Assembly (NCBI RefSeq): GCF_039729145.1
Contig: NZ_CP155793.1
Location: 3,844,001 to 3,908,000 of the forward strand
Origin: Microbacterium sp. SY138
Lineage (GTDB): Bacteria > Actinomycetota > Actinomycetes > Actinomycetales > Microbacteriaceae
Direction of reading: 5' to 3'
Length of the DNA stretch: 64,000 nt
Shown here: positions 1-64,000 of the stretch, one piece after another
How the letters are laid out: every line of letters starts with the position of its first letter
How positions within the stretch are numbered: position 1 is the stretch's first letter
Made by a program: the position numbers and the translations under genes
The notes under the pieces: model-generated
What the model was told of the DNA's origin: nothing
Database searches by the model: none
Seen by the model: the letters and a program-made list of their open reading frames with translations, nothing else

Positions 1-162
1 GTGATCGGCGACTTCCGCGCCCCCGACCTCATCCGCTTCGGGTTCACACCGCTCTACACCTCCTACACCGACGTGTGGGATGCGATCGACGCGCTGGAAG
101 ACGTGCTGCACAGCGAGATCTGGCGTGAACCTCGCTTCGCACGTCGCGGCACCGTCACCTGA
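1..162 (+). CDS. kynU: Kynureninase, C-terminal fragment
   Basis: The first 53 codons visible are the end of a gene that begins before the window; the GTG at position 1 is an internal codon. The peptide contains [18 protein letters not shown], the conserved C-terminal segment of kynureninase, a PLP enzyme that cleaves kynurenine to anthranilate and alanine in tryptophan catabolism. The usual C-terminal helix ([13 protein letters not shown]) follows and the protein ends in RRGTVT. It converges on a GntR regulator, which could control kynurenine genes, but that link is inferred from position only. Confidence 0.85.
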
Positions 163-186
163 GACACCGTCACCTACTCGCACACC

Positions 187-256
187 TGCATGACTCCTGC
201 CCGGATGGATGAACGGACTGGTGTGCCGCGTCATGCATCCGTGTAGGAGTCATGCA
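187..256. terminator. Imperfect 21-bp inverted repeat between convergent genes
   Basis: Arms at 187-207 and 236-256 match at 19 of 21 positions when one is reverse-complemented; the outer 12 bp (TGCATGACTCCT / AGGAGTCATGCA) are perfect. The 28-nt loop holds a further TCATGCA overlapping the right arm. It lies between the converging ends of kynU and the GntR gene, so a bidirectional terminator is the simplest reading, although no T-tract follows. A regulator binding site is the alternative, because TCATGCA/TGCATGA occurs three times. Confidence 0.5.
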
Positions 257-269
257 TTCGCCCCAGGCG

Positions 270-1001
270 TCAGGCTCCGTCGCCGGCAGCCTCGGTCGCC
301 GCCGCGTCGAGCAGTGCGATGACGCCGTCGCGCACGTGGTCCAGGTGCGATTCGAGCACCCGGAGCGCCGCGTCCACATCTCCAGCTGCCACGACGTCGA
401 TCAGCTCACCGTGGGAGTGGTCATGTGCGCCGGGAGAGACCAGACGCCAGCCGAGCACGTAGCGTCCGAGCTTGAGCCGCAGCTGCTCGATCATCTCCCA
501 CATCACCGGCCGGGCCTCGGCGTCGTAGAGCGTCGCGTAGAACTCGGTGCGGGCCTCGACGAACTCGCCGCCCTCCGAGATGTCGTCCGCCGTCTTCGCG
601 AGCTCCCGCAGCCGGCTGACCCGCTCCGGGGTGATCTCCTCCATCGCCAGGCGCAGCGCGTCCTTCTCGAGCAGCGTGCGCAGGTGGTAGACCTCGGTCG
701 CCTCCTGCACCGAGAGTGCCCGCACCATCGCGCCGCGGCGGGCATGGAAGACCACGAGGCCGTCGGCCTCCAACTGGATCAGGGCGGAGCGGATCGGCAG
801 TCGCGAGATGCCGATGGACTCCGCCAGGGTCTCCTGCCGCAGCTTCATCCCCGGAGGCAGGGTGCCGTCGAGGATCGCATCGCGGATGATGTCGTAGGCC
901 ATCGCTCCGACGGACCGGTATCCGGCTCCATGTCGCTGCGCGAGCTTCTGCAGAGCCTCGGCCCGTTCCTTGGGCGACGCGGCGTTCCCTGATTGCACCA
1001 T
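270..1001 (-). CDS. GntR-family transcriptional regulator with FCD domain
   Basis: 243 aa. Residues about 25-95 form the winged HTH (AYDIIRDAILDGTLPPGMKLRQETLAESIGISRLPIRSALIQLEADGLV), typical of the FadR subfamily. An all-helical FCD ligand domain follows (about 105-230), ending in an HGELIDVVAAGDVDAAL segment whose His is usually a metal or ligand residue. These proteins are mostly repressors of catabolic or transport genes that respond to small acids. The kynureninase end lies opposite, so a tryptophan or aromatic-acid role is possible but unproven. The ATG start has a GATACT -10-like box about 10 nt upstream, so the leader would be very short. Confidence 0.88.
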   Translation of the reverse strand: MVQSGNAASPKERAEALQKLAQRHGAGYRSVGAMAYDIIRDAILDGTLPPGMKLRQETLAESIGISRLPIRSALIQLEADGLVVFHARRGAMVRALSVQEATEVYHLRTLLEKDALRLAMEEITPERVSRLRELAKTADDISEGGEFVEARTEFYATLYDAEARPVMWEMIEQLRLKLGRYVLGWRLVSPGAHDHSHGELIDVVAAGDVDAALRVLESHLDHVRDGVIALLDAAATEAAGDGA

Positions 1002-1372
1002 GGGAGCGAGAGTATCGGATCATCCCGGCCAACTCTGCATTCTGGATCCAAAATCACCTCGCGTCGCGGGACCACTGCCGCGCCTCGGCGTGCGCACGCC
1101 GGGGCGCCCGGGACGCATGTCGGGCCGGGCACGCCGAGTCCACCCGCGGGGGGACGAGGATCACCCCGCGGGAGGATGCCCCGGCACCCTCGACCCGGCA
1201 GGCTCGAACTGTCGATCGTGTCGCCGAAGCTCAGTCGCCTCTCGTCGCGCTGAGCCGGAGCCACAGGATCCGGCTCAAGTGACGAGGGTCGGGTGACCAC
1301 AGGCGGCTTCCGCGTCGCGCGCGTGCTTCTCGGCCTGCCGCAGCGACCCAGCCGAAAGCACCTCATCGCTCC
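1002..1372. other. 371-bp intergenic region with two strong dyads
   Basis: No convincing gene is visible. There are two perfect 9-bp inverted repeats: CCCGCGGGG (1143-1151) with CCCCGCGGG (1164-1172), and TGAGCCGGA (1251-1259) with TCCGGCTCA (1269-1277). Both could form hairpins in the leader of the downstream RND gene or act as operators. The left end should contain the promoter of the divergent GntR gene. No regulator lies adjacent to the RND gene apart from GntR. Confidence 0.5.
1043..1050. promoter_or_regulatory. Candidate GntR operator palindrome
   Basis: TGGATCCA is a perfect 8-bp palindrome within TTCTGGATCCAAAAT, about 40 bp upstream of the GntR start. FadR-type regulators often autoregulate through short AT-flanked palindromes at this distance. 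The site is weak on its own. Confidence 0.3.
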
Positions 1373-4300
1373 ATGTCGTTCCTCACACGCAGCAGTCTCA
1401 AGAACCGCCTGATCCTCTCTCTCGCGACGCTCGCCGTCGTCGTCCTCGGCCTGATATCGATGGGTTCCCTCAAGCAGGAGCTGATGCCCTCGCTGCAGGC
1501 TCCGATGGCGTTCATCTCCGCACAGTCGCAGGGCCTGGCACCCGAGGAGATGGCGAGCAGCGTGACCGAGCCGCTCGAACAGGCGGTGCGAGCGGTTCCC
1601 GGTGTGACGAGCGTGACCTCGACGACATCGAGCGGCAACGCGCAGGTGCTCGTCGAGTGGACCTTCGGCGAAGACGACGAGGAGACGCTGCGCACCATCC
1701 GCAGCGCGGCCGAGTCGCTGAAGCCGAGCTTCCCCTCGGACACGGAGGTCAGCGTCGCGTCCGGCGGTGCGGGCGACCTGCCGGCCATGGCACTGAGCGC
1801 CGGCACCAGCGGCGACCAGGAGGCGTTCGGCGATGCGCTCCAGCAGACCGTCGTCCCGGCGCTGAAGGGCGTGCCGGGTGTGCGCGACGTCACACTCGCC
1901 GGCCAGGAGACGCAGCGCATCACGATCGACCTCCGCCCTGCCGACGTCACCCGCCTGAAGGTCGAGCCCTCGACGCTCGGACCGATCCTCGAAGCGCATG
2001 GCGCCGCCCTCCCGGCTGGACAGGCGGATTCCGCCGAAGGCCCCCTCTCGATCACGGTGGGGTCGCGTCTCGCGACGCCGGAAGACATCCAGGCGCTCCC
2101 GGTGCCCACGAGCGAGGGGGCCGTCACGGTCGCGGAGTTCGCCGACGTCACGGTCGAGACCGTGCCGGCGGAGACCATCTCGCGCGTCAACGGCAAGCCG
2201 TCGCTCACGCTGCAGGTGATGCCGGCACAGGGTGCCAACGTCGTCGACATCTCCCACGGCGTGAACGCCGAGCTCGACCGGCTCGCGCCGATCCTCGACG
2301 CCGAGTTCGTCACGATCTTCGACCAGGCCCCCTACATCGAGCAGTCGATCCACGACCTCTCCGTCGAGGGCGGGCTCGGTCTGCTCTTCGCGGTGCTCGT
2401 GATCCTCGCGTTCCTGCGCTCGTGGCGCTCGACGGTCATCGCGGCCGTGTCGATCCCGCTGTCGCTGCTGATCACCCTGGTGGGCCTGTGGTGGAGCGGC
2501 AACACCCTCAACATCCTCACCCTCGGCGCCCTCACCATCGCCATCGGACGTGTCGTCGACGACTCCATCGTGGTGATCGAGAACATCTCCAGACGCCGTG
2601 GTGACAGCCCGCTCACGATCGACGGCATCGTCGCCTCTGTGCGTCAGGTCGCCGGGGCCATCACCGCCTCGACACTCACCACGGTGGCGGTCTTCCTGCC
2701 GATCGCATTCGTCTCGGGCATCGCCGGCCAGCTGTTCCGACCGTTCGCGGTGACCGTCTCGATCGCGCTTCTCGCCTCGCTCGTCGTCTCGCTCACGATC
2801 GTGCCGGTGCTCGCATCCTGGTTCCTCAACAAGGCTCCGAAGCAGCGCGCCGCCGACGCAGACACGGCTCAGCCTGCGGCCGAGGGCATGACGACCGACG
2901 CAGCTCCTGCCGCCGCAGCCACCGCGGTGGCGGCAGAGGTCGCGGCTCCTGCCGCGGCGACCGTCTCGCCGTCGCCGTCTGCGGAGAGCGACGTCCCGTC
3001 CGAGCTCGACGAGATCCACACCGCCCCCGACCGGCTGCAGCGCACGTTCATGCCGGCGTTGAACGCGACCCGTCGTCACCCCGTGATCACCCTCGTCGCC
3101 TCCGCGCTGCTGCTCGTCGCCACGCTGGGGATGACACCGTTCATCCAGACCGACTTCCTCGGTTCCTCCGGCCAGGCCACCCTGCAGGTCGTCCAGACGC
3201 CCCCGAAGGAAGCCACCGCCGACCTGGTCGCCGCGGCCGAGCCGGTGGAGAAGACTCTCGGGAAGGTTCCGGGCATCGCCGACATCACCACCTCGATCCC
3301 GGTCCCCACTCCCGGCACCCCGGCGTCGATCACGTACGACCTCCGTCTGAAGGACGGCTCCGACGTCGCCGAGGTCGAATCGGAGGTGCAGAAGGCGCTC
3401 GACGGGCTTCCCGACAGCGGTGAGATCGACCTCGCGTCGCAGGACGCCTCGCTGGCAGGTGCCGGTGACGGCATCGACCTGCAGATCCAGGGCAACGATC
3501 CGGCAGCATTGCGCGCGGCGAGCGACCTGCTCGAGAAGCAGCTCGCCGACGCCGACGGCGTGCGCTCCGTGAAGAGCGAGCTCGCAGGCGAGCAGCCGGT
3601 GCTGCGGGTGAAGGTCGACGAACCGTTGGCCGCGCGCCTCGGCTTCGACCGCGCCACGATCGCGAAGGCCGTGCAGGAGGCACTCTCCGGCACCACGGTC
3701 GGCACGCTCATGTACGAGGGCCGTGAGCGCGACATCGTCGTGCGCACCCCTGGTGCGGCGCGCACCGCCGACAAGATCGGTGAGATCATGCTCCCGGTCA
3801 CGCCCCAGCAGACCGCCGAGGCGCAGAAGGCGGCAGCGGATGCGCTCCAGGCCAAGGCGGAGGCGAAGGCCGCAGAGGCGAAGACCAAGGCCGAGAACGA
3901 ACTGAACTCGCAGATCAACACCGCCACGAAGCAGCGCGCCGAGCTCGCCGGCCAGATCGGGGCCCTGAACAGGCAGCTCGCCGAGCTTTCGGCGGCACCG
4001 ATCGTGCCCGAAGACCCGCTGAGCCCGGATGAGGAGGCCGTGCTCAAAGCGCAGGCCGAACGCGCCGAGCAGCTCGCGGCGCTGCAGGGTGCGATCGAGG
4101 GGGCCCAGTCCGGCGTCGCGGCGGCGGACGAGCAGATCAAGGCCCTGCGCCAGAGCCGCAGCGACGCCGCGGCCCAGCAGGCCGAGGCCGAGGCCGCCGA
4201 GGCCGAGCAGAAGGCGGCCGCCGAGGTCACCGGCACGGCGATCCCGCTCGCCGCGATCGCGACCGTCGAGGAAGAGCTCACGGCGCCGACCATCACGCGC

Positions 4301-5059
4301 GCCGAGGGCGAGCGTCAGGTCACGCTGACCGTGACCCCGGAGAAGGGCGGGCTCGCGGCTGCCGGTCGGGCGATCGACAAGGCGATCGCCGACACCGATC
4401 TGCCGGCGGGAGTCACCTTCCTGCAGGGCGGCGCGTCCGCACAACAGGATGAGGCCTTCAGCCAGCTCGGACTGGCGATGCTGGCCGCCATCGTTCTCGT
4501 GCTGCTGGTGATGGTGGCGACCTTCCGCAACTTCCGCGGACCCCTCGTGCTGCTCATCTCGATCCCGTTCGCAGCGACCGGCGCGATCCTCGGCCTGCTC
4601 CTCACCGGAACCCCGATGGGTCTTCCCGCCCTGATCGGACTCCTGATGCTCATCGGCATCGTGGTGACGAACGCCATCGTGCTCATGGATCTCGTGAACC
4701 GCCTTCGTGGGGCGGGAGCGAGTCTCGACGAGGCGGTGGAGCATGGAACCCGCCTGCGCCTGCGACCGATCCTGATGACGGCGGCCGCGACCGTGTTCGC
4801 GCTCGTCCCGATGTCTCTCGGGCTGACCGGCGGCGGAGTGTTCATCTCGAAGCCGCTGGCGATCGTCGTGATCGGCGGCCTGGTGTCGTCGACGCTGCTG
4901 ACTCTGGTTCTGGTCCCGGTTCTCTACACGCTCGTGGAGCGCAGTCGGGAACGCCGGATCGCCAAGCGCGCCGCGCGACGAGCCCGGCGCGAGGAGCGTC
5001 GTGCCGCTTCGGCCGAGACGTCGACGGACATCTTCGAGGTCACGTCCGAGAAGCCGTAG
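1373..5059 (+). CDS. RND-superfamily efflux permease with inserted coiled-coil hairpin
   Basis: 1228 aa, longer than typical AcrB/SwrC proteins (about 1030-1065). The N-terminal TM helix is at about 12-30. A PN/PC-like extracellular domain follows, then TM block 2-6 (about 333-490) with the GRVVDDSIVVIENI motif of helix 4, which carries the proton-relay aspartates. An Ala/Pro-rich linker lies at about 495-560, then TM7, a second extracellular domain, and the final TM block (about 1030-1200). Residues about 811-945 form two Ala/Glu/Lys/Gln-rich helices around a Pro-rich turn (APIVPEDPLSPDEE), inserted between LPV and AIPL where ordinary relatives have a short loop. Role: proton-driven export of lipids, surfactants or drugs. 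No membrane-fusion protein gene is adjacent. The ATG at 1373 has only a weak ribosome site. Confidence 0.85.
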   Translation: MSFLTRSSLKNRLILSLATLAVVVLGLISMGSLKQELMPSLQAPMAFISAQSQGLAPEEMASSVTEPLEQAVRAVPGVTSVTSTTSSGNAQVLVEWTFGEDDEETLRTIRSAAESLKPSFPSDTEVSVASGGAGDLPAMALSAGTSGDQEAFGDALQQTVVPALKGVPGVRDVTLAGQETQRITIDLRPADVTRLKVEPSTLGPILEAHGAALPAGQADSAEGPLSITVGSRLATPEDIQALPVPTSEGAVTVAEFADVTVETVPAETISRVNGKPSLTLQVMPAQGANVVDISHGVNAELDRLAPILDAEFVTIFDQAPYIEQSIHDLSVEGGLGLLFAVLVILAFLRSWRSTVIAAVSIPLSLLITLVGLWWSGNTLNILTLGALTIAIGRVVDDSIVVIENISRRRGDSPLTIDGIVASVRQVAGAITASTLTTVAVFLPIAFVSGIAGQLFRPFAVTVSIALLASLVVSLTIVPVLASWFLNKAPKQRAADADTAQPAAEGMTTDAAPAAAATAVAAEVAAPAAATVSPSPSAESDVPSELDEIHTAPDRLQRTFMPALNATRRHPVITLVASALLLVATLGMTPFIQTDFLGSSGQATLQVVQTPPKEATADLVAAAEPVEKTLGKVPGIADITTSIPVPTPGTPASITYDLRLKDGSDVAEVESEVQKALDGLPDSGEIDLASQDASLAGAGDGIDLQIQGNDPAALRAASDLLEKQLADADGVRSVKSELAGEQPVLRVKVDEPLAARLGFDRATIAKAVQEALSGTTVGTLMYEGRERDIVVRTPGAARTADKIGEIMLPVTPQQTAEAQKAAADALQAKAEAKAAEAKTKAENELNSQINTATKQRAELAGQIGALNRQLAELSAAPIVPEDPLSPDEEAVLKAQAERAEQLAALQGAIEGAQSGVAAADEQIKALRQSRSDAAAQQAEAEAAEAEQKAAAEVTGTAIPLAAIATVEEELTAPTITRAEGERQVTLTVTPEKGGLAAAGRAIDKAIADTDLPAGVTFLQGGASAQQDEAFSQLGLAMLAAIVLVLLVMVATFRNFRGPLVLLISIPFAATGAILGLLLTGTPMGLPALIGLLMLIGIVVTNAIVLMDLVNRLRGAGASLDEAVEHGTRLRLRPILMTAAATVFALVPMSLGLTGGGVFISKPLAIVVIGGLVSSTLLTLVLVPVLYTLVERSRERRIAKRAARRARREERRAASAETSTDIFEVTSEKP

Positions 5060-5087
5060 CCCCGAGGCACGGCGACGTGCGGCACAT

Positions 5088-5136
5088 GTCGGGAGAACCG
5101 GGCGGATCCCCTGCGGACCCACCCGATTCTCCCGAC
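5088..5136. terminator. Bidirectional terminator hairpin
   Basis: GTCGGGAGAACCGGG (5088-5102) pairs with CCCGATTCTCCCGAC (5122-5136) at 14 of 15 positions across a 19-nt loop. It sits between the converging RND permease and alpha/beta hydrolase genes. Confidence 0.6.
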
Positions 5137-5200
5137 TTCCGCGCTTTCTCCAGGCATCCGTGCCGGGGTACGGGATCGGGGCGCTGGCTCAGGGGTGGGT

Positions 5201-5941
5201 TCAGCGGCCGCGCGACGCGGCCGCCTGGATCAGCTCGGCGAGGTCACCGGGACGGCTCCACATCGGCCAGTGCCCCGTGGGCAGGTCGACGACGTCGAGG
5301 TTGTCGAGCATCGCGACCTCGGCGAACATGGGATGACCGGTGCGCGCGAGTTCGAGCAGCTGTGCACTCGGAATCGAGCAGCAGATCAGGGTGGTCGGGA
5401 TCGCGCGTCGCTCGTCGTTCGTGAGCTCGACGGGCTGACGCAGCACGGGCCCGGGCTCGGGAACGGCCCGCTCGCGAAAACGCTCGAGCACCTCTGCACT
5501 CAGGCCTTCGAGGCTCGCCTGCTGTCCCAGCACCTCGAAGGGCGGAAGCGGAAGTTCCTCCACGTCGTCCGGAAGGTCGGGCGCGAACACGCTCCCGGCG
5601 GCCACCGGGCCGGAGTCGACCCACACCACGCGTGCGATCAGGGCGGGGTGTCGGTCGAGCACGAGGCTCACGGGGGCGTTCGCCCCGCTGTGCGCGACGA
5701 TGATCGCGGGCTGCTGCTCCGAGACGCCGAGCTGGCCGACCTCGTCGAGAATCGCGTCGGCCTGGTCATCGAGCGTCTTCGCCGCCCGCGCGGGGTCGGT
5801 CGCGTCGAGACCCGGCAGCGTCATCGCGACGGCGCGAGACCTGTCGGCGCCGAGGCTTTCGAGGACCTCGTCCCACGCCCAGGCACCCAGCCAATGGCCC
5901 GCGATGAGAAGGATGGTCGGAGTGCTCATCGTGTGTGTCAT
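5201..5941 (-). CDS. Alpha/beta-fold hydrolase
   Basis: 246 aa, the usual size of a cytoplasmic single-domain hydrolase. The oxyanion strand is LLIAGHWLGAWAWDEV, and the nucleophile elbow is AHSGA (Ser within IIVAHSGANAPVSLV). A catalytic His is expected in PTGHWPMW near the C-terminus, so all expected elements are present. The family covers esterases, dehalogenases and C-C hydrolases; the substrate cannot be told. An in-frame ATG at 5929 (MSTPTILL) is an alternative start, and neither start has a well-spaced Shine-Dalgarno. It is divergent from a WYL regulator, which probably controls it. Confidence 0.8.
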   Translation of the reverse strand: MTHTMSTPTILLIAGHWLGAWAWDEVLESLGADRSRAVAMTLPGLDATDPARAAKTLDDQADAILDEVGQLGVSEQQPAIIVAHSGANAPVSLVLDRHPALIARVVWVDSGPVAAGSVFAPDLPDDVEELPLPPFEVLGQQASLEGLSAEVLERFRERAVPEPGPVLRQPVELTNDERRAIPTTLICCSIPSAQLLELARTGHPMFAEVAMLDNLDVVDLPTGHWPMWSRPGDLAELIQAAASRGR

Positions 5942-5982
5942 ACCCCCATGCTGCTCCGCACTGTGGACAGGTGTGTGTCACT

Positions 5983-5997
5983 ATTCATGTCATGAAT
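5983..5997. promoter_or_regulatory. Candidate WYL-regulator operator
   Basis: ATTCATGTCATGAAT is a perfect 15-bp palindrome with a single central base, located between the divergent hydrolase and WYL regulator genes. A direct repeat GTGTGTGTCA (5931-5940 and 5971-5980) flanks it on the hydrolase side. Binding by the adjacent regulator is an inference. Confidence 0.5.
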
Positions 5998-6014
5998 TCC
6001 CCACGGATCGAACG

Positions 6015-6713
6015 ATGAAGCGCGCAGAGCGTCTGCATGCCCTCTCCGAGATGCTGCGCCGCAGCGGGTCGCGGGGGACGTCGGCCGAACGCCTGGCCCG
6101 CGAGTTCGAGGTGTCCGTGCGCACGGTCAAGCGCGACCTGGCGGCCCTCGAGCGCGGTGGAGCACCGCTGTGGTCGCGCCCGGGCCCGGGCGGCGGCTAC
6201 GGATTGGCGGCAGGTGCATCCCTGCCACCCGTCAGCCTCTCCCCCGCGCAGGCCGTGGCGCTGCTGGCGGCCGTGTCCGCCGCATCCAATGCTCCGTACG
6301 CCGACTTGGCCGCAGCCGCCGTGCGGAAGATCCTCGACGTGCTCGATCCCCGCACCCGTGCGCGAGCCGACGAACTCGCCCACCGCGTCTGGGTCGACGC
6401 GTCACCCATCCCCTCACGCGCGATCAGATCGGCACTGGAGGAGGGCATGGCGGAGCAGCGGGTGGTACGCATCCGCTACACCGCAGGAGACGGGAGCACC
6501 ACCACCCGTGATGTCGAACCCGTGCTGTTCGCCTCCACGAACGGCCAGTGGTATCTGGTCGGATGGTGCCGACTGCGCGACGCCATGCGGTGGTTCACCG
6601 TGTCGCGTGTCGAGAGGGCCAGCGTGACCGCGACGGCGTGCAGCGGCCACACCGTCGATGAGGTCGGCGAACCCCCGGCGAACGCCCGACCGGTGCACGG
6701 TCGGAGCGGGTGA
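6015..6713 (+). CDS. HTH-type transcriptional regulator with WYL domain
   Basis: 232 aa. The N-terminal DeoR-like winged helix (about 1-60) contains TSAERLAREFEVSVRTVKRDLAALERGG. The linker PGPGGGYGL is typical of the YafY family. A WYL ligand-sensing domain follows (about 135-215), with YLVGWCRLRDAMRWFTVSRV. These proteins act as repressors or activators responding to nucleotides or metabolites. The ATG at 6015 is chosen because the HTH begins immediately (MKRAERLHAL). It is divergent from the alpha/beta hydrolase across a 15-bp palindrome. The ligand is unknown. Confidence 0.85.
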   Translation: MKRAERLHALSEMLRRSGSRGTSAERLAREFEVSVRTVKRDLAALERGGAPLWSRPGPGGGYGLAAGASLPPVSLSPAQAVALLAAVSAASNAPYADLAAAAVRKILDVLDPRTRARADELAHRVWVDASPIPSRAIRSALEEGMAEQRVVRIRYTAGDGSTTTRDVEPVLFASTNGQWYLVGWCRLRDAMRWFTVSRVERASVTATACSGHTVDEVGEPPANARPVHGRSG

Positions 6714-6740
6714 GGCGGCGCCGATCACCCTCGGAATGCA

Positions 6741-6774
6741 GAACGCCCCCTGTCCCGAAGGACAGGGGGCGTTC
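6741..6774. terminator. Strong bidirectional terminator
   Basis: GAACGCCCCCTGTCC (6741-6755) and GGACAGGGGGCGTTC (6760-6774) form a perfect 15-bp stem with a CGAA tetraloop. It lies between the converging ends of the WYL regulator and rplI, and ends the ribosomal operon. Confidence 0.85.
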
Positions 6775-6784
6775 TCGACGTGCC

Positions 6785-7237
6785 TTACTTGGCGGCGACG
6801 ACCTGCAGCGTGATCACTGCGGTGACGTCGTCGTGCAGACGCACGGTCGCCTCGTGCTCACCGGTCACCTTGATGGGCGACGGGATGTGCACCTTGCGCT
6901 TGTCGATCGAGCCCAGGCCGGCGGCTGCGACAGCATCCGCGACGTGGTCGGTCTTGACGGAGCCGAAGAGACGACCCTCCTTGCCGGCCTTGACCGTGAG
7001 GCGCACCTTCGTGCCCTCGAGAGCGTTCTTCAGTGCGACAGCGTCGTCACGATCGTGGATCGCGCGTGCCTGACGCGCGGCCTGGATCGATGCGACCTGC
7101 TTTTCGCCACCGCGGGTCCACGCCGTAGCGAAGCCCTGCGGGATGAGGAAGTTGCGGGCGTACCCGTTCTTGACCTCGACCACGTCACCGGCGCTACCGA
7201 GCCCGGCGACCTCGTTCGTGAGAATCAGCTTTGCCAT
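6785..7237 (-). CDS. rplI: 50S ribosomal protein L9
   Basis: 150 aa, normal bacterial length. The N-terminal rRNA-binding domain reads [20 protein letters not shown] followed by [16 protein letters not shown], the L9 signature. The long connecting helix and the C-terminal domain ([16 protein letters not shown]) follow. It binds 23S rRNA near the L1 stalk and helps maintain reading frame. It is the last gene of the rpsF-ssb-rpsR-rplI operon, 11 bp after rpsR, and is followed by a strong terminator. Confidence 0.98.
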
Positions 7238-7248
7238 CTCGATACCCC

Positions 7249-7503
7249 TTACCGGCCGGCGCCAGCGTAGGGCAGGAGCGCCATTTCGCGCGCGTTCTTG
7301 ATCGCCGTGGCGATCAGACGCTGCTCCTGCACCGAGACACCGGTGATACGACGGGCACGGATCTTGCCGCGCTCCGAGACGAACTTGCGAAGGGTGGCGA
7401 CATCCTTGTAATCGATGACACCGACCCGGATGGACTTCGCGGGAGCGGTGGGCTTGCCACCCTTCCGCGGCTTGCGGCGGTCGCCGCTCGACTTTCCAGC
7501 CAT
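7249..7503 (-). CDS. rpsR: 30S ribosomal protein S18
   Basis: 84 aa, standard length. The core [48 protein letters not shown] is unmistakable. S18 binds 16S rRNA as a heterodimer with S6, encoded two genes upstream, so both partners come from one transcript. There is no CxxC zinc-type motif at the N-terminus, so this is the zinc-independent form. It is third in the operon. Confidence 0.98.
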
Positions 7504-7559
7504 AGTTTTTCCTTAGTGATGAGCGGATGTCGGCCGTGCAGGCCGGATCCAGAAGTTGT

Positions 7560-8075
7560 TCAGAACGGGGTGTCGTCGCCGAAGCTGCCGGGAGTGCTCC
7601 AGGCATCCGCGCTGGTCGACGAACCGGGCGTGGACCACGGCTCCTCCGACACCTGCTGCTGCGCGGGACGGGACTGTCCACCGCCACCGGCACCGCCGGC
7701 ACCGCCGGTCGAGGCCGCACGGGTGACCTGCGCGGTCGCGTACCGGAGCGAGGGGCCGATCTCGTCGACCTCCAGCTCGATCGCGGTGCGCTGGTTGCCC
7801 TCGCGGTCCTGGTAGGAGCGCTGACGCAGACGGCCCTGCGCGATGACGCGCATGCCCTTCGTCAACGAACCCGCCACGTGCTCGGCGAACTCGCGCCAGA
7901 CGGATGCACGGAGGAACAGCGCATCGCCGTCCTTCCACTCATTCGCGGCACGGTCGAAGTTCCGAGGCGTCGATGCGATGGTGAAGTTCGCCACCGGCAG
8001 CCCGTTCTGCGTGTAGCGCAGCTCGGGGTCGGCCGTGAGGTTTCCCACCACGGTGATGACGGTTTCGCCGGCCAT
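7560..8075 (-). CDS. ssb: Single-stranded DNA-binding protein
   Basis: 171 aa. The OB fold covers residues about 1-115 ([25 protein letters not shown] and [40 protein letters not shown]). A Gly/Ser/Gln-rich disordered linker follows, and the C-terminus is the acidic tip SFGDDTPF (DDxPF), which recruits replication and repair proteins. It protects ssDNA during replication, recombination and repair. It sits between rpsF and rpsR, the conserved bacterial arrangement; its ATG begins 5 nt after the rpsF stop codon. Confidence 0.97.
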
Positions 8076-8080
8076 GAGAC

Positions 8081-8449
8081 TTAGGCCTTCGCAGCCTTGG
8101 CGGCCTTGCGGGCAGCCTTCTCTTCGGAGCGCTTGGCCTCGGAGGCGATCATCGCCTGAGCCTCTTCGGCGCGGAGCACCTTGGTGCGCATGATCTGCTC
8201 GTTCAGCTTCAGCTGACGGTCGAGCTCCTGCGTGGCGGCGCTGGTCGCGGTGAAGTTGACGACGGCGTAGATGCCCTCGGTCTTCTTCTGGATCTCGTAT
8301 GCGAGACGGCGCTTTCCCCAGATGTCGACGTTCTCGATAGAGCCACCATCGTTGGTGATGACCTTCAGGAACTTGTCGAGCGTCGGGGCGACCTGGCGCT
8401 CGTCGATCTCGGGGGTCAGAATGACCATGAGTTCGTACTGGTGCGTCAC
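8081..8449 (-). CDS. rpsF: 30S ribosomal protein S6
   Basis: 122 aa. [66 protein letters not shown] is the S6 ferredoxin-like domain, and a Lys/Ala-rich tail ends in RKAAKAAKA. It dimerises with S18 on the 30S platform. The start is GTG, with AGGAGG at 8457-8462 (minus strand) 7 nt upstream. It is the first gene of its operon and is preceded by a structured leader. Confidence 0.98.
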
Positions 8450-8456
8450 TTACCCA

Positions 8457-8504
8457 CCTCCTTCGGACTAGAACGGCTCTCGGGACTTTCCCGGGAGCAG
8501 GAGG
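8457..8504 (-). promoter_or_regulatory. Candidate S6:S18 autoregulatory leader of rpsF
   Basis: On the minus strand CCTCCT (8504-8499) can pair with the ribosome site AGGAGG (8462-8457), closing a structure around the hairpin CGGGA-AAG-TCCCG. Two CCG trinucleotides lie unpaired on the 3' side (around 8476-8474 and 8466-8464). The known S6:S18 leader motif has a CCG element next to a helix near the rpsF ribosome site, so the same feedback control is proposed here. A -10-like TAGACT lies at 8571-8566 (minus), giving a leader of roughly 110 nt. Confidence 0.45.
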
Positions 8505-8659
8505 GTGTGTGCACGTGCCCGCCTCTGGAATCCCGAATGGACGCCGCAAGGCAGACAACCTCGACAGTCTAGCGGAATCACGCGTCCGCCGCGAATGACG
8601 CCCGACACCACGACTGCGGCTCGCGAGAACCTCTGCGACGTTTGGCATGCTGGGACGAG

Positions 8660-8682
8660 TGCCCGATGACGGTCATCGGGCA
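8660..8682 (+). promoter_or_regulatory. Perfect 10-bp dyad in lipoprotein leader
   Basis: TGCCCGATGA (8660-8669) and TCATCGGGCA (8673-8682) form a perfect inverted repeat with a 3-bp spacer (CGG). A -10-like CATGCT (8646-8651) would place transcription start at about 8657, so the dyad would lie at the very 5' end of the mRNA. It is either an operator or a stabilising 5' hairpin. Confidence 0.45.
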
Positions 8683-8704
8683 TCTCGACCTGAGGGGGGA
8701 CGCG

Positions 8705-9409
8705 ATGCGCGTCAACAAATGGGGGGTCGGCGTCATTCTCGCCGCCGCCGTGCTGCTCACGGGATGTGCAGGGGGCGGATCGGACACGACAGCCGAGAAG
8801 AAGCCCGACTCCGGGGCATCGCAGGAGGCGGAAGCGCCGAAGACGGACTGCCCCGAGCTGAAGGAGGGCGCGACCGTCGACGGCTCCACGCTGGCGGAGT
8901 GCGTGACGGCGGCGATGACCGACACCGCCGGATTCTCGGCGACGATGACGACTCTGGGCATGGAGTCGACCACCCGCTACAACCCGGCCGACAAGGCCGT
9001 CGAGACCAGCACCAGCTTCGGCTCGGTCATCGTGATCGGCGACGACGCCTGGGTGAAATCCACCACCGGCGAGTGGCAGGTCGCCGACGAGAACTCCACC
9101 GACCAGGAGATCAGCACGCTCAGCACCGCCGCGAAGGCCGTCGACGCCTCCGACCCGATGGGCGTGGCCGACACGCTCTCCGGCGAATACACGGTCACCG
9201 GCACGGGCTCGCGCCTGGGCCAGGACGTGTACCTGCTCAGCGGCACGACCGAGTCGCAGGGATCGACCGTCACGATGCTCTTCGAGGTCACGAGCGACTA
9301 TGTGGTGCTCGCGGCCAACGCCTCCACTGAGGTCGAGGGCCAGAAGATCGAGAGCGTTCAGGAAGTCACCGAGTGGGACGTGAAGCAGGACATCGTCGCA
9401 CCGCTCTGA
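8705..9409 (+). CDS. Predicted lipoprotein, unknown function
   Basis: 234 aa. The N-terminus MRVNKWGVGVILAAAVLLTGC is a lipoprotein signal with lipobox LLTGC (Cys21). A low-complexity Asp/Glu/Lys spacer is followed by a compact beta-rich domain (about 50-234) with ATMTTLGMESTTRYNPADKAVETSTS and TVTMLFEVTSDYVVLAANASTEV. The pattern recalls actinobacterial LppX/LprG-like or LolA-like lipid-handling lipoproteins, but similarity by eye is too weak to assign it. The ATG at 8705 has GAGGGGGGA just upstream and is preferred over upstream TTG codons. A strong terminator follows. It is monocistronic. Confidence 0.8.
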   Translation: MRVNKWGVGVILAAAVLLTGCAGGGSDTTAEKKPDSGASQEAEAPKTDCPELKEGATVDGSTLAECVTAAMTDTAGFSATMTTLGMESTTRYNPADKAVETSTSFGSVIVIGDDAWVKSTTGEWQVADENSTDQEISTLSTAAKAVDASDPMGVADTLSGEYTVTGTGSRLGQDVYLLSGTTESQGSTVTMLFEVTSDYVVLAANASTEVEGQKIESVQEVTEWDVKQDIVAPL

Positions 9410-9419
9410 CGCCGCTGAC

Positions 9420-9455
9420 CCGTGCGGGCCGGGGCTGCAGCCTCGGCCCGCACGG
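9420..9455. terminator. Bidirectional terminator
   Basis: CCGTGCGGGCCGGGGCTG (9420-9437) and CAGCCTCGGCCCGCACGG (9438-9455) pair at 17 of 18 positions with no separate loop. It lies between the lipoprotein gene and the end of the converging peptide ABC operon. Confidence 0.75.
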
Positions 9456-9520
9456 TCCTGTCACGGCCGGGGCGCTCGGAGCACACGCGCGAGCGGAGCA
9501 CGGGTGAGCGCGGAGAGTTC

Positions 9521-10360
9521 TCAGTACATGACCGGCGGGATCTCCGCCCACACCGTGCGGTCGTCGACCGACGGGGCGGCGGGGATGCGACCCGCGCCGT
9601 CGGGCTCGGGGATCGCCGCGAGCAGCGCCTGTGTATAGGGGTGCCGCGGTGCGGCCCAGAGCTGATCGGTCGGACCCGACTCGAGCACGCGTCCGCCGAA
9701 CATCACGAACGTGCGGTCGGCGATGCGGCGGACCACGGCGAGGTCGTGCGAGATGAACAGCATGCCCGCTCCCGACTCCGCCACCAGGTCACGCATCAGG
9801 CCGGCGACGCTCGTCTGCGTGGACGCATCGAGCGCTGAGATCGGCTCATCCGCCACCAGGAGCGAGGGACGAGCGGCCAAGGCCCTGGCGATCGCGATGC
9901 GCTGTTTCTGCCCGCCCGAGAACTGATGCGGGAAGCGTGTGCTCACGGTGGTCGGCAGACCGACGCGCTCGAGCCACTCGTCCACGGTCGATCCTTCGGC
10001 GCCACGGGCGCGGGCGGTGGCGATGCCGTCGGCGATCTGGTCGCCGACCCGGCGCCGCGGATTCAGCGAGGTCGCCGGATCCTGGAACACCATCTGGATG
10101 CCGGTGAGGGCGATCGAGCGACGGCGGATGCCGAGCGGCGACACCGGAGCATCGCGGAACAGCACGGTCCCTGCGGCGGTCTTCTCGATGCCGACGACGG
10201 CACGGGCGAGACTGGACTTGCCGCTGCCGGACTCGCCCACCAGGGCCACGGTCTCCCCGGCGGCGACGCTGATCGACACGCCGTTCACGGCGATCACCGG
10301 CGGGTTGCCCGGGTAGCGCACGACCACGTCCTGCGCATCGAGGACGGAGACCTCACTCAT
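9521..10360 (-). CDS. Oligopeptide ABC transporter ATP-binding protein (DppF/OppF type)
   Basis: 279 aa. Walker A GESGSGKS is at about 43-50, signature FSGGQKQRIAIARAL, Walker B LLVADEPISALDAS, and switch His in FISHDLAVV. The C-terminal segment HPYTQALLAAIPEPDG matches the oligopeptide ATPase C-terminal domain. It energises peptide or nickel-type import as a heterodimer with the ATPase encoded just upstream (8-bp overlap). Last gene of a five-gene operon. Confidence 0.92.
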   Translation of the reverse strand: MSEVSVLDAQDVVVRYPGNPPVIAVNGVSISVAAGETVALVGESGSGKSSLARAVVGIEKTAAGTVLFRDAPVSPLGIRRRSIALTGIQMVFQDPATSLNPRRRVGDQIADGIATARARGAEGSTVDEWLERVGLPTTVSTRFPHQFSGGQKQRIAIARALAARPSLLVADEPISALDASTQTSVAGLMRDLVAESGAGMLFISHDLAVVRRIADRTFVMFGGRVLESGPTDQLWAAPRHPYTQALLAAIPEPDGAGRIPAAPSVDDRTVWAEIPPVMY

Positions 10361-11186
10361 CTGCGGCCTGCCCTTCCGGTGCCTCGTCGATGCGCGACCC
10401 CGGCAGGGCCGCGAGCAGCATGCGCGTGTACTCGTGCTGGGGATCGCGGAACAGCGTCTCGCGATCGGCGAGCTCCACGATCCGGCCGTCCTTCATGACG
10501 GCGACCCGGTCGGCGATCGCGCTCATCACGCCCAGGTCGTGCGTCACGAGCAGCACGGCCAGGTTGCGTTCGACCGCCAGGTCGCGCAGCAGCTTCAGGA
10601 TGCCGGCCTGCACCGTGACGTCGAGAGCCGTGGTGGGCTCGTCCGCCAGCAGCACCTCGGGGTCGCAGGCCAGGGCGCATGCGATCGCGATGCGCTGACG
10701 CTGGCCGCCGGAGAACTGGTGCGGATAGCGCTTCAGTGCCTCGGCGGGGTTCGGCACCTGCACGGTCTCGAGCAGCTCGACCGCCCGCGCCCGTGCGGCG
10801 GCGCCCTTGAGTCCGAGGTGCACCCGCATGTGGTCGGTGAGCTGGCGTCCGACCGGCAGCTGCGGGTGCAGAGAGGCCGACGGATCCTGGAAGACCATGG
10901 CGATCCGCTTGCCGCGCACCCGGTTGAGGGCGCGACGGCGCAGGCCCACCAGCTCTTCACCGCCGAGCAGGATCGACCCGCCGGTCCGCGCCTGCCGCGG
11001 GAGCAGCCCCAGCACGGCGAGCGAGGTGAGCGTCTTGCCCGACCCCGATTCTCCGGCGAGACCGTGGATGCGACCGGCCTCGAGTTCGAGCGAGACACCC
11101 TTCACGAGCGGGCGTCCGATGTCGATCGTCAGGTCGCGGATGCTGAGCGTCGATGTCTGCTGCACGGCAGCGCTCTGCGCGCTCAT
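10353..11186 (-). CDS. Oligopeptide ABC transporter ATP-binding protein (DppD/OppD type)
   Basis: 277 aa. Walker A GESGSGKT (about 45-52), signature FSGGQRQRIAIACAL, Walker B VLLADEPTTALDV, switch LLVTHDLGV, and the C-terminal EYTRMLLAALPGS typical of the family. The ATG at 11186 is chosen because it overlaps the stop of the upstream permease by 4 bp (ATGA). An extended reading frame continues upstream but is antisense-like noise inside the permease. It partners the 9521-10360 ATPase. Confidence 0.92.
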   Translation of the reverse strand: MSAQSAAVQQTSTLSIRDLTIDIGRPLVKGVSLELEAGRIHGLAGESGSGKTLTSLAVLGLLPRQARTGGSILLGGEELVGLRRRALNRVRGKRIAMVFQDPSASLHPQLPVGRQLTDHMRVHLGLKGAAARARAVELLETVQVPNPAEALKRYPHQFSGGQRQRIAIACALACDPEVLLADEPTTALDVTVQAGILKLLRDLAVERNLAVLLVTHDLGVMSAIADRVAVMKDGRIVELADRETLFRDPQHEYTRMLLAALPGSRIDEAPEGQAADE

Positions 11187-12094
11187 GCGGCCACCCCCGT
11201 CGCGGAAGCCTTGTGATCGGCTGCCTTCTCGTGAGTGATCTCGGCCGTGGGGTCGAGCACGTCGCGCATCGCGTCTCCGAGGAAGTTGAACGCCAGCACC
11301 ACGGTCAGGATCGCGAGCCCGGGGAAGACCCCGAGCCACCAGGCGTCGAAGTTCTGCATCGCACCCGAGATCATCGAACCCCACTCCGCGGTCGGCGGCT
11401 GCGCGCCGAGACCGAGGAAGGAGAGGCCGGAGAGGAGCAGGATCGCCGCACCGATGTCGAGCGTCGCGAGCACCAGGACGGGGCCGGCGATGTTCGGGAG
11501 GATGTCGACGAACAGCGTGCGTGCCGGCGAGTGCCCGAGCAGGCGGCCCGCGATCACGTAGTTCTGACCCCGGAGCCCCAGCACGATGCTGCGCGTGACG
11601 CGGGAGTACTGCGGCCACGACACCACGATGGCGGCGATCACCGCGTTGAACAGCGACGGTCCGAGCGAGGCGGCGACCACCATGGCGAGGATCACGGTCG
11701 GGAAGGCCATGAACAGGTCGGTGATGCGCATCAGCGTCTCGTCGACCCAGCCACCGAAGTATCCGGCGAGCGCACCGATGAGCGTGCCGATGATCATGGC
11801 GGCGATCACGAGCATGAGTGCCAGCGGGAGACTCACGGTGGCTCCGGTCATCAGACGCGAGAAGATGTCGCGTCCGTTGCCGTCGGTGCCCAGGAACGTG
11901 TCGATGCCCGGCGGCTGCAGACGCGGCAGCACCTGCGCGTTCGGCGGATACGGGACCCACCACTGCGCCGTGAAGGCCACGATGATCCACGCTCCGGCGA
12001 TGACGGTGCCGATGATGCCCAGCGGCGTGCGCCAGGCACGGGGCCAGCGGAATCGGAAGCGCCCGGCGGGGGACGCGGCGGCGATGCGGCTCAT
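11183..12094 (-). CDS. Oligopeptide ABC transporter permease (DppC/OppC type)
   Basis: 303 aa. A cytoplasmic N-terminus and TM1 (about 27-45) are followed by the periplasmic-side segment LGTDGNGRDIFSRLMTGA, diagnostic of DppC-type permeases. Five further TM helices follow, with the EAA-like loop RGQNYVIAGRLLGHSPARTLFVDILPNIAGPVLV. It forms the membrane pore together with the DppB-type subunit. Its start overlaps the previous gene by 4 bp. Confidence 0.92.
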   Translation of the reverse strand: MSRIAAASPAGRFRFRWPRAWRTPLGIIGTVIAGAWIIVAFTAQWWVPYPPNAQVLPRLQPPGIDTFLGTDGNGRDIFSRLMTGATVSLPLALMLVIAAMIIGTLIGALAGYFGGWVDETLMRITDLFMAFPTVILAMVVAASLGPSLFNAVIAAIVVSWPQYSRVTRSIVLGLRGQNYVIAGRLLGHSPARTLFVDILPNIAGPVLVLATLDIGAAILLLSGLSFLGLGAQPPTAEWGSMISGAMQNFDAWWLGVFPGLAILTVVLAFNFLGDAMRDVLDPTAEITHEKAADHKASATGVAA

Positions 12095-13152
12095 GCGATC
12101 CTCACTCTCGGGTCGAGCACGCCGTAGAGGATGTCGACGATGAAGTTGATGAGGAGGTAGATGATGCCGACCACGAGGCCGACGCCCATGATGCCGGGCA
12201 GGTCGAGGTTGGCGGCCGAGTTGTAGGCGTAGGTGCCGAGGCCCGGCCAGGCGAACACCGACTCGACGAGCACCGTGCCCGACAGCAGTGCCCCGAACGC
12301 CACGCCCACCACCGTGAGGATCGGCAACGAGGCGCCACGCAGCACGTAGTCGAGGATCACGCGCATGGCCGGGAGGCCCTTGGCGCGTGCGGCGCGCACA
12401 TAGTCGCTGCCGAGCACCTCGAGCACCGAGGTGCGGATGAAGCGGGTCAGCAGGCCGATGGTCACGAGCGAGAGCACCATGACGGGAAGAGCCAGGTGTG
12501 CGAGGGCGTCGAAGAAGCCGACGGCGTCTCCGTTCAGGAGATAGTCGACCGTGTAGAGCCCGGTCACGCGCGGCGGCGGGGTGATCGACGGCGAGATGCG
12601 ACCGGAGCCCGGTGCGATGCGCAGCTCGAGGAAGAAGACGTAGAAGCTCACGAGCGCCAGCCAGAAGGTCGGCACGCTGAGGCCCACCAGAGTCACGACC
12701 CGGATGACCTGGTCGGTGACGAGTCCACGGCGGTAGGCGGCGAGCGTGCCGAGCACGATGCTGACCGCCAGGCTGACGATGATCGCCCCGATCGCGATCT
12801 CGATGGTCGCCGGCACCGCGGTGGCGAGGTCGCTGGTGACCGGGCGTCCGGTCACCAGCGACGTGCCGAGGTCCCCGCGCAGCAGGTTCCCCATATAGAT
12901 GAAGTACTGCACGAACAGCGGCTGGTCGAGACCATGCTCCTTGATGAACGCATCACGCGTCGCGGGGTTCTGCGACGCACCCTCACCGAGCGCGGCCGAG
13001 ACCGGGTCTCCCGGCACCAGGTTGGTGAGCGCGAACGTGACGATCGTCACGCCCACCAACAGGAGCAGGGAGGTGCCGGCCCGCCGCAGCAGGTATCCGA
13101 TCAGAGGCGACCGGCGCCGTTGCGCCTGCCTCTGCACCGCCACTGTCGTCAT
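12091..13152 (-). CDS. Oligopeptide ABC transporter permease (DppB/OppB type)
   Basis: 353 aa. The first TM (LLRRAGTSLLLLVGVTIVTFALTNLVPGDPV) carries the family LVPGDP motif. Six TM helices are seen, with the EAA loop GSDYVRAARAKGLPAMRVILDYVLRGASLPILTVVG. The extracellular loop between TM helices (about 195-225) is longer than usual and Pro-rich (SPSITPPPRVTGLYTVDYLLNG). The ATG at 13152 lies 11 bp after the binding-protein stop. Confidence 0.92.
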   Translation of the reverse strand: MTTVAVQRQAQRRRSPLIGYLLRRAGTSLLLLVGVTIVTFALTNLVPGDPVSAALGEGASQNPATRDAFIKEHGLDQPLFVQYFIYMGNLLRGDLGTSLVTGRPVTSDLATAVPATIEIAIGAIIVSLAVSIVLGTLAAYRRGLVTDQVIRVVTLVGLSVPTFWLALVSFYVFFLELRIAPGSGRISPSITPPPRVTGLYTVDYLLNGDAVGFFDALAHLALPVMVLSLVTIGLLTRFIRTSVLEVLGSDYVRAARAKGLPAMRVILDYVLRGASLPILTVVGVAFGALLSGTVLVESVFAWPGLGTYAYNSAANLDLPGIMGVGLVVGIIYLLINFIVDILYGVLDPRVRIA

Positions 13153-13163
13153 GGGATGTCCGT

Positions 13164-14747
13164 TCAGCCGGCCGGCGTGATCTCGGCGATGTCCATCTCC
13201 CAGACGGAGTTGTACACCGCACCCTTCACGCTGTCCGCGGAGGAGATGTTGCGACCGGGCACGATCAGCGGGACGAACGGACCCTCGGCCTGCATCGCCT
13301 CGGCGAAGTCGGTGAAGGCGGCGGTGCGCTGGTCGGGGTCGGTCGCGGCGGCAGCACCGGCCGCGATACCGGCGATCTCCGGGTTGGCCTCGGCGGCCCA
13401 GCCGGCGCGGAGGCCGACCTTCAGGCCCGGGGCGAAAGGCAGGAAGTTCGCGGAGTCCGCGTAGTCCGGACCCCAGAACCACAGACCGAAGCCCTCGGTG
13501 CCGTTGACGTAGGCGTCGAGCTCGGTCGCGAAGGGCGCGGGGGCGAGGTCGACCGTGATGCCGGCGTCTTCGAGCTGTGCCTGCACGCGCTCGGCGAGCG
13601 GGGTGAACTCCACGCCGCCGACCGGGTAGTCGTTCGGGAACTGCAGCTTCAGGGTCTGGCCCGTGTAGCCGGCCTCTGCGAGCGCGGCCTTCGCCTTGTC
13701 GAGGTCCTGCTCCACGCCGCTGTCGAGAGCACCCTCGAATCCGGGAGGGATGACGCCGGTCGCCTGCACGGAGCCGGCGCCGGCCAGCTCCAGCAGGGCG
13801 TCGTAGTCGAGCGCGTAGCGGATCGCCTCGGCGATCTTCACGTTCGCCAGGTCACCGGCGACGGCCGAGGACTGGTTCAGCAGCAGGAAGATCGTCTGGC
13901 CGGACGGAACGGAGTCGACCGTGATGTCGTCGCCGAGGCCGGCGACCTGGTCGCCGTTCAGGTCCATCGCGACCATCGAGTCGCCGCCCTTGAGGTTGGC
14001 GAGCTGGGTGGCGCTCTCCGAGACGTTGCGGACGACCACGCGCGTGTAGTCGGAGGCCTCGTCACCGTTGTACTCGTCGTTCTTCGTCAGCACGACCTGC
14101 GAGCTGAGGTCGAGGGTGTCGAGCACGAAGGGGCCGGAGCCGGCGGATGCGCCGTCGAGGAACTTCTGTGCCGAGTCGGTGCCGTCGATCGCACCGCCGT
14201 TCTCGATCACGACGTCGGAGTTGACGATGCCGAGAGCCGGGTTCGCGAGGATCGCGGGCAGCTGCAGCAGCGGGGTGTCGGACGTGAACTGGATCGTCTT
14301 GTCGTCGACCTCGGTGATCGTGAGGCCGCCGAGGAGGAAGTTCGGCTTGGCGTCTTCCATGCCCTGGATGCGCTGCAGCGAGAACACGACGTCCTTCGCC
14401 TCGATCGGCGATCCGTCGGAGAAGACGCGGTCGCCCTCGAGCGTGAAGGTGAACTCGGTCGCCTCGTCGTTCTGCTCCCAGGATGCCAGGCCCGGCACCG
14501 GGGTCGAGACGTCGGAGCCCTCGAAGTCGACGAGGGTCTCGTACAGGGCCTTCGCGATCATGTTGCCGGTCGGGTCGTAGGTGTGACCCGGGTCGGTGGT
14601 CTCGATCGAGAACGCGGTGTCGATGACGAGGGAGTCGGAGCCGGACTGTCCGCCGCCAGTCGCCGAGTTCCCTCCCGAGCAACCTGCGAGCGCGAGGAGC
14701 GCGACGGCTCCGAGCGCGATGACCGGCGTGATACGGCGTGACGACAT
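13164..14747 (-). CDS. Peptide ABC transporter substrate-binding lipoprotein
   Basis: 527 aa. The lipobox LALAGC places the lipidated Cys at 23. The mature part is an SBP family 5 (DppA/OppA) protein: YETLVDFEG, ATEFTFTLEGDRVFSDGSPIEAKDVVFSLQRI, then the lobe-closing C-terminal region. It captures peptides or related solutes for the downstream permeases. The ATG at 14747 is preferred because TGGAGG lies 5 nt upstream; an upstream in-frame ATG (14774) lacks this. First gene of the operon and divergent from an Lrp/AsnC regulator. Confidence 0.92.
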   Translation of the reverse strand: MSSRRITPVIALGAVALLALAGCSGGNSATGGGQSGSDSLVIDTAFSIETTDPGHTYDPTGNMIAKALYETLVDFEGSDVSTPVPGLASWEQNDEATEFTFTLEGDRVFSDGSPIEAKDVVFSLQRIQGMEDAKPNFLLGGLTITEVDDKTIQFTSDTPLLQLPAILANPALGIVNSDVVIENGGAIDGTDSAQKFLDGASAGSGPFVLDTLDLSSQVVLTKNDEYNGDEASDYTRVVVRNVSESATQLANLKGGDSMVAMDLNGDQVAGLGDDITVDSVPSGQTIFLLLNQSSAVAGDLANVKIAEAIRYALDYDALLELAGAGSVQATGVIPPGFEGALDSGVEQDLDKAKAALAEAGYTGQTLKLQFPNDYPVGGVEFTPLAERVQAQLEDAGITVDLAPAPFATELDAYVNGTEGFGLWFWGPDYADSANFLPFAPGLKVGLRAGWAAEANPEIAGIAAGAAAATDPDQRTAAFTDFAEAMQAEGPFVPLIVPGRNISSADSVKGAVYNSVWEMDIAEITPAG

Positions 14748-14815
14748 GAGGGCCTCCAGAGGCGAGGAGTACATTCGGGTGAGTCGCCACCGATGTGGAC
14801 GACCGTGGATCAGAT

Positions 14816-14830
14816 TCGCATCATATGCGA
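14816..14830. promoter_or_regulatory. Candidate Lrp/AsnC operator
   Basis: TCGCAT-CAT-ATGCGA is a perfect inverted repeat (15 bp in all) in the 150-bp divergent region between the peptide-importer operon and the Lrp regulator. Three TGTCCAG copies (near 14836, 14869 and 14899) follow at about 30-33 bp spacing, plus an inverted TCTGGAC at about 14930, the kind of phased array that AsnC-type octamers bind. Binding is inferred. Confidence 0.5.
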
Positions 14831-14897
14831 CGATGTGTCCAGCAAGAGCGGGTCACCTCGACACGCTCTGTCCAGAACCTCGGATGTGAGGAACAAT

Positions 14898-15485
14898 ATG
14901 TCCAGTAAGAATGCGGAAGATCCGAAGCATTCTGGACGAAGTGCTGCCCCTTTGGACGAGACGGCGTACAGAATCCTCGAAGTCCTGCGTGATAACGGTC
15001 GTGTCTCGATCGCGGCACTCGCCGACAAGGTCGGGATCTCCCGCGCGAATGCGTACACGCGGGTCGAGTCGCTCGTGCACGACGGGGTCATCACGGGCTT
15101 CAGCGCTCGCGTCGATCAGGCGAAGGCGGGGCTCTCCATCGGCGCGCTCGTGTTCGTCACGGTGATGCCGCAGGCCTGGGCGTCGTTCCGCGAACGCGTG
15201 CTGGAGATGCCCGACGTCGAGTGGTGCGCCATCACCACCGGCGAGCACGACGCCATGCTGCTCATCCGCGCCGTCGACGTCAGCGGCGTGCACGAGTTCT
15301 CCACCGGCGTGATCGCCCAGCTGCCCGAGGTGCGCACGGTCGTGAGCGTCGTCGTGCTCGACGAGGTGATCCGCCGCCCCTACCTGCTGCCGGCGGACCT
15401 GCCGAAGCGCGACACCGAGATCCCGCTCGGGATGACGCGGTGGACGCCCGCCTCTCCCGGTCGCGACGCCCTCCCGCCGCGCTGA
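14898..15485 (+). CDS. Lrp/AsnC-family transcriptional regulator
   Basis: 195 aa. The N-terminal HTH (about 18-65) reads LDETAYRILEVLRDNGRVSIAALADKVGISRANAYTRVESLVHDGVI. The RAM effector domain (about 75-155) has SIGALVFVTVMPQAWASFRERVLEMPDVEWCAITTGEHDAMLLIRAVD. The ATG at 14898 has GAGG 6 nt upstream; the frame is open further upstream but without a site. It lies head-to-head with the peptide ABC operon and is its likely regulator, presumably sensing an amino acid derived from imported peptides. Confidence 0.88.
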   Translation: MSSKNAEDPKHSGRSAAPLDETAYRILEVLRDNGRVSIAALADKVGISRANAYTRVESLVHDGVITGFSARVDQAKAGLSIGALVFVTVMPQAWASFRERVLEMPDVEWCAITTGEHDAMLLIRAVDVSGVHEFSTGVIAQLPEVRTVVSVVVLDEVIRRPYLLPADLPKRDTEIPLGMTRWTPASPGRDALPPR

Positions 15486-15513
15486 GGCGCCGTCACTCAG
15501 GCGCAGGCCTCAG
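15482..15513. terminator. Small bidirectional terminator overlapping both stop codons
   Basis: CTGAGG (15482-15487) pairs with CCTCAG (15508-15513) and the inner CGCC (15488-15491) with GGCG (15500-15503). The hairpin spans the 24-bp gap between the converging Lrp gene and the 118-aa gene. Confidence 0.45.
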
Positions 15514-15866
15514 GCGGAGATCTCCTCGCACACGCTGAGCTGCGGGAGTCCGTGCATCTCGTAGTGCTCCACGAGACGGATGCCACCGTCGTCGGTCAGC
15601 TCCAGCTCGCTCTCACCATCGCCGGTGACGACCGTGCCGTCGGCCTTGAGCACGTGCACGAACGACACCCAGATCGTGTCACCCATGCGGGTGCCGACGA
15701 ACTTGCCGAAGGTGACCGTGTCGCCCTCGTACCCGCCCCAGATGGCGCCGTCACGTTCGAAGTACTCGAAGATGCTCGGGGCTTCCGGGTCGACCGCAGA
15801 GGTCGTGGACGACACCATCCGGAATCGGCGGCCGTCGAGGGAGGGAAGGGTTGCAGTCGCAGTCAC
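15510..15866 (-). CDS. Small conserved hypothetical protein
   Basis: 118 aa, no signal peptide or TM. The pattern is a small beta-barrel: LDGRRFRMVSSTTSAVDPEAPSIFEYFERDGAIWGGYEGDTVTFGKFVGTRMGDTIWVSFVHVLKADGTVVTGDGESELELTDDGGIRLVEHYEM. It resembles the short lipocalin-like proteins often labelled as N-acetylglutamate-synthase-like in genomes; I cannot assign a reaction. The start is GTG, with a CATAAT -10-like box (15879-15874, minus) 7 nt upstream, so the mRNA is probably leaderless. It is divergent from the sulfatase. Confidence 0.65.
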   Translation of the reverse strand: MTATATLPSLDGRRFRMVSSTTSAVDPEAPSIFEYFERDGAIWGGYEGDTVTFGKFVGTRMGDTIWVSFVHVLKADGTVVTGDGESELELTDDGGIRLVEHYEMHGLPQLSVCEEISA

Positions 15867-15903
15867 ACCCTTGATTATGCCCGCCGAAACTCACCCGCAA
15901 AGT

Positions 15904-15918
15904 CACCCGTCGCGGGTG
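15904..15918. promoter_or_regulatory. Dyad between divergent hypothetical and sulfatase genes
   Basis: CACCCG-TCG-CGGGTG is a perfect 6-bp-arm inverted repeat in the 128-bp divergent region. A TAGGCT -10-like box for the sulfatase lies at about 15942-15947. No regulator gene is adjacent. Confidence 0.3.
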
Positions 15919-15994
15919 GTGACACCCTGGACCCGCCTGCTTAGGCTGAGCGCGAAGCGGGCTGCTCTGCTCGCCGAGAGCCGTAGGAGTCAGT

Positions 15995-18346
15995 ATGTCC
16001 GAACCCCAGCGTTCCAGTCTTCCGATCCCCGATCTGGCCTACACGGGCACGGTCACCTACGACGCGACCGACCCGGACACGTCCTTCCCGCCGATCACGC
16101 CCGTGCGCCCGCCGAAAGATGCCCCGAACGTCCTCGTGGTACTCATCGACGACGTCGGCTTCGGCGCGTCCAGTGCCTTCGGCGGTCCGATCCACACCCC
16201 GAACTTCGAGCGTGTGGCCGCCGCAGGGCTCAAGTACACCCGCTTCCACACCACGGCCCTGTGCTCGCCGACCCGTGCCGCTCTGCTCAGCGGACGCAAT
16301 CACCACACCGTCGGCATGGGCGGCATCACCGAGATCGCGACATCGGCCCCCGGCTACAACTCCCTGCGCCCCAACAGCTGCGCGCCGCTGGCCGAGACCC
16401 TCAAGCTCAACGGCTACAACACCGCCCAGTTCGGCAAGTGCCACGAGGTGCCGGTGTGGCAGGCGAGCGCGATCGGACCGTTCGACGGCTGGCCCACCCC
16501 GGGCAACGGCTTCGAGTACTTCTACGGCTTCATCGGCGGCGAGACCAACCAGTGGTATCCGGCGATCTACGAGAACACCACGCCCGTCGAGCCGTGGGGC
16601 ACACCCGAGCAGGGCTATCACTTCATGGGCGACATGACCGACAAGGCGATCGGCTGGACGCGCGAGCAGAAGATGCTGGCCCCCGATGTGCCGTCGTTCA
16701 CCTACTTCGCCCCGGGCGCGACGCACGCCCCGCATCATGTGCCCGCCGAGTGGGCGGACAAGTACAAGGGGCAGTTCGATCAGGGATGGGACGAGATCCG
16801 CAAGGAGACCTTCGCCCGTCAGCTCGAGCTCGGTGTCATCCCGGCCGACGCCGTGCTCACCGACCGCAGCCCCGGCATCCCCGCATGGGACGAGATGAGC
16901 GACCTGATCAAGCCCGCCCTGGCCCGACAGATGGAGGTGTACGCCGGCTTCCTCGCCTACGCCGACCATCACGTCGGTCGCCTGCTCGACGCCTATGAAG
17001 AGCTCGGCATCCTCGACGACACCCTCGTCTACGTGATCATCGGCGACAACGGCGCGAGCGCCGAGGGGTCGATGCACGGCACGACCAACGAGGGCTTCAC
17101 GATCAACCACATGAACGATGTCGAGACCGAGCAGTATGTGGCCGACCACATCGACGACATCGGCACCCCGAGTTCGTACAACCACTACGCGGTGGGCTGG
17201 GCCCACGCCATGGACACCCCGTATCAGTGGACCAAGCAGGTCGCCAGCCACTGGGGCGGCACCCGCAACGGCACGATCGTCAGCTGGCCGAATGGAGGCG
17301 TGGAGAAGGGCGGCATCCGCAACCAGTTCTCGCACGTGATCGATGTCGCCCCGACGGTGCTCGAAGCCGCGGGCATCCCCGAACCGACGAGCGTGAACGG
17401 TGTGACGCAGCGCCCCTACGAGGGGACGCCGATGAACTACACATTCGCGGACGCGGAGGCCGAGGAGCGCCACATCACGCAGTACTTCGAGATGGTCGGC
17501 AACCGCGCGATCTATCACAAGGGGTGGACGGCGGTCGCGAAGCACAAGGATCCGTGGCTCGGATCGGACCACGGACTCGACGACGACCGATGGGAGCTCT
17601 ACAACGTCGACGAGGACTGGACCCAGTCCCACGACCTCGCCGACCAGGAACCGGAGCGGCTCGCCCACCTGCAGCAGCTCTTCCTCATCCAGGCAGCGCG
17701 CTTCAACGTGCTTCCCCTCGACATCCGCACTGCCGAGCGGTTCAACCCCGACCTCGCCGGTCGTCCGGTGCTCTCGATGAGCGACACCCAGAAGTTCTAC
17801 CCGGGCATGAAGCGCCTCAGCGAGAACACCACCATCAACATCAAGAACAAGTCGTGGACCGTGACCGCCCGCGTCGCGGTGCCCGAATCCGGAGTCGACG
17901 GCGTGCTCATCGCGCAGGGCGGCGCCTACGGCGGGTGGTCGTTCTACACGAAGGACAGCCGCCTCGCGTTCGCCTACAACCTGCTCGGCATCGATGTCGA
18001 CATCATCCGCTCCGACGATCCGATCCCTGCCGGCGAGCAGGAGCTGCGGGCGCACTTCGCCTATGACGGCGGCGGACTCGCCAAGGGCGGCACCGTCACC
18101 CTCTACGCGGGCGACGACAAGATCGGCGAAGGGCGCGTGCACAAGACGATCCCGTTCCAGTTCACTTTCGACGAGACCGTGGATGTCGGCTGCGACCTGG
18201 CCTCGCCGGTCTCGCCCGACTACCCGGCAGCAGGCAACGGCTTCACCGGCACGCTCGAGTGGGTGCGCATCGATCTCGGAGACGACGACCACTCCCATCT
18301 GATCGACGACTCGCACAAGCTCGCCGTCGCGATGCTCAAGCAGTAG
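15995..18346 (+). CDS. Type I sulfatase (arylsulfatase)
   Basis: 783 aa. The metal-binding start VLVVLIDDVGFGASSAFGG (Asp52, Asp53) and the CSPTR motif with Cys90, to be converted to formylglycine, define a type I sulfatase. GKCHEVP, APGATHAPHH and IIGDNGASAEG supply further active-site Lys, His, Asp and Asn residues. About 595-780 is an extra beta-sandwich-like C-terminal domain (TINIKNKSWTVTARVAVP ... GGWSFYTKDSRLAFAYN), as in the large AtsA-like sulfatases. There is no signal peptide, so it acts in the cytoplasm. It needs a formylglycine-generating enzyme, not encoded in this window. AGGAG precedes the ATG. Monocistronic, with its own terminator. Confidence 0.93.
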   Translation: MSEPQRSSLPIPDLAYTGTVTYDATDPDTSFPPITPVRPPKDAPNVLVVLIDDVGFGASSAFGGPIHTPNFERVAAAGLKYTRFHTTALCSPTRAALLSGRNHHTVGMGGITEIATSAPGYNSLRPNSCAPLAETLKLNGYNTAQFGKCHEVPVWQASAIGPFDGWPTPGNGFEYFYGFIGGETNQWYPAIYENTTPVEPWGTPEQGYHFMGDMTDKAIGWTREQKMLAPDVPSFTYFAPGATHAPHHVPAEWADKYKGQFDQGWDEIRKETFARQLELGVIPADAVLTDRSPGIPAWDEMSDLIKPALARQMEVYAGFLAYADHHVGRLLDAYEELGILDDTLVYVIIGDNGASAEGSMHGTTNEGFTINHMNDVETEQYVADHIDDIGTPSSYNHYAVGWAHAMDTPYQWTKQVASHWGGTRNGTIVSWPNGGVEKGGIRNQFSHVIDVAPTVLEAAGIPEPTSVNGVTQRPYEGTPMNYTFADAEAEERHITQYFEMVGNRAIYHKGWTAVAKHKDPWLGSDHGLDDDRWELYNVDEDWTQSHDLADQEPERLAHLQQLFLIQAARFNVLPLDIRTAERFNPDLAGRPVLSMSDTQKFYPGMKRLSENTTINIKNKSWTVTARVAVPESGVDGVLIAQGGAYGGWSFYTKDSRLAFAYNLLGIDVDIIRSDDPIPAGEQELRAHFAYDGGGLAKGGTVTLYAGDDKIGEGRVHKTIPFQFTFDETVDVGCDLASPVSPDYPAAGNGFTGTLEWVRIDLGDDDHSHLIDDSHKLAVAMLKQ

Positions 18347-18358
18347 CGGGAGGGCTTC

Positions 18359-18393
18359 GGGGCGGCGTGCGATCAGTGATCGCACGCCGCCCC
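18359..18393. terminator. Strong bidirectional terminator
   Basis: A 17-bp arm GGGGCGGCGTGCGATCA (18359-18375) is perfectly repeated in inverse at 18377-18393, with one central base. It lies between the converging sulfatase and GNAT genes. Confidence 0.8.
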
Positions 18394-18421
18394 GGTCATC
18401 TCCGCCCACTATCTCCGACCG

Positions 18422-19036
18422 CTATCTCCGCCCGTGGCGTCCGCGCCATTCGTCGCCGAGGAGGGCGTAGACGAGCAGGGTCGTCCACTCGTCCTTGAAC
18501 CACTCGCTCTCCACGAACCGCGCCTCGCGTCGGAAGCCGAGCCTGTCGGCGACCCGCGCGGATGACGTGTTGCGCTCATCGAGCCGCGCGACGATGCGAT
18601 GCAGGCCCAGGCCGTCGAAACCGAGGGCGAGGAGCGCATCGACCGCCTCGGTCGCGTAGCCCCGGCCTGTGGCCCGCGGGTCGAAGATGTATCCGACCTC
18701 GCCGGATCGGTCGTTCTCGCTGCGCCAGAACAGCACCACGTCGCCGACCAGGGCTCCGGACGCACGCTCCTCGACGGCGAGGGAGACAGCGTCGCCCTCC
18801 TTCGTGAACCGCGTGTTCGACCAGGTGGTGGCGATGCGCCGTTCGACGTCGGCCAGCTCCAGCGGTGGATACGGCACGTATCGCACGGCATCCGGATCCG
18901 ACTTGTACACGTGCATCGCGACGGCATCGGCGGTGGCGATCGGGCGCAGGAGCAGCCGCTCCGTGCGGATCGGGTACTCGGGGGCGAACCTCGCCGGCTC
19001 CTGCACCGGCACCGACCCCTGCTCCGGCGCCGTCAC
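18422..19036 (-). CDS. GNAT-family N-acetyltransferase (RimJ/RimL type)
   Basis: 204 aa. EYPIRTERLLLRPIATADAVAMHVYKSDPDAVRYVPYPP is the usual start of the RimJ/RimL-like GNAT group. The acetyl-CoA loop is in GEVGYIFDPRATGRGYATEAVDALLALGFDGLGLHRIVARLDERNTSSARVADRLGFRREA. Such enzymes acetylate protein N-termini or small amines. The GTG start at 19036 overlaps the upstream TGA (GTGA), so it is translationally coupled to the membrane-protein gene before it. Confidence 0.88.
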   Translation of the reverse strand: MTAPEQGSVPVQEPARFAPEYPIRTERLLLRPIATADAVAMHVYKSDPDAVRYVPYPPLELADVERRIATTWSNTRFTKEGDAVSLAVEERASGALVGDVVLFWRSENDRSGEVGYIFDPRATGRGYATEAVDALLALGFDGLGLHRIVARLDERNTSSARVADRLGFRREARFVESEWFKDEWTTLLVYALLGDEWRGRHGRR

Positions 19037-19674
19037 TCGAGATCCAGGGAGAGCAGGCCGGGCAGATGCGCCGTCCTGGCACGTACCGCCAGGAGGAGAT
19101 CGCCGTAGTCCGGCGTGATGCCCACGAGCGAGGAAGCGAGCAGGTGCGTCGTGGCCTTGCCGCCGGCGCGTTCGAGGCGGAGGCGCTTGACCGGGTACGC
19201 GGGCGGAGTCAGCCAGATGCGGGTGAGCTGCGAGTAGGGGGTGTCGACGCCGTCGATGCGGATGCCCTGACCGTCGACGGAGACGTGGGCGGGAATCGAC
19301 CGCACCAGGCGTCGTCGCTGCACGGCCCCGATCCCGAACCCGATGGCGGCGAGCGCCGCGAACGGGGCGAGCAGGATGAGGGCCGAGAGCTCGCTCTCGA
19401 CGAAACCGGGCACCGCCACGAGCAGCCCGACAGCGATAGCGATGACGAGCAGCCCGACAGCGGCGATGGTGATCCGCGTCGCCAGGCGCCGCTCGCCCCC
19501 GCCGTCGATCGCGAACTGCGTCGGCAGCTGGGCCCCGGCGCGCGCGGCGGCGACGGGATCGTCGAACACCGGCTGCGCGATCGGATTGAGCGTCGCCATC
19601 AGCTCGTTGAACATCGGCCTCGAATAGCCGGGGAGCTCGATCGTGATCTCCCGGTCGCCGCTGTGAACGATCAA
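19033..19674 (-). CDS. Membrane protein, C-terminal part of a probable frameshifted gene
   Basis: 213 aa as an open frame with a TTG start that has no ribosome site. It opens directly in a beta/helix segment (IVHSGDREITIELPGYSRPMFNELMATLNP), then two TM helices (about 67-88 and 95-117), then a PH-like domain (HVSVDGQGIRIDGVDTPYSQLTRIWLTPP ... ITPDYGDLLLAVRART). The start overlaps the previous stop (TTGA). Reading upstream in the same frame gives LPSGTTRA before LIVHSGD, which looks like coding text, so this is better seen as the second half of one protein with the 19671-20045 frame. Confidence 0.6.
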   Translation of the reverse strand: MIVHSGDREITIELPGYSRPMFNELMATLNPIAQPVFDDPVAAARAGAQLPTQFAIDGGGERRLATRITIAAVGLLVIAIAVGLLVAVPGFVESELSALILLAPFAALAAIGFGIGAVQRRRLVRSIPAHVSVDGQGIRIDGVDTPYSQLTRIWLTPPAYPVKRLRLERAGGKATTHLLASSLVGITPDYGDLLLAVRARTAHLPGLLSLDLE

Positions 19675-20045
19675 CGCACGCGTGGTGCCGCTGGGGAGTC
19701 CGTCGTGCGGTGCTCGGTGATCTTCGCGCGGAAGGCGGTCGTCGCCCGTGCGAACGTCTCACGACTGCCCGCCTTGCCGATCTCGACCTCCTGGGGACGC
19801 ACCACGATCCGGATGTTGCGGAACCAGAAGAAGCCGGCGAACACGGCGATGGTCAGCGCGATCGCGACCACGAGCACCACGACGCCGCGGGTCGAGATCT
19901 TCATGGTGGCGGGCAGGAACCTCGGGAGAAGGAAGAGCGTCGCCGCAGAGAGCACCACCGAGAGCATGATCGCCCCGACGGCCGAGCGGAGCGGGTGCCT
20001 GCGGAAGACCCTCTCGCCGGACACCGCTTCGGCCTGATTCAGCAT
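19671..20045 (-). CDS. Membrane protein, N-terminal part of a probable frameshifted gene
   Basis: 124 aa. Two TM helices (about 23-45 and 53-74) are followed by the beginning of a PH-like beta domain (NIRIVVRPQEVEIGKAGSRETFARATTAFRAKITEHRT). It then runs into the atypical tail TTDSPAAPRVR and a stop. One more C in the CCCC run (GGGG at 19693-19696 on the plus strand) would fuse it to the next frame, giving a protein of about 337 aa with two tandem 2TM + PH-like units. Function unknown. Confidence 0.6.
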   Translation of the reverse strand: MLNQAEAVSGERVFRRHPLRSAVGAIMLSVVLSAATLFLLPRFLPATMKISTRGVVVLVVAIALTIAVFAGFFWFRNIRIVVRPQEVEIGKAGSRETFARATTAFRAKITEHRTTDSPAAPRVR

Positions 20046-20130
20046 TCGGACTCTCCCCCACCACCATCGGCTCGCGTGACGCGGTTCCTACCGTAGTGCC
20101 CGGCCCGGGACAGCACAGCACCGGGTCGGA

Positions 20131-20808
20131 TCAGGTGCGGTCGATGCGACGACCGGCGCTCCACACGCCGCGGAATCGGCTGGCGGACCAGACCAGGACT
20201 CCGGCGAGCAGAACGGCGGCGAGCAGGACGACGATGTGGAGCAGCAGCGACAGCGGGCCCCGCTCCGGGAGCAGGAAACCGTACGGAACCCACCCGTCCG
20301 TCACGCCACGCAGGAGCACCACGATCAGCCACATCACGGGGTACGGCAACAGCAACCACAGCAGGCGCCACGGCAGGCGCGGGTGATCGCCGACCAGCAG
20401 CCAGTCGAGCACGACGACCACGGGGAAGACGACGTGCAGGACGACGCTCACCCAGGGCGGCGCCGAGCCGGTGCCCGGGACGAGCACGTTGTAGATCACG
20501 CCGACGATGATCAGGTACGCGGTCACGAGGCCGCGCAGCAGGGTGAGCCAGGACGGAGACCGTCGGCCGCTCACACCGAGGAATCCGGTGCTGATCAGGA
20601 CGCCCGCCGCGATCAGACTGGTCTGATTCGTGAAGTACCCGAAGTAGTCGAGCGGATTCACGTCTCCGACGGCGATGCGCAGGGCATAGGCGTACACGAG
20701 GATCCCGACGACCGCGATGCCGATCAGAATGCGGGCGAGCTCCCACGCGAGAGCGGGCCGCGGCGCGGCTGAGGACCGCGGTGCGACGGTCCCTCTCCCG
20801 GTCTCCAC
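20131..20808 (-). CDS. Pr6Pr-family integral membrane protein
   Basis: 225 aa with about six TM helices. The loop motif DYFGYFTNQTSLIAAGVL and the later PYPVMWLIVVLLRGVTDGWVPYGFL match the Pr6Pr (FAR-17a/AIG1-like) family of actinobacteria. The function is not established; eukaryotic relatives hydrolyse fatty-acid esters. The start is GTG with TAGGCT six bases upstream (20820-20815, minus), so transcription should begin at or next to the start codon. It is divergent from the 20889 gene. Confidence 0.75.
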   Translation of the reverse strand: METGRGTVAPRSSAAPRPALAWELARILIGIAVVGILVYAYALRIAVGDVNPLDYFGYFTNQTSLIAAGVLISTGFLGVSGRRSPSWLTLLRGLVTAYLIIVGVIYNVLVPGTGSAPPWVSVVLHVVFPVVVVLDWLLVGDHPRLPWRLLWLLLPYPVMWLIVVLLRGVTDGWVPYGFLLPERGPLSLLLHIVVLLAAVLLAGVLVWSASRFRGVWSAGRRIDRT

Positions 20809-20888
20809 GCCGTCAGCCTAGAGCCGCTCTCTGCACGCCCGGTGTCCGCCGACACTGCGCGCCGCGATGTGCCGGGTAGCGTGGGGGC

Positions 20889-21857
20889 ATGGAGTGGATG
20901 TCCGATCCCTCGGCGGGAGCGTGGCTGCGCGAGCGGCTCGACGCAGACTACGAGACCATGCACGGGGTGGTGCCCCGTGGTTTCCCTGCGTACGCACGCA
21001 TCTTCCATCCGGCGATCGCCCGGTCGCTGCCCGGCCGGACGATCCCGACGGCTGACGAGCTGGTGCGCATGCCAGAGCCCGAGCAGCGCGCGCTCATGGC
21101 CGAGTTCGTCGACGAGCCCGTCTCCTGGGCGCAGACCGCCGCGGCGTTCGGCACGGTCCTGCATCCGCTCGCGCAATGGCAGCGGATCGTGCGCACCCCG
21201 CCCGACGGCGACTGGCGCACGCGGATCGCCCCGGACGGTCGCGAGTTCACCGCCCCGATGGAGGGTGAGCTCGATCCGACCCTTCTGGCGACCATCGCCG
21301 CTCACCTCGTGGACCACACGCGGACTCCGGATTCCGGTTTCGCCGCACTCTGGGAGGGGCGAGGGGGGCTGCTGGGCTTCTTCGGTGTCACGCCTTCCCG
21401 CTCCTTCCTGACCTTCACCGACGATCCGAACCATCAGGCGATGCTCGAGCGCAGCGCGCACGACCCGTTCAACAACGTCTTCCGTCGGCCCACCTGGCAA
21501 GAGGGCATCCTCTCGCGGGAGATCTCGGAGGGGCCTCGGCTCGATCTGCCGGGGCGCGACCACGTGCTGTTCTCCGCTCCGCCGCGCGCATTCGCCGACC
21601 CGGAGTGGGTGCTGCACGTGCCGTGGCGCGATGTCCCCGCCGAGGAGCACGGATTCCCGCCGTCGGCCCAGAGCCCGAGCATCCTCTGGGCCGAGGATCG
21701 TGCCTGGGTGATGGTGAGCGAGGTCGACTACGACTCGACGATCGTGGCCGGCTCGTCTGCCCTGATCGAGGCGCTCTGCGCGGACGAGCAGCTGGAGGCG
21801 CTCCCTCTTCCGGAGGGGGCCGCCCTCACGTGGGACGCCGATGCGGTGAACCGGTGA
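20889..21857 (+). CDS. Conserved hypothetical protein (actinobacterial)
   Basis: 322 aa, soluble, Trp-rich. Segments such as GVVPRGFPAYARIFHPA, FGTVLHPLAQWQRI and ALWEGRGGLLGFF recur in uncharacterised actinobacterial proteins of about 300 aa; no catalytic motif is apparent. A TAGCGT box (20877-20882) six bases before the ATG suggests a leaderless mRNA. The stop overlaps the GTG of the next gene (GTGA), so the two are co-translated. Confidence 0.7.
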   Translation: MEWMSDPSAGAWLRERLDADYETMHGVVPRGFPAYARIFHPAIARSLPGRTIPTADELVRMPEPEQRALMAEFVDEPVSWAQTAAAFGTVLHPLAQWQRIVRTPPDGDWRTRIAPDGREFTAPMEGELDPTLLATIAAHLVDHTRTPDSGFAALWEGRGGLLGFFGVTPSRSFLTFTDDPNHQAMLERSAHDPFNNVFRRPTWQEGILSREISEGPRLDLPGRDHVLFSAPPRAFADPEWVLHVPWRDVPAEEHGFPPSAQSPSILWAEDRAWVMVSEVDYDSTIVAGSSALIEALCADEQLEALPLPEGAALTWDADAVNR

Positions 21858-22954
21858 CCTCCCCGCAGCCGCCCTTCGACGCGCGCCCGCTCACCGATGC
21901 GGTGGATCCCGCTGCGGTGCGCGCCTTCGCCGCCGAACTCCGTTCGCGACCGACGGGCGGCGTGACGGCGTCCACGGTGATCGGCATCGTCGCGGCAGCG
22001 ATCTTCGCGGTCGTGATGCTCCCGCTCCTCGTCGGCGTCACCCTGAGTCTGGCGTCCTTCGGCGACTCGCCCGCCGCCGCGGCGATCCCCCTCGTGCTGA
22101 TCGTGCTCCTCCTCGCCGCGGTGGGAGTGATGATCTGGTTGGGCGTGCGCAACGCGCAGGCCCGGCGATATCGACTGCACAGCTTCGCCCAGGCGAACGG
22201 AATGACCTACGAGCCGAAGGTCGCCGACCCACCCCTGCCCGGCATGATCTTCCATCTCGGCCGCGCACGGCAGTCCACCGATCTGATCCGCGGCACCCGC
22301 CCGCGCTTCGTCGAGTTCGGCAACTACCAGTACACGGTGCAGTCGGGAAAGAACTCCACGACCTACCGGTGGGGATACGTGGCCGTGAAGCTCGACGTGC
22401 CGCTGCCGAACATCGTGCTCGACGCCACGGGCAACAACGGCTTCGGCTCGAACCTGCCGGCATCGTTCCAGCGAAGCCAGCGCCTGTCCCTCGAGGGCGA
22501 CTTCGATCGGCACTTCACGCTCTACTGCCCTGAGGGGTACGAACGCGATGCCCTCTATCTCTTCACGCCGGACATCATGGCGAGGTTCATCGACAACGCC
22601 GCCGAGCTCGACGTGGAGATCGTCGACGACTGGCTGTTCCTCTACACGCAACGGAAGGTCTCGACCCTCGATCCCGCCACCTGGGCCTGGCTCTTCGGCA
22701 CCGTCGGAGCCCTGCTGACGAAGTTCGATCAATGGACGCGGTGGCGCGATGAGCGGCTCGTGGCCGAGACCGGATCGCTCGCCTCGGCGCCGGCGCCGAC
22801 TCGCTCATTGCCGTTCGCTCCCCCGGCCGGGCTGCTCACCCCGCCTCCCGGCGTCGCGCCGCAGGGCCGACGGCTCAAGCGCGGCGGCACCTGGGTGCCG
22901 GTCGTCATCGTGATCGCGGTCATCGGCTTCTGGATCGTCAGCCGACTGTACTGA
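21854..22954 (+). CDS. Membrane protein with DUF3137-like domain
   Basis: 366 aa. Two N-terminal TM helices (about 34-55 and 72-92) are followed by a soluble domain with FAQANGMTYEPKVADPPLPGMIFHLGRA and VEFGNYQYTVQSGKNSTTYRWGYVAVKLDVPLPNIVLDA. A Pro-rich linker and a C-terminal TM (GTWVPVVIVIAVIGFWIVSRLY) complete it. The soluble part resembles DUF3137-type proteins, but this is tentative. The GTG at 21854 overlaps the preceding stop. Confidence 0.7.
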   Translation: MTSPQPPFDARPLTDAVDPAAVRAFAAELRSRPTGGVTASTVIGIVAAAIFAVVMLPLLVGVTLSLASFGDSPAAAAIPLVLIVLLLAAVGVMIWLGVRNAQARRYRLHSFAQANGMTYEPKVADPPLPGMIFHLGRARQSTDLIRGTRPRFVEFGNYQYTVQSGKNSTTYRWGYVAVKLDVPLPNIVLDATGNNGFGSNLPASFQRSQRLSLEGDFDRHFTLYCPEGYERDALYLFTPDIMARFIDNAAELDVEIVDDWLFLYTQRKVSTLDPATWAWLFGTVGALLTKFDQWTRWRDERLVAETGSLASAPAPTRSLPFAPPAGLLTPPPGVAPQGRRLKRGGTWVPVVIVIAVIGFWIVSRLY

Positions 22955-23295
22955 ACCCATTCCACGGAGCCGACCGAACGGAGGCCGACGGAACCGAGCC
23001 GACGGAACAGAGGCCGACGGAACAGAGGCCGACGGAACCGAGCCGACGGAACGAGCCGGGCTGAGCCGACGGGCGGAGAGAGGCGGAGGGCCGAGTGTGG
23101 GGGTGGGTGCCGGCTGGGGACCGAGCTCCCACCCCATCCCCCCTCGGGATCGAAAAGAGATCCACTCTCCCTCCGCATGACGGCTGAGCCGCCCCGCCCA
23201 CGGTCAGCTGGGTACTGACGCTGCTGGGCGTATGGCCAAATGGTATACCGGGCGAGGTTGCAACCCGTTGCATCCATTCGGGCGAATGCGCTTGC
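22955..23295. other. 341-bp intergenic region, repeat-bearing
   Basis: Apart from the tandem repeats, this convergent region holds no credible gene. At about 23230-23275 there are two perfect palindromes, GGTATACC and GGTTGCAACC, near a tRNA-like phrase, but no full cloverleaf can be folded. Confidence 0.5.
22967..23072. repeat. Short tandem repeats, unit about 14-15 bp
   Basis: Around seven copies of a unit close to GAGGCCGACGGAAC are arranged head to tail with alternating CGAG/AGAG joints; the first and last copies are degenerate. It begins 12 bp after a stop codon, is outside any credible gene and has no palindromic repeat or unique spacers, so it is not CRISPR. Confidence 0.75.
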
Positions 23296-23925
23296 TTACC
23301 CGCGGTCCTCGCGAGGGAGGTAGCCCGCCAAGAACAGATCGACGGCTCTGGCCACCGGTGGCTCACCTGTCTCCACACCCAAGAGGCCGGCGTTCAAAGG
23401 TGCGCCCACGACCAGCCAAGTGAACTCGCTCGCGAGTGCGTCGGCGTCGTCGACGGTCAGACCGTGCGCGTCGGAGAGATCGATCATCGCGTCTGCGAGA
23501 TTGCGTATATTCGCGTCCCAGCTCTGCGCCAGGTAGTCCCTCGCGACCTCCGGATGCGCGGCCGCCTCGGCGATGACCAGTCGACGCATCGCCACCACCG
23601 GCGCGCTCAGCATCCCGGCCCGCATCGTCTCGCCGAGTGCGACGAGCCCCTCCCTCAGGTCGGGATGCGCCCTCACCGCTTCGAGAGCCGGTCTCATGGC
23701 ATCACGGCCGGCGAGCGCCCAATGCCGGACGACGGCGGCATACAGCGCCGACTTCGACGCATGCTCCCGATAGAGGGACGCCTTCGAGATGCGGGCGCGC
23801 TTGGCGACCTCGTCCATCGATGCCCCCGCGTATCCGAACTCGAGGAAGACATCACGGGCGGTATCGAGCAGCGCTTCGCCCGTGCGACCGGCCGGACGTC
23901 CAGGCGTTCGAGTCATCGCGGTCAT
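23296..23925 (-). CDS. TetR/AcrR-family transcriptional regulator
   Basis: 209 aa. The N-terminal HTH reads EALLDTARDVFLEFGYAGASMDEVAKRARISKASLYREHASKSALYAAVV. A TetR C-terminal helical domain with the FTWLVVGAPLNAGLLG pocket follows. The ATG at 23925 is used; an alternative at 23916 (MTRTPGRP) is nearly equal. A long dyad lies in the divergent promoter region, so the protein most likely represses itself and the DUF1761/DUF1905 pair. The inducer is unknown. Confidence 0.87.
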   Translation of the reverse strand: MTAMTRTPGRPAGRTGEALLDTARDVFLEFGYAGASMDEVAKRARISKASLYREHASKSALYAAVVRHWALAGRDAMRPALEAVRAHPDLREGLVALGETMRAGMLSAPVVAMRRLVIAEAAAHPEVARDYLAQSWDANIRNLADAMIDLSDAHGLTVDDADALASEFTWLVVGAPLNAGLLGVETGEPPVARAVDLFLAGYLPREDRG

Positions 23926-23934
23926 GTCGTTCAG

Positions 23935-23991
23935 TTTAGTACTTGACAGTTTCCCCTGTCGGGCATACTTTGAGTACCAACAAGTACTAAA
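23935..23991. promoter_or_regulatory. Promoter with TetR operator dyad
   Basis: TTTAGTACTTG (23935-23945) and CAAGTACTAAA (23981-23991) are perfect 11-bp inverted arms. Between and overlapping them is a near-consensus plus-strand promoter: TTGACA (23943-23948), 17-bp spacer, TACTTT (23966-23971). A TetR dimer on either arm would block RNA polymerase. Confidence 0.75.
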
Positions 23992-24001
23992 GGAGGCCGA
24001 C

Positions 24002-24382
24002 ATGATCGTTCCGGCAATCGTCCTCGCCACGGTGGCATCGTTCATCGCGAGCGCTCTGCTCTACGCCGTGCCCCCGGTCTCCGCGCTCATCTCTCGGACG
24101 AGCACTCCTCGACCCGGCCTCCCCGCCGCCGCACAGATGGCATCGGTGGTCCTGCGCAGCCTCATCGTCTCCTGCCTCGTGGCCGGGCTGATGATCGCAG
24201 CCGGCTGGCACGGCGCCGGTTCCGGGTCGCTCCTCGGACTGGCGCTGTGCACACTCCCTCTCGTCCTGCTCATGGGCGGCGTCGTGCACGAGAACACCGC
24301 GCTGCCGGCAGCGGGCGTGCACCTGCTCGACTGGATCCTCAAGCTCGTCATCATCGGAGCGATCGTCGGATCGTTCGTCTGA
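24002..24382 (+). CDS. DUF1761-family four-TM membrane protein
   Basis: 126 aa with four hydrophobic helices (about 2-30, 45-66, 73-94, 104-125). HENTALPAAGVHLLDWILKLVIIGAIVG is typical of the C-terminal part of DUF1761 proteins. The function is unknown. A strong AGGAGG precedes the ATG. First of a two-gene operon under the TetR-flanked promoter. Confidence 0.75.
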   Translation: MIVPAIVLATVASFIASALLYAVPPVSALISRTSTPRPGLPAAAQMASVVLRSLIVSCLVAGLMIAAGWHGAGSGSLLGLALCTLPLVLLMGGVVHENTALPAAGVHLLDWILKLVIIGAIVGSFV

Positions 24383-24398
24383 CCGAAAGGAGAGGCAC

Positions 24399-24680
24399 AT
24401 GAGCAGCCCCCTCGACATCACATTCACGGCCACCCTCGGAAAGGTTCGCGAAGGCGACACCTGGACCTGCGTGCAGCTGGACGACTCCGCGACCATCTTC
24501 GGCACACGAGGACTCGTCAAGGTCGCGGGCACCATCGACGGCGAGCCCTTCCGCGGCGCCTTCATGGCGCTCGGCGACGGCACCCACAAGCTCCCGGTCG
24601 CCGCCCCCATCCGCACGCGCATCGGAAAGGGCGACGGCGACGAGGTGACCGTGCATCTCACCGAGCGCCTCAACGGCTGA
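24399..24680 (+). CDS. DUF1905 domain protein
   Basis: 93 aa, just the DUF1905 domain: FTATLGKVREGDTWTCVQLDDSATIFGTRGLVKVAGTIDGEPFRGAFMALGDGTHKLPVAAPIRTRIGKGDGDEVTVHL. These are small beta-barrel proteins, often fused or adjacent to YdeI-type domains. No function is established. GAAAGGAGA precedes the ATG, 16 bp after the DUF1761 gene. Confidence 0.82.
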   Translation: MSSPLDITFTATLGKVREGDTWTCVQLDDSATIFGTRGLVKVAGTIDGEPFRGAFMALGDGTHKLPVAAPIRTRIGKGDGDEVTVHLTERLNG

Positions 24681-24689
24681 AGCACGCCC

Positions 24690-25436
24690 TCAGCGGGCCG
24701 ACCAGCCGCCGTCGATCGTGTAGCTGGCCCCGGTGACCATCCCCGCGGAGTCACCGGCGAGCCACAGCGCGAGCGAGGCGACCTCGCTCGGCTCGACGAG
24801 CCTCTTGATGGCGGACTCGGTGAGCATCACGGTCGCGAGGACCTCTTCCTCGGGGATCCCGTGCACGCGGGCCTGATCGGCGATCTGCTTCTCGACGAGG
24901 GGCGTGCGCACGTAGCCCGGGTCGATGCAGTTGCTCGTCACACCTCGGGGCCCGCCCTCCAGCGCCGTCACCTTCGACAGCCCCTCCAAGCCGTGCTTCG
25001 CTGCGACGTACGCCGCTTTGTAGGCGGAGGCGCGCAAGCCGTGCACGCTCGACACGTTGATCACCCGTCCGAAGCCCCGGTCGTACATTCCGGGGAGGGC
25101 GGCCCGGATGAGCAGGAACGGCGCCTCGAGCATGAGCCGCAGGATGAAGGAGAACCGCTCCGGCGCGAAGTCCTCGATCGGGCTCACGTGCTGCACTCCC
25201 GCATTGTTGACGAGGATGTCGACGTCGATGCGGGCATCGGCCAGCGCCCCGAGGTCGGAGAGGTCAACGTGCCACGCCTCTCCGCCGATCTCCGCCGCGA
25301 GCGCCTCCGCGGACGCACGGTCGACATCGGCGACCGTGACCCGGGCGCCCGCCGAAGCGAGCTCACGGGCGCAGGCCGCCCCGATCCCGCTCGCCCCACC
25401 CGTGACGAGCGCCCTGCGTCCGTGCAGATCGGTCAT
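24690..25436 (-). CDS. 3-hydroxybutyrate dehydrogenase-like SDR
   Basis: 248 aa classical short-chain dehydrogenase. The NAD-binding TGGASGIG (about 12-19), NNAG, the catalytic Ser of INVSSVHG, and YKAAYVAAK (Tyr and Lys) are all present. NCIDPGYVRTPLVEKQIADQARVHGIPEEEV is characteristic of D-3-hydroxybutyrate dehydrogenases, which interconvert 3-hydroxybutyrate and acetoacetate with NAD. It lies 18 bp after an MHS-family transporter, so the two probably handle uptake and oxidation of one hydroxy acid. Confidence 0.85.
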   Translation of the reverse strand: MTDLHGRRALVTGGASGIGAACARELASAGARVTVADVDRASAEALAAEIGGEAWHVDLSDLGALADARIDVDILVNNAGVQHVSPIEDFAPERFSFILRLMLEAPFLLIRAALPGMYDRGFGRVINVSSVHGLRASAYKAAYVAAKHGLEGLSKVTALEGGPRGVTSNCIDPGYVRTPLVEKQIADQARVHGIPEEEVLATVMLTESAIKRLVEPSEVASLALWLAGDSAGMVTGASYTIDGGWSAR

Positions 25437-25454
25437 GTCGTACTCCTTCGCATG

Positions 25455-26816
25455 TCAGGCCGCGGCCGCACGGGCGGCATCGGCGTCATCGATGGCCTGC
25501 AGCGAGATGCCCTTCGTCTCGCGCAACGACACCACGGCGATGGCGGTCACGACGCAGGCGATGACGATGTAGATCGCGATCGGCAACCAGGATCCGAAGT
25601 CGCGCAGCCACTGGATCGCGAGGATCGGGGCGAGCGAGCCGGCGAGGATCGCGGTGACCTGGGAGCCGAGGGAGACGCCCGAGTACCGCATCCGCGTGGG
25701 GAACAGTTCCGCCATCACCGCCGGCTGCGGGGCGTACATGAAGGCGTGGAAGCAGAGCCCGATGGTCACGGCCAGCACGATGAGGACCGGGTTGAGGGTG
25801 TCGAACATCGGGAAGGCGAAGAACGCCCAGGTCGCGCTGAGGATCGCGCCGGTGAGGTAGACGGGCTTACGCCCCCACCGGTCGGCGAGACGCCCCAGCT
25901 GCGGGATGATCGCGAAGTGCACGACGTGCGCGATGAGCAACGCGAGCAGCAACTGACTCGTGTCGTATTCGTGCACCGTCTTCAGGTAGACGATCGTGAA
26001 GCTGACGACGATGTAGTAGACGATGTTCTCGGCGAAGCGGATGCCCATCGCCTGCAGGATGCCCTTCGGATAGCGGCGCAGCACCTCGACGACACCGTAC
26101 GACGTGGCCTTCTCCGCCTCGACCTGCGCCTTGGCCTCGAGGAAGATCGGCGCCTCTTCGACGTGACGGCGGATGTAGAAGCCGACCAGCACGATCACCG
26201 CCGACAACCAGAAGGCGATGCGCCAGCCCCATTCGAGGAAGGCGGCCGAGCTCATCACCCATGAGCTCACGAGCAGCACGAGGGTGGCGAGCAGGTTGCC
26301 CACGGGCACGGCGGCCTGCGGCCAGCTCGACCAGAACGAACGCGAGCGGTCGGGGCTCTGCTCGGCGACCAGCAGCACGGCGCCGCCCCACTCCCCGCCC
26401 ACGGCGAAGCCCTGGAGGAAGCGCAGCGCCACCAGCAGGGCGGGCGCCCAGTAGCCGATGCTCTGGAACCCGGGGAGGCACCCCATCAGGAACGTCGCTG
26501 CGCCGACGATGATGATCGTCGCCTGCAGGGTGGGCTTGCGGCCGAACCGGTCGCCGATCTGCCCGAAGACGATGCCGCCGAGCGGACGCGCGATGAATCC
26601 GATCGCGTAGGTGACGAAGGCCGCGATGATCCCGTCGAGGGGAGAACCGGTTGCGGGGAAGAAGTAGGTGCCGAACACCAGGCTGGCCGCGGTGGCGTAG
26701 AGGAAGAACTCGTACCACTCCACGACCGTGCCGGCCATGGAGGCCGCGACGACCCGCTTCAGCTTCGAGTTCGGGGCGGAGGGGGCGGTGGGGGCCGCGC
26801 TCACTGAGGATGTCAT
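25455..26816 (-). CDS. MFS transporter, metabolite:H+ symporter (MHS) family
   Basis: 453 aa with 12 predicted TM helices. VVAASMAGTVVEWYEFFLYATAASLVFGTYFFP is the MHS signature, followed by GQIGDRFGRKPTL (loop 2-3) and FLQGFAVGGEWGGAVLLVAE. It imports organic acids such as shikimate, alpha-ketoglutarate or short hydroxy acids. The ATG at 26816 has AAGGAG six bases upstream. It precedes the 3-hydroxybutyrate-dehydrogenase-like gene in one operon and is divergent from a LysR regulator. Confidence 0.9.
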   Translation of the reverse strand: MTSSVSAAPTAPSAPNSKLKRVVAASMAGTVVEWYEFFLYATAASLVFGTYFFPATGSPLDGIIAAFVTYAIGFIARPLGGIVFGQIGDRFGRKPTLQATIIIVGAATFLMGCLPGFQSIGYWAPALLVALRFLQGFAVGGEWGGAVLLVAEQSPDRSRSFWSSWPQAAVPVGNLLATLVLLVSSWVMSSAAFLEWGWRIAFWLSAVIVLVGFYIRRHVEEAPIFLEAKAQVEAEKATSYGVVEVLRRYPKGILQAMGIRFAENIVYYIVVSFTIVYLKTVHEYDTSQLLLALLIAHVVHFAIIPQLGRLADRWGRKPVYLTGAILSATWAFFAFPMFDTLNPVLIVLAVTIGLCFHAFMYAPQPAVMAELFPTRMRYSGVSLGSQVTAILAGSLAPILAIQWLRDFGSWLPIAIYIVIACVVTAIAVVSLRETKGISLQAIDDADAARAAAA

Positions 26817-26895
26817 GTCTGTCTCCTTCGGGTGTCGCCGGTGACACCCGCGTCCCAGTGTCGAGCACGGCGGTCTCTGCAACAACGCCCAGTGC

Positions 26896-26916
26896 TGCAC
26901 ATCGACTGTGCATAAT
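26896..26916. promoter_or_regulatory. LysR box and leaderless promoter
   Basis: TGCACA-TCGAC-TGTGCA (26896-26912) is a perfect inverted repeat fitting the T-N(11)-A LysR consensus. It directly abuts CATAAT (26911-26916), a -10 box six bases before the LysR start codon, so binding would repress the regulator's own promoter while sitting about 80 bp from the MFS gene start. Confidence 0.65.
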
Positions 26917-26922
26917 TGCAGA

Positions 26923-27834
26923 ATGGATGCTGTCAAGCGGCCTCGCGCCGACGACCTTCTCGTGCTCCTCGCGGTCGCGCGCACCGGACGTTACACGAGT
27001 GCCGCCGCGCATCTGGGACTCGATCACACGACTGTCGCCCGCCGTATCGCCGCCCTCGAGGACGTGCTCGGCGGGCGCGTGGTCGCACAGTCGGCGACGG
27101 GGTGGGAGTTGACCGACCTCGGCCGGTCCGCCGCAGAGACGGGAGGCCGGATCGAAGCGGCGCTGTCGCAGCTCGACGGCGGCACCGAACCGCCGGATCC
27201 GATCTCCGGCGTCGTCCGCATGTCGGCGACAGACGGATTCAGCGCCTACATCGCGGCCCCCGCGGTCGCCGCGCTGCGCAGGGACCATCCGCGACTCACG
27301 GTCGAGATCGTCGCGGCGACCCGGCGCGCCGCCGAGCATCGCGCCGGTCTCGATCTCGAGGTCGTGGTGGGGGTGCCGCAGACGCGTCGTGCGCACGCCG
27401 TGAAGCTCGGCACCTACACGCTGGGAATGTACGCGTCCCGCGACTACCTCGATCGGGTCGGAACGCCGAGCACCGCTGCCGAGTTGGAGCAGCACCAGCT
27501 GGTGTACTTCGTCGATTCGATGCTGCAGGTCGATGCCCTCGACCTGCCTCGCCGACTCGTGCCGCGCATGCAGGACGGCCTGACCTCCACCAACGTCTTC
27601 GTGCATGTCGAGGCCACGCGAGCAGGCGCCGGCATCGGCCTCCTCCCCTGTTTCGCGGCAGACCGCCACCACGACCTCGTGCGGCTGCTGCCCTCGGTGT
27701 TCGCCGAGAAGCTCCCCTACTACCTGGTCGCTCGTCCCGAGTCGCTGCGCCTGCCCGCCGTCTCCGCTCTGGCCGCAGCTCTGCGCGCGCAGACGCGCGC
27801 GTCGAGAACGATGCTCGACGGCGCGAGCGACTGA
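26923..27834 (+). CDS. LysR-family transcriptional regulator
   Basis: 303 aa. The N-terminal winged HTH reads PRADDLLVLLAVARTGRYTSAAAHLGLDHTTVARRIAALEDVLGGRVV. A LysR substrate domain follows from about 90, with VRMSATDGFSAYIAAPAVAALRRDHPRLTVEIVAATRRA. The ATG at 26923 is placed by the HTH and the -10 box. It is divergent from the MFS/SDR operon and presumably activates it when the acid substrate is present. Confidence 0.88.
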   Translation: MDAVKRPRADDLLVLLAVARTGRYTSAAAHLGLDHTTVARRIAALEDVLGGRVVAQSATGWELTDLGRSAAETGGRIEAALSQLDGGTEPPDPISGVVRMSATDGFSAYIAAPAVAALRRDHPRLTVEIVAATRRAAEHRAGLDLEVVVGVPQTRRAHAVKLGTYTLGMYASRDYLDRVGTPSTAAELEQHQLVYFVDSMLQVDALDLPRRLVPRMQDGLTSTNVFVHVEATRAGAGIGLLPCFAADRHHDLVRLLPSVFAEKLPYYLVARPESLRLPAVSALAAALRAQTRASRTMLDGASD

Positions 27835-27905
27835 GCACCGCCCTGTGTGACCCCGGGTGACGAACCCGACCCCGCCCCCTTCTGCATGCAAGAGAATTGA
27901 AAGCG

Positions 27906-28601
27906 ATGTCTGAACGAGAAGAACACACCCACTGGCAGACCGAGCGCCGCGCCGCCGTCACGTCGCCGACCGGCAACCTCGCCCTGGTCGAGACCCGCTG
28001 GACCGGTGAGCGCCCCGATGTCGAGGCAGAACAGCGCGCCGCGGCCGGCACAGTGACCGTGACGCCGATCGAGCGCACGAACATCGAGACGGGTCAGGCG
28101 GAGCACGGGCTGCGCGTCTGGGATGCCGACGCCCCCGCCATCCGCGCCTTCGACCGCATCGACACCTATGATTACGACCCGGCGTGGGTGCTCGAGGGAC
28201 ACTTCACCCCGGTCTCCGGTGATCGACGCGTGTCGTTCGAGCACATCCGCGACAACGGCGGCACCCGTGATCTGGTCGTCCCGGGCGACATCCGCCTCGA
28301 GCTCGACGGCCAGGAGTACACCCTCGCCGCGTTCGACGACGGCGGCACGCTGTTGCTCGTGTTCGGCGACGAGACGAACGGCTCGGAGACCTACGGATCC
28401 GGTCGCTTCCTGTTCGTGCAGCTGCGCGACGACGAGGGCTCCGTCGTCCTCGACTTCAACCGCGCCTTCGTGCCGCCGTGCGGATTCAGCGCCCAGTACA
28501 ACTGCCCGCTGCCGCCGGCATCCAACCGCTTCCCCCTGCCTATCCGAGCAGGCGAGAAGAACGTCGTGTTCCGCGACGGCTTCGACATCTACGCGGCGTG
28601 A
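27906..28601 (+). CDS. DUF1684 family protein
   Basis: 231 aa, cytoplasmic. VTSPTGNLALVETRWTG, FDRIDTYDYDPAWVLEGHF, YGSGRFLFVQLRDDEGSVVLDFNRAFVPPCGFSAQYNCPLPPASNRFPLPIRAGEK is the conserved DUF1684 pattern, including the paired Cys near the end. The fold is predicted to be beta-rich and no activity is established. It lies 28 bp upstream of, and in line with, a peptide ABC importer operon, so it may process or sense the imported solute. Confidence 0.82.
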   Translation: MSEREEHTHWQTERRAAVTSPTGNLALVETRWTGERPDVEAEQRAAAGTVTVTPIERTNIETGQAEHGLRVWDADAPAIRAFDRIDTYDYDPAWVLEGHFTPVSGDRRVSFEHIRDNGGTRDLVVPGDIRLELDGQEYTLAAFDDGGTLLLVFGDETNGSETYGSGRFLFVQLRDDEGSVVLDFNRAFVPPCGFSAQYNCPLPPASNRFPLPIRAGEKNVVFRDGFDIYAA

Positions 28602-28629
28602 CGCCGCACTCGCTCACCCTGGAGTACTC

Positions 28630-30126
28630 ATGAGAAGAACCCGCATCCTCGGCGCGCTCGGCGCCGTCGCCACGCTCGCCCTCGTGGCCGGCTGCGCGTC
28701 GGGCACGAGCAACGACGCCACCGCGAGTGAAGACGCCACGATCCTCATCGGGTCGCTGTACGAGCCCACCAACCTCAGCAACACGCAGGGCGGCGGCCAG
28801 GGTGTGACCGAGGCGCTGACCGGCAACGTCTACGAGGGCCTGTACCGGCTCACGGACGACGGCGAGGTCGAACCGCTCCTCGCCGAAGACGCCCAGGTGT
28901 CCGACGACGGCCTGACCTACACGATCACGCTGCGCGACGACGTGACCTTCCACTCGGGCGACCCGCTCACCTCCGCCGACGTGAAGTCGAGCATCGAGGC
29001 CGTCACCGCCGAAGACTCCGTGTCCGCCCGCAAGTCGAGCTTCAAGACCATCGCCGACATCGCCACCCCCGATGACAAGACGGTCGTGTTCACGCTGTCG
29101 GAGCGCTCGATCTCGTTCCTGTACAACCTCAGCTACGTCTGGATCGTGAACGACGAGGCCGGCGACATCACGTCGTCCGAAGACGGCACCGGCCCGTACA
29201 CGCTGGACGAGTGGAAGAAGGGCTCGACCCTCACCCTCCAGCGCTGGGACGACTACTGGGGCGAGCCTGCCAAGAACGGCGAGGTCGTCTACACGTACTT
29301 CACCGACGCGACGGCGGAGAACAACGCCCTCCTCACGGGTGAGATCGACGTCATCACCAGTGTGCAGAACCCCGACTCGCTCACGCAGTTCGACTCCGAC
29401 GACTACGTCGTGAGCGAGGGCACCTCGACCACGAAGGAGCTGCTCGCCTTCAACGACCGCGTCGCCCCCTTCGACAACACGCTCGTGCGCAAGGCGGTCT
29501 ACTCCGCGATCGACACGAAGAAGCTCCTCGAGTCGATCTGGGGCGACTACGGCACGCTGATCGGGTCGATGGTGCCGCCGACCGACCCCTGGTACGAGGA
29601 CCTCACCTCCGTGAATCCCTACGACGTCGAGCTCTCGAAGGATCTGCTCGCGCAGGCCGGCTACGCCGACGGCTTCACGTTCACGCTCGACACCCCGAGC
29701 TACGACCCGCACCCCGCCGTGGCGGAGTTCCTGCAGTCGCAGCTCGCCGAGGTCGGCATCACGGTCGAGATCAACACGATCAGCGCCGACGAGTGGTACA
29801 CGAAGGTGTTCAAGGAGCAGGACTTCGAGGCCACTCTGCAGGAGCACGTGAACGACCGCGACGTGGTCTGGTACGGCAACCCCGACTTCTACTGGGGCTA
29901 CAACGACACCGACGTGCAGCAGTGGGTCGCCCAGGCCGAGCAGGCCGCAACGACCGACGAGCAGACGGCCCTGCTGAAGCAGGTCAACGAGAAGATCGCC
30001 GCGGATGCCGCGAGCGTATGGTTGTACCTGTACCCGCAGATCGTGGTCGCCTCCAGCGATCTCAGCGGGTACCCGGTCAACGGCCTGAACTCGCAGTTCT
30101 TCGCCTACGACATCGTCAAGTCCTGA
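28630..30126 (+). CDS. Peptide ABC transporter substrate-binding lipoprotein
   Basis: 498 aa. Lipobox LVAGC with Cys22. SBP family 5 pattern: TGNVYEGLYRLTDDGEVEPLLAEDAQVSDDGLTYTITLRDDVTFHSGDPLTSADVKSSIEAV, with the C-terminal lobe to FFAYDIVKS. It binds peptides or similar solutes outside the membrane. GGAG five bases before the ATG fixes the start. First transporter gene of the second oligopeptide importer in this window; its sequence differs clearly from the 13164-14747 protein. Confidence 0.92.
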   Translation: MRRTRILGALGAVATLALVAGCASGTSNDATASEDATILIGSLYEPTNLSNTQGGGQGVTEALTGNVYEGLYRLTDDGEVEPLLAEDAQVSDDGLTYTITLRDDVTFHSGDPLTSADVKSSIEAVTAEDSVSARKSSFKTIADIATPDDKTVVFTLSERSISFLYNLSYVWIVNDEAGDITSSEDGTGPYTLDEWKKGSTLTLQRWDDYWGEPAKNGEVVYTYFTDATAENNALLTGEIDVITSVQNPDSLTQFDSDDYVVSEGTSTTKELLAFNDRVAPFDNTLVRKAVYSAIDTKKLLESIWGDYGTLIGSMVPPTDPWYEDLTSVNPYDVELSKDLLAQAGYADGFTFTLDTPSYDPHPAVAEFLQSQLAEVGITVEINTISADEWYTKVFKEQDFEATLQEHVNDRDVVWYGNPDFYWGYNDTDVQQWVAQAEQAATTDEQTALLKQVNEKIAADAASVWLYLYPQIVVASSDLSGYPVNGLNSQFFAYDIVKS

Positions 30127-30178
30127 CGTTCGTGGGGGATGCCGCGCGTCGGCATCCCCCACGTCATCCTGAGAAGCC

Positions 30179-31141
30179 ATGCTCGCCTACCTCCTGCGCC
30201 GCCTCGCGTTCCTCGCGGTATCGCTCGTCGTCGCGATGGTCGCGATCTTCGTTCTGCTGCGCCTGCTTCCCGGCGACCCGGCCAACGCCCTGCTCTCGGT
30301 GAACGCCACCCCGGAGCAGATCGATGCCGCGCGCGCTCAGGTCGGCTCCGACCAGCCGCTGCTGCAGCAGTTCACGACGTGGGCGAGCCAGGTGCTCCGC
30401 TTCGATCTGGGTGAATCGTTCCTGAGCTCGCGCCCCGTCGGGCCCGACATCGCCGACCGTCTCGCCGTGACGCTCCCGCTCACCCTCATCGCCTTCACGA
30501 TCGCGCTGCTCGTCTCCCTCGTCATCGGCATCACCGCCGCCGTGAAATCCGACCGCTGGTACGGCATCGCCCTCTCGGGCTTCGCGCAGCTCGGTGTCGC
30601 GGTCCCCGTGTTCTGGGTCGGCGTGGTGCTCGTCTGGGTGTTCGCGCTCGGCCTCGGTGCTCTGCCGTCCGGCGGATTCCCCCGCAAGGACTGGGAAGAT
30701 CCGACGGATGCACTGCGCTCGCTCGCGCTGCCCATCCTCACCATCGTGATCGTCATGAGCGCCTCCCTGAGCCGATACGTGCGCTCGGCGACGCTCGACG
30801 TGCTCGGCAGCGACTATCTGCGCACCGCCCGCGCCGGTGGTTCCGGCATGGGTGAGGCTCTGCTCCGGCATGGGGTGCGCAACGGCGCGGTGCCCGTCGT
30901 CGCGGTGCTCGGCATCGAACTGTCGACGACGCTTCTCGGCGCGGTGGTCGTCGAGAGCGTCTTCACGCTTCCGGGACTCGGCAGCGTGCTGCTGTCGGCC
31001 ATCGAACAGCATGACTTCCAGGTCATCCAGGGCGTCCTCGTCGTCAGCACCCTGTTCGTGCTGCTGGTCGGGTTCGCCGCCGACATCGTGCAGCGCCTGA
31101 TCGACCCGCGCCTGCGCACGAGCGTCTCGGGGAACCGATGA
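30179..31141 (+). CDS. Oligopeptide ABC transporter permease (DppB/OppB type)
   Basis: 320 aa. MLAYLLRRLAFLAVSLVVAMVAIFVLLRLLPGDPANALL is the DppB-type first helix with LLPGDP. Six TM helices are seen, with the EAA-like loop GSDYLRTARAGGSGMGEALLRHGVRNGAVPVVAVLG and TLFVLLVGFAADIVQRLIDPRLR at the end. Its stop overlaps the next permease start by 4 bp. Confidence 0.92.
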   Translation: MLAYLLRRLAFLAVSLVVAMVAIFVLLRLLPGDPANALLSVNATPEQIDAARAQVGSDQPLLQQFTTWASQVLRFDLGESFLSSRPVGPDIADRLAVTLPLTLIAFTIALLVSLVIGITAAVKSDRWYGIALSGFAQLGVAVPVFWVGVVLVWVFALGLGALPSGGFPRKDWEDPTDALRSLALPILTIVIVMSASLSRYVRSATLDVLGSDYLRTARAGGSGMGEALLRHGVRNGAVPVVAVLGIELSTTLLGAVVVESVFTLPGLGSVLLSAIEQHDFQVIQGVLVVSTLFVLLVGFAADIVQRLIDPRLRTSVSGNR

Positions 31142-31998
31142 GCCGCGTCGCCGAACAGCTGATCACCGCGTCCGTGCCCGTGCGCCGGCGGCCGAAGGCG
31201 ACCCTGCTGATCGGGATCGTCCTCACCGGCATCATCGTGCTGATCGCCCTGGTCTCCCTGTTCTGGCTCCCCTACCCGCTGGCCGACACCAGCGGCGGCC
31301 GTCTCGAGGGGCCCAGCACCCTGCACCTGCTCGGCACCGACCGACTCGGACGCGACCTGTTCTCGCAGCTGATGTGGGGCGCACGTATCGCCCTCATCGT
31401 CGGCACCTGCGCCGTCGCGATCGCGGCGATCCTCGGCACCGTCGTCGGGCTTCTCGCCGCATTCGCGCGCCCCTGGGTCGACGACACCCTCTCCGCCGGA
31501 CTGGATGTCGTGATCGCGTTCCCCGTCCTCCTGCTCGCGATGCTGGTCGTCGCCGTACAGGGAGCGTCGCTGTGGTCGGCGGTGCTCGCGATCGGACTCG
31601 CGATGTCGGCGGTCGTCGCCTGTCTCACGCGCATCCTCGCGCGTCGCGTGCTGCAGGAGCAGTACATCACCGCCGCGCGCACGAGCGGCACCGGTGTGCT
31701 CGGAATCGTGTTCCAGCATGTGCTGCCGAACATCGCACCCACGCTCGCCGTGAGCCTGGCGCTGCAGTTCGGCGCAGCCGTGCTGGCCGAGGCGAGCCTG
31801 TCGTACCTCGGGTTGGGGGCACCGCCGCCCAACGCCTCCTGGGGGCGGATGCTGCAGGAGGCGCAGGGCACCGTGCTCACCGCCCCCGTCGGCGCCATCG
31901 CTCCCGGTGTCGCGATCATCGCGCTCGTGCTCGGCGTGAACTTCCTCGCCGACGGTCTGCGTGACCTGGCTGACCCGACCCGCAGGAGGAGCCGATGA
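31138..31998 (+). CDS. Oligopeptide ABC transporter permease (DppC/OppC type)
   Basis: 286 aa. LLGTDRLGRDLFSQLMWGARIALIVG is the DppC signature after TM1. Five more helices follow, with an EAA loop at EQYITAARTSGTGVLGIVFQHVLPNIAPTLAVSLALQFGAAVLAEASLSYLGLG. It ends with VNFLADGLRDLADPTRR. It overlaps both neighbours by 4 bp. Confidence 0.92.
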   Translation: MSRVAEQLITASVPVRRRPKATLLIGIVLTGIIVLIALVSLFWLPYPLADTSGGRLEGPSTLHLLGTDRLGRDLFSQLMWGARIALIVGTCAVAIAAILGTVVGLLAAFARPWVDDTLSAGLDVVIAFPVLLLAMLVVAVQGASLWSAVLAIGLAMSAVVACLTRILARRVLQEQYITAARTSGTGVLGIVFQHVLPNIAPTLAVSLALQFGAAVLAEASLSYLGLGAPPPNASWGRMLQEAQGTVLTAPVGAIAPGVAIIALVLGVNFLADGLRDLADPTRRRSR

Positions 31999-32792
31999 GC
32001 ATCCTCGACGTCTCCGGCCTCACCGTCCGCTCCGGCGCGGGCACCCTCGTGCGCGATGTCGCCTTCTCCCTCGCGCCCGGTGAGCGCCTGGGCCTGATCG
32101 GTGAGTCCGGCTCGGGCAAATCGCTGACGTCCCTGGCCGTGACCGGGCTGCTACCGGATGCCCTCAGCGCGTCGGGCTCGGTGCTGCTCGACGGCCACCA
32201 GGTGATCGACGCCCGCGACGCCGATCTGCGCCCCCTGCGCGGACCCGTCGCGCAGATCGTGTTCCAGGAGCCCCTCACCGCGCTCGATCCGCTGATGAAG
32301 GTCGGTCGCCAGATCGCCGAACCGCTGCGTCGCCACCTCGGGCTGCGCGGGGCAGAGCTGAAGAGCGCCGTCGCCGCGGCCCTCGACGAGGTCTCCCTGT
32401 CCGACGCCCGCATCGCACGCGCCTACCCGCATGAGCTCTCGGGTGGCCAGCGTCAGCGGGTGGCGATCGCCGTCGCCCTCGCGGCTCGCCCGCAACTGCT
32501 CATCGCCGACGAACCGACGACTGCACTGGACGTGACCGTGCAGGACGGGGTGCTCGCGCTGATGGAACGCCTGGTCGACGAACGAGGCATGGCGCTGCTG
32601 TTCATCAGCCACGATCTGGCCGTCGTCTCGCGCATGGTCGATCGCATCGTCGTGCTGCGCGACGGACTCGTGGTCGAAGCAGGCACGGTCGCGCAGGTGC
32701 TGCAGGAGCCCGCCGAGCCGTACACGAGGATGCTGGTCGACAGCGCCCGTGCACTCGACGCCTTCCTCGACGCCGGGGAGGTCGGCGCATGA
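31995..32792 (+). CDS. ABC transporter ATP-binding protein (DppD-like)
   Basis: 265 aa. Walker A GESGSGKS (about 36-43), signature LSGGQRQRVAIAVAL, Walker B LLIADEPTTALDV, switch FISHDLAVV, and EPYTRMLVDSARALD at the C-terminus. It is slightly short for DppD (usually about 320), with the C-terminal oligopeptide domain reduced. It pairs with the next ATPase (4-bp overlap). Confidence 0.9.
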   Translation: MSILDVSGLTVRSGAGTLVRDVAFSLAPGERLGLIGESGSGKSLTSLAVTGLLPDALSASGSVLLDGHQVIDARDADLRPLRGPVAQIVFQEPLTALDPLMKVGRQIAEPLRRHLGLRGAELKSAVAAALDEVSLSDARIARAYPHELSGGQRQRVAIAVALAARPQLLIADEPTTALDVTVQDGVLALMERLVDERGMALLFISHDLAVVSRMVDRIVVLRDGLVVEAGTVAQVLQEPAEPYTRMLVDSARALDAFLDAGEVGA

Positions 32793-33544
32793 GCCTGCTC
32801 GAACTGCGTGGTGCCGGCTTCGCCTACGGGTCCCGCCGCGTGCTCGACGACGTGTCGCTGCGCATCGACGAAGGCGACTCCCTCGGCCTGGTCGGCGAAT
32901 CGGGTGCGGGCAAGTCGACGATCCTGCGACTGCTGCTCGGACTCGCCGCCCCGCGCGATGGACAGGTGCTGTTCGAGGATGCCCCGCTCGCACTGCGCGA
33001 CCGGGCGCAGATGCGTCGCTTCCGCGCGAGCGTGCAGCCGGTGTTCCAGGACCCGTACTCGTCTCTCGACCCGCGCCAACGCATCGACCGGATCATCGGC
33101 GAACCGCTCCGTTCGCTGGGTCTGGCATCCGGCGCCGATGCACAACGCCGCATCGCCGAGGCGCTCGACTCCGTCGGACTTCCCGCCGATACCGCGCGCC
33201 GCTATCCGCACGAGTTCTCCGGTGGGCAGCGCCAGCGCATCGCGATCGCGCGCGCCGTGGTCTCACGCCCCCGGGTGCTGCTCGCCGACGAACCCGTCAG
33301 CGCCCTCGACGTGACGACGCGCGTGCAGGTGCTCGAGCTGCTCGACCGGCTGCGCCGCGAGAACGGCCTGTCGCTCGTGATGGTGTCGCACGACCTGACC
33401 GCGATCGCCTCGGCCTGTGATCGCACGCTCGTGCTGCAGAACGGCCGCGTGGTCGAGCAGGGGGCCACCCCGGCCGTGCTGCACAAACCGCAGGACCCGT
33501 ACACGCGGGCTCTGGTCGATGCCGTGCCGCGGCTGCCGCGCTGA
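32789..33544 (+). CDS. ABC transporter ATP-binding protein (DppF-like)
   Basis: 251 aa. Walker A GESGAGKST (about 36-44), signature FSGGQRQRIAIARAV, Walker B VLLADEPVSALDV, switch MVSHDLTAI, and DPYTRALVDAVPRLPR at the end. It is short for DppF (about 300). Last gene of the second importer; it converges on a HIT-protein gene only 13 bp away, and I see no strong terminator between them. Confidence 0.9.
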   Translation: MSLLELRGAGFAYGSRRVLDDVSLRIDEGDSLGLVGESGAGKSTILRLLLGLAAPRDGQVLFEDAPLALRDRAQMRRFRASVQPVFQDPYSSLDPRQRIDRIIGEPLRSLGLASGADAQRRIAEALDSVGLPADTARRYPHEFSGGQRQRIAIARAVVSRPRVLLADEPVSALDVTTRVQVLELLDRLRRENGLSLVMVSHDLTAIASACDRTLVLQNGRVVEQGATPAVLHKPQDPYTRALVDAVPRLPR

Positions 33545-33557
33545 GCACCGGGCGGGG

Positions 33558-34061
33558 TCAGGCGAAGTCCCGCCACGTCTCGCGAAGAGCGGCGACGGAA
33601 CCATCCAATTCGGACGCCGACAGGTACACAGGCCCCTCCGCGATATCCACATTCCGAAGCGGGTCATCGTCTCGATGCTGCGGGAACACATGGCAGTGCA
33701 GGTGCGGTGCGCGATGCCCCATCACGAGGTAGTCGATCTTTCGGGGCGTGAACGCCGCGCCGACCGCCTTCCCCGCGCGCTGCACGTCGTGCCAGAAAGC
33801 ATTGAGCTGGAGCGCATCGAGCCGATCGAGGTCGGTGACGTGTTCACGAAGAATCACCACGGAATAACCGGCGTGAGCTTGATTTCGCACGAGACGAAAG
33901 TACGTGGCCTCGGTGGAACCCACCAGGATGCTGTGTTCGTTCTCCTCCAGGTGAGCGTCGCCGCACATGCCACACCGCGCGGGATCGATGAGCTCCGACC
34001 ACTGCTCGTCCGTCCACCACATCGGCTCATCGTAACCAGAAGCCTCCGTCGCGCCGTTCAC
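33558..34061 (-). CDS. HIT-family protein
   Basis: 167 aa from GTG. The histidine triad is HLHCHVFPQH, the nucleotide-hydrolase/transferase active site, and an N-terminal CGMCGDAHL could bind zinc. RNQAHAGYSVVILREHVTDLDRL fits the family core. The GTG at 34061 overlaps the DUF779 stop (GTGA), supporting co-translation; an ATG at 34022 (MWWTDEQW) is the alternative. It likely cleaves dinucleotide or nucleoside phosphoramidate substrates. Last gene of the aldehyde-dehydrogenase cluster. Confidence 0.82.
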   Translation of the reverse strand: MNGATEASGYDEPMWWTDEQWSELIDPARCGMCGDAHLEENEHSILVGSTEATYFRLVRNQAHAGYSVVILREHVTDLDRLDALQLNAFWHDVQRAGKAVGAAFTPRKIDYLVMGHRAPHLHCHVFPQHRDDDPLRNVDIAEGPVYLSASELDGSVAALRETWRDFA

Positions 34062-34459
34062 ACCGCTCGCGTCGACAAGCCGAAGTACTCCAGCTCCGCA
34101 TCGTTCAGCATCCGGGACCGGATCAGGAATCGCATCCCGGTCGGGCCTTCGACCGAGAAACCCGCACCGCGCCCCGGCACCACGTCGATGGTCAGGTGCG
34201 TGTACTTCCAGTACTCGAACTGCGACTCCGACATGAACACCTCCACCGTCTGCGGCAGCCCGACGTCGAGGGCACCGAGCAGCACGTCGCCCGGCCCCGT
34301 GATGAACATCCCGATCGGATAGCACATGGGTGAAGAGCCGTCGCAGCAGCCGCCGGACTGGTGGAACATGAGCGGCCCGTGCTGTGCGGTCAGCTCACGC
34401 ACGAGTGCGGCCGCCGCCTCCGTCACGTCCACGCGCTGATAGGTGCCGATGCTGACCAT
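34058..34459 (-). CDS. DUF779 family protein
   Basis: 133 aa. The Cys-rich GPLMFHQSGGCCDGSSPMCYP and SQFEYWKYTHLTIDVVPGRGAGFSVEGPTGMRFLIRSR are the DUF779 hallmarks. The family is almost always encoded beside NAD-dependent aldehyde dehydrogenases, as here (67 bp downstream of one). The conserved Cys residues suggest a metal or redox role, but the function is not established. Confidence 0.88.
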   Translation of the reverse strand: MVSIGTYQRVDVTEAAAALVRELTAQHGPLMFHQSGGCCDGSSPMCYPIGMFITGPGDVLLGALDVGLPQTVEVFMSESQFEYWKYTHLTIDVVPGRGAGFSVEGPTGMRFLIRSRMLNDAELEYFGLSTRAV

Positions 34460-34526
34460 GACTGCCGCCTTCCGGGGAGGGAGCCGGGCGGACGCTGAGG
34501 GAGCAGCGCCCGCCCGGGGATCGAGC

Positions 34527-36077
<1,551 letters not shown>

Positions 36078-36186
36078 GGGGTCTCCTTCGACGGGGCCGC
36101 GCGTCGGTGCAGCGGCTCTTCTCCGAAGGTAGGTCGCCCGGGGTTGCGCCCCGATGCGCAACGTTGCGCCCGGTTGCAGGCCGCGG

Positions 36187-37515
36187 TCAGGCCTCGAGGC
36201 GCTCGATCCTCGCGACGAGCCCTGCGCGCTTCGGCGACCGGGCGGGGAGCATCTCCAGCGCGAGACGGAGTGCCTCGGCATCTCCCTGCCCCTCGGGGAT
36301 CTCTGCGTAGGAGAGCAGCACGTCGAGACTCGCCTCGGACAGCATCGCTTCGCGGAGCGCTCCCCTCACCGACTCCCGGAACTCCTCGACGCCGGGCGAG
36401 GTCGATTCGGGGAGCACCGGACCCCGATAGGCGGTGAGCGCCACCCGGTGCGCGCCGCGATCGAGCAGTGACAGCACGTCATGTGCGTCGGTATCGAGGG
36501 CGACGGGAAGGCGGTACGGGCGCGACTCGGGCACCAGATCGGGGGCCGTGCGCTCGAGCACCTTGCGCAGGCGAACCATCTCCGGGCGGAGCGTGTCGGG
36601 CGAGACGCCCGGGCCGTAGACGAGCTCGCAGAGGCGCTCGGCCGAGAGACCCTGGCGGTGCACGGCCAGCATCAGCAGGATCGCCGCGTGGCGTGCGCTG
36701 AGCTCGATCATGGACTCGTCGTGTGCGGACTCGGTCTCCAGGCGGGCTCGATCCCGGCCGAGCACATGCAGCGTCGCGCGCGCGGTCGCCGGCATGCGTC
36801 CCTTCGTCACGCTGGTTCGCGGCCGGGACTCCTCGCTCCGTCGGCGCAGACGAGCCACCATCAACTCCGACTCGACCGCGCGGGCCGTCGCATCGACCAG
36901 CAGTCGCGCCTGCAGCGAGACCACCTCGGGGCCTCCGGTGATGTCGATGACTCCGAGCACACGCTGCGTCTCGGGGTCGCGGACGGGTGCAGCCGTGCAT
37001 GACCACGGATGCACGAGGCGGTTGTAGTGCTCCGCGCCGCGGATCTGCACCGACTGGCCGAGGGCGAGCGCGGTTCCGGGGGCGCTCGTGCCGACGGCAT
37101 CCTCCGACCAGTTCGCACCGGCGACGAAGCCCATGCCGTCGGTGAGCGAGCGCAGCTGATCATCCCCCTCGATCCAGAGCAGGCGTCCGGCCTGGTCGCC
37201 GACGGCGATGATCACTCCGGTGTCCTCCGCCTCGCCGGGCAGCAGCAGCGCACGGATCATGTCCATCACCGAGGCGAGAGGGTGGGCGAGGCGGTAGGCC
37301 TCGAGCTCGTCGCTGACCAGTTCGAGCGGAGGAGCGCCTTCGGGTCCGACCCGACCGCGCCACGACCTCTCCCACGACTCGCGGACGAGGGGGCGCACCT
37401 CTTGCAGGCGCCGGTCGTCGAGATTGCCGGCGAGCAGCTCTTCGTGCGCACGCTCGATGAGCAGTCGCGATGTCGGGGGGAGGGACTCGCGGGATACCTG
37501 CCACGGCGCAGACAC
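36187..37515 (-). CDS. GAF-domain transcriptional regulator (AcoR-like sensor, no AAA+ domain)
   Basis: 442 aa. The N-terminus [37 protein letters not shown] matches the start of AcoR-like activators. A GAF domain follows (about 95-215, [20 protein letters not shown] ... [10 protein letters not shown]). Instead of an AAA+ sigma-54 module, the C-terminal half has a winged-helix region ([50 protein letters not shown]), as in actinobacterial homologues. It lies 109 bp upstream of the aldehyde dehydrogenase and probably activates it in response to an aldehyde or alcohol. Confidence 0.85.
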
Positions 37516-37591
37516 AGCGGTCTCCGATCGTCGAGAGCGTGCGTTGCCTCAGTGTACGAGCAGCGCGGCCCCGAGGGAACACCTCACCGCG

Positions 37592-38158
37592 TCAACGGAG
37601 GAGGCCGGCGACGAGGTCGTCGATCACCTCGTCCGTCGAGGTGTCCGGATCGATCGGAGTGGTGAGCCGGTCGAGCAGCAGTCCGTCGATCGCGTAGTGG
37701 AAAAGCGCGATCTCGCGCCGTCCGCCCGGGAGCCCTGCCGAGGTGTTGAAGGCGATGTCGCCGTCGAAGCCGGCACGTTGCCAGGCGCCCAGCACGGCGG
37801 CGACCTCGGGGCGTCGGCCGCCTTCGAGTCGCAGCTCGAACAGGGCGAGCGTCACGTCTCGATCCTCGGTCAGCCTTCGCACGATGTCGCGGATGTAGTC
37901 GGCGAACAGCGCGGGGCCGGGTGGCACGTTCGCGCGGCGCTCGAGATCCTCGGTCGTAGGAGCGAGTCGCTCTCCGATTCGCTCGACGAGTCCCTCGATC
38001 AGGGCGTTCCGACTGCGGAAGTAGTTCGATGTGGTGCCGGTCGGAACCCGCGCGGCGACGTCGACCGCGCGGTGCGTGAGACCTCTCGACCCTTCCCGTG
38101 CGAGCACCGTGAGTCCCGCATCCGCGATCGCCCGCCGCCGGGAGTCGTTCTTGACCAT
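37592..38158 (-). CDS. TetR-family transcriptional regulator
   Basis: 188 aa. The HTH DSRRRAIADAGLTVLAREGSRGLTHRAVDVAARVPTGTTSNYFRSRNALIEGLV is of the PsrA/RutR-like TetR type with TSNYFRSR recognition helix. The C-terminal domain is helical. The ATG at 38158 follows a TAGTCT -10-like box by 7 nt (38171-38166, minus), so the mRNA is probably leaderless. It is divergent from a DHFR-like gene across a 10-bp dyad. Confidence 0.87.
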   Translation of the reverse strand: MVKNDSRRRAIADAGLTVLAREGSRGLTHRAVDVAARVPTGTTSNYFRSRNALIEGLVERIGERLAPTTEDLERRANVPPGPALFADYIRDIVRRLTEDRDVTLALFELRLEGGRRPEVAAVLGAWQRAGFDGDIAFNTSAGLPGGRREIALFHYAIDGLLLDRLTTPIDPDTSTDEVIDDLVAGLLR

Positions 38159-38174
38159 GGGAAGAAGACTAGCG

Positions 38175-38221
38175 CAATCACTACGCCTGTTGTACTGTAA
38201 CCGCGACAAGTGTAGTGATTG
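38175..38221. promoter_or_regulatory. TetR operator dyad between divergent genes
   Basis: CAATCACTAC (38175-38184) and GTAGTGATTG (38212-38221) are perfect 10-bp inverted arms separated by 27 bp, with TTGTACTGTAA between. The left arm adjoins the TetR -10 box and the right arm overlaps the ribosome site of the DHFR-like gene, so binding could shut both directions. Confidence 0.65.
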
Positions 38222-38228
38222 GAGCATC

Positions 38229-38798
38229 ATGCGAGAACTCGTGTACTACGCCGCCGTCACCCTCGACGGCTACATCGCCGGCCCGAACGGCGAGTTCGAC
38301 GCGTTCCTCGTCGAGGGCGACCACATGGACGGCATCAATCGGCGCTTCGCCGACACCCTCCCGACCGCCGCGGCCGCAGCGCTCGGGATCGCACAGAACC
38401 TCGACGTCTTCGACACGGTGCTGATGGGGTGGAACACCTACGCCGTCGGCGGGGTCTCCAGCCCCTACCGTCACCTGCGACAGATCGTCTTCAGTCGTTC
38501 GAAGACGGCCGAGGGCGAGAGCCTCGTCGTCACGGCCGAGGATCCGATCGACGTCGTGCGGCGACTGAAACAGGAAGATGGCGCCGCCATCTGGCTTTGC
38601 GGCGGGGGCGCCCTGGCGGCGACACTCGCCGACGAGATCGACCGACTCGTCCTCAAACGACAGCCCTTGCTGTTCGGCTCGGGCATTCCCCTGTTCGGTG
38701 AGCGCCCGTATCGCCCCGAGAGGTTCGATGCCGTGCAGACGGTCGCCTACGAAAGCGGCGTGGTGTTCACCGAGCTGGAGCGTCGGCGCGAGGGGTGA
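38229..38798 (+). CDS. Dihydrofolate reductase family protein (RibD C-terminal fold)
   Basis: 189 aa. YYAAVTLDGYIAGPNGEFDAF, DTVLMGWNTYAVG, IVFSRSKTA, IWLCGGGALAATLADEIDRLVLKRQPLLFGSGIPLF fit the RibD-C/YwjB-type reductase group. These bind NADPH but usually do not reduce dihydrofolate; the substrate is unknown. GGAG is only 4 nt before the ATG. Expression is probably controlled by the divergent TetR. Confidence 0.85.
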   Translation: MRELVYYAAVTLDGYIAGPNGEFDAFLVEGDHMDGINRRFADTLPTAAAAALGIAQNLDVFDTVLMGWNTYAVGGVSSPYRHLRQIVFSRSKTAEGESLVVTAEDPIDVVRRLKQEDGAAIWLCGGGALAATLADEIDRLVLKRQPLLFGSGIPLFGERPYRPERFDAVQTVAYESGVVFTELERRREG

Positions 38799-38845
38799 TG
38801 CGAGAGAGATCTTCCTGCTAGCATTCTGCTGTCAGGAGGCGGGAT

Positions 38846-39193
38846 ATGGCGACCGTGACCATCCGGAATCTCAGCGACGATGTCGTCGACGCGCTGAAGG
38901 AGCGTGCCCGACAGAACTCCCGCTCGATGGAGGCCGAGGTGCGCGACGTGCTCACGCGATTGGCGAAGAACAGCGCGAGCGGGCTCGAAGCCGACCTGGC
39001 GCAGCGGATGGCCCGTCCGCGCCGGTGGTCGGTCCCATCAAGCGAGATCATGGCGAGGGTGGATGCGAACCCGTCGACCCCGGAACATGACAGGATGCGT
39101 CGGGACTGGGCGGCGGAGCTGGAGGCGGACAGGCAGAATCCCTTCTTCCTCGAACCGCTCCGGGACCCGTGGGAGAGTCGTGATTCTTCTTGA
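38846..39193 (+). CDS. FitA/VapB-type antitoxin (ribbon-helix-helix)
   Basis: 115 aa. The N-terminal Arc-type ribbon-helix-helix (MATVTIRNLSDDVVDALKERARQNSRSMEAEVRDVLTRL) binds DNA. The C-terminal tail (about 50-115) should wrap the toxin's active site; it is longer than in most FitA proteins (about 80 aa). AGGAGG lies upstream of the ATG. The stop lies 14 bp inside the toxin gene, the usual coupling for the pair. Confidence 0.87.
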   Translation: MATVTIRNLSDDVVDALKERARQNSRSMEAEVRDVLTRLAKNSASGLEADLAQRMARPRRWSVPSSEIMARVDANPSTPEHDRMRRDWAAELEADRQNPFFLEPLRDPWESRDSS

Positions 39194-39572
39194 CACGAAC
39201 GTGCTGATCCAGCTCGACAGCGTGCAGTTGCCCCCGGACGACGTGGCTCTGAGCGCCATCGTCTACGCCGAACTTCAGCTCGGAGTCGAGCGTGCGACGG
39301 ATCCTGTTCTTCGCCGCAGCCGCCGCAACGAACTGATGCGCCTCTCCTCACTCCTCGAAGCCGACTGGCTCCCGTTCGATCGGGCAGCCGCGGAGGGATA
39401 CGCCCGCCTTGCGTCGGAGGTGATCCTGACCCGTCCCGTACATGCCCGGAGCAAGGACCTCATGCTGGCCGGGCACGCCTACGCACTCGGCGCCGCCCTC
39501 CTTACCTTCAACCCGAAGGACTTCGAGCTCGTGTCCGGCGACGTCGAGATCATCGTCCCCGAACTGCGCTGA
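39180..39572 (+). CDS. PIN-domain toxin (FitB/VapC type)
   Basis: 130 aa PIN ribonuclease. The N-terminal MILLDTNVLIQLDS gives the first acidic residue (Asp5), AIVYAELQLGV the conserved Glu, and SKDLMLAGHAYALGAALLTFNPKDF the remaining acidic residues. Starts with GTG at 39180, within the antitoxin gene. It likely cleaves tRNA or rRNA when free of antitoxin. Confidence 0.88.
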   Translation: MILLDTNVLIQLDSVQLPPDDVALSAIVYAELQLGVERATDPVLRRSRRNELMRLSSLLEADWLPFDRAAAEGYARLASEVILTRPVHARSKDLMLAGHAYALGAALLTFNPKDFELVSGDVEIIVPELR

Positions 39573-39578
39573 GACAGG

Positions 39579-41006
39579 TCAGCCGCGCGCGGCCCACCAC
39601 TCCCGAAGCCGCTGCTCGGCGACATCGGGCCCGAGCACGCCCTCGTCCAGGCGCAGGTCGAGGAGGAACCGGTACGCCTCGCCGACCTCGCGTCCGGGGC
39701 TGATGCCGAGCACCTGCTGGATGCGGTTGCCGTCGAGCTCCGGACGGATCGCGTCGAGCTCCTCCTGCTCGCGGAGTGCGGCGATGCGCGACTCGATGTC
39801 GTCGTAGGCGCTCGCGAGACGACCGGCCTTGCGCTTGTTCCGCGTGGTCACGTCGGCGCGGGTGAGGATGTGCAGGCGCTCCAGCAGATCGCCGGCATCG
39901 CGCACGTAGCGACGCACGGCCGCATCCGTCCAGGCGCCCTCGGCGTAGCCGAAGAAGCGCAGGTGCAGCTCGATGAGCGTGGCGACGGCGTTCGTGGTCT
40001 CGGTGTCGAAGCGCAGCGCCTGCAGCCGCTTGCGCGCCATGCGCGCCCCGACCACATCGTGGTGGTGGAACGTGACCACTCCCCCGGCCTCGAGCTTGCG
40101 GGTGCGCGGCTTGCCGATGTCGTGCAGGAGTGCCGCGATGCGCAGCGGCACGTCGGGCGCGGCGCCGGGGTGCCGGGAGTGCTCGAGCTCGATCGCCTGG
40201 GCGAGCACGGTGAGCGAGTGCTCGTAGACGTCCTTGTGGTGGTGGTGCTCGTCGACCTCGAGGCGCAGCTCGGTGACCTCGGGCAGGAACTCGTCGATCA
40301 GCCCGGTGTCGACCAGCACGCGGATCCCGCGCACCGGGTCTTCGGTCTGCATGAGGCGCACGAGCTCGGACTGGATGCGCTCCGGACTCACGATCTTCAG
40401 CGTCTCGCGGAGCTCGGCGATCGCCTCGGCCGTGGCCTCTTCGACGCGGAAGCCGAGCTGGGCGCTGAAGCGCGCGGCGCGCAGCATGCGCAGGGGGTCG
40501 TCGCCGAACGAGATCCGGGGGTCCGCCGGGGTGCGCAGAACACCAGCGATCAGATCTTCCACCCCACCGGTCGGGTCGACGAGCTTGACCGACGGCACCT
40601 GCAGGGCCATGGAGTTGACGGTGAAGTCGCGGCGCACGAGGTCGCCGTCGATCGTGTCGCCGAACTCCACCGTGGGCTTGCGGGTCACACCGTCGTAGCT
40701 GTCGGCACGATACGTCGTGATCTCGACCTGTTCGCGCTGCACGCGCGCGCCGATCGTGCCGAACGCCCGGCCGATGTCCCACTGGGCGGTCGAGATCGGC
40801 GTGACGATGGTCAGGATCTCGTCGGGCGAGGCGTTGGTCGTGAAGTCGAGGTCATGGGTCACGCGTCCGAGCAGCGCATCGCGCACCGGACCACCGACGA
40901 CGGCCAGATCGAAGCCGGCCTCCTCGAACGCCGTCGCGAGGGTGCGGACGACCGGATTCTCGGCGAGCGCACCGAGACGGGCGAGGCCGTCAGCCATATT
41001 GAGCAT
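39579..41006 (-). CDS. cca: CCA tRNA nucleotidyltransferase
   Basis: 475 aa. The nucleotidyltransferase core has AVVGGPVRDALLGRVTHDLDFTT (DxD metal ligands), the VRRDFTVNSMA region and DPLRMLRAARFSAQLGF. An HD domain follows (HHHKDVYEHSLTVL ... ALLHDIGKPRTRK), as in the actinobacterial form. It adds or repairs the 3' CCA of tRNAs. The ATG at 41006 is chosen because the core begins at once and a TACGCT -10-like box (41019-41014, minus) lies 7 nt upstream; a longer frame to 41120 is Arg-rich noise. It converges on the toxin gene with 6 bp between stops. Confidence 0.93.
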   Translation of the reverse strand: MLNMADGLARLGALAENPVVRTLATAFEEAGFDLAVVGGPVRDALLGRVTHDLDFTTNASPDEILTIVTPISTAQWDIGRAFGTIGARVQREQVEITTYRADSYDGVTRKPTVEFGDTIDGDLVRRDFTVNSMALQVPSVKLVDPTGGVEDLIAGVLRTPADPRISFGDDPLRMLRAARFSAQLGFRVEEATAEAIAELRETLKIVSPERIQSELVRLMQTEDPVRGIRVLVDTGLIDEFLPEVTELRLEVDEHHHHKDVYEHSLTVLAQAIELEHSRHPGAAPDVPLRIAALLHDIGKPRTRKLEAGGVVTFHHHDVVGARMARKRLQALRFDTETTNAVATLIELHLRFFGYAEGAWTDAAVRRYVRDAGDLLERLHILTRADVTTRNKRKAGRLASAYDDIESRIAALREQEELDAIRPELDGNRIQQVLGISPGREVGEAYRFLLDLRLDEGVLGPDVAEQRLREWWAARG

Positions 41007-41289
41007 GGGTTCCAGCGTACCGGGGTGAGCCGTTCGTGCCGGGGCAGTCTGCTGCCCCTGCCTCTTCTCCGAGCCCTTCTGCGAAAACCCAGACCGTCCG
41101 CCCGCGCGCCGGCGCGCCACCCCTCGACACGCCGGTCCCCGCGACGTCGGTCTCCGTTTCGGCCGAAGGAGCGTCGGTCGCGGAGTTCACCCACCCTTCC
41201 CTTCGGGGTCAGACGCCGGTCATCCGTCTTCGATGGGGTGGAGGGGCCTCGTGCGGCTGAGCACGGAAACCCCACCTCGAAGGACTGAC

Positions 41290-43836
41290 ATGAGCTCCCC
41301 CACCCCTGCGGTGCGGTGGCGGCGTCGCGGACTGACGTCCGTCGCGCTCCTCGCCCTGCTCGGCGGCGCCGTCGTCGCCCCCGCGGCTCTCGCCGCACCC
41401 GACCCCGAGGTGCCGACGGGATCGCTGATCACCGGCGACACCTCCTGGCACTACCTCGACGACGGCTCCGACCCGTCTCCCGCACCGGCGGCGCTCCGTG
41501 ACTGGACGCTGCCCGCCTATGACGACAGTGCATGGAAGACCGCTGCCGGCTCGTTCGGCGCGAAGGGCGGGAAGCTCGCACCGGTCGGTCCGCAGACGCC
41601 GAAGACCCTTCTGAACCACTACCTCGACGGCACGGCGGCCCCCACCGTCCCGACCTACTTCTTCCGCACGACCTTCGAGCTCGAAGCGGGCGTCGCCGAG
41701 CAGGTCGCGGCCCTCCAGAGCACTATCACGTACGACGACGCGATCATCGTCTGGATCAACGGCGAAGAGGTCGCCCGCTACGTCGACGGCCGCATCACCG
41801 ACACCACCAACGTCGAGTACGCGGGAGACGGCAACGGCGACCCGCTCACCAGCACGTTCAGCGCCGAAGGCGACCTGCTGCACGACGGCACCAACACGAT
41901 CGCCGTCTCGCTGTTCCAGGACCGGGAGACCAGCTCCGACATCTTCTTCGACATGTCGTCGCTGACCCTGGTCAAGGCATCCGCCCCCGGCACCCCGGTC
42001 GTCGCCCCGCCGACCCGCGTCATCCTCACCCCGACCGAGCAGCCTGCCGTCTCGCAGTCGTTCTCCTGGCTCGCCGGCGACTCCTCGCACACGGTCGGAC
42101 AGGTCGAGATCGCGCCCTCGGCGGGCGGCGAGACCCGCACCGTCGACGCATATGACGCGGGTGTCGTGAACGGCAACCCGAACAAGCACTTCTCGGCCAC
42201 CGTGACCGGCCTCACCGCCGCCACCGAGTACCGCTATCGCGTCGGCCTCCCGGGCAGCTGGAGCGACTGGTTCACCTTCCGCACCGCGGATCCGTCCGCG
42301 ACCGACTTCCAGTTCATCTACTACGGCGACGCGCAGATCGGCCTGGACACCACGTGGCCGAGCGTCGTGAAGCAGGCGGAAGCCGCCGCGCCCCGGTCGA
42401 TCGGCTCGGTGCACGCGGGTGACCTCATCAACACGTCGAGCAACGAGAACGAGTGGGTCAACTGGTTCAAGGGCATGAAGGACTCGGCCGTCCGCACCAA
42501 CGTGATGGCCGCCCCTGGCAACCACGAATACTCGGGCGACAAGCTGCTCACGGCGTGGAAGGCCGCGTTCGAATACCCGCGCAACAACCCGTCGACGAGC
42601 TCGATCGGCGAGCTGGCCGACCTCGCCAAGGGCGACTCCGCCGTGGCGCAGCAGTACCGCGCGTTCTTCGACCACTGGAGCTCGTTCGCCGCCGAGACCG
42701 CGTACTACACCGACTACCAGGGCGTGCGTTTCATCACGCTGAACGCCACCCGCGACACGACCTTCCTCACCCCGGCCGGACTCCCGTCCTGCACGGGCAC
42801 GGAGTGCCCGTCGTCCCAGATCGGCACGCTGTGGACCCGCTTCCAGGGCGCCTGGCTCGACCTGCTGCTGCAGAACAGCCCGTCGAAGTGGAACGTCGTC
42901 ACGTTCCACCAGCCGGTGTTCTCGGCATCCGAGGGTCGCGACGAGCCGGTGTTGCGCGCCGAGTGGCTCCCGGTCTTCCAGCGCAACGACATCGACCTGG
43001 TGCTCATGGGCCACGACCACACCTACGCTCGCGGCTACGTGAACACCGATGCCACCGAGACCACCGGCCTCACCACCGGCCCGGTCTACGTCGTGTCGAA
43101 CTCGGGCGCGAAGCACTACGACCTCGAGATCCCCGAGAAGAACGTCTGGACCAACAACGGCGCCACCCAGGTGCTGCGTGGCCAGGGTGTCACCACGTAC
43201 CAGGTCATCGACGTGTCGAAGAATCAGCTGGTCTACCGTTCGTACCTCGCCGAGAAGCAGCCGGGCGCGACCACCGACCTCCCCGTCGGCGCCGTCTACG
43301 ACACGTTCACCGTGACGAAGTCGAATGCCGGGGAGAAGTGGGTCACCGAGGCCGGCGTCACGCCTCCGGTCACGCCGGAGCCCGAAGTTCCGGCCAAGGT
43401 CGAGCTCGGCGCGGCATCCGTGAAGGCCGGCGGCACGGTCACGGTATCGGGCAGCGGCTTCGCGGAGGGCGCGCAGCTGCGACTCGAGCTGCGGTCCGAC
43501 CCGGTGCAGCTGGGCACCGCCACCGCCGGTGCGGACGGATCCTTCCAGCGCACGGTCACGATCCCGGCGAACACCCCGGCCGGCGGGCACACGCTCGCGG
43601 TGATCCTGCCCGACGGCACCGAAGTCACCGCGGCCCTCACCGTCGCAGCGGCAGCCGGTGGCGGAGCGGTGGCACCGGGCAACGGCGGCTCGACAGGCGG
43701 CGACCTCGCCACCACAGGTGCCGACAGCGCGCCGTACATCGTCGCAGCCGTCGTGCTCCTCGCCGCCGGCCTCGGCCTGTTCGCGATGCGCCGTCGTCGC
43801 CGTCACGCCGCGGTGGAGACGACCGAGGCGGAGTAG
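41290..43836 (+). CDS. Cell-wall-anchored metallophosphatase (purple acid phosphatase-like)
   Basis: 848 aa. Sec signal peptide about 1-35 (GLTSVALLALLGGAVVAPAALA). Residues about 45-230 form a beta-sandwich (TPTYFFRTTFELEAG-like carbohydrate/jelly-roll style), about 240-345 an Fn3-like purple acid phosphatase N-domain (PPTRVILTPTEQPAVSQSFSWLAG). The metallophosphatase core has YYGDAQIG, HAGDLIN, PGNHEY, TFHQPVF and MGHDHTYARG. An Ig-like domain follows (VELGAASVKAGGTVTVSGSGF), then LATTG, a TM and RRRRRH, a sortase-type anchor with an atypical motif. It should hydrolyse phosphoesters at the cell surface. The leader has AAGGA; a strong terminator follows. Confidence 0.9.
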   Translation: MSSPTPAVRWRRRGLTSVALLALLGGAVVAPAALAAPDPEVPTGSLITGDTSWHYLDDGSDPSPAPAALRDWTLPAYDDSAWKTAAGSFGAKGGKLAPVGPQTPKTLLNHYLDGTAAPTVPTYFFRTTFELEAGVAEQVAALQSTITYDDAIIVWINGEEVARYVDGRITDTTNVEYAGDGNGDPLTSTFSAEGDLLHDGTNTIAVSLFQDRETSSDIFFDMSSLTLVKASAPGTPVVAPPTRVILTPTEQPAVSQSFSWLAGDSSHTVGQVEIAPSAGGETRTVDAYDAGVVNGNPNKHFSATVTGLTAATEYRYRVGLPGSWSDWFTFRTADPSATDFQFIYYGDAQIGLDTTWPSVVKQAEAAAPRSIGSVHAGDLINTSSNENEWVNWFKGMKDSAVRTNVMAAPGNHEYSGDKLLTAWKAAFEYPRNNPSTSSIGELADLAKGDSAVAQQYRAFFDHWSSFAAETAYYTDYQGVRFITLNATRDTTFLTPAGLPSCTGTECPSSQIGTLWTRFQGAWLDLLLQNSPSKWNVVTFHQPVFSASEGRDEPVLRAEWLPVFQRNDIDLVLMGHDHTYARGYVNTDATETTGLTTGPVYVVSNSGAKHYDLEIPEKNVWTNNGATQVLRGQGVTTYQVIDVSKNQLVYRSYLAEKQPGATTDLPVGAVYDTFTVTKSNAGEKWVTEAGVTPPVTPEPEVPAKVELGAASVKAGGTVTVSGSGFAEGAQLRLELRSDPVQLGTATAGADGSFQRTVTIPANTPAGGHTLAVILPDGTEVTAALTVAAAAGGGAVAPGNGGSTGGDLATTGADSAPYIVAAVVLLAAGLGLFAMRRRRRHAAVETTEAE

Positions 43837-43844
43837 TCCGCACG

Positions 43845-43884
43845 AGAGGGTGCCGTGCCGTCTTCGGACAGGCCGGCACCCTCT
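43845..43884 (+). terminator. Rho-independent terminator
   Basis: AGAGGGTGCCG (43845-43855) and CGGCACCCTCT (43874-43884) form a perfect 11-bp stem, followed by TTCCC. It lies just downstream of the metallophosphatase. Confidence 0.8.
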
Positions 43885-43974
43885 TTCCCTGCACAGATAT
43901 CCCATCGATAACGATGCGGATTCCGCTGCTCACGGGGAGCCATCCCCTCCTCCACACACCCCTACGCTTTGGAC

Positions 43975-44616
43975 ATGCGCCCTCACTCTCGCCTCATCCT
44001 CGCTTCGGCCACAGCCGCACTCCTGGGCCTCTCGCTCACCGCCTGCGCCCCGGCGAGCACAGACGGCTCGGTGACGCCGTCATCGTCATCGTCGCCGGTC
44101 GCCTCTCCGTCCCCCACGCCTGCGGACCGGGTCGTCGAGATCTCGGTCGACGGCCTCTCGGTCGACGACGGCGCCGTGATCGCGTACGACGACCCTGACG
44201 GCGCTGTCGCCGCCCTCACCGACGCCTTCGGATCGGCTCCGACGGAAGGAACCGTCGAGGGCCCCTACGGCGCCGTGTACTCCGGATACGACTGGCAGGG
44301 CACGGAGGCGACGGTCCGCGAGACCCGTATCGACCTGGTCGTGTCGGCGGATGCCCCCGGTGTGATATTCCGCACCCCGGAGGGCATCGGCATCGGTTCC
44401 ACGCGCGCCGAGGCGATGGCCGCAGGAGCGGTGGACGGCTGGGATGAAGACGGCGACGGCGTCGCCGACTACCTGAGCATCGACGTGCGAGAGGTTCCCG
44501 GCACATCGTCCCTCGTGAATCCCGGAGAAGTCGGCGTGGAGTACATCGACCTCAAGATCACCGGCGATGTCGTGACCCGCCTCAGCACCGGAGGCAACGA
44601 CTTCAGCGACATCTGA
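43975..44616 (+). CDS. Predicted lipoprotein, unknown function
   Basis: 213 aa. Lipobox LSLTAC with Cys24, then a Ser/Pro-rich linker and a beta-rich domain (about 52-213): VVEISVDGLSVDDGAVIAYDDPDGAVAALTDAFGSAP and GIGIGSTRAEAMAAGAVDGWDEDGDGVADYLSIDVREVPG. The DEDGDGVADY stretch looks like a Ca2+-binding loop. No family is recognised. TACGCT at 43963-43968 is six bases before the ATG, so the mRNA is probably leaderless. Confidence 0.75.
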   Translation: MRPHSRLILASATAALLGLSLTACAPASTDGSVTPSSSSSPVASPSPTPADRVVEISVDGLSVDDGAVIAYDDPDGAVAALTDAFGSAPTEGTVEGPYGAVYSGYDWQGTEATVRETRIDLVVSADAPGVIFRTPEGIGIGSTRAEAMAAGAVDGWDEDGDGVADYLSIDVREVPGTSSLVNPGEVGVEYIDLKITGDVVTRLSTGGNDFSDI

Positions 44617-44678
44617 AGCGAATCCGGACGCTGTCGACAAGACTCCCCATCGCCTGACGGAACCGCCGACTGAGATAG

Positions 44679-44707
44679 CCTTCACCCGAGTCCGTCCCCG
44701 GTGAAGG
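44679..44707 (+). promoter_or_regulatory. Dyad overlapping the ribosome site of the Lrp gene
   Basis: CCTTCACC (44679-44686) and GGTGAAGG (44700-44707) form a perfect 8-bp stem with a 13-nt loop. The right arm includes most of the AAGGAG ribosome site (44704-44709) for the GTG at 44715. It could be an autoregulatory operator or a translation-limiting hairpin. Confidence 0.45.
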
Positions 44708-44714
44708 AGAGCAA

Positions 44715-45740
44715 GTGTCCGCGAATGATGTGATCGCCGACGAGACCGATCGGATCGTCGCCGCGGCCCTGCAGGTGAACGGCCGCGCGTCGTGGGGCGA
44801 GATCGCTCGCGTGGTCGATCTGCCCGAGCGCACGGTCGCCCGTCGAGGCCAACGGCTGCTGGATCGAGGACTGGTCCGCGTCTCCACCTACGTCGACCCG
44901 GCCCGCGTCCTACACGCCCGCGCGGTGCTGTTCCGCATCACGACCGAGCCCCATGCCCTGTGGCACGTGGCACGCACGCTCGCGCGGCGGGCGGACGCGT
45001 CCTCGGTCTCGGTGCTCGAGGGCAGCAGCGACATCGCCGGAATGCTGCTCCCCCACGATGACGCCTCCATCCGCGAGCTGCTCTTCACCGACTTCCCCGA
45101 GCTCGACGGCATTGACTCGATCAATGTCACGACAGTGCTGAAGTTCTTCCGCTCGGGGCACGACTGGCGCGCGGGAGTGCTCACCGACGAGCAGGCGCGC
45201 ATGCTCGACGAGTCGTCCGGATCCGAGGTCGACCCCGCCGATTCTCTGAGCACGGACGAAGAGGCGCTCATCCGGCTGCTGCTGAAGGACGGACGGATGC
45301 CGGTCGCTCAGCTTGCCCGATCGCTGGGACTGAACGTCACGACCACCCGGCGCCGGATGGAGTCCCTGAGCCGTCGCGGTCTGATGCATCCGCGGACCGA
45401 GGTCGTGCCGAGTCTGTTCGGGTTGGGACTGGAGGCGCTCGTCTGGCTCCGGGTGCCGATGGCGCGCCTCGAGAGAGTGGGAACCGCCCTGGCGGCAGCG
45501 CCCGAGGTGAAGTTCATCGCCGCGACCACCGGCACCTCGCAACTGCTCGCCAACGTGCTCGTGAAAGACGCCGACGAGTTCTACGAGTTCCTCACCGGGC
45601 CGGCCGTGGCGGGCCACGAAGGCCTCGAGGTCGTGGAGTCGCTGGTCGTCATCACGCCGGTGCTGCGTGGGTCGCTGATCGTGGATGAGGCACCCGAAGC
45701 ACTGGCGAACGACATGCCCACCGGCGCCATCCGCCTATAG
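44715..45740 (+). CDS. Lrp/AsnC-family regulator with two tandem HTH-RAM units
   Basis: 341 aa, about twice the usual length. The first HTH is at about 8-55 (DETDRIVAAALQVNGRASWGEIARVVDLPERTVARRGQRLLDRGLV), with a RAM domain at about 65-150. The second HTH is at about 180-225 (TDEEALIRLLLKDGRMPVAQLARSLGLNVTTTRRRMESLSRRGLM), with a second RAM at about 235-320. Fused Lrp proteins are common in actinobacteria. It starts with GTG and AAGGAG. Placed just upstream of the aldehyde dehydrogenase/PuuD-like/Pot operon, it is the probable regulator. Confidence 0.87.
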   Translation: MSANDVIADETDRIVAAALQVNGRASWGEIARVVDLPERTVARRGQRLLDRGLVRVSTYVDPARVLHARAVLFRITTEPHALWHVARTLARRADASSVSVLEGSSDIAGMLLPHDDASIRELLFTDFPELDGIDSINVTTVLKFFRSGHDWRAGVLTDEQARMLDESSGSEVDPADSLSTDEEALIRLLLKDGRMPVAQLARSLGLNVTTTRRRMESLSRRGLMHPRTEVVPSLFGLGLEALVWLRVPMARLERVGTALAAAPEVKFIAATTGTSQLLANVLVKDADEFYEFLTGPAVAGHEGLEVVESLVVITPVLRGSLIVDEAPEALANDMPTGAIRL

Positions 45741-45749
45741 TCTGATTCT

Positions 45750-45849
45750 GTTACTGACATGTAACGAAATGGCGAGATCGTTCTTCAGCGCTTGACCTAG
45801 TGGCGAAATAGGGCAAGTATCCTCTCCAGGGCCATCACCCCTGGAGAGG
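45750..45849 (+). promoter_or_regulatory. Promoter region of the polyamine-type operon, with two dyads
   Basis: GTTAC-TGACAT-GTAAC (45750-45765) is a likely Lrp site. TTGACC (45792-45797) and AAGTAT (45815-45820) form a plausible -35/-10 with a 17-bp spacer. CCTCTCCAGGG (45821-45831) and CCCTGGAGAGG (45839-45849) form a perfect 11-bp inverted repeat; its right arm contains the GGAGAGG ribosome site for the GTG at 45856. Confidence 0.55.
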
Positions 45850-45855
45850 ACGACC

Positions 45856-47346
45856 GTGTTCACGGCAACGGGAGACAACTGGGCGGATCGCGCGGCGACG
45901 CTGCCCCTGCGCACGCGCTTGTTCATCGACGGTGCGTGGGAGGAGGGCTCGGCCGAGCCACTGACGCCGGTGAGCCCGCGCGACGGACGGACGCTCCCGC
46001 CGATCAGCGCAGCCTCGGTGGGCGATGTGGACCGTGCTGTGCGCTCGGCGCGCGCGGCATTCGACTCCGGGATCTGGTCGCGGATCGCTCCCCGCGAGCG
46101 TGGACAGCTGCTGATCGCGTTCGCCCAGAGGATCCACGACAACGCCGAAGAGCTCGCCCTCACCATCTCGCTCGAGATGGGCAAGCCCCTGCGCGAGGCG
46201 CTGCAGACCGAGCTCCGCGCCGTCGTGAACTGCTTCCGCTGGTACGGCGAGGCTGCGGACAAGGTCCTCGACGAGATGCCCGTCACCGCCCCGGGCAGCC
46301 TCGCGCTCGTCACCCGCGAACCGGCGGGAGTGGTCGCGGCCGTCGTGCCCTGGAACTTCCCCCTGACCATGACCGCCTGGAAGCTCGCCCCCGCTCTCGC
46401 GGTCGGCAACAGCGTGGTGCTCAAGCCCGCCGAGCACACCACCTTCTCGGCGCTCCGTCTGGCCGAGCTCGCACACGAGGCCGGGATCCCCTCCGGCGTC
46501 CTGAACGTCACACCCGGCACCGGCCAGGTCGCCGGCCGTGCTCTCGGCGAGCACCATGACGTCGACGTCGTCACCTTCACGGGCTCGCCCGAGGTCGGCC
46601 GCAAGTTCCTCGGCTATTCGGCGGCGTCGAACGGCAAGCGCGTCTGGCCCGAGCTCGGTGGCAAGACCGCGAGCCTGGTGCTGCCGGATGCCGACCTCGA
46701 GCGCGCGGTGCGGGCCACCGCCGACGGCTGCTTCTACAACCAGGGCCAGATGTGCACGGCCTCGTCGCGTCTGCTGGTTCCCCGCGCCCAGCGGGACCGT
46801 GCCCTCGAGATCGCCGCCGACGTCGCACGCACGACCCTTCCCGCCGACCCCTTCGAGGTCACGACCTCGATGGGCGCGATCGTCAGCGAGAGGCAGCTCG
46901 CGGGCATCGCCGGCTTCGTCGAGCGCGCCCAGGCGGAAGGCGGCGAACTCGCGGCCGGCAGCCCCGAGCGGTTCCACGCCGTCGATGGTGGCAGCTACTT
47001 CGCCCCGGTCGTGCTCGGCGTCACTCCCCAGCACGAGGTCGCGCAGCGCGAGGTGTTCGGCCCCGTGCTCTCGGTCATCGCCTACGACGACGTCGAAGAC
47101 GCCCTCGAGATAGCGAACGGCACCGAGTTCGGACTCGCCGCCGCGCTCTGGAGCACCGACCTCAACGCCGTGCACACCCTGTCTCGGCGCCTGCGCGCCG
47201 GCGTCGTGTGGGTCAACTGCTTCGAAGAGGGCGACATGACGATCCCGTTCGGCGGCGTCAAGGGATCCGGATTCGGTCGCGACAAGAGCCTGCACGCGCT
47301 CGAGAAGTTCACCGATCTGAAGACCACCTGGATCGAGCTCTCATGA
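45856..47346 (+). CDS. Aldehyde dehydrogenase, PuuC-like
   Basis: 496 aa. [38 protein letters not shown], catalytic Glu266 in PELGGK and nucleophile Cys300 in NQGQMCTASSR are present. The sequence is close to gamma-glutamyl-gamma-aminobutyraldehyde / aminobutyraldehyde dehydrogenases, which fits the next gene. Start GTG with GGAGAGG nine bases upstream. Its stop overlaps the next ATG (ATGA). The polyamine substrate is inferred from context. Confidence 0.9.
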   Translation: MFTATGDNWADRAATLPLRTRLFIDGAWEEGSAEPLTPVSPRDGRTLPPISAASVGDVDRAVRSARAAFDSGIWSRIAPRERGQLLIAFAQRIHDNAEELALTISLEMGKPLREALQTELRAVVNCFRWYGEAADKVLDEMPVTAPGSLALVTREPAGVVAAVVPWNFPLTMTAWKLAPALAVGNSVVLKPAEHTTFSALRLAELAHEAGIPSGVLNVTPGTGQVAGRALGEHHDVDVVTFTGSPEVGRKFLGYSAASNGKRVWPELGGKTASLVLPDADLERAVRATADGCFYNQGQMCTASSRLLVPRAQRDRALEIAADVARTTLPADPFEVTTSMGAIVSERQLAGIAGFVERAQAEGGELAAGSPERFHAVDGGSYFAPVVLGVTPQHEVAQREVFGPVLSVIAYDDVEDALEIANGTEFGLAAALWSTDLNAVHTLSRRLRAGVVWVNCFEEGDMTIPFGGVKGSGFGRDKSLHALEKFTDLKTTWIELS

Positions 47347-48101
47347 CGCGCCCGTTCATCGGCATCACCACCTGGCGCCGGTTCATCGACACCGATCTCG
47401 GGGCCGGCCGCGCGGCGCACACCCTGGGAACGGAGTACGCCGCCCCCATCGAAGCGGCCGGCGGTGCCGTCGTTCTCCTCCCTCCGACGGCGAGCGTGGA
47501 CGAGGTGCTCGACCGCCTCGACGGGCTGGTGCTCTCCGGCGGCGAAGACGTGCACCCCTCGCGCTATGGTGCCGAACCGCAGGAGGGGAAGAACTACGAC
47601 CCCTCGCGCGACGGCTTCGAGATCGAACTCGCCCTCGGGGCACGCCGGCGCGGTATCCCCGTACTCGCGATCTGTCGCGGACTGCAGGTGAGCAACATCG
47701 CCTTCGGCGGGTCCCTCGTGATCGATATCCCGACCACGGAACACCACCAGCCGGTGCGCGCCGCCGACCAGCAGCTCGCCGCCCGGCATCCGATCGTCCT
47801 CGCGGACGGGAGCCGGCTCGCCGCCCTCTACGGCACGCGGGAGCGGATCGTGAACACCATCCATCACCAGTCGATCGACATTCCCGCCCCCGGTGTCCAC
47901 TCCGTCGCCTGGGCGCCGGACGGGATCGTCGAAGCCGTCGAGTCCGACGACGACTGGCCCTTCTGGGCAGTGCAGTGGCACCCCGAGAAGATGATCGACC
48001 CCGATGAGGCCGCAGAGGAGATGCCGCTGTTCACGGCGTTCGTCTCGGCCGCCCGCGAACGAGCAGCGGAACACCCCGCTGCGGAGAAAGGAACACGATG
48101 A
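47343..48101 (+). CDS. Gamma-glutamyl-gamma-aminobutyrate hydrolase family (class I amidotransferase-like)
   Basis: 252 aa peptidase C26 protein. FIGITTWRR at the start, GLVLSGGEDVHPSRYG, the nucleophile Cys111 in AICRGLQ, and His213/Glu215 in QWHPEK form the triad. PuuD-type enzymes free GABA from gamma-glutamyl-GABA in the glutamylated putrescine route. Overlaps the dehydrogenase stop by 4 bp and the next gene by 4 bp, so all three are translationally coupled. No PuuA or PuuB is in this window. Confidence 0.9.
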   Translation: MTRPFIGITTWRRFIDTDLGAGRAAHTLGTEYAAPIEAAGGAVVLLPPTASVDEVLDRLDGLVLSGGEDVHPSRYGAEPQEGKNYDPSRDGFEIELALGARRRGIPVLAICRGLQVSNIAFGGSLVIDIPTTEHHQPVRAADQQLAARHPIVLADGSRLAALYGTRERIVNTIHHQSIDIPAPGVHSVAWAPDGIVEAVESDDDWPFWAVQWHPEKMIDPDEAAEEMPLFTAFVSAARERAAEHPAAEKGTR

Positions 48102-48568
48102 CCAAGCAGGTCTTCCTCGAGTACGAGAACGGCGTCCGCGCCGTCGCCACCCTGTTCGAGGACCTCGCCCCTCGCACGTGCGAGGCCATGTGGGGTGCGC
48201 TGGAGAAGCCGGTCACCATGCAGGCGATGCACGCGATGTATGCCGGACCGGAGGTCATGGTCGGGCTCCCCGAAGAGGCTCAGAACTTCGACCCCGAGAA
48301 GGTGCCGTTCGAGAACCAGCAGGTCGTGCCCGCACCGGGTGATCTGCAGTGGTACTGGCAGCGACCCATGCAGATGGGTGGGCTGCCGTTCGAGTGGTAC
48401 GAGATCGGCGTCTTCTACGATCGTGGTGCCCGTACTCTCGGCCCGCTCGGATGGACACCCGTCAACATCTGGGGCGGCATCACCGAAGGACTCGCGGAGT
48501 TCGCCAAGGAGAGCGCGGCGATCCGCATCGACGGAGCCAAGCAGCTCACCATCGGACGCCTGGTCTAA
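48098..48568 (+). CDS. DUF3830 family protein
   Basis: 156 aa. VFLEYENGVRAVATLFEDLAPRTCEAMWGALEKPVTMQAMHAMYAGPEVMVGLPEEAQNFD and PFEWYEIGVFYDRGARTLGPLGWTPVNIWGGITEGLAEFAKESAAIRIDGAKQLTIGRL match DUF3830, a predicted cyclophilin-like fold. No activity is established. It is coupled by ATGA overlap to the PuuD-like gene and precedes the Pot-type importer by 41 bp, so it is part of the pathway operon. Confidence 0.83.
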   Translation: MTKQVFLEYENGVRAVATLFEDLAPRTCEAMWGALEKPVTMQAMHAMYAGPEVMVGLPEEAQNFDPEKVPFENQQVVPAPGDLQWYWQRPMQMGGLPFEWYEIGVFYDRGARTLGPLGWTPVNIWGGITEGLAEFAKESAAIRIDGAKQLTIGRLV

Positions 48569-48609
48569 GGCGTCTACTCAGTGCTGGACCCATCCCGAAG
48601 GAGCAGTGC

Positions 48610-49689
48610 ATGAATACCCGAAGAATCCTCACCACCGGAGCGCTCGTCGCCACCGGAGCCCTCGTCCTCGCCGGCTGTGCTGCCGGTGACGACAGCGCAT
48701 CGTCCGGCGACAAGGAGTTCGCCGGCGAGACCATCGTCGTCACGTCGTTCGGCGGCGACTGGGAGAAGGCCTTCATCGAGGCCGTCGTCGATCCCTTCGA
48801 GGAGGAGACCGGGGCGAAGGTCGAGCTGATCACGCTGTACAGCGCCGACGCCCTCGCGCAGGTCACCGCCCAGAAGGCGAGCCCGCAGATCGACGTCGTG
48901 CATTTCTCCGGAGGGCAGGAGTTCACCGCGGCCGCAGACGGTCTCATCGCGCCGATCGCCGCCGACGAACTCTCCGAGACCGGCGACCTGATCGACCTGG
49001 CCACGGCCGGACTCGAACGGGGCGAAGGCCCGGTCATCCAGCTCGCGCCGATCGGGCTCGTGTACAACACCGAGGCGGATGCGCCGGCACCCACCTCGTG
49101 GTTGGATCTGTTCGACGAGGCCTACGCAGGGCACGTCGCCCTCACGGACTTCTCGAACACGTACGGCGTGCTCTCGATGCTCCGGGTCGCCGACGCGCTC
49201 GGTGGTGGCATCGACGACCCGTCGCAGGCGATCAGCGATCTCGGGGCCCTGGCTTCCTCGGGCGACGCGATCGTCGTCCCGACCTCGCCCGATCTGCAGA
49301 CCGCCTTCGCCCAGCGCGACACGTGGCTCGCACCGTACGCGATGGACTACGCCGGCACGCTGCAGGACGCCGGCCTTCCGGTAGAGTTCATCGTCCCGGA
49401 AGAAGGCGTCACCGCCTCCCTCATCACGGCGAACGTGGTCGAGGGCCGGGACAACCCCGACCTCGCGAAGCTCTTCATCGATTTCGAACTGCGCCCCGAA
49501 GCACAGGCCGTCTTCGCGGAGAACATGCGGTACTCGCCGGTCAACACCAAGACCGAGCTCTCCGACGAGGCTGCGGACGCGGTGCTGACGGGTGACGAGC
49601 TCGAGACGGTCGTCGTCTACGCTCCGGGCGATGTCGCGGCTTCGCGACCGGCCTGGACCGATGAGTGGAATGCGCTGATCACCAAATGA
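48610..49689 (+). CDS. Polyamine-type ABC substrate-binding lipoprotein (PotD/PotF-like)
   Basis: 359 aa. Lipobox LVLAGC with Cys23. SBP family 1/PotD-like features: ETIVVTSFGGDWEKAFIEAVVDPFEEETGAKVELITLYSADALAQVTAQ, GLVYNTEADAPAPTSWLDLFD and the closing PEAQAVFAENMRYSPVN. The putrescine- or spermidine-like substrate is inferred from the cluster. Its stop overlaps the next gene (ATGA). Confidence 0.9.
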   Translation: MNTRRILTTGALVATGALVLAGCAAGDDSASSGDKEFAGETIVVTSFGGDWEKAFIEAVVDPFEEETGAKVELITLYSADALAQVTAQKASPQIDVVHFSGGQEFTAAADGLIAPIAADELSETGDLIDLATAGLERGEGPVIQLAPIGLVYNTEADAPAPTSWLDLFDEAYAGHVALTDFSNTYGVLSMLRVADALGGGIDDPSQAISDLGALASSGDAIVVPTSPDLQTAFAQRDTWLAPYAMDYAGTLQDAGLPVEFIVPEEGVTASLITANVVEGRDNPDLAKLFIDFELRPEAQAVFAENMRYSPVNTKTELSDEAADAVLTGDELETVVVYAPGDVAASRPAWTDEWNALITK

Positions 49690-50513
49690 GTGTGCGAACC
49701 CGTAGGGAGCCCTGGCTCCTGCTCCTGCCGGCGATCGTGCTGCTCGCGCTCGCCTTCATCACCCCGGTGGCTGGCATGCTCCTCATGAGCGTGCAATCGT
49801 CGGCAGGCGGGTTCACCCTCGACAACTTCACCCGGTTGTTCACGAGTGAGTATCACCTCCAGGCGGCGCTGCGCTCGCTCCGCCTGGGGGTGATCCAGAC
49901 GGTGATCACCCTACTCATCGCCATCCCGCTGTCCTACGTGATGGCGCGCGCCGGATCCAAGGTGCGCTCGTTCCTGCTGATCGTCGTGATCCTCCCGCTC
50001 ATGACGAGCGTCGTCGTCCGCACGTTCGGGTGGGTGGTCCTGATGGGACCGTCAGGGCTCCTCATGAAGATCCCCGGTGCCGAGTTCCTCGTGAGCGGCA
50101 CCCAAGGCTTCCTCGGAACCGAGACCGGTGTCGTGATCGCGATGGTGCAGGTTCTCCTCCCGTTCGCGGTGCTGAGCATCCTCGGCGTGATCTCGGGCAT
50201 CCGGCCGCAACTGGAGGAGGCCGCACGCACCCTCGGCGCCGGATTCTGGCGCACACTGGGGCACGTCGTCCTCCCCCTCGCGATCCCCGGCATCGTCGCC
50301 GGCGCCTCGCTCGTCTTCGTCCTGTCGGTGAGCTCGTTCATCACCCCGCGCTTCATCGGCGGCGCGCAGATCCCGGTGTTCGCGCAGACGATCTACATCG
50401 ATGCGACCACCAACCTCGACTGGTCGTTCGCGGCCGCGCAGGCCGTGCTGCTGTTCGCCGGGGTCATGCTCGTGCTCGCAGCGACGTCCCGACTCGGGAA
50501 GCAGAAGGTGTGA
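49686..50513 (+). CDS. ABC transporter permease (PotB-like)
   Basis: 275 aa, six TM helices. PWLLLLPAIVLLALAFITPVAGMLLMSV starts it, and the EAA loop is EEAARTLGAGFWRTLGHVVLPLAIPGIVAGASLVFVLSVSSFITP, characteristic of PotB/spermidine-type permeases. The 4-bp overlap with the binding-protein gene supports the ATG at 49686. Confidence 0.91.
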   Translation: MSVRTRREPWLLLLPAIVLLALAFITPVAGMLLMSVQSSAGGFTLDNFTRLFTSEYHLQAALRSLRLGVIQTVITLLIAIPLSYVMARAGSKVRSFLLIVVILPLMTSVVVRTFGWVVLMGPSGLLMKIPGAEFLVSGTQGFLGTETGVVIAMVQVLLPFAVLSILGVISGIRPQLEEAARTLGAGFWRTLGHVVLPLAIPGIVAGASLVFVLSVSSFITPRFIGGAQIPVFAQTIYIDATTNLDWSFAAAQAVLLFAGVMLVLAATSRLGKQKV

Positions 50514-50515
50514 CC

Positions 50516-51316
50516 ATGGTCCGTTCCGTTCCGATCCTCGGCAGGGTCCTCGCCATCGTCCTCGGCGTCGTGGTGACGCTCTACATGCTCGTGCCGCTCA
50601 TGGTCGTCGCCGGAGCCTCGATCGGCGAGAACCGCTTCCTGACCTTTCCCGGTCAGGGCTTCACGCTCGAGTGGTACGTCGAGGCGCTCACCTCCGACAC
50701 GTATCTCGAGCCGTTTCGGCTGAGTCTGCTGGTCGGCATCACGGTCGCGATCGTCGCCGCAGCCATCGGCACCGCAGCCGCTCTCGCCCTCACCCGCTTC
50801 AAGGTCCCCGGCGGTGCCGCCATCCAGGGGCTGCTGATGTCGCCGCTGACGATCCCCACGATCATCCTCGCCATCGGCGCACTGTCCATCTCCTCACTCA
50901 CGATCGGGTCGCCGAATGTGGGTGTCCTGATCGCGATCCACGTCGTGATCGCGATCCCCTATGTCATGCGCACCGTCACAGGTGTCATGACCAGGGCCGA
51001 CCACTTCACGGAAGAGGCGGCACGCACCCTGGGCGCCAGCACCTGGAACCGCTACCGCCTGGTGGTGCTCCCCATCGCCCGCCCCGGCATCGCCGCCGGC
51101 GCGTTCTTCGCCTTCAACATCTCGTTCGACGATGCGGTCATCGCCCTCTTCCTGCGTACTCCGCAGCTCGAGACCCTGCCCATCGCCATCTACGGCCAGC
51201 TGGAGTTCAGCACGTCGCCCACCGTGGCCGCCGTCTCGACTCTCATGGTCCTGCTCACCGTCGTCCTCATGATCGTGCTCGAACGCATCATCGGCCTGGG
51301 AAGGTTGTTCGTCTGA
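50516..51316 (+). CDS. ABC transporter permease (PotC-like)
   Basis: 266 aa, six TM helices. RVLAIVLGVVVTLYMLVPLMVVAGASI at the start and the EAA loop EEAARTLGASTWNRYRLVVLPIARPGIAAGAFFAFNISFDDAVIALFL identify a PotC-type subunit. The ATG lies 2 bp after the PotB-like stop. The stop shares one base with the next ATG (TGATG). Confidence 0.91.
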   Translation: MVRSVPILGRVLAIVLGVVVTLYMLVPLMVVAGASIGENRFLTFPGQGFTLEWYVEALTSDTYLEPFRLSLLVGITVAIVAAAIGTAAALALTRFKVPGGAAIQGLLMSPLTIPTIILAIGALSISSLTIGSPNVGVLIAIHVVIAIPYVMRTVTGVMTRADHFTEEAARTLGASTWNRYRLVVLPIARPGIAAGAFFAFNISFDDAVIALFLRTPQLETLPIAIYGQLEFSTSPTVAAVSTLMVLLTVVLMIVLERIIGLGRLFV

Positions 51317-52359
51317 TGACAACACTCACCATCACTGCTCTCACCAAGGACTTCAAAGGGACGAAGGTGCTCAAGGGCATCGACATCTCGATGCGTTCGG
51401 GGGAGTTCGTCTCCTTGCTCGGGCCCTCGGGGTGCGGCAAGACCACGCTCCTGCGCTGCATCGCGGGCCTCGAGTCGCCCAGCGGCGGCACGATCGAGAT
51501 CGCAGGCCAGGATGTGACCGGGCTCCCGCCCGAGAAGCGCCACCTCGGCATGATGTTCCAGAGCTATGCGCTGTTCCCGCACATGAGCGTCGTCGAGAAC
51601 GTGCGCTTCGGTCTGCGCATGTCGGGCGAGAAGACCAAGGCCGAGCAGAAGGAACTCGCCGTCCGTGCGCTCGAGCGCGTGCAGATGGGCCACCTGGCCG
51701 ATCGGATGCCGGCGCAGCTGTCGGGCGGACAACAGCAGCGCGTCGCCCTGGCCCGTGCCATCGCGTTCGAGCCGCGCGTACTGCTGCTCGACGAGCCGCT
51801 GTCGAACCTCGATGCCCGCCTACGGGAGGACATGCAGGTCGAGCTGAAGGAACTGCACCGCACGCTCGGCCTGACCACCGTGTTCGTCACCCACGACCAG
51901 GAGGAGGCGATGAGCCTCTCGGACCGCATCGTCCTCATGAACGCGGGTGTGATCGAGCAGGAGGGCGCACCGGCCGAGCTCTACGGAGCACCGCGCACTC
52001 CCTTCGCCGCCGACTTCATCGGTGCCGCGAACCTGCTGCCTGCGACCCGTTCCGGCGCCGTGGCGACATTGAATGGCACCACGATCCAGGTGCCGATGAC
52101 CGGCGCGGGCCCCGATGGCGCCGGCGAGGTGGTGCTCCGCCAGGAAGATCTGCGGCTCTCCCCGACGATCGGAGGCGACGCTCCGGTACGTGTCGAGGTC
52201 GTCACCCATGTCTACCGAGGCGCCGACGTCGTCTACATCGTCGAGCTCGCGGGAAAGCGGATGCGCGTCGTGCGTCCGCGGCACGAGGCGCCGATCCCCG
52301 AGGGTGCGGCCGGTCTCGGCTGGCGAGAGGGTGCCGTGCTCTGGATCGCCGCGGCCTGA
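51316..52359 (+). CDS. ABC transporter ATP-binding protein (PotA-like)
   Basis: 347 aa. Walker A GPSGCGKTT (about 36-44), Q-loop MMFQSYALFPHM, signature LSGGQQQRVALARAI, Walker B VLLLDEPLSNLDARLR, switch FVTHDQEEAMSLSD. The C-terminal TOBE domain (about 270-345) is of the PotA/FbpC type. Last gene of the operon, followed by a perfect palindromic terminator. Confidence 0.92.
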   Translation: MTTLTITALTKDFKGTKVLKGIDISMRSGEFVSLLGPSGCGKTTLLRCIAGLESPSGGTIEIAGQDVTGLPPEKRHLGMMFQSYALFPHMSVVENVRFGLRMSGEKTKAEQKELAVRALERVQMGHLADRMPAQLSGGQQQRVALARAIAFEPRVLLLDEPLSNLDARLREDMQVELKELHRTLGLTTVFVTHDQEEAMSLSDRIVLMNAGVIEQEGAPAELYGAPRTPFAADFIGAANLLPATRSGAVATLNGTTIQVPMTGAGPDGAGEVVLRQEDLRLSPTIGGDAPVRVEVVTHVYRGADVVYIVELAGKRMRVVRPRHEAPIPEGAAGLGWREGAVLWIAAA

Positions 52360-52368
52360 CGAACAGAT

Positions 52369-52406
52369 CCGCTCCTCGTCGGAGGGCGCCCTCCGACGAG
52401 GAGCGG
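52369..52406 (+). terminator. Perfect 38-bp palindromic terminator
   Basis: CCGCTCCTCGTCGGAGGGC (52369-52387) is followed immediately by its exact reverse complement (52388-52406), with no spacer. It ends the Pot-type operon and lies only 20 bp before the next gene, separating their transcripts. Confidence 0.8.
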
Positions 52407-52426
52407 CACCGTCGTAGGATCGCGGC

Positions 52427-54193
52427 ATGGCCGACGAAGATTCCCCCTCCCCCGACGCCCCCCGCGATGCCTCCCGCCGAGGCTTCTTCAAGGTGGGCGG
52501 CGCCGCCCTCGCCGGCGCGGTGGTCGGCGGTGTCGGCGGCGCGGCCATCGGAGCCTCCATCGCCGGTAACGGTCGCGACGGTTTCGCGGCGGATCCCGAT
52601 CCGTTCGCCGCCCTCACGCCGCGCAGCGAACCCGGTTTCGATCACCTCGTCGTCGTGATGGGCGAGAACCGCTCCTTCGACAACCTGCTCGGGTACCTGT
52701 ACTCGAAGGAGAACCTCCCGGCGGGCGAGACGTTCGAGGGTCTGGAATTCGGCTCCTACAGCAACACCGCCTCCGACGGCACGGTCGTCGACGCGCACGT
52801 GTACGAGGGCGACACCGACCGGATCATGAGTCTTCCCGACCCGGACCCGGGCGAGGAGTACCCGCACGTCAACACGCAGATCTTCGGCACGGTCGATCCT
52901 CCGACGAACGCCGACCTCTTCGTCGACGAGATGACCGCGCCCTTCAACGCCCCGACGCGCGGCGAGAAGGCCACGATGTCGGGTTTCCTCGAGGACTACA
53001 TCATCAACTTCCGACGCCTGCGCAAGGGTGTGGATCCCCGGCCCGACGAAGCCGCGCACATCATGGGCTCGTTCTCTCCCGAGATGCTGCCGGTGCTGTC
53101 GACGCTCGCCTCGGAATTCGCGGTGTTCGACCACTGGTACGCCGGAGTGCCCTCGCAGACCTTCTGCAACCGTTCGTTCTTCCATGCCTCCACGTCTCAC
53201 GGTTTCGTGACCAACCAGGCCGGAGGCGGCTACCGGAAGTGGTTGGATGCGCCGGCAGCGCCCACGGTGTTCAACCGGCTCGAAGACAAGAAGGTGAGCT
53301 GGAAGATCTACATCGACAAGCTCCAGCTCGTCTCGTTTACCGGCATGCTGCATGCGGCGGTGCTGGAGAAGTACTGGCGCACCGATCATTTCGGAACGAT
53401 GGAGGACTTCTACGCCGAGGCGAAGGACGGCACGCTCCCCGCATACGCCTTCATCGAGCCGCGGATGGTTTACGACCACAACGACTTCCACCCTCCTTTC
53501 GGTTCCCCCCGCGAGAGCGAGGTCGACGGTGAGGCCGTGTTCGACAGTGCGATCTCTGACGTGCGTGCCGGAGACCGCCTCATCCACGACATCTACGAGG
53601 CGGTGCGCACGAGCGCTTCCCAGAAGGGCTCCAACGCCGTCAACACCCTGCTGCTCATCACCTTCGACGAGCACGGCGGGTGCTACGACCACGTGCCGCC
53701 GCCCGCCGTGACGAAGCCGACGCCCGAGACCGGCCCGGGTGAGATGGGCTTCACCTTCGATCGGCTCGGGTGCCGGGTGCCGGCCATCGCCGTCTCGGCC
53801 TATACCAAGCGCGGCAGCATCATCCATGACGAGATGCATCACGGATCCGTGACCGCGACCCTCTCTCGCCTGCACGGCCTGACGCCCCTCAACGACCGGG
53901 ATGAGTCGGCGAACACGCTCCTGAACGTCGTCAACCTCGACAAGCCGCGGCATCCGTCCGACTGGCCGGTGACCACCCCGGCCTACACGCCGCCCAACCC
54001 GGAGGACACGGCACCACAGCCCGGAGAGAAGGATCAGCTGAAGCCTCTCACGCCGCCCGCACGCGGTCTGCTCGGCCTACTCCTCGCGCGATACGGCAAG
54101 CCCGGTGAGCAGGAGCCGGAGACCTTCGCCGACGCGTACAAGCTGCTGCACGAGCACGGCGAGGAGCTGTTCGGTCCGCCGAGCGGCAGTTGA
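52427..54193 (+). CDS. Tat-exported phosphoesterase (phospholipase C-like)
   Basis: 588 aa. Twin-arginine signal SRRGFFKVGGAALAGAVVGGVGGAAIG (Arg17-Arg18). The phosphoesterase family (PF04185 type) core has DHLVVVMGENRSFDNLLGYL, HWYAGVPSQTFCNRSFFHAS, ITFDEHGGCYDHVPPP and FDRLGCRVPAIAVSAYTKRG. These enzymes hydrolyse phospholipids or phosphodiesters outside the cell. A TAGGAT box (52415-52420) lies six bases before the ATG, so the mRNA is probably leaderless. The C-terminus is Pro-rich. Confidence 0.9.
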   Translation: MADEDSPSPDAPRDASRRGFFKVGGAALAGAVVGGVGGAAIGASIAGNGRDGFAADPDPFAALTPRSEPGFDHLVVVMGENRSFDNLLGYLYSKENLPAGETFEGLEFGSYSNTASDGTVVDAHVYEGDTDRIMSLPDPDPGEEYPHVNTQIFGTVDPPTNADLFVDEMTAPFNAPTRGEKATMSGFLEDYIINFRRLRKGVDPRPDEAAHIMGSFSPEMLPVLSTLASEFAVFDHWYAGVPSQTFCNRSFFHASTSHGFVTNQAGGGYRKWLDAPAAPTVFNRLEDKKVSWKIYIDKLQLVSFTGMLHAAVLEKYWRTDHFGTMEDFYAEAKDGTLPAYAFIEPRMVYDHNDFHPPFGSPRESEVDGEAVFDSAISDVRAGDRLIHDIYEAVRTSASQKGSNAVNTLLLITFDEHGGCYDHVPPPAVTKPTPETGPGEMGFTFDRLGCRVPAIAVSAYTKRGSIIHDEMHHGSVTATLSRLHGLTPLNDRDESANTLLNVVNLDKPRHPSDWPVTTPAYTPPNPEDTAPQPGEKDQLKPLTPPARGLLGLLLARYGKPGEQEPETFADAYKLLHEHGEELFGPPSGS

Positions 54194-54214
54194 CCGCGAC
54201 TTGCGGCCACCGGG

Positions 54215-56158
54215 CTACTGCCGCCCTGAGCGCCGGCGGGAGACGATCAGGAGAGTCGCGCCGAGGATGATCACGACCGCACCGCCCGCCGCCCAGGCGA
54301 ACGTCTCGGGTCCGAGTCCGGTTGCAGGCAGTCGTCCGCTGCCGCTGCTGTTCCCGTTTCCGGTCGAAGGACCGGGCGACGGCGATGGTGGGCCGACGAC
54401 CGCCGCGAGAGTGAAGTCCTGCCCCTCGATGGACTCGCCGGCAGCGGAGATCACGACGGTGCGGGTCGCCGCGCCGACCACACTGCTGCCGTTCGGCGTG
54501 CGCACGCTCAGCTCGTAGGTTCCAGGAGCGAGGCTGCCGAGACCGTAGGTGCCGTCGGCGCCAGTCGTGTACTGCTGGGGACCCCCGGGTCCATTCACGT
54601 CGATCACCACACCCCCGATGGGAGTGCCGCCGTCGGTGCGCACCGTGCCGTCGATGGCCCCCAACCGCGCCAGGTCGAAGTCCACACCCGTGACGTCCGT
54701 TCCCGCGACTGGTGCGGTGCGGCTGACAGGAGATGTGGCGATATACCCCTCGGGCGTCGTCATCGTCACCGTGTAGCTGCCGGCGGGCAGGCGCGGGAAC
54801 GCATATCCGCCGTCCGCTCCGGTCACGGCCGTGAGCGTGTCCCCACCCTGCAGCACAGCGGTGACCGTGACGCCGGGCACCCCGCTTCCATTCCACCGTA
54901 CGGCGCCGCTCAGACTCGGATCCGCCTTGATGACGAAGTCGGCGAGGGTGATCAGATCCTCGTTGTCTGCGGGAACCACGAACCCCGGCGGGGCGCTGAC
55001 GACGGTGTATCCGGTCGGACGGGCGATGCTCGCTTCCTGCGGCCCGTCCAGGACCATGTCGAACAGATACCGTCCATCAGCGTCGGTCATCATGGTCTGT
55101 CCGCCGATCGTGACCGCGATACCCGCCATCGGGTTGCCGTCCACGTCGACAACCAGACCGGTGACGGGCGAGGGGATGATGTCTCGCACCGTGAAGTCGA
55201 CCCCCTCGGCGTTGCCGCCGCTGAGGTTGACCGGGGTCGTGGTCTGTCCGACCGCGATCTTGTCCTCGGGTGGCGTCACGCTCACGCGGTATCCGTCGGT
55301 GGCGATGAAACCGGGGAACGAATAGGTGCCGTCCGATGCAGTGGTCGTCCTGTCGACGATCGAGCCGTTGCCGTCTGTCAGCGTCAGGGCGACACCACCC
55401 AGAGGACCGGTGACCGCGTCTGTGACGGTGCCTCGGATGTCGTTCGCTGCCGAGACGAACCAGGTCTGGTAGACGGGAAGACCGGCCCGGCGGGTGAAGA
55501 TGAAGCTGAGAGAGCGGATGGGGGTCGAGGGCTCGAACCAGGCCGCGGAGCCGTTGGTGTCGGCGGCCGCGGGGTTTCCGGTCAGGGTGAGGGTCGTGGC
55601 ATCCCATGCCGGGACGTCGTCCGCCGCACCGTTGCACGCCGGCTTTCCGGCGACACCCGGGGCGCAGTAGTTGAAGCGGTCTCGGAGGCCGAGCTCGGCG
55701 GCACTCAGCACGTGCCCGTCGGGCGCGACGGCGTGGATGCGCACGCTGTCGGAGTCGATGTCGCCGAGCGCGAAGGCCCATCCCGAGGTCGGAGTGGGTG
55801 CGGCGAATGAGTAGGTCGTCGTCGAGGGACTCATCGCGTTGTCGGCTTTGGGCCGCAGATTCAGGTACGGCTGGTCCCTGCTCGATCCGTACTTCGCCCC
55901 GATGGGTGTGCCCTCGGACAGCCAGATCGACGTCCCGGAGATGACCCCGACCTGCCCGGCGCGAGAGTCGCTGGTCATGGTGGCGGTGAGCGCAGGATCG
56001 GGCGCCACCTGCACCGTCGTCGTGTAGGCACCGCTCGTGCCGGCGAGCGGGCCCCACGTAGCCCACGACGTCACCGCCGCCGCGGCAGGAAGGGCGCCGA
56101 CGAGCACGGCGATGAGGACGATCGATCCGGCGATGATCCCGTTGCGGCGAAAACGCAT
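54215..56158 (-). CDS. LPxTG surface protein with carboxypeptidase-regulatory-like repeats
   Basis: 647 aa. Signal peptide about 1-28 (GSIVLIAVLVGALPAAAA). The first about 240 residues form a unique beta-rich domain. About 245-590 is a series of Cna-B/CarboxypepD-reg-like repeats (IRGTVTDAVTGPLGGVALTLTDGNGS ... TTASDGTYSFPGF, then VTGLVVDVDGNPMAGIAVTIGG, LSGAVRWNGSGVPGVTVTAVLQG, IDGTVRTDGGTPIGGVVIDVNG). A Pro/Ser/Gly stalk leads to LPATG, a TM and RRRSGRQ, the sortase anchor. It is a probable adhesion or wall-associated structural protein. The ATG at 56158 begins exactly at the signal peptide; the open frame upstream is not plausible. Confidence 0.88.
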   Translation of the reverse strand: MRFRRNGIIAGSIVLIAVLVGALPAAAAVTSWATWGPLAGTSGAYTTTVQVAPDPALTATMTSDSRAGQVGVISGTSIWLSEGTPIGAKYGSSRDQPYLNLRPKADNAMSPSTTTYSFAAPTPTSGWAFALGDIDSDSVRIHAVAPDGHVLSAAELGLRDRFNYCAPGVAGKPACNGAADDVPAWDATTLTLTGNPAAADTNGSAAWFEPSTPIRSLSFIFTRRAGLPVYQTWFVSAANDIRGTVTDAVTGPLGGVALTLTDGNGSIVDRTTTASDGTYSFPGFIATDGYRVSVTPPEDKIAVGQTTTPVNLSGGNAEGVDFTVRDIIPSPVTGLVVDVDGNPMAGIAVTIGGQTMMTDADGRYLFDMVLDGPQEASIARPTGYTVVSAPPGFVVPADNEDLITLADFVIKADPSLSGAVRWNGSGVPGVTVTAVLQGGDTLTAVTGADGGYAFPRLPAGSYTVTMTTPEGYIATSPVSRTAPVAGTDVTGVDFDLARLGAIDGTVRTDGGTPIGGVVIDVNGPGGPQQYTTGADGTYGLGSLAPGTYELSVRTPNGSSVVGAATRTVVISAAGESIEGQDFTLAAVVGPPSPSPGPSTGNGNSSGSGRLPATGLGPETFAWAAGGAVVIILGATLLIVSRRRSGRQ

Positions 56159-56208
56159 GGCGTCAGCGTACTGATATACCGGATCGCTGAGAAGTGGATT
56201 CCTCCCGA

Positions 56209-56631
56209 CTACACGTCGGCGATGAGCCTCTTGCCCAGGTCGACCGTGTCGTCGATCTCGTAGCCGAGGCGTCGGTAGAACTCGACGACCTGGGCGTTCC
56301 CCGTCCGCACCTGCAGGTTCACCTTGGGGCAGCCCAGATCGCGCAGACCGGCCTCGACGTGGGCGACGAGTGCCCTGCCCACCCCGAGCCCTCGTGCATC
56401 GAGATTCGTGGCGAGATAGTTCATCCACCCGCGATGTCCGTCGTAGCCGGCCATGACCGAACCGAGGATCCGCCCTGTCTCGTCCTCCGCCACCACGAAG
56501 AGATGCGGCTGCACTGTCGCCTTGCGGGCGATGTCCTGAAGCGGGTCGTTCCACGGTCTCGTGAGACCTGCGGTCTCCCACAGGGCCACGACGGCATCGG
56601 TGTCTTCGGGCTGGAACGGTCGGATGCGCAC
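56209..56631 (-). CDS. GNAT-family acetyltransferase (YpeA type)
   Basis: 140 aa. MRIRPFQPEDTDAVVALWETAGLTRPWNDPLQDIARK is the YpeA start, with GHRGWMNYLATNLDARGLGVGRALVAHVEAGLRDLGCPKVNLQVRTGNAQVVEFYRRLGY as the acetyl-CoA and substrate region. Target unknown. It lies 36 bp downstream of a DHFR-like gene on the same strand. Confidence 0.9.
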   Translation of the reverse strand: MRIRPFQPEDTDAVVALWETAGLTRPWNDPLQDIARKATVQPHLFVVAEDETGRILGSVMAGYDGHRGWMNYLATNLDARGLGVGRALVAHVEAGLRDLGCPKVNLQVRTGNAQVVEFYRRLGYEIDDTVDLGKRLIADV

Positions 56632-56667
56632 CGGTCCAGCTTTCCAGATCGACCCCGCCTGCCCGGG

Positions 56668-57318
56668 TCAGCCCTCGCGGGAGAACGTGATGTGCGTGAC
56701 ACCGGACTCGGCGACCTCCGAGGTCACGCGGTAGCCCGACTCGAACCCGCGCAGGTCGTCCCACAGGCGGATCCCGCTGCCGATCAGGATCGGCGTGATC
56801 CCCACATGCAGGTCGTCGACGAGTCCGGCGCGAAGGTACTCGCGCACGGTCGTCGCCCCGCCTCCGACGCGCACGTCGCGTCCATCCGCAGCGGCGACCG
56901 CCTTCCGGAGCGCCTCCTCGGGCTCGGCAGACAGGAAGTGGAAGCTCGTGCCGTTGGCGAACTCGATCGACGGACGCGGGGTGTGCGTGAGCACGAACAC
57001 CGGAGCCTGGAACGGCGGCTCCTCTCCCCACCATCCGCGCCAGTCGGGGTCGTCCTGGTTCGCGTGGAGCCCGAACATCCCGGCCCCCATGATCTCGGCG
57101 CCGATGTTCTCGAAGTAGTGCGAGGCGTACTTCTCGTCCACGCCGGTGGTGCCCGCCCCGCTGGTGTCATGGAAGACGCGTTCGTGGAACGTGCGGGTTG
57201 CCGTATATGCCGCCGTCAACCGCCCCCAGTCCTCGCCGAACGGGTTCTCGGGAGTCTGATCCGTCGTCGTGGCGAAGCCGTCGAGCGAGATGTTGAGATC
57301 GACGCGAACACGGGTCAT
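56668..57318 (-). CDS. Dihydrofolate reductase family protein
   Basis: 216 aa. RVDLNISLDGFATTTDQTPENPFGEDWGRLTAAYTATRTF, VFVLTHTPRPSIEF, RDVRVGGGATTVREYLRAGLVDDLHVGITPILIGSGIRLWDDL form the RibD-C fold with a long insertion, as in the YyaP/YwjB-like group. The reaction is unknown. The ATG at 57318 has GGAGG 5 nt upstream. Confidence 0.87.
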   Translation of the reverse strand: MTRVRVDLNISLDGFATTTDQTPENPFGEDWGRLTAAYTATRTFHERVFHDTSGAGTTGVDEKYASHYFENIGAEIMGAGMFGLHANQDDPDWRGWWGEEPPFQAPVFVLTHTPRPSIEFANGTSFHFLSAEPEEALRKAVAAADGRDVRVGGGATTVREYLRAGLVDDLHVGITPILIGSGIRLWDDLRGFESGYRVTSEVAESGVTHITFSREG

Positions 57319-57417
57319 GACTGCCTCCGGAACTGCACGGGGTGACGACGCGTCCATCGACGCGCCGTCACCCAGCGTCAGCGTTCAGCGACGCCTTGTC
57401 AAGGACGAGGGTCTTGA

Positions 57418-58473
57418 TCAGATGGCGTCGCCCTGAACGGGCCCTTCCGTGTTCGGCTTCCATCCGAGTGCGGGTGCCACATGTTTCGCGAACGACTCCA
57501 GCACATGCAGGTTGTACTCCGGTCCGAGCTGGTTCGGGATCGTCAGCATCAGGGTGTCAGCGGCCATCACCGCCTCGTCCTGCTTCAGCTGTTCGATCAG
57601 CACGTCGGGCTCCGCCGCATAGGTCTTGCCGAACGTGGAACGGAAGCCGTCGATGATGCCGATCTGGTCGGCGTTCTCCTCGCTGCGAAGGCCGAAGTAG
57701 GCCCGGTCCATATCGGACACCAGCGGGAACACGCTGCGACTGACCGAGACGCGCGGTGTGCCGGTGTGACCGGCCTCCTTGTACGCCGAGCGGAAGAGGT
57801 CGATCTGCTCACGCTGCAACTCGTGGAACGGCTGCCCTGTGGCCTCGGTGACGAGCGTCGAGCTCATCATGTTCAGGCCCTTGCGACCCGTCTCGATCGC
57901 GGTGGGACGCGAGCCCGATCCCCACCAGACGTGATCGCGAAGCGTCGGCGACTGCGGCTCGATCGCGAGGTAGCGTCCGGCGCCCACCATGCGGGGATCA
58001 CCGGGGGCGATTCCCTCGCCGTCGATCGCGCGCAGGAACAGGTCGAACTTCTCCCGGGCGATGACGCTCCCGCGCTCGGTGTCCTCCTCATCGACGTAGC
58101 CGAAGGTCTCATAGCCGCGCAGAGCCGTCTCGGGTGAACCGCGGCTCACCCCGAGCGCGATGCGTCCGTCGGAGATCAGATCCAGCGCGGCCGCTTCTTC
58201 CGCGAACTGGAACGGGTTCTCGTAGCGCATGTCGATCACCCCGGTGCCGACCTCGATGCGCTTCGTGCGCGCCGCCATGGCCGTCAACAGGGGCATCGGC
58301 GAAGCCGCCTGACGCGCCCAATGGTGCACACGAACGTATGCGCCGTTCACACCGATCTCGTCTGCGCCCTCGGCGATCGCGATGGTCTGCTTCAGCATGT
58401 CCCCCGCGGTGCGGGTCACTGAGCCGGGCACATCCGCATAGTGCCCGAAGGAGAGGAATCCGAAAGCCTTCAT
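57418..58473 (-). CDS. LLM-class flavin-dependent oxidoreductase
   Basis: 351 aa bacterial-luciferase-like fold. MKAFGFLSFGHYADVPGSVTRTAGDMLKQTIAIAEGADEIGVNGAYVRVHHWARQAASPMPLLTAMAARTKRIEVGTGVIDMRYENPFQFAEEAAALDLISDGRIALGVSRGSPE matches group-1 LLM oxidoreductases. They use FMN or F420 with oxygen or NAD(P)H; the substrate cannot be inferred. Upstream of the DHFR-like and GNAT genes on the same strand. Confidence 0.9.
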   Translation of the reverse strand: MKAFGFLSFGHYADVPGSVTRTAGDMLKQTIAIAEGADEIGVNGAYVRVHHWARQAASPMPLLTAMAARTKRIEVGTGVIDMRYENPFQFAEEAAALDLISDGRIALGVSRGSPETALRGYETFGYVDEEDTERGSVIAREKFDLFLRAIDGEGIAPGDPRMVGAGRYLAIEPQSPTLRDHVWWGSGSRPTAIETGRKGLNMMSSTLVTEATGQPFHELQREQIDLFRSAYKEAGHTGTPRVSVSRSVFPLVSDMDRAYFGLRSEENADQIGIIDGFRSTFGKTYAAEPDVLIEQLKQDEAVMAADTLMLTIPNQLGPEYNLHVLESFAKHVAPALGWKPNTEGPVQGDAI

Positions 58474-58501
58474 GATCTATTCCAACGCATGGAAACGCCG
58501 T

Positions 58502-60010
58502 CTATTCCCCCGGTACCAGGATGCCGTCGAGCACGAGTGACCGGATGCGTGGCTCGATCTCGGCCCACAGATCCGGGAGCGGAACCTCGAAGAGGTCGGC
58601 CAGCGCCGAGACGATCTGCACCACGGTGAGCTCGCCGTCGCACGCGCCCACGAACCCGGCGAGCGCGGGATCCACGTTCACCGTCCGGGCGAAGCCGCCG
58701 CCCTGTCGCAGCTCGATGACGCTCGGGTCGTCGTTGCCCGGAAGCAGGTGCCGGGCCTCGGTGACATCGGGTGCCGTCACCAGCGTTGCAGGAAGCCCGT
58801 CGGCGAGGGCGTCGTGCGCGGCCAGCCCGGTACCGAGAGCGGCACCGACGTTGGAGACCGGCTGGGCGATGCGCTCCGTACGGCGAAGCGGAGGCGTCGA
58901 GCCTCGCCGCATCAGTACGTAGCCGAATCCGACCGACGTCACCCCTCGCGCGGCGAAGTCGTCAAGCCAGGCGGTCAGCAACGGGGTGAATGCAGGGTCG
59001 CGGGGTGTGGTGCCGCCGTCACGGATCCACAACTCCGCGTAGCCGAGCGGCGACAGCTCCTCGCGTTCGATCACCCAGAGGTCGATGTCGCTCGGCACCC
59101 ACGCGTCGAGACGTGCGAGGCCCGTGATCCCGGCCCGCGACTCCCAATTGCCGAGCAGCTGGGCGATGCCGTGCTGCGTCAGATACGCGGGTGCGCTCCG
59201 CACGAACTGCTCGACGAGCGCGTCTCCCTCCAGTCCGCCGTCGCGGTATTCGTACGCCGGGACGCCGTCCATCCGGGGGGTGATGACGAACGGCGGGTTG
59301 GAGACGATCAGGTCGAAGGCCTCGCCCGCGACGGGCTCGAACATGCTGCCGTGTCGGAACTCGATGTTGGCCACGCCGTTGAGGCGGGCGTTGAGTTCCG
59401 CGAAGGCCAGGGCGCGCTCCGAGATGTCGGTCGCGATCACGGTGCCGGCCCGACGGGCGACGAGGAGCGCCTGGATCCCGCACCCGGTCCCCAGATCGAG
59501 CGCGCGATCGACCTGGATGGGAACGATCGTCTCGGCGAGAGTGCGCGACGCCCCGCCGACCCCGAGCACGTGGTCGAGAGGAAGAGGGCCGTCGAGCGCG
59601 ACCTCATCGAGGTCGCTGGCGATCCACCACTCCCCGACGCCGTCGGCGTCTACGAACGACTGTGGACGCAGCAGGACGGTCGGGGTCACGGTATCGGCAT
59701 CGGCTTTCGCGAGTGCGAGCGCCACGAGCCCGTCCACGCCGAGCTGCGGCAATGCGGCGGCGACCGCCACCCGCGGCTGCGGCATGCCGAGCACCAGGAG
59801 GCGTCCCAGGGTCGCCAGCACGCCCCCGTCACCGGCGATCGCGCGCAGGATAGGCTCTCTCATCCCGCGGGCGAGGGCATCGTCGGCCTCCTCGCCCCAC
59901 AGTCGGCGAAGGGGCGCGGAACGCAGGTCGGCGGCGTCGAGATCAGAAGCGAGTGCGGCGACGAGAAGCGGGTCGGTGTGGGGTGCGGGGGTGTCGGACA
60001 CGGCCGTCAC
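58502..60010 (-). CDS. Class I SAM-dependent methyltransferase (HemK/RsmC-like, two-domain)
   Basis: 502 aa. A helical N-terminal domain (about 20-130) precedes the SAM fold: RALDLGTGCGIQALLVARRAGTVIATDISERALAFAELNARLNGVANIEF and the catalytic-type NPPF in LIVSNPPFVITPRMDGVPAYEYRDGGLEGD. A C-terminal domain (about 370-500) resembles the winged domains of the actinobacterial DUF7059/DUF7782 family. NPPF suggests an N-methyltransferase of Gln, Ade or Gua. Start GTG. It is divergent from DUF6049. Confidence 0.85.
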   Translation of the reverse strand: MTAVSDTPAPHTDPLLVAALASDLDAADLRSAPLRRLWGEEADDALARGMREPILRAIAGDGGVLATLGRLLVLGMPQPRVAVAAALPQLGVDGLVALALAKADADTVTPTVLLRPQSFVDADGVGEWWIASDLDEVALDGPLPLDHVLGVGGASRTLAETIVPIQVDRALDLGTGCGIQALLVARRAGTVIATDISERALAFAELNARLNGVANIEFRHGSMFEPVAGEAFDLIVSNPPFVITPRMDGVPAYEYRDGGLEGDALVEQFVRSAPAYLTQHGIAQLLGNWESRAGITGLARLDAWVPSDIDLWVIEREELSPLGYAELWIRDGGTTPRDPAFTPLLTAWLDDFAARGVTSVGFGYVLMRRGSTPPLRRTERIAQPVSNVGAALGTGLAAHDALADGLPATLVTAPDVTEARHLLPGNDDPSVIELRQGGGFARTVNVDPALAGFVGACDGELTVVQIVSALADLFEVPLPDLWAEIEPRIRSLVLDGILVPGE

Positions 60011-60047
60011 TCTACGCGTCTTCAGGGTTCTCCTTCCCCAGGCCTCC

Positions 60048-60053
60048 TAGAAT
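60048..60053 (+). promoter_or_regulatory. -10 box for the DUF6049-murJ operon
   Basis: TAGAAT lies 54 bp before the DUF6049 start; no clear -35 is visible. A transcript starting at about 60060 would have a 48-nt leader with GAGGAAG before the ATG. Confidence 0.45.
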
Positions 60054-60107
60054 CAGGGGGTCAGTACTCACGATCAGCCCTTTTCCGGGCGTTCGAGGAA
60101 GACCTTC

Positions 60108-62354
60108 ATGACCGCGATCACCCCCGAGCACGGCTTCCGTGCGCGCCTGCGAAGGCTCGCAGGCGGGACCGCTGTACTCGCGATCGCTTTGGGCGCCTAC
60201 ACGGTCGCTCTCCCGAGCACCGCCATCGCCGCCGGCGGATCCTCCTCAGACGACGAGCAGAGCATCGGGTTCCATGTCTCCGCAGGTCTGCGGGGGCTCG
60301 TCGCCCCCGGTTCCGCGACCACGGCGATGATTACGCTGCAGAACGACACGGATTCGAAGCTCTCCGGCGGTCAGGTGCAGGTGGAGCTCAGCAAGACTCC
60401 CCTGACGGATGAGGCGTCGGTCACGAGCTGGCTCGACGAGGGTGAGGCTCCTGGCGACTTCGCGACGATCGGTTCCGAGACGACGGCGCCACTCGAGGCC
60501 GACACGTCGGCCACGGCGACGGTCTTCGTGCCCGCCGACACCCTCTCCGATCTCACCCCTGGTGTGTACCCGCTGCGCGCAGAGCTCACCGGCGCGAAGA
60601 CGGCGAGCGCCACCGACGATCGCGCGACAGCCGTCGCGGCCGCCGCCACGAGCGTGCTGGTCGTGGCGGACTCCCAGACGACGCAGGTCGGTGTCCTGGT
60701 CCCGGTCACCGCGACGCCGGAGGGTGGGGCGCTGCTCAGTTCCGACGAACTCGCCGCGCTCACCGCGCCGGACGGTGCTCTCACCGCTCAGCTCGACGGT
60801 GTCGCAGGAACCACCGCGGTGCTCGCGATCGACCCGTCGATCCTCACGGCCATCCGCGTGCTCGGCTCCTCAGCGCCGCGGTCGGCCCAGGACTGGCTCA
60901 CCCGTCTCGAAGCTCTGCCCAACGCACGGTTCGCACTGCAGTTCGGTGATGCGGATGCCACCGCTCAGGCACAGGCGGGGCTACCCGCACTCCTGCAGCC
61001 GACGACGCTGGCTCCGTTCCTCGATCCCGCGAACTTCCCGCAGGCACCTGCCAGCGTCTCCTCGACGGACGGACCGAGCGCGACGCCGGGCCCGTCCCCC
61101 AGCCCGACCAACACGCCGCAGCTTCCTGACGACCAGGAGCTCACGGCCGTCGAGGGTGCCCTTCCTCGAATCCTGTGGCCGGACGACGACCTCGGACCCG
61201 ACGACCTCTCCTCGTTCACGCGCTACCTCGGCGAGGGCACGACCACGGTCGTCTCCTCGGCAGCGCTCGGCGGACAGAGTGCGGCGCACGCCACGCTCGG
61301 CGGAAACGACCTCCTGGTCACAGACACGGGCCTGTCCGAGTCCTTGTCCGACGTCGCGGCCGAAGCGGACCCGCTCGATCGCCAGCGCCTCCTCGCCGAG
61401 GCCGCTGCTCTGCTCCTGCTCGCCGAGGATCGCGTCGCCGGTGCCCCCCTGCTCGTCGGACTCGACCGCGACGAGAACCGCGACGCCGACGCGTTGCGCG
61501 ACGCGATCTCGGCCGCCGATTCGATCGGATTCGAGCTGTCCGCGCTCCGCGCGACACCGCCGGTTCCGGCCGCCCTCACCTCCCAGGCCGATCCCGCTCG
61601 CGCCACCGCGGTCAACGAGCTCCTCGCCGATGAGGGCACTCTCACCGCCTTCGCCTCGATCCTCACCGACCCCCAGGTGCTGCTGAGCCCCGAGCGCATC
61701 AGGATCCTCCGCACGCTGGCCGTCGGATCGTCGGCGAAGTCCTTCGCCGACGGTGTCGAGAAGCACCGGAAGCGCACCACGGAGACGCTCGCGGCCGTGA
61801 GCATCCCGCCGTCCAGCACCATCCAGCTGCTCACGGCCAACGCCGACCTGCCGATCGCCGTGCGCAATGACCTTCCGTGGCCGGTGACGGTGCAGCTGTT
61901 CGTCTCGCCGACCGACCCGCGCCTCGAAGTCACCCCGATGACCGAGACCGTCGTCGAGGCGAACTCGACGAAGCGCGTCAAGGTCCCGGTGTCGGCACGC
62001 GTCGGCAGCGGTGAGGTCGACCTGCGGCTCAGCCTCTACAGCCCCACCGGCGTGCAGATCCAGGGTCAGCAGGAGATCCGAGTCGCCGTTCGCGCCGAGT
62101 GGGAGACCATCGGTCTGGTCATCTTCGGAGGTCTCGCCGTCCTCCTGATCACCCTCGGTGTGATCCGGACGGTCCGCCGCAAGCGCCACGAGGCTGCTGA
62201 GGAGGCCGAGGCGGAGGCCGAGCTCGAGAAACTCGACGAGGTGGCCGCGGAGGCGGAGGTGTCCACGGAAGACGAGGTGGTCGTGGAAGCCGAATCCGAT
62301 GCTCCTGCACCGACGACTGGAGACAAGACCGGCGACGGGAGACAGATTGAGTAG
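60108..62354 (+). CDS. DUF6049 family membrane-anchored protein
   Basis: 748 aa. Signal peptide or TM about 20-42 (LAGGTAVLAIALGAYTVALPSTAIA). A large extracellular part (about 45-660) begins with an Ig-like region (FHVSAGLRGLVAPGSATTAMITLQNDTDSKLSGG), has a middle domain with a Ser/Pro/Thr-rich linker near 320-345, and ends with a second Ig-like region (PIAVRNDLPWPVTVQLFVSPTDPRLEVTP). One TM (about 667-690) precedes an acidic tail rich in Glu/Ala. It is encoded directly before murJ in actinobacteria; a role in cell-wall export or regulation is inferred. The function is not established. Confidence 0.85.
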   Translation: MTAITPEHGFRARLRRLAGGTAVLAIALGAYTVALPSTAIAAGGSSSDDEQSIGFHVSAGLRGLVAPGSATTAMITLQNDTDSKLSGGQVQVELSKTPLTDEASVTSWLDEGEAPGDFATIGSETTAPLEADTSATATVFVPADTLSDLTPGVYPLRAELTGAKTASATDDRATAVAAAATSVLVVADSQTTQVGVLVPVTATPEGGALLSSDELAALTAPDGALTAQLDGVAGTTAVLAIDPSILTAIRVLGSSAPRSAQDWLTRLEALPNARFALQFGDADATAQAQAGLPALLQPTTLAPFLDPANFPQAPASVSSTDGPSATPGPSPSPTNTPQLPDDQELTAVEGALPRILWPDDDLGPDDLSSFTRYLGEGTTTVVSSAALGGQSAAHATLGGNDLLVTDTGLSESLSDVAAEADPLDRQRLLAEAAALLLLAEDRVAGAPLLVGLDRDENRDADALRDAISAADSIGFELSALRATPPVPAALTSQADPARATAVNELLADEGTLTAFASILTDPQVLLSPERIRILRTLAVGSSAKSFADGVEKHRKRTTETLAAVSIPPSSTIQLLTANADLPIAVRNDLPWPVTVQLFVSPTDPRLEVTPMTETVVEANSTKRVKVPVSARVGSGEVDLRLSLYSPTGVQIQGQQEIRVAVRAEWETIGLVIFGGLAVLLITLGVIRTVRRKRHEAAEEAEAEAELEKLDEVAAEAEVSTEDEVVVEAESDAPAPTTGDKTGDGRQIE

Positions 62355-63963
62355 TCTCGGCCGCGCGAGCGCCATCATCGGCGCCGGCACCCTCGTCTCT
62401 CGACTGACCGGCCTGCTCCGCAGCATCGTGCTCGTCGGAGTGATCGGCTCGTACAAGTCGGGTCCTGCTGATGCTTTCGCCGCTGCCAACACATTGCCGA
62501 ACAGCGTGTTCTCGCTCATCTCCGTGGGAATCCTCACGGCGGTCATCGTGCCCCAGATCGTCAAGGCAGCTGCGGATGCCGACGGCGGAAACGCCTTCAT
62601 CTCGAAGCTCTTCACGCTCGGCACCGTCGTACTCGTCGCCGTCACTGCCATTGCGACGATCGCGGCCCCGTGGCTGATCCAGCTCGTGGCTGGCGGCCTC
62701 TCTCCCACCACCCAAGCCTTGGCGACTGCATTGGCCTACTGGTGCCTCCCACAGATCCTGTTTTACGGCCTCTACGCGCTCCTCGGCGAAGCGCTCAACG
62801 CCCGTCGCATTTTCGGCCCGTTCACGTGGGCGCCCGTCGTCAACAACATCGTCTCCATCATCGGGTTCCTCGTGCTGGGCTGGGTGTTCTCGCCGGTCTC
62901 CCGGGTGTCGGCGGACTGGACCCCCGACATGATCGCAACGCTCGGCGGTACCGCGACGCTGGGCATCGCTATCCAAGCGCTCGTTCTTCTGCTGTTCTGG
63001 CGGCGCACCGGACTCTCTCTACGGCCTGACTTCCGCTGGCGCGGCGTCGGACTGGGAGGGGTCGGCAAGCTGGCAGGCTGGACTTTCTTGATGGCTTTTG
63101 CGTCGCTGGCGGCTGGCATCCTGCAGGGTCGGATCGTGAGCGCCGCCTCTGGGACTGGAGCCTCCCTCGCCGTCACGGGCAACGCATGGCTAATCTTCAT
63201 GTTGCCGTACTCGGTCATCGTTCTCTCCATAGGTACGCCGTACTTCACGCAGATCAGCGAGCATGCTGCGGCCGGTCGTCACGACGAGGTACGTGCGGAC
63301 ATCTCCCGCAGCATCCGAACTCTCCTCTTCTTCATCGTCGCCGCGGTCGCTGCCGTCGCAGCGGCGGCGATCCCGGCCTCTCGTGTTTTCACCGAGAGCG
63401 CCCCGGACGCTCAGGGCGCGGCGCTGGTGCTGCTCTGTTACCTGCTCAGTCTGATTCCGTTGACCATCCTCTTCATTGTCCAGCGCACGTTCTACGCTTA
63501 CGACGACACGCGCACGCCGTTCTGGTTCACGATCTTCCAGTGTGTGCTGATCGTCGTCACCGCGCTCGCAGCCGCAGCGCTCCTCTCGGCAGACGTCATT
63601 CCCCTGACTCAGCTCGCCGCGGCCGTCGCCCTCGGGCAGTCGATTGCCAGCACCCTCCAGACGATCGTTGCCACCTGGTTGCTCCACCGCAAGATCGGCG
63701 GGCTGGGCGTCGCATCCTGGATGATCGCGATCCTTCGTTTCGCGATCGCCGGGCTACCGGCAGGACTCGCGGGTTGGGGAGTGTTCCAGCTTCTCGGTGG
63801 CACCACCGGATGGGCCACCTCCGGTGTGATCCCCGCCACCCTCGGCACCGCGATCATCGGGCTCATCGTGGTGATCGTCTACATCGCCATCCTCGCCGCC
63901 CTGCGTGCCCCTGAGCTCAAGGCCGGCAGCGCCCTCATCCGTCGCTTCCTGCCCGGTCGCTGA
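62347..63963 (+). CDS. murJ: Lipid II flippase MurJ
   Basis: 538 aa, about 14 TM helices. ASAIIGAGTLVSRLTGLLRSIVLVGVIG, ADAFAAANTLPNSVFSLISVGILTAVIVPQIV and YGLYALLGEALNARRIFGPFTWAPVVNNIV are MurJ/MviN signatures. It flips lipid II across the membrane for peptidoglycan synthesis. The TTG start at 62347 overlaps the DUF6049 stop by 8 bp and has GGAGA upstream, so the two are coupled. Codon bias toward G/C third positions is somewhat weaker than in its neighbours. Confidence 0.92.
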   Translation: MSSLGRASAIIGAGTLVSRLTGLLRSIVLVGVIGSYKSGPADAFAAANTLPNSVFSLISVGILTAVIVPQIVKAAADADGGNAFISKLFTLGTVVLVAVTAIATIAAPWLIQLVAGGLSPTTQALATALAYWCLPQILFYGLYALLGEALNARRIFGPFTWAPVVNNIVSIIGFLVLGWVFSPVSRVSADWTPDMIATLGGTATLGIAIQALVLLLFWRRTGLSLRPDFRWRGVGLGGVGKLAGWTFLMAFASLAAGILQGRIVSAASGTGASLAVTGNAWLIFMLPYSVIVLSIGTPYFTQISEHAAAGRHDEVRADISRSIRTLLFFIVAAVAAVAAAAIPASRVFTESAPDAQGAALVLLCYLLSLIPLTILFIVQRTFYAYDDTRTPFWFTIFQCVLIVVTALAAAALLSADVIPLTQLAAAVALGQSIASTLQTIVATWLLHRKIGGLGVASWMIAILRFAIAGLPAGLAGWGVFQLLGGTTGWATSGVIPATLGTAIIGLIVVIVYIAILAALRAPELKAGSALIRRFLPGR

Positions 63964-64000
63964 TCCCACCCCAAAGGCTTCTCCCAGCGCAGCGGCGCAG

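Follow-up and report, generated by a model that had tools for sequence, protein, structure and literature searches.

Introduction

Adaptors of the AcrA/HlyD type are separate polypeptides with lipoyl and barrel domains, which attach laterally to the porter and docking domains of their permease and whose antiparallel alpha-hairpin extends the export path; a coiled coil of 127 angstrom is described for EmrA. Structures of whole pumps, later than the docking model of AcrB on TolC, place AcrA between the two, so that the tip of the AcrB crown is more safely said to face TolC than to dock it. That crown has a beta1 hairpin with D256 and a beta2 hairpin with D795, both near TolC in the docking model, which is consistent with cross-links (PMC2292822). 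In mycobacterial MmpL permeases, three hairpins are reported to build a needle of about 12.5-13 nm (PMC12346298, PMC12501195). The insertion of MmpL5 counts 196 aa, is modelled by AlphaFold2 as a hexameric helical barrel of 13 nm, carries a disulfide at its tip and abolishes pump function when deleted (PMC12501195), while an MmpL hairpin of 125 angstrom has been seen by cryo-EM (PMC12346298) and MmpL10 loses oligomerisation upon deletion of its coiled coil (PMC12183618). Among Gram-positive bacteria, SwrC (YerP) of Bacillus subtilis is an RND exporter of the amphiphile surfactin (PMC12096827).

Here we describe a permease encoded in a stretch of 64,000 nucleotides of the Microbacterium sp. SY138 genome (3.92 Mb, one contig), hereafter the window. 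An earlier, sequence-only reading had suggested that a helical hairpin inserted in this protein may replace an adaptor. The permease is an AcrB-type pump whose crown tip bears an MmpL-like mast, and its closest working analogue is the coiled-coil needle of MmpL5 and MmpL10 (PMC12501195, PMC12346298, PMC12183618). A literature search, conducted mostly outside subscription journals, returned no description of such an insertion in AcrB-type permeases.

With the coiled coil (PD3) of MmpL5, MmpL4 and MmpL10, the window permease shares the RND permease scaffold, a long antiparallel hairpin in the second extracytoplasmic domain and a setting free of TolC. It differs in its probable RND family and in the site of the insert, which is the AcrB-type crown tip, unlike that of the MmpL insert. 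MmpL permeases have a Met-lined lumen, an MmpS partner and a mycomembrane; the window hairpin contains neither Met nor Cys, and hosts of the hairpin permease are monoderm. PF05423 (MmpS) had no match in the genome of strain SY138, but likewise none in the control genomes. Compared with HAE1 permeases of the AcrB/AdeB/MexB type, the window protein has a hairpin of ~140 aa where AcrB has a short turn, with D795 facing TolC. SwrC resembles it as an RND exporter of a Gram-positive bacterium, and is known for amphiphile export (PMC12096827).

Identity of the permease

The gene occupies positions 1373..5059 of the forward strand and was recognised as an open reading frame of 1228 aa with a Pfam match to an AcrB-type (ACR_tran, HAE1-like) RND permease. 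PF00873 (ACR_tran) scores 628.5 bits against a gathering score of 28, whereas the MMPL match is weak (20.6 bits for a cut-off of 20.5) and confined to residues 996-1200. In the genome search, the ACR_tran match is split around the insertion (profile positions 4-780 and 671-1020), and the AcrB fold is present with its porter and docking domains. Sixteen NCBIfam models match the permease; no subfamily model reaches its curated cut-off, the best being NF033617 with 536 bits against 1250. The closest named homologue, from Microbacterium sp. NPDC091662, is 94% identical and several others reach 99-100%.

Of the AcrB residues that we take to be the proton relay (D407, D408, K940, R971 and T978), four out of five have kept equivalents in the alignment with AcrB. 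The Asp pair D396-D397 (AcrB D407-D408; 2558..2563, forward strand) is invariant across a 73-row alignment assembled from 21 of 120 homologues, 51 of 80 species-genome loci and the window protein; another alignment joined the window protein to 54 of the 120 homologues. The fifth position, K940 in AcrB, is T1099 in the window permease and also Thr in the other three permeases tabulated. Judged by these residues, the protein is likely to be a proton-driven pump.

The cytoplasmic linker between TM6 and TM7 (residues 488-552, window 2834-3028) is Ala-rich and very variable: its identity ranges from 0.08 to 0.60 among 11 homologues compared by region, its AlphaFold2 pLDDT falls below 50 at 491-539 and it grows to ~300 residues in one relative (L058 of genome G085).

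A helical hairpin at the crown tip

We hold it for nearly certain that the insert is a helical hairpin and that it sits at the tip of the docking crown. All AlphaFold2 models are monomers. A first one, from a shallow alignment, already had helices at 811-874 and 888-950 and was poor overall (mean pLDDT 60.7, pTM 0.37); its Foldseek hits were of the AcrB type with TM scores of just 0.43-0.52. In the better model (mean pLDDT 83.1, pTM 0.72), the only segments below 50 are 876-886 and the linker stretch 491-539. Helix 1 comprises the 64 residues 811-874 (3803..3994, forward strand), with ten-residue pLDDT means of 86, 80, 75, 76, 75 and 75 before a drop to 51 in the block containing the turn. The Pro-rich tip turn follows at residues 875-886 (3995..4030, forward strand), and helix 2 takes up the 65 residues 887-951 (4031..4225, forward strand) with pLDDT means of 71-78 over 891-950. 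The whole hairpin thus covers residues 811-951 (window 3803-4225), about 140 aa. The sequence-only reading had announced two long helices around a Pro-rich turn at 3797-4230; the model and the split ACR_tran match bear this out, with coordinates right to a few residues and, in the predicted monomer, a helical hairpin instead of a disordered loop.

The placement in the second extracellular domain also proved correct and can be refined. By alignment with E. coli K-12 AcrB, supported by the model, the hairpin lies between TM7 and TM8, and the insertion site (residues 808-957; 3794..4243, forward strand) is the tip of the beta2 crown hairpin in the docking subdomain, where the insert takes the place of the AcrB turn RAADGQ, including D795. 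It therefore extends the very element that faces the exit channel in Gram-negative bacteria.

The distal halves of both helices exhibit a heptad hydrophobic periodicity beyond that of shuffled sequences (p ~0.0005 and 0.001), and helix 2 shows a peak at 103.5 degrees (p 0.001 over residues 888-951). Against shuffles, neither the basal halves, rich in Ala/Gln/Glu (p 0.21 and 0.12), nor a control stretch (p 0.42) has significant heptads. Each distal helix carries one hydrophobic stripe, while small residues (Ala/Gly) only hint at a second face. An Arg at residue 855 (window 3935-3937) stands in the core stripe of helix 1 as a buried charge, without exception among 23 hairpin sequences (filled rows counted) or among the 22 of an overlapping set.

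Conservation and length of the two arms

Among the 11 homologues compared by region, hairpin identity is close to that of the porter domain (0.38 versus 0.43, 0.31 and 0.46 for L050) and slightly lower in close relatives (0.64 versus 0.77, 0.76 and 0.81 for P0087). Helix 1 (811-871) is free of indels in all 28 homologues from Microbacteriaceae and Brevibacterium, a count made without the longer Propionibacteriaceae forms, and gaps within 900-950 of the same homologues are limited to 0, 3, 6 or 8 residues. In P0117, helix 2 has lost 8 residues with helix 1 unaffected.

Arm lengths were set by a rule of our own that depends on the Pro cluster, and were collected for 51 hairpin proteins: 36 of 41 matches from a search with the Microlunatus region (leaving aside four proteins below 1100 aa and P0161), P0001 and 14 chosen rows. 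They extend from 65/59 to 111/114 residues, the longest named pair being 98/110 in Microlunatus sagamiharensis; the 68/96 of P0143 probably reflects a mis-set tip. The two arms are correlated with a Pearson r of 0.93, or 0.88 for the 25 distinct pairs. A smaller set of 35 rows gave r 0.70, including two proteins (L049 and L102) whose first arm is wrong owing to an internal Pro and which are absent from the set of 51. Contrasts on a FastTree phylogeny gave r 0.70 through the origin (sign-flip p 0.00025): 32 of the 50 contrasts are non-zero, and in 22 both arms change, concordantly in 19. As exceptions, ten of the 32 concern one arm only and three of the 22 double changes run in opposite directions. 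As read from these sequences, evolution supports the ANTIPARALLEL pair, and arms that mostly change together suggest an adjustable reach of the hairpin.

Distribution and phylogeny

The insertion recurs in other actinobacterial RND proteins, namely in Microbacteriaceae, Brevibacterium and Propionibacteriaceae. At least 8 of 100 Microbacteriaceae genomes encode a hairpin permease, and all eight have an additional ACR_tran match that is unsplit at the hairpin site (sequences read for G000, G003, G014, G050 and G096); in strain SY138, this second permease has 1070 aa and a short turn, IPTPTG, at the site. In a sample of the order, the profile matched flanks (about 155-201) as well, and hairpins were counted from full-span matches alone; at least 13 of 297 genomes qualified, i.e. 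the window genome and 12 Brevibacterium; among the matches listed, 12 further Brevibacterium genomes had flank matches only (10) or weak matches only (2). Across the phylum sample, 1 of 396 genomes, our own, passed E 1e-8 with a profile built from Microbacteriaceae that would overlook remote forms. Species genomes were scanned as well, and among the best 80 of 578 relatives, hairpins turned up in Leucobacter, Microbacterium, Brevibacterium and Propionibacteriaceae or their MAGs, with longer arms in Propionibacteriaceae (Microlunatus, Enemella and Micropruina). Every one of the 41 proteins retrieved with the Microlunatus region contains the ACR_tran Pfam domain.

In three trees built after removal of the insert columns, the hairpin permeases (22, 35 and 23 rows) fall on one side of a branch, which in the tree with 23 hairpin rows is supported by 99 (ultrafast bootstrap) and 98 (SH-aLRT). 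A single gain of the hairpin is likely from these unrooted trees. In a neighbouring group (L097, L098, L114 and L136; two named Brevibacterium records and two sampled as Brevibacterium; branch 100/100), a Gly/Pro-rich insert some 50-200 residues long occupies the hairpin site.

This Gly/Pro-rich expansion, together with the Ala/Glu/Gln-rich composition of the hairpin itself, would suit a neutral low-complexity expansion whose helical score arose by chance. We rejected such an origin, to which we give next to no credence: it is contradicted by a conservation near that of the porter domain, by the indel-free helix 1 and by the coupling of the arms, and the hairpins form a single tree group. Another alternative is that the coiled coils merely hold the three protomers together and play no role in substrate passage, as the behaviour of MmpL10 lacking its coiled coil might suggest (PMC12183618). 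We judge this improbable, since permeases of the same family do without a hairpin in the same genomes and since arms of up to 111/114 residues go beyond what a clamp needs.

The pseudo-symmetric beta1 tip (AcrB D256) also varies in length. Its region measures at least 30 residues in 21 of 74 hairpin-less permeases, in none of 35 hairpin permeases and in none of the 4 permeases with a Gly/Pro-rich insert; L055, L060, L132, L143 and others have Ala/Pro/Gly-rich inserts there. Both this count and the tree with 35 hairpin rows leave out L113, which looks frameshifted, and L144, represented by a wrong frame.

Hairpin and adaptors

The absence of an adjacent adaptor gene holds, the neighbours being a GntR/FCD regulator, an alpha/beta hydrolase and a WYL regulator. 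In the SY138 genome, no protein exceeds the curated cut-off of the RND adaptor model TIGR01730 (best of three weaker matches, 43.3 versus 94.9 bits). The same applies to most of the genomes compared: of 20 genomes with the hairpin, one exceeds the cut-off and 12 have a match of any kind at E 0.001; for 32 genomes where no hairpin was observed, the figures are 4 and 25. In the one hairpin genome concerned, G327, adaptor and permease share a contig at a distance of 212 kb. Among the 13 named records with a hairpin, 11 have some match and two (those of L108 and L115) exceed the cut-off. Since adaptors above the cut-off are about equally rare without the hairpin, their absence does not clearly track it. 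A full RND adaptor is commonly missing in these bacteria, whatever the hairpin.

With no clear association in these counts, adaptor replacement as a rule was dropped. The replacement idea is partly supported, by the lack of a neighbouring adaptor and by the hairpin fold; the genome counts do not clearly favour it, and no relation in sequence was detected. Pfam searches of the hairpin gave 10 hits within an E limit of 1; each falls short of its cut-off and none belongs to an adaptor family. The sole PDB match of its sequence is a membrane-fusion protein with a non-significant E of 0.28, and 10 weak PDB hits of its profile name no adaptor, one being titled merely 'conserved membrane protein'. 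Homology of the hairpin with adaptors or MmpL proteins was rejected for want of a significant match, by single sequence or by profile. The fold comparison, with no MmpL among the matches listed, is dominated by the AcrB core and uninformative on relatives of the hairpin.

In the strict sense, a fused stand-in would derive from, or exactly replace, the adaptor alpha-hairpin. The shape is the same and the own genome has no adaptor above the cut-off; but the insert matches no adaptor family, adaptors bind at the side of the permease, on its porter and docking domains, while the insert stands on the crown tip, and an adaptor above the cut-off is missing in 28 of 32 genomes without a hairpin seen much as in 19 of 20 with one. 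We consider this strict version very unlikely.

Gene neighbourhood

The GntR/FCD regulator (Pfam GntR and FCD) is divergent and lies upstream of the permease at 273..1001 on the reverse strand; downstream, Pfam identifies the hydrolase, on the opposite strand, and then the WYL regulator. Among 28 loci, only that of Microbacterium sp. MYb62 (L104) has close homologues of all three neighbours beside the permease, including a 97% identical GntR/FCD gene upstream; weak GntR matches (33-41%) to the window regulator occur in five others. Pfam assignments for 10 chosen neighbours in hairpin loci include TetR and AA_kinase/PUA (L050), ABC (L048), ABC with ABC2 (L084) and a methyltransferase (L047). 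A CobW-type gene, assigned by Pfam in L086 and L090, precedes the permease by about 110-350 bases in the same direction in 8 of 12 Brevibacterium loci (L085, L086, L088, L089, L090, L092, L093 and L094), which could link the pump to metals instead of amphiphiles. Two Microbacteriaceae loci have a GDSL lipase/esterase upstream in the same direction (L046, 6611-7375; L049, 6914-7696). No partner gene is common to all sampled loci or lineages, and the conserved neighbours are genus-bound.

These observations bear on the main rival to an export stalk, according to which three separate hairpins, forming no tube, use their Pro-rich tips to grip a partner (a polymer of the wall, a secreted protein or a neighbouring envelope machine) and so anchor the pump. 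The single stripe on each distal helix suits a two-stranded hairpin, and two prolines at the tip are strongly conserved: among 23 hairpin sequences, P879 occupies 91% and P885 100% of the filled rows. Moreover, 3 of 51 hairpins (L108, L115 and P0158) have two Cys at the tip turn, which recalls the tip disulfide of MmpL5 (PMC12501195). The genus-bound neighbourhoods, with the window neighbours recurring in one locus of 28, speak against such anchoring, as does the rest of the tip loop, which varies in sequence and length. We consider this anchoring possible, if doubtful.

A possible export stalk

As an overall explanation, we favour a stalk or tube that would deliver amphiphiles into the wall, by analogy with the MmpL5 needle and with amphiphile export by SwrC, and put its chances at even. 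In this model, the beta2 docking-crown tip of a proton-coupled AcrB-type permease would have grown into an antiparallel coiled-coil hairpin. Provided that the protein trimerises like other members of its fold, as we infer from AcrB, three hairpins with six helices would rise from the crown above the exit funnel, where they may pack laterally to give a stalk or a narrow tube. That three hairpins do assemble on the exit path seems to us an equally balanced proposition; that they enclose a real conducting lumen is rather doubtful. With 64-65 residues at 0.15 nm each, the stalk would measure ~9.7 nm, and about 16-17 nm with arms of 111-114 residues; the AcrB headpiece measures 7 nm and the wall zone of Gram-positive bacteria is 16-22 nm deep. 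Such a stalk might carry a hydrophobic or amphiphilic substrate off the membrane and into the peptidoglycan or across it, and prevent its fall-back, working like the MmpL5 needle with neither a separate adaptor nor an outer-membrane channel. The most ambitious version is tentative and, in our estimate, on the improbable side: a single-protein, wall-penetrating conduit of monoderm Actinobacteria, in which a coiled-coil tube on the three-fold axis, convergent with MmpL, would be tuned in length (about 10-17 nm) like a ruler to wall depth.

Several observations go against this explanation. A single hydrophobic stripe fits a plain two-stranded coiled coil, while a six-helix barrel should show a second packing face, and the basal halves are devoid of significant heptads. 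The window hairpin has no Met to compare with the Met-lined lumen of MmpL5, and the arm lengths are not always matched, as seen in the contrasts and in P0117. The Gly/Pro-rich insert of the neighbouring tree group suggests that a rigid tube is no general need. The same genome encodes a permease without any hairpin at the site, and Thr stands at the position of AcrB K940. Finally, the CobW-type neighbour in Brevibacterium could indicate metals in place of amphiphiles as substrate.

Implications

With no TolC to face, the crown tips of actinobacterial permeases seem to be favoured places for extension, as a coiled coil or a Gly/Pro-rich insert at beta2 and as Ala/Pro-rich inserts at beta1. This work bears on why Gram-positive bacteria devoid of an outer membrane keep AcrB-type pumps and on how substrates pass a thick wall. 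If the stalk or tube were true, the same solution would have arisen twice in RND pumps, in MmpL and, at another site, in AcrB-type permeases. The range of hairpin lengths found in nature would then allow pump reach to be tested against wall depth.
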